Part shown: positions 1 to 9,297 of the stretch, one piece after another
Layout of the letters: the number at the start of each line of letters is the position of its first letter
Position numbering within the stretch: position 1 is the stretch's first letter
From: Burkholderiales bacterium
GTDB lineage: Bacteria; Pseudomonadota; Gammaproteobacteria; Burkholderiales; JAEUMW01
DNA: 9,297 nucleotides
Direction: 5' to 3'
Assembly: GCA_016791285.1 (NCBI GenBank)
Contig: JAEUMX010000358.1
Span: 1-9,297, forward strand
Position numbers and translations under genes: made by a program
Notes under the pieces: model-generated
The model's input: the letters and a program-made list of their open reading frames with translations, nothing else
Database searches by the model: none
Told to the model about the DNA's origin: nothing

Positions 1-1
1 T

Positions 2-877
2 AAGCGGCGGATCGTCAATACACGCTTTGCCGCGATGGCCGCGCACTACCTGTTTGACCCCGACTTTTGCAATGTCGCCAGCGGTTGGGAGAAAGGCGTC
101 GTCGAGAAGAACGTGCAGGACAGCCGTCGGCGGATCTGGCAGGACGCCCTCAATCTGCGCTTTGGTAGTCTCGCCGAGTTGAATGCCTGGCTGGAATCGC
201 GTTGCCGAGCACTGTGGTCGGAACTGCCGTACCCCGAGGTCGAGCACCTGAGCATTGCCGACGCTCTGACCCTGGAGCGCGACGCCCTGATGCCGATGGT
301 GCCGGCCTTCGACGGCTATGTGGAGACTATCGCCACCGTCTCGAGTACCTGCCTCGTCAGCATCGAGCGCAACAAGTACTCGGTGCCATGTGCGCTTGCC
401 AACCAGAAGCTCAGCGTTCGCCTCTACCCTGAGCGTGTCGTGGTCCACGACGAGAACGGCGTGGTCGCCGTCCACGGACGCAGCTTCGAGCGCGGGGAAG
501 TGCGCTACGACTGGCAGCACTACATTGCGTTGGTCGAACGCAAACCCGGCGCCCTGAGAAACGGTGCGCCCTTCGACGGCATGCCGGAAGCACTCAAGCG
601 CTTGCGGGCGGCGCTGATCCGACGACCCGGGGGTGATCGCCTGATGGCCGAAATCCTCGCCTGCGTGCCCAAGCACGGCCTGGAAGCCGTCGTCGTGGCG
701 ACCGAACTGATCCTGGAATCCGGCAACACCAGTGCCGAGCACATCAAGAATGTGCTCTCCCGACTGAAGGAAGCGCCAGCGCCGCAGACCATAGAAACCG
801 CGCTCACGGTCGAGGAAGTCCCGCTCGCCGATGCCGGCCGCTACGACCGCCTGCACACGGAGGTGGACCGTGCGTGA
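2..877 (+). CDS. istA: IS21-family transposase IstA, C-terminal part (5' end outside window)
   Basis: This is the DDE-type transposase that cuts and joins the ends of the IS21 element. The frame is open to the left edge (from base 2, reading [16 protein letters not shown]), so the ATG at 35 is internal. About 291 codons are visible of a protein that is usually near 500 residues, so the N-terminal helix-turn-helix and the first catalytic Asp residues are missing from view. The segment [11 protein letters not shown] is the characteristic IstA motif; its second Glu, encoded at 104-106, is the likely catalytic E of the DDE triad. A C-terminal Mu-transposase-like domain follows, including NKYSVP near nt 370-387. 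The stop at 875-877 overlaps the istB start by 8 nt, so translation is probably coupled. The family assignment is secure. Confidence 0.93.
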
Positions 878-1691
878 GGTCGTCGCCGAACTCAAGTCGC
901 TGCGTCTGCACGGCATGGCGCAGCGTTACGAAGAACTGCTGGCCGAGGCTGGCTCCGGCATCCAGAGCGCCGGCTGGCTCATCGAAGGGCTGCTCGAGGC
1001 CGAGGTTACCGACCGGCATGTGCGCTCGATCCGTTACCAGATGGGGGCGGCGCGCTTCCCGGTACATCGGGATCTGGCCGGCTTCGACTTCGCCAAGTCC
1101 AGAGTCGACGAGAAGCTGATCAGGCAACTGGCAAGCGCCGAGTTTACCGATTCGGCCGCCAACGTCGTCTTCATCGGTGGCACCGGCACCGGGAAGACGC
1201 ATCTGGCGACCGCGCTCGGGGTCAAGGCGATCACCCAGCACGGCAAGCGCGTGCGTTTCTTCTCGACCGTCGATCTGGCCAACAGCCTGGAGCTGGAAAA
1301 GGCGGCTGGCAAACAGGGACGACTGGCCTACAGCCTGGTGCATGTCGATCTGGTCATGCTCGACGAACTGGGCTACCTGCCGTTCAGCCAAGCCGGCGGT
1401 GCCTTGCTGTTTCACCTGCTGTCCAAGCTCTACGAACGCACCAGCGTGATCATCACGACCAACCTGACTTTCGCCGAGTGGCCGGTCGTCTTCGGCGACG
1501 CGAAGATGACCACTGCGCTGCTCGATCGGCTGACGCATCACTGCCACATCGTGGAGACCGGCAACGAGTCGTACCGCTTCCGGCAGAGCAGCCAGAGCGC
1601 GAAGGCAAGAGTCACGGCGCGCGAGCAGAGCAAGCGCGGTAAGGCTGCTCAGACCGAGGTCTCGCCGGAGGTCGAGCCACAGCCCTTCTGA
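870..1691 (+). CDS. istB: IS21-family transposition helper ATPase IstB
   Basis: IstB is the AAA+ ATPase, related to DnaC, that remodels target DNA and stimulates the IstA transposase. I start it at GTG 870, which has GGAGG at 859-863, six bases upstream, and overlaps the end of istA by 8 nt as is usual for this pair. The ATG at 831 would add 13 residues that do not resemble the family. The product is 273 residues, slightly longer than usual because of a hydrophilic C-terminal tail. Visible motifs are Walker A GGTGTGKT (103-110), Walker [10 protein letters not shown] with Asp165-Glu166, a sensor-1-like IITTN (194-198), and the conserved [13 protein letters not shown] (217-229). No disruption is seen. 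Confidence 0.95.
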
Positions 1692-1697
1692 TCGAGC

Positions 1698-1752
1698 GTG
1701 CGCGGCGGAAACCGGCTTCGGGCTACGCCCATCGCCGCTTCCCGCCGCGCAC
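1698..1752 (+). repeat. 11-bp perfect inverted repeat just after istB
   Basis: GTGCGCGGCGG at 1698-1708 is the exact reverse complement of CCGCCGCGCAC at 1742-1752. GGCGGAA/TTCCCGCC could extend pairing inward with one bulge. It begins 6 nt after the istB stop, so RNA from istB could fold into a GC-rich hairpin. There is no T-run, so a terminator role is only possible; it could also belong to the IS end architecture. Confidence 0.6.
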
Positions 1753-1775
1753 CCGTATCGACTACACTTACCCAC

Positions 1776-1797
1776 AGCCGCTCAATGACAAGCGGCT
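1776..1797 (+). repeat. 7-bp stem-loop near the IS21 right end
   Basis: AGCCGCT (1776-1782) and AGCGGCT (1791-1797) are perfect inverted repeats around an 8-base loop. The stop codon that ends the truncated minus-strand regulator (TGA on the minus strand, 1784-1782) lies at the edge of this structure. It is inside the IS and probably part of its end region. Its function is unknown. Confidence 0.5.
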
Positions 1798-3902
1798 ATC
1801 CACCCCTGGTCAAAATTCAACGCGCACGGGTGGTCAAAATTCAACGCGCGCCGACATCGATCGGCGATTTCTGCGACGTGCATGGCCTTGGGAATGTCCT
1901 TGGCGACATAGTGCCGCCAGAACGTGAGCGCACGAAAATACGCCTCGTCCCCGTTCGGGAACTGTTCTAGCACGCCCGCCAGTTGTGCAAGTAAAGCGTC
2001 GGCCTGCCTCAAGTCGCCGGTGGACAATCTCACCGCGACACAATGCCCGAGAAAAATGGTGTCCCACAAGTGGACGCCCGACTGGCGGGCCGCTTCTAAC
2101 CCCGCGCTGGCGGAGGCAATGCAGGCATCGTGCAGCCCCGCGTGCAAAGCATAAGTGGCCTCGACGAGATAGCTTAGCGTCACTGTTTGCGGCGACGGGA
2201 ACGGGTCCTGGCGGTTCTGGCTGAGCGACTCCACGAGGTCCTGGGCAGTGGTCAGGTCTCCTCGCCAGATGTGGTATTGCGCGAGAAAGGCGTGTACTTG
2301 CGAGACGGGCGCCCCGGCTTGCGGATTCGCAAGTAGGCCGCGAGCCCGGTCTGCCCAGAGCGTCATCCTCGGATGCCCCATCCGGCGGAAACTCAGCACG
2401 GTGAAAACGCTTGCGGTGACACGCGCCTGGATCTCTTGTGGTGTCGAATCGACGATGTCGAACAGCTCCCGGTCGAATTCCTCGATCAAGGGGTCGAGTT
2501 CCGACAGGTTCTGGTAAAGCAGAAAAATCGCATCTGCGAGACCACACCAGGCGCACAGCCGCCCGACCAAGTCGCCGTGCGACGTACATACCGAATAGGC
2601 GCGCTCGAAGTGCCGCCGCGCCTCCACGGGATTGAAGAAGACAATACAGGTCCCAAGCCAGAGCGATAGCCACCCGTCCTCATGGACGATCTCCTGCGGG
2701 AGGCAGCGCAGCCACCGCTCCAGCGTCTTCAGCCGTCCCTGCTGAAGAAGCGCGTGAGCATGCTGGCGGAGGATCCGGATGATGGAGCCCCAGTCTTCCA
2801 TCCCCTTCCACAGCACGACGGCTTCATCGATCCGCCCTTCGGATTCCAGCAGCAGAGCTGCTTTCGTTCGGAGCTCTGCCAGTTCGCCCTTGCCAAGACG
2901 CCCGTTGGCCCGGTCGACCAGAAATTCCCGGAACAGGGGGTGCAACTGAAAAACCGGCCTCTCTTCCCCAATCCGTTGCGTGAAGGCGTTCCGCCGGGAC
3001 AACTCCTCGAGCACCTGTTCAGCGCTGTCCGATCCGGCGAGCGCACGAGCGGCCGGGGCACTGATATCCGGGAGAACGGCCAAGCGCATGAGAACGTCCT
3101 GCCGCTCTTCAGTTAGCCCTTCGAAGACCTCGGCGGCGAAGTAGTTGAAAATGGGACGACTCCCCGCGATGGCGAATCGGGAGGCCACCCTGTCGGCGCG
3201 CGCGCCCTCGAGGGCGAGGATAAGACCCGCCGCCCAGCCGTCCACACTTTCGATCAAGCGCGGGATCTCCTGCTGCCGCGCCGGCGGAAGGTCGTATCGG
3301 AGCGCGATCGCCTGTGCCTCCTCGACGGTCAGCCTCAAGCTGTTCCAGTCGATCAGCCGCAGTGCGCGGTTTGCCTGAAGGCGGGCAAGGCTGGACGGCA
3401 CCATGTCGCGGCTGACCAGGATCAAGTGGGTGCCGCCGGCGATCTCACCGCACGCCTCGCGCAGCACTACGTGTAGCAGCGGCGAATCGGGCGCCACCTC
3501 ATGCAGACCATCGAAGACGATGATCGCTGGCGCACCGAGCGCCTGATACAGCTCGCGAAAGAACCGGCGCGAGAACGCCGCCAAGCCGAGCGCATGCTCG
3601 GGCGTGAAGGTCGGCAGCCGACCGCACTTCCTTGGCGAAACGATGCGGGAGGCCTGGCTCAGAGAAGCGAAGAACGTCGCCAAGTCCTGATCGGCGGCGT
3701 CGACCCGGAACCATATAGAGGGAACGTGCTTTTGAGCGACATAGCTCGCGGCAAGCGTGGTTTTACCTGAACCGGCGGGAGCACTGACAAAGGCGACCGT
3801 GCCGCCGCCCATCTCTTCCAGCGCGGCGAATAGCCGCTGGCGAGGCAGGACGTGAGCCACGCTAGGAGCCGTGAGCTTCGGTGGCGCTTCGCGCCTTTTC
3901 AT
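1782..3902 (-). CDS. MalT-type (LAL/STAND) LuxR-family transcriptional regulator, C-terminus cut off by IS21
   Basis: The start is ATG at 3902-3900, preceded by AAGGGGAGAGA as a good ribosome site. The visible product is 706 residues. Residues 1-682 belong to the regulator and 683-706 are read from the inserted IS21 end. An N-terminal STAND NTPase is clear: Walker A APAGSGKTT (41-49), Walker B IIVFDG (127-132) and LVSRD as a sensor-like motif. A winged-helix-like segment and a long helical, TPR-like region follow, as in MalT. Family members usually run to about 850-900 residues and end in a LuxR-type helix-turn-helix. No such domain is present before the insertion point, so DNA binding has almost certainly been lost. 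The ORF upstream of the insertion has no frameshift, which suggests the insertion is fairly recent. The inducer and targets are unknown. Confidence 0.85.
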   Translation of the reverse strand: MKRREAPPKLTAPSVAHVLPRQRLFAALEEMGGGTVAFVSAPAGSGKTTLAASYVAQKHVPSIWFRVDAADQDLATFFASLSQASRIVSPRKCGRLPTFTPEHALGLAAFSRRFFRELYQALGAPAIIVFDGLHEVAPDSPLLHVVLREACGEIAGGTHLILVSRDMVPSSLARLQANRALRLIDWNSLRLTVEEAQAIALRYDLPPARQQEIPRLIESVDGWAAGLILALEGARADRVASRFAIAGSRPIFNYFAAEVFEGLTEERQDVLMRLAVLPDISAPAARALAGSDSAEQVLEELSRRNAFTQRIGEERPVFQLHPLFREFLVDRANGRLGKGELAELRTKAALLLESEGRIDEAVVLWKGMEDWGSIIRILRQHAHALLQQGRLKTLERWLRCLPQEIVHEDGWLSLWLGTCIVFFNPVEARRHFERAYSVCTSHGDLVGRLCAWCGLADAIFLLYQNLSELDPLIEEFDRELFDIVDSTPQEIQARVTASVFTVLSFRRMGHPRMTLWADRARGLLANPQAGAPVSQVHAFLAQYHIWRGDLTTAQDLVESLSQNRQDPFPSPQTVTLSYLVEATYALHAGLHDACIASASAGLEAARQSGVHLWDTIFLGHCVAVRLSTGDLRQADALLAQLAGVLEQFPNGDEAYFRALTFWRHYVAKDIPKAMHVAEIADRCRRALNFDHPCALNFDQGWIAACH
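1807..1849 (+). repeat. Two identical 19-bp direct repeats at the IS21 right end
   Basis: TGGTCAAAATTCAACGCGC occurs at 1807-1825 and again at 1831-1849, a 24-bp period. IS21-family elements carry multiple copies of an internal repeat at each end as transposase-binding sites, so these are most likely IstA-binding sites. Read on the minus strand they encode the two ALNFD stretches that end the interrupted regulator. Confidence 0.82.
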
Positions 3903-4059
3903 TCTCTCCCCTTTGCGGGCTGGACGCCCATCTTCGAAACTGCACGCCCGTCGACTCCCCCGGCAGCGGGCGAAACTCCTTCCTTCAGCGCGCCCATCAG
4001 GGCAAGGTCATATTCTACTCTCGGCGCATGCAGCGCGGCGATCTGCGGCCTCCAGAGGG
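3903..4059. other. Intergenic region upstream of the truncated regulator
   Basis: This stretch holds the 5' flank of the minus-strand regulator. On the minus strand a TAGAAT hexamer near 4012-4017 could be a -10 element, but no convincing -35 is paired with it, so I do not call a promoter. No gene is supported. The overlapping plus-strand frames here are GC-rich shadows without recognisable domains. Confidence 0.4.
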
Positions 4060-4290
4060 ACTTCGTCTACCACGGGACAGGTCCCCGCCCACACAGTCGA
4101 GCATCCGTACCCGATCTGTAATGCTGTCCCGCATATCGTAATCGCATGATCCGAAAGCGGGCGAAGTACCGATCGCCGATAGAAAGCTATGTACTGCGAA
4201 TATACCGGAGGCCGGCGGGCAGAGGGCGACCGGTCGTCGGCATCGTAGAAACGGATGCGCCGGCCTTGAAGGGAGTTTTTGCGAACGTGT
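4060..4290 (+). repeat. Dispersed repeat, copy A
   Basis: First of three copies in the window. It shares ACTTCGTC (4060-4067; copy B 5231-5238) and the 19-nt hairpin-forming CGGGACAGGTCCCCGCCCA (4073-4091; copy B 5255-5273). The best-conserved core is 4166-4231, identical to 5330-5395 of copy B at 64 of 66 positions. Similarity ends abruptly after AACGT near 4289, so the distal half seen in copies B and C is absent. It lies about 135 bp upstream of the secreted-protein gene at 4426. Confidence 0.85.
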
Positions 4291-4295
4291 CTTGA
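4146..4295 (+). pseudogene. Truncated copy of the 62-aa repeat-borne small protein
   Basis: The reading frame starts at ATG 4146 and encodes 49 residues beginning MIRKRAKYRSPIESYVLRIY. It matches the intact ORF at 5310-5498 closely for the first 38 residues and more loosely to NV (47-48). It then diverges and stops at TGA 4293-4295, so the C-terminal EELWEIL segment is lost at the end of the repeat. Differences from the intact copy over residues 1-38 are six synonymous and five mostly conservative codon changes, suggesting it was once a working gene. A short product could still be made; I treat it as a remnant. Confidence 0.6.
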
Positions 4296-4425
4296 CCGAA
4301 ATGAGAAAGGCGCTTTCAAGCTTGTCGGGCAAGCACTGAAGTGCCTGGGAGCGCGTGGCTGCATCGGCGGCAAGCAGCGGTTGTGTCAGAAGGAGATCGA
4401 CCTTGTCATTCGCCAGGGGGTGCCA

Positions 4426-5046
4426 ATGAAGAGGCTTTGCCGCGTAGCAGTTGGGCTAGCGGGACTTGGATGTCTCGCTAGTACTGGTCACGCCGAAACG
4501 ACAATCGATGACAACATCACGCCATCTGGGAGCATTCAGCAGGCGATTGGCGTCGAGGGGCGCGATGGCAGGTGGACGCAACCGAATGCTCCCATTCTGA
4601 TCGGGCTCGCGTCGATCCCTGGGGCGTCTGGGAGAGGTTTCGACCGAATGAAGATGGTGATCGATTTGGCGAAGGTCGCACCATCCGTCCCGGCGGGTTG
4701 CGGCATTAGGTTAGAGGCACCTTGGAAGATCCTGCGGACACGGTTCCCGATGCCTGACAAGGTCGACGCGGACCTGTTTGCGGCGCCGGAGTTCCGTAAC
4801 CTGAGCGACGGCACCGAGTATCAGGAGTTGTCCTGGCGGCAAGGCGGCTGCGGAGTGGCAGCGCGCTTCGCGCACCCGGACCGCGGCGACGCTAGGCAGT
4901 TATCCTCTGCATATCCGGGTCTTAATGTTGGGCCCAGCACAAGAGCCGTACAGGTCGTATGGCTAGGATTGGAAGGCTCGAGTGGAAGAAAGAACTACAC
5001 AGTTGCAGTGCCGTACGTGGCTGCGAAGTTCTCATCGCGGAAATGA
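4426..5046 (+). CDS. Secreted or periplasmic protein of unknown function
   Basis: I place the start at ATG 4426, preceded by AGGGGG (4415-4420) at 5 nt. The frame is open further upstream to 4279, but only this start gives a signal peptide: MKRLCR, then a hydrophobic stretch, then STGHA before ETT, implying cleavage after residue 23. The product is 206 residues. The mature part is soluble-looking, with no transmembrane segment and two cysteines (in AGCGIRLE and GGCGVAARF) that could form a disulfide. I recognise no family. It stands alone between repeat copy A and an IS3 relic, and its base composition is less GC-rich than the IS21 genes. That it is a real exported protein is likely; its role is unknown. 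Confidence 0.7.
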   Translation: MKRLCRVAVGLAGLGCLASTGHAETTIDDNITPSGSIQQAIGVEGRDGRWTQPNAPILIGLASIPGASGRGFDRMKMVIDLAKVAPSVPAGCGIRLEAPWKILRTRFPMPDKVDADLFAAPEFRNLSDGTEYQELSWRQGGCGVAARFAHPDRGDARQLSSAYPGLNVGPSTRAVQVVWLGLEGSSGRKNYTVAVPYVAAKFSSRK

Positions 5047-5111
5047 ATGGCCGACCGTGCACTGCGAACCCGGTCTGACTGCTCAGATTGTGCGAGTCAG
5101 TCGTAACTTGA

Positions 5112-5228
5112 AAAACGCAGAACGGTCCTGACAGGAGTTTCAATGGCCGCTTCCGCCACGAATGCCTGAGCCCGGAATGGTTCCGCAGCGGCCGCGAGGC
5201 GAAGCTCGTCATCCAAACCTGGCGTCGG
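5112..5228 (+). pseudogene. Relic of an IS3-family transposase (OrfB, C-terminal part)
   Basis: In the frame 5136-5228 the sequence encodes 31 residues starting SFNGRFRHECLSPEWFRS and ending with AKLVIQTWRR. This matches the conserved end of IS3-family OrfB integrase-like transposases, typically ESFNG-R-RDECLN--WF, then A---I--WR. The preceding codons 5112-5135 read KTQNGPDR, resembling the usual GKPTQNAYIE. The first S of this core follows R where the family normally has the catalytic Glu (ES to RS), so the active-site residue appears lost. A stop lies at 5109-5111, and similarity ends at 5228, just before repeat copy B. No start, OrfA or ends are visible. Confidence 0.8.
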
Positions 5229-5309
5229 TTACTTCGTCGACGGCGTTTACATCGCGGGACAGGTCCCCGCCCAGCACAGGCGAGCATTGGTTCGGCGTAG
5301 GGTGACCAG

Positions 5310-5498
5310 ATGACCCGCAAGCGGGCGAGGTACCGATCGCCGATAGAAAGCTATGTAGTGCGAATATACCGGAGGCCGGCGGGCAAAGGGCGACCAGTTG
5401 TTGGCATCGTAGAGGCGGATGCCCTTAACTCGAAGGGCGCTTTTACCAACGTAGAGGAACTCTGGGAAATCTTGGCGATGCCAAGAGCCCGACGGTAG
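5310..5498 (+). CDS. Small basic protein carried by the dispersed repeat (62 aa)
   Basis: The start is ATG 5310 with AGGGTGA (5299-5305) four bases upstream. The 62-residue product begins MTRKRARYRSPIESYVVRIY and ends in a basic RARR. A short beta-like stretch (SYVVRIYRR), a PVVGIVE strand and a C-terminal NVEELWEIL helix suggest a compact alpha/beta fold. I recall similar short YVVRIYRR...GxVE...ELWxIL proteins in proteobacterial genomes but know no assigned function. Coding is supported by comparison with copy A: over residues 1-38 about half of the base changes are synonymous and the rest mostly conservative. There is no signal peptide or membrane segment. It may be an independently expressed gene or a repeat passenger. 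Confidence 0.6.
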   Translation: MTRKRARYRSPIESYVVRIYRRPAGKGRPVVGIVEADALNSKGAFTNVEELWEILAMPRARR

Positions 5499-5542
5499 TG
5501 AAGGGGTAGAGCCGAGTCCTTGCGGGTTCTCCCGTTTAGATG

Positions 5543-5567
5543 ACGTCGGGGAAGTTAGCCCCGACGT
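5543..5567 (+). other. 9-bp perfect hairpin in repeat copy B
   Basis: ACGTCGGGG (5543-5551) pairs exactly with CCCCGACGT (5559-5567) around the loop AAGTTAG. It lies 45 nt after the small ORF, so it could terminate or stabilise that transcript. No T-run follows. Copy C keeps a weakened form (CGGGG 7267-7271 with CCCCG 7277-7281), so the structure is part of the repeat. Confidence 0.65.
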
Positions 5568-5680
5568 GAGCATCCCCCTTGGCAGCGACAGGGACGCGCT
5601 AGGGTGAAGCAATAACTTCAACAAGAAGGGAGGTAGGATGGGTGCGCCGTTCATGACCGTCGCCGACGTGGTCGTCGACG

Positions 5681-6000
5681 TGTCCGCTCGTTTCGCAGGT
5701 TTCGTCTTTCTCCTCAACGACTTCTCGAGCACGCCGGTCAGGGTGGGGTATGGCACCGGCAGCCGTTCCGCCGGCAGTACCCTACTACCGCAGTCGGATA
5801 GCGGGACGGTCGCCTTCGCGGCCGGCGAGATCGAGCAGGCAGTCCGGATGCCGCTTCCGCCCCAGAATGGTGAGCTCTGCCTCAACTGTTCGTTCCGACG
5901 GGGTCGGCGCTTGGATGATCAACCGAATTCAGCGAATGGCACGGGGCTCCGATCGGTTCATTGGTCCCGCGCCGCGGCAGAAAGCAAGAGGGAAAAAGCC
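5681..6000 (+). other. Leader region of the Tyr-rich/TraT unit, no recognised gene
   Basis: No domain or RNA gene is recognised. An open frame beginning at ATG 5638, with a strong GGGAGG site from repeat copy B, runs through this region in frame with the gene at 6001 and would add 121 residues. The added part has no family resemblance and would bury the signal peptide, so I prefer it as an untranslated leader. A small CCGAC/GTCGG hairpin (5895-5907) is present. No promoter hexamers stand out. Confidence 0.4.
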
Positions 6001-6354
6001 ATGGAACGTCCCGGATCGCAGCAATGCGCCCGCCTGTTGATAACCCTCACAGCTGCGGTGATGTGCTCAGGCCTCGCTGCCCAGGCGACCGCCGGAAGCA
6101 CAGAGGACCGCGAGCGCGAACTCATGCAGCAGCAGTTAAACCAGCAGGTGATGGCCGCGCCGTTCTCCGTCGAAGACCAGGCGCGGATCGACGCCTACGT
6201 CAAGAACGCGATGCAGAAGGACTTGAAGCCCGTGCCGAATCCCCCGCCTTACTGGCGCCGCGGCTACACCTGCGATTCGATCCGCAGCTACGGCTGGCGC
6301 GCCTACGGCGACTGCTATTACTACTACCGCTACTACGGCCGTTACTGGTACTGA
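6001..6354 (+). CDS. Small exported protein with Tyr-rich C-terminus
   Basis: The start chosen is ATG 6001, with GAGGG at 5988-5992 eight bases upstream, because it gives a signal peptide: a charged start, hydrophobic ARLLITLTAAVMCSGLAA, then QATA before GS, with likely cleavage after residue 31. The 117-residue product has a Gln-rich, helical middle (MQQQLNQQV), a Pro-rich linker (PVPNPPP), and a final 34 residues with 12 Tyr and 3 Trp. That tail includes a YYYYRYYGRYWY end and two cysteines (91 and 105) that could pair. The stop is 29 nt before the TraT-like gene, so the two are probably co-transcribed. Short Tyr-rich tails occur in several envelope proteins, but I do not recognise a named family. 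The last-residue aromatic suggests, without proving, outer-membrane association. Confidence 0.72.
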   Translation: MERPGSQQCARLLITLTAAVMCSGLAAQATAGSTEDRERELMQQQLNQQVMAAPFSVEDQARIDAYVKNAMQKDLKPVPNPPPYWRRGYTCDSIRSYGWRAYGDCYYYYRYYGRYWY

Positions 6355-6383
6355 CAACCACGATCACAACCCGGGGAGGGACC

Positions 6384-7130
6384 ATGAATCACCACGCCAG
6401 GCTTCTTGCCACGACCACGGCTGCCGTTGTGCTCGCCGGATGCGCCGCCACGCATACGATGATCGCAAAGAAGGACCTCGACGTGCAGGCACGCACCTCG
6501 ACCGCGATCTTCGTCGACCCGGTGGCTAAAGAACGTCGCACCATCTATCTCGACGTGAAAAGCGGCGTCATGGAGTTCGATCGGCGCCGCTTCAAGCAGT
6601 TCGTCGTCCAGCAGTTCACGGTGGCGAACGACAACGGCTATCGCATCGTCGACGATCCAGACCAGGCGCAGTTCCTGATGGTCGCCTACGTGCTGAACCT
6701 CGAGAAGGCGAGTCCCACCGCGGCGCAGATGGCGCTGAATCAAGGCTACACGGGCGGCGCCATCGCCGGGGGTGCAATCATCGGCGCTGCGGCGACGCAA
6801 ACGTGGAGCGGAGCCGGCGTCGGCGGCCTGGTGGGCGGTGCCGCGGAGCTCATCTCGGGTGCCGCGGTGAAGGACGTCACTTACATGCTGGTGACTGACG
6901 TGCAGATCCAGGAGAAAGCGCCCAAGGGCGTGCTGGTACGCAAGGACACGCGCATCGACACGAAGGTGTCGGACGCCGGGGCGGCGCGGCAGACGAGCTC
7001 GGAGGTCAGCATGCGCAAGGAGTACCGCACGCGCATCGTGACGACGGCGAACAAGGTCAACCTGGAACTGCCCGAAGCCGAGGAGCTCATGTTCAAGAAG
7101 ACCGCCTACTCGATGGCGGGCTTCTTCTAG
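6384..7130 (+). CDS. traT: TraT-like outer-membrane lipoprotein (complement-resistance family)
   Basis: TraT is an outer-membrane lipoprotein, best known from F-type plasmids, that mediates surface exclusion and serum resistance. The start is ATG 6384 with GGAGG at 6375-6379. The product is 248 residues, close to the F-plasmid protein's size. A lipoprotein signal ends in the lipobox LAGC with the lipidated Cys20. Family hallmarks follow in order: TIYLDVK, a YRIVDDPDQAQF segment, NQGYTGGA leading into a Gly-rich segment (121-161), VKDVTYMLVTDVQIQE (162-177), and YRTRIVTTANKVNLEL (214-229). The usual plasmid-transfer neighbours are absent. The partner here is the Tyr-rich exported protein upstream, so the role may be envelope protection rather than conjugation. 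The symbol denotes family resemblance. Confidence 0.88.
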   Translation: MNHHARLLATTTAAVVLAGCAATHTMIAKKDLDVQARTSTAIFVDPVAKERRTIYLDVKSGVMEFDRRRFKQFVVQQFTVANDNGYRIVDDPDQAQFLMVAYVLNLEKASPTAAQMALNQGYTGGAIAGGAIIGAAATQTWSGAGVGGLVGGAAELISGAAVKDVTYMLVTDVQIQEKAPKGVLVRKDTRIDTKVSDAGAARQTSSEVSMRKEYRTRIVTTANKVNLELPEAEELMFKKTAYSMAGFF

Positions 7131-7132
7131 AG

Positions 7133-7260
7133 CGATCGCCGCTAGAAAGCTATGTAGTGTGAATGTACGGAGGCCGCCGGGCGGAGGGAGGCCAGTTGTC
7201 GACATCGTGGAAACGGAGACGCTGGACGCTTGTGCCACGCCGAGGAACGCCCGTTTGAAT
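7133..7260 (+). pseudogene. Decayed copy of the repeat-borne small ORF
   Basis: Read in the frame of the intact ORF, the sequence gives RSPLESYVV and then a TGA where copy B has an Arg codon (CGA). A single base is then missing (TACGGAGG here against TACCGGAGG), shifting the frame. There is no start codon. The remaining similarity includes GGCCAGTTGTCG-CATCGTGGAA. No protein can be made. The 3' boundary is approximate. Confidence 0.65.
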
Positions 7261-7353
7261 GTCGACCGGGGGGTAGCCCCGACGTAAGCATGCCCCTTGG
7301 CAGGGACGAAGGGAGGCAGCCATTCATCACCGTCGCCGACGTGGTCGTCGACG
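7133..7353 (+). repeat. Dispersed repeat, copy C (decayed)
   Basis: It begins with CGATCGCC at 7133, two bases after the traT-like stop codon, and matches the core of copies A and B (TAGAAAGCTATGTAGTG). The distal parts 7274-7303 and 7323-7353 match copy B, with a deletion of some 40 bases between them that removes the purine-rich start region. It lies immediately upstream of the RTX gene. The first part of the repeat, with the GGGACAGGTCCC hairpin and the small-ORF start, is missing. Confidence 0.82.
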
Positions 7354-7419
7354 CGTGCAGGAGGACTGGGACTCGCGAGTATTGTCAACGGGATTACTTA
7401 ACAAGCAGGAGAAACGAAA

Positions 7420-8937
7420 ATGGCAATAATCCAAGGTACCGACGCAAGTGAAAGACTGGACGGGACCGCCGCCAGAGATAACATCGATGGACGTGGCGGC
7501 GCGGACATCATCTATGGGTTTGGCGATGTCGATAACCTTTACGGCGGCTTGGGCGACGATACGATTTACGGGGGGGACGGCAACGACACCCTTGACGCCT
7601 TCACCTTGTTGGGTAAGGGTGCCGACAGTATGATCGGTGGACTCGGTGATGATCGTTACTGCGTCGAAAACGTCGGCGATACCGTTATCGAGTTGGCTGG
7701 GCAAGGGATTGATGAGGTTTGGTCCACTATTTACTCGTACACCCTGCCAGCGAACGTCGAAAACCTGGAACTCCGTGCAAATGATTCAGCCATCGGCATT
7801 GGCAACGCGCTCGCTAACGAAATCATCGGTAACGACTTCGCCAATAGAATCTCAGGACTCGATGGCAATGATAGCTTGCTTGCGTACGGTGGGGACGACA
7901 CGCTGGACGGAGGAAACGGAGACGACACGCTGGACGGCGGGCGCGGCAACGATGCGCTCTACGGAGGGGGCGGCAACGACACCCTAGACGGCGGCGACAA
8001 CGGTGCCGACTCTATGACGGGGGGCACGGGCAATGACACCTACTTCGTAGACAACATAGGCGACAAGGTGATTGAGCTTGCCGCCCAGGGCACCGATACG
8101 GTGTCCTCGAAGATCACCTACACCTTGACGGCGAACGTCGAAAACCTCACGTTGACCACCAGTGCTCTGATCAACGGCACCGGCAACGGGTTGGCAAATG
8201 TCATTACCGGCAACGCCGCTAGGAACGTGCTTTCGGGACTGGACGGCGATGATACCCTCAACGGGGGAGTTGGCGCGGATTCGATGATCGGCGGAAAGGG
8301 AAACGACAAGTACTACGTCAATGAGCGGGGGGACATCGTCATCGAATCTGCTGGCGAAGGGACCGATGCGGTGATCGCGTCGACCTCCTGTGTATTGGCG
8401 CCAAACGTCGAGAACCTGACGCTGACGGGCAGTCTCGGATTCGACGGCACTGGCAACACGGTCGCAAATGTGATCACAGGTAACGATAAGTCGAACGTCC
8501 TCTCTGGGCTCGCCGGCAACGACACACTCAACGGCCTGGCTGGCAGCGACACGCTGCTGGGCGGGGCGGGCGCGGATGTACTCATCGGCGGACTCGGCGT
8601 GGATCGCTTCGACTTTGACGCGGTTAGCGATTCCACCTCCGCAGCGCGGGACGCAATCCGGGCGGGCGGGGGGGCGATCGCCTTCGAGGGGGCCGGGGTC
8701 AGCGGGGGAGATGTGATCGATCTCTCGGGCATCGACGCGAACACCAATGTGGGAGGCGATCAGGCGTTCGCATCTGGCTTCGGTATCGGTTTGGGCCAGA
8801 TCTCCCTCGTCAGCTCGGGGACGACAACCCTTGTGCGAGGAAACGTGGACGGCGATCCAGACTTCGAGTTCGTGCTCGCAATCGAGGATGGTTCAGTGCT
8901 CGCCTCAGCCTATAAGGCGGCAGACTTCATTCTTTAG
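7420..8937 (+). CDS. RTX calcium-binding repeat protein, probably type-I-secreted
   Basis: The start is ATG 7420 with AGGAG at 7407-7411. The 505-residue product is built almost entirely of RTX nonapeptide motifs (GGxGxDxLx), for example residues 34-59, 146-192, 273-294 and 363-394, which form Ca2+-binding beta-rolls. Between these lie three copies of a longer module: YxVxxxGDxVIE (80-91, 208-219, 298-309), then NVENLxL (112-118, 239-245, 329-335), then GxGN (126, 253, 343). The C-terminus (DVIDLSGIDAN-NVGGDQAF to NVDGDPDFEFVL) resembles the serralysin M10 C-terminal secretion region, but no HExxH protease domain is present. There is no N-terminal signal peptide, as expected for type I export. 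No ABC or membrane-fusion genes are in the window. Likely extracellular or surface-bound; the activity is unknown. Confidence 0.9.
   Translation: MAIIQGTDASERLDGTAARDNIDGRGGADIIYGFGDVDNLYGGLGDDTIYGGDGNDTLDAFTLLGKGADSMIGGLGDDRYCVENVGDTVIELAGQGIDEVWSTIYSYTLPANVENLELRANDSAIGIGNALANEIIGNDFANRISGLDGNDSLLAYGGDDTLDGGNGDDTLDGGRGNDALYGGGGNDTLDGGDNGADSMTGGTGNDTYFVDNIGDKVIELAAQGTDTVSSKITYTLTANVENLTLTTSALINGTGNGLANVITGNAARNVLSGLDGDDTLNGGVGADSMIGGKGNDKYYVNERGDIVIESAGEGTDAVIASTSCVLAPNVENLTLTGSLGFDGTGNTVANVITGNDKSNVLSGLAGNDTLNGLAGSDTLLGGAGADVLIGGLGVDRFDFDAVSDSTSAARDAIRAGGGAIAFEGAGVSGGDVIDLSGIDANTNVGGDQAFASGFGIGLGQISLVSSGTTTLVRGNVDGDPDFEFVLAIEDGSVLASAYKAADFIL
7894..7990 (+). repeat. 27-bp tandem units coding RTX nonapeptides
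   Basis: The 17-bp string GACGACACGCTGGACGG occurs exactly at 7894-7910 and 7921-7937. Two more diverged units follow, spaced by 27 bp or multiples of it. Each 27 bp encodes one GGxGxDxLx calcium-binding repeat. The near-identity at DNA level, beyond what protein conservation needs, suggests recent local duplication. This block accounts for the longer spacing between the first and second large modules of the protein. Confidence 0.75.
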
Positions 8938-9017
8938 AAGATATTTTCAAGGCAGCACCCACGAGAGGCTGTTAGTCTCTTATCACTGAAGAGTTGACGA
9001 TTTTGGCAAAGAATTTG

Positions 9018-9297
9018 TCATCGTGCGGCTGCCAGAGCGGGGAGGATTTGGAACTGGGTGAGCGAGCATGCTGCGGCGATGGCAGCGCGCCCCAGGCGCG
9101 TGAGGTAGTAGCGGTAGTAGCGGCGGACGCGCTTGATCAGTCCAAGAGTACGCAGCCGATGCAACTGTCGAGACAGTGCCGAATCGCTCAAGGGTACGAA
9201 GGGTTTCACGTCGGCGCGGCGCAGCCCGTGGATGTTGAATTCGGGTCGTTGCAGGGCGCGCAGCAGCGCCTGCTCGGAGCGCTCGAAGAAGTTCAGC
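9018..9297 (-). CDS. Winged-helix (MarR-like) DNA-binding protein, C-terminal part (5' end outside window)
   Basis: The frame is open from the right edge to the TGA at 9020-9018, giving 92 visible residues beginning LNFFERSEQALLRAL. A GTG at 9209 could start a shorter ORF, but the upstream residues continue the domain, so it is internal. LSDSALSRQLHRLRTLGLIKRV looks like a helix-turn-helix recognition region, and YRYYLTRLGRAAI like the following wing. This pattern is familiar from the ends of longer proteins annotated as MarR-like or helix-turn-helix regulators; I cannot name the family. The Y-Y-R-Y-Y-L wing is rich in Arg and Tyr. It is convergent with the RTX gene, 80 bp apart, with no clear terminator between them. 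Confidence 0.6.
   Translation of the reverse strand, partial: LNFFERSEQALLRALQRPEFNIHGLRRADVKPFVPLSDSALSRQLHRLRTLGLIKRVRRYYRYYLTRLGRAAIAAACSLTQFQILPALAAAR

Follow-up and report, generated by a model that had tools for sequence, protein, structure and literature searches.

The dispersed cassette of this window (the whole 9,297-nucleotide stretch analysed here) is probably a fragment, partly decayed, of a conserved SARP-type regulon that controls exported proteins and includes a small AfsS-like partner, a reading to which we assign, from sequence comparison, a probability of roughly 0.7. The computed support comes from the family of the small protein and its conservation, the association with a large regulator, a predicted operator placed with a -10 box, and the exported character of the putative targets. 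In the proposed model, a large activator, made up of a MalT-like ATPase, TPR regions and a C-terminal SARP-type DNA-binding domain with BTAD, would bind two 11-bp direct repeats. From there, just upstream of the -10 box, it would recruit RNA polymerase in the manner of AfsR at afsS. The first gene switched on would often encode a ~65-aa protein, and the genes for exported proteins would either come after this small gene or have an operator of their own. In the window, IS21 has removed the DNA-binding end of the regulator. The features concerned are the following.

2..1856, plus strand: IS21-family element, with istA (2-877, cut by the window edge), istB (831-1691) and a right end at ~1856
1782..3902, minus strand: truncated regulator, 706 aa as read, with a MalT-like ATPase and part of the TPR region
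4074..4085, plus strand: palindrome GGGACAGGTCCC of copy A, found also at 5256-5267 in copy B; not conserved in relatives
4100..4123, plus strand: predicted operator, direct repeats ATCCGT and ATCTGT 11 bp apart, 19.9 bits
4134..4139, plus strand: candidate -10 box TATCGT, at a conserved distance from the operator that agrees with 56 sites (+4.4 bits)
4146..4295, plus strand: small ORF of copy A, cut to 49 codons
4426..5046, plus strand: exported protein of 206 aa following copy A (signal peptide by reading)
5310..5498, plus strand: small gene of copy B, intact, 62 aa (family of 2027 proteins, A2/A3 alignments, AlphaFold model)
5543..5567, plus strand: hairpin 2 of copy B, 9-bp stem, no better than shuffles; degenerate counterpart in 7250-7307
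5646..5680, plus strand: distal motif of copy B, 94% identical to its partner at 7319-7353 in copy C; also in relative P0121
6001..6354, plus strand: Tyr-rich protein of 117 aa, exported (signal peptide by reading); its frame is open back to 5638
6384..7130, plus strand: TraT-like lipoprotein, 248 aa (PF05818, 218.8 bits)
7133..7353, plus strand: copy C, decayed, with a small-ORF fragment, a hairpin-2 remnant and the distal motif
7420..8937, plus strand: RTX-repeat protein, 505 aa (PF00353, 132.5 bits)

Self-blastn detected three related stretches on the same strand, here called A, B and C, with similarity above chance: A and B are 91% identical over 113 nt (E 3e-39) plus 94% over 33 nt, A and C 85% over 86 nt (E 1e-18), and B and C 86% over 77 nt (E 5e-17), with a further 94% over 35 nt and 81% over 59 nt. 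The initial annotation had described a three-copy repeat in one orientation (4060-4290, 5231-5680 and 7133-7353), each copy carrying a short hairpin, a small ORF, a second hairpin and a distal motif. The relatedness and the orientation stand, but the stretches are unequal, two of them are broken, and the uniform composition was not recovered: the palindrome is confined to A and B, the distal motif and hairpin 2 to B and C. The part common to all three amounts to ~77-86 nt within the small ORF (4170-4255, 5334-5410 and 7133-7217), and there are no common ends, since with B, A shares only the left part and C only the right part. A, B and C do not represent one element present three times; only B holds the intact 62-aa gene, and A and C are incomplete, decayed relatives. 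The small ORF of A stops short of LWxIL, the conserved ending of the family, and that of C has no start and is frameshifted. The operator is kept by A, the protein by B, and neither by C. An RNA element was rejected, as the window gave no Rfam match at E<=1, the four hairpin stretches folded no significantly better than shuffles (z -1.39, -0.27, -0.06 and -0.46), and the palindrome was missing upstream of relatives (GGGACnnGTCCC being absent from 32,335 nt).

The small gene of copy B belongs to a large unnamed family. Its product matched no Pfam or NCBIfam family and nothing in the plasmid and phage collections, none of 46 pattern matches in viral contigs was confirmed, and the PDB held no sequence relative (best E 0.11); comparison of its predicted fold gave weak matches only, HicB-like and dsRBD-like folds among these. 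Its coding sequence is estimated to be under purifying selection, with a conserved protein sequence, from 192 pairs picked for pN < 0.30 and at least 40 codons, a choice that biases toward low pN/pS. The small protein may work in trans, either as a partner or in feedback.

Genomic context was taken from 83 copies of the small gene outside the window, excluding its nearest protein relatives (P0002-P0031). The regulator of ~1080 aa, with a MalT-like ATPase, TPRs and a C-terminal SARP-type domain, lies near the small gene in 67/83 as counted with a model built from ORFs at these same loci, upstream on the same strand in 64 and within 1.5 kb in 51; the other 16 small genes had no regulator in the stretch examined. 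This co-occurrence and adjacency span genomes of three phyla, and presence of the small gene in genomes tracks the regulator (31/33 and 18/19 carriers). BTAD hits were present in all 24 genomes searched, and 25 of the 56 strong hits in these genomes had no small gene within 4 kb downstream. In full-length regulators, the ATPase is N-terminal and the BTAD spans approximately residues 912-1107 (PF03704 over cut-off in 5/5); all other matches fell below cut-off, namely an OmpR-like winged helix before the BTAD (PF00486, 1/5), similarity of the C-terminus to the SARP region of AfsR (3/3) and NCBIfam MalT (NF003420, E 1e-47 to 1e-62 in 3/3).

The divergently oriented regulator of the window is assigned by sequence to this family, shortened by IS21. 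Against the 1080-position model it scores 653.7 bits over positions 16-699 only, it matches NF003420 at E 7e-52, below the family cut-off, and genes matching it occur in 53/83 small-gene regions. Its C-terminal SARP/BTAD part is missing and its last codons are IS21 sequence. The IS21 assignment is based on Pfam Mu-transpos_C_2 and IstB_IS21 and on plasmid IstB relatives, the two best-placed being 72-74% identical (uncultured bacterium and Thauera); its right end was set by the stop of the regulator match plus reading.

Upstream of the small gene lies a conserved promoter in which an 11-bp direct repeat, ATCTGTnACCn x2, stands just 5' of a -10 box. This putative operator was found in 56/81 upstream regions, compared with 14/389 other ORFs and 0/44 ORFs above 900 aa; the remaining 25 regions had no site above 14 bits. 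Exact sites numbered 48 in 24 genomes versus 0 for the reversed control, and the motif run on shuffled sequence was given fewer starts than the real run. Hold-out by phylum gave 30/37, 17/36 and 7/8, in tests that are not fully independent because the operator seed was drawn from all 81 regions. In the window, the sole such site precedes copy A, and its score was reached by 0/500 Markov-simulated windows (200 plain shuffles gave at most 14.7 bits). The -10 box lies 9 bp from the second 11-mer, or 13 bp counted from the heptamer, and the window stretch between box and -10 fits poorly (-6.0 bits); a consensus sigma-70 scan found nothing at copy A and did not exceed chance across 3850-9000. We infer that the MalT-SARP regulator would bind the predicted operator.

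Each stretch precedes an exported-looking gene, as first noted: the secreted 206-aa protein behind A (whose longer frame, 4279-5046, matches no Pfam family), the Tyr-rich and TraT-like pair behind B and the RTX-repeat protein behind C, with TraT and RTX identified by Pfam and the signal peptides by reading. The link to exported genes inferred at that stage holds beyond the window, where the next gene appeared exported in 49/65 cases versus 122/472 control ORFs (Fisher p 1e-14), as judged by a signal-peptide rule of our own that was used in the same way for both groups. Among the genes directly after the small ORF, 17/76 had their own site within 320 nt, part of which may be the site of the small gene.

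Other explanations share part of this evidence. The small ORF could serve each exported operon as a translated leader acting in cis (an attenuator) rather than encode a trans-acting protein. Its position immediately before exported genes in the same orientation fits this, as does its occasional recurrence in front of every exported unit (in the window and at G010:C50). We consider this unlikely, as its protein sequence is conserved and at 8/30 operator sites examined the gene that follows is exported and no small gene occurs within 1.5 kb. Slightly less probable still is that another winged-helix regulator, e.g., an OmpR/PhoB-type response regulator, reads the operator, the MalT-SARP gene being a mere neighbor. 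Response regulators with related DNA-binding domains do use 11-bp direct repeats, and PhoP and AfsR share the afsS box in the available part of PMC10972967. Covariation between operator and DNA-binding domain is not claimed here because it was not significant beyond relatedness (raw Mantel p 0.02, partial p 0.11, r 0.06 among distant pairs; 34 rows, including one mis-assigned regulator, G360, and one masked, G349). Against such a reader stand the tight co-occurrence and adjacency of the MalT-SARP gene in three phyla and the SARP-type domain of that gene itself.

Mobility and duplication fare far worse. The initial annotation had considered a non-autonomous mobile unit spread ahead of surface genes, for which three related stretches before unrelated genes in one window and up to 6 small-gene copies per genome elsewhere would speak. 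A mobile element was rejected, as the copies have no common ends or boundaries and no plasmid or phage match; the purifying selection and the fixed association with one regulator add to this, leaving the idea very improbable. The related proposal of a mobile regulatory leader came nearest in its regulatory part, given the activator-type direct-repeat promoter and a real small protein, but not in its mobility; neither the regulator nor the operator figured in that annotation. Equally improbable is one segmental duplication of the locus, named at the outset as a refuting explanation: A/B and B/C do share adjoining pieces in one orientation, but the genes behind the copies belong to different families with no mutual similarity by self-blastn, so that at most the unit itself was duplicated. 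The SARP-type regulon remains our preferred reading.

What is known of SARP activators mainly concerns the switching of antibiotic production in actinomycetes. In the present data, an activator of SARP type with reversed architecture recurs, together with its putative operator and the small gene, in front of secreted proteins and lipoproteins in other phyla. The small gene with its promoter, a conserved unit between a large regulator and exported genes in several bacterial groups, may represent an unrecognised switch for surface proteins. If true, regulated genes for exported proteins could be predicted from a promoter code in lineages that have received little study, a large family of unnamed proteins would gain a likely class of function, and the role of AfsS-like small proteins could be examined in a second system. 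No such module was described in the titles and abstract openings, from few subscription journals, on SARP, BTAD or MalT in these phyla, and a literature search with the motif strings returned no paper.

Among known regulators, the relatives found here resemble MalT and the LAL activators in their N-terminal ATPase region (matches below cut-off), with a BTAD in place of the LuxR-type HTH at the C-terminus. As in PimR, a SARP-LAL, a SARP domain is joined to a LuxR-family ATP-binding half and the operator has an 11-bp period (heptamer repeats with 4-nt spacers for PimR in the part of PMC5930380 available); unlike PimR, whose unique target there is the regulator gene pimM, the domain order is reversed and the operator sequence is another. 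Large SARPs and SARP-LALs carry the SARP domain at the N-terminus, then the ATPase and TPR, an order not seen here. GSU1771 of Geobacter sulfurreducens is likewise a SARP-type regulator outside actinomycetes, affecting cytochrome and lipoprotein genes, but it has an N-terminal receiver domain, and the accessible text of PMC10599522 mentions no small gene or direct-repeat operator. The relatives share with SARPs the BTAD and direct repeats of 11-bp period, but not the 8 bp between 3' repeat and -10 given in the available part of PMC10936776; the window's own regulator, its match ending at 699/1080, lacks the DNA-binding and BTAD domains altogether. Another close counterpart is AfsR-AfsS of Streptomyces, with a large ATPase/TPR/SARP activator, an adjacent small gene as putative target (here adjoining and downstream of the regulator in 64/83) and a pair of 11-bp direct repeats covering the -35 region, as far as the available text of PMC10936776 and PMC10972967 goes. 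Unlike in that system, the SARP part is C-terminal instead of N-terminal, the ATPase is MalT-like, the repeats lie further from the -10 and the putative targets are exported proteins instead of antibiotic pathways. Altogether, we see about an even chance that this is an undescribed module of several non-actinomycete phyla, combining a MalT-type ATPase and C-terminal SARP, a ~65-aa trans partner from an unnamed family of ~2000 members and an ATCTGT direct-repeat promoter at unrelated exported genes, and forming a surface counterpart of AfsR-AfsS.

The unit at this locus is best filed as a SARP regulon together with an unnamed small-protein family. Self-comparison confirmed that the window carries three related stretches on the same strand, as the initial annotation had described, but they are unequal in content and only the middle of a small open reading frame (ORF) is common to all of them:

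4073-4290, plus strand: copy A, left part, in common with copy B.
5255-5452, plus strand: copy B, left part, the range in common with copy A.
7133-7353, plus strand: copy C, right part, in common with copy B.

The small ORF is intact in copy B (62 aa), meets a stop after 49 codons in copy A, and is frameshifted and without a start in copy C. The palindrome is present in A and B only, and folding of the hairpins revealed nothing remarkable. Overall, the earlier observation was partly right. The idea of a mobile unit was not supported, and the link to exported-protein genes was borne out and proved general. Exported-looking products were encoded by 49 of the 65 first plus-strand ORFs lying ≤900 nt downstream of the small gene, compared with 122 of 472 control ORFs taken from these regions (p = 1e-14); 18 of the 83 loci had no such downstream ORF, 6 of them for want of room. 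Under a looser rule, 57 downstream ORFs with a hydrophobic start fell into 36 similarity clusters, and the cargo is therefore more than one family. The window fits this trend, its copies being followed by genes for a secreted protein, for a Tyr-rich protein paired with a TraT-like lipoprotein, and for an RTX protein. At loci L118 and L169 (targets of G013:C81 and G430:C36), there are two downstream exported proteins, with tails that we take to be PEP-CTERM-like.

The window's small protein matched no Pfam or NCBIfam family. An initial search returned 9 proteins, including the window's own, and a profile search 2027 at E≤0.01, of which the best 120 were listed; a relative used as query had no match in plasmid or phage collections. 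YVVRIYR and LWEIL are the conserved parts. Among pairs of related copies selected for low pN, nonsynonymous change was below synonymous in 192/192 (median pN/pS, 0.32), with values down to 0.05 among the closest orthologues. The AlphaFold model has three strands and a helix (mean pLDDT, 73), and no significant structural relative of it was found. A genome scan confirmed 17 small-gene loci among 286 pattern matches. The gene occurred in 13/13 surveyed genomes picked for carrying it, in 7/9 genomes of the phylum of genome G001, in 19/297 of that of G008 (taken as Deltaproteobacteria/Syntrophaceae), and in 33/245 of that of G012 (taken as Nitrospirota).

The small gene and a large regulator show tight co-occurrence. 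The neighborhood set comprised the flanks of 83 small-gene copies, some weaker matches from the phylum surveys being excluded. In 53 of these 83 regions, a gene matched the 706-aa minus-strand gene of the window (best segments, 28 to 39% identical), and a 1,080-position regulator model placed a regulator near 67, namely, upstream on the same strand in 64 (51 within 1.5 kb), downstream in one, divergent as in the window in one, and weak and overlapping in one. With this model, 16 of the 83 small genes had no nearby regulator, six of them having <1.5 kb of upstream sequence. All five full-length regulators scanned combined N-terminal ATPase-type matches with a C-terminal BTAD domain over the cut-off, and in 3/3 the two ends resembled MalT and the AfsR SARP region, respectively (NCBIfam, both below curated cut-offs). 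Regulators were found in 31/33 small-gene carriers versus 65/245 genomes overall (p = 7e-19) and in 18/19 versus 53/297 (p = 4e-14), the carriers without one being genomes G341, G343, and the marginal G069. The reverse association fails, with 34 and 35 genomes in the two surveys having a regulator and no small gene; in 24 genomes, the small gene lay within 4 kb downstream of 31 of 56 BTAD matches >50 bits.

Motif discovery (width, 18) in 81 upstream regions yielded a doubled AATCTGTnACCnATCTGT, with a log-likelihood of 433 versus 64 for shuffled sequence. This candidate operator, two 11-bp direct repeats, scored >14 bits on the coding strand in 56/81 regions, and a -10 element follows ten bases past the 24-mer (first position T, 91%; second A, 100%). 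When the motif was trained on two phyla and scored on the third, 30/37, 17/36, and 7/8 regions exceeded the 1% shuffle threshold, versus 1, 0, and 0 on the opposite strand. Sites preceded 14/389 other ORFs and 0/44 ORFs of >900 aa, mostly regulators. The exact pattern gave 48 sites in 24 genomes (none in three of them) and 0 for the reversed control. Thirty of these sites were inspected. Eleven are followed by the small gene; 2 are placed between the small gene and an exported gene; 2 stand behind a regulator for which no small gene was found; 8 are directly upstream of an exported gene, the 1.5 kb examined containing neither small gene nor regulator; and 1 precedes a protein without an exported look. 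The remaining 6 lack a correctly positioned -10 and resemble chance matches. In the phylum of G001, which is a small one, the small gene is absent from loci L195, L196, L197, L198, L201, L210, and L211, and the operator and -10 directly precede genes for lipoproteins or other exported proteins. Many loci bear a T-rich tract directly 5' of the operator, which could be a UP-like element or a terminator tail.

The window holds one strong operator site, at 4100-4123 (19.9 bits; maximum of 200 plain shuffles, 14.7 bits; 0/500 Markov-simulated windows reached 19.9). TATCGT occupies its -10 position; the bases linking box and -10 score -6 bits against the consensus, a poor fit, and no promoter was seen there in a generic sigma-70 scan. 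The start codon of copy A lies 22 bases past the 24-mer. Since start codons stand so close behind the -10 at 4134-4148 and in the small genes of loci L148, L143, and L128, these transcripts may be leaderless. In copy B, both repeats are absent, with an alignment gap in their place. The window's regulator matches the model up to position 699, where the IS21 end starts. This IS21-family element (1-1856) has its left end beyond the window; its right end carries two copies of GGTCAAAATTCAACGCGC and lies inside the regulator gene, the C-terminal part of which is removed. The system here looks worn down: the operator survives at A and the protein at B, C has neither of them, and IS21 cuts the regulator. 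At 9018-9297, a minus-strand ORF running off the window edge resembles, by reading, a helix-turn-helix protein.

We propose a model in which the MalT-SARP regulator would sense a signal via its ATPase/TPR part, bind the operator box and activate the small gene and the exported genes. Action in trans is the likelier mode for the small protein, because its sequence is conserved and because some operators drive exported genes without an adjoining small gene; it could perhaps target the activator. AfsS is likewise a small protein. In the published descriptions, afsS is a small gene that adjoins afsR, SARP activators bind direct repeats with an 11-bp period, and the AfsR box overlaps the -35 element of the afsS promoter, where AfsR contacts RNA polymerase (PMC10936776, PMC10972967); direct repeats of 11-bp period are likewise described for PimR (PMC5930380).
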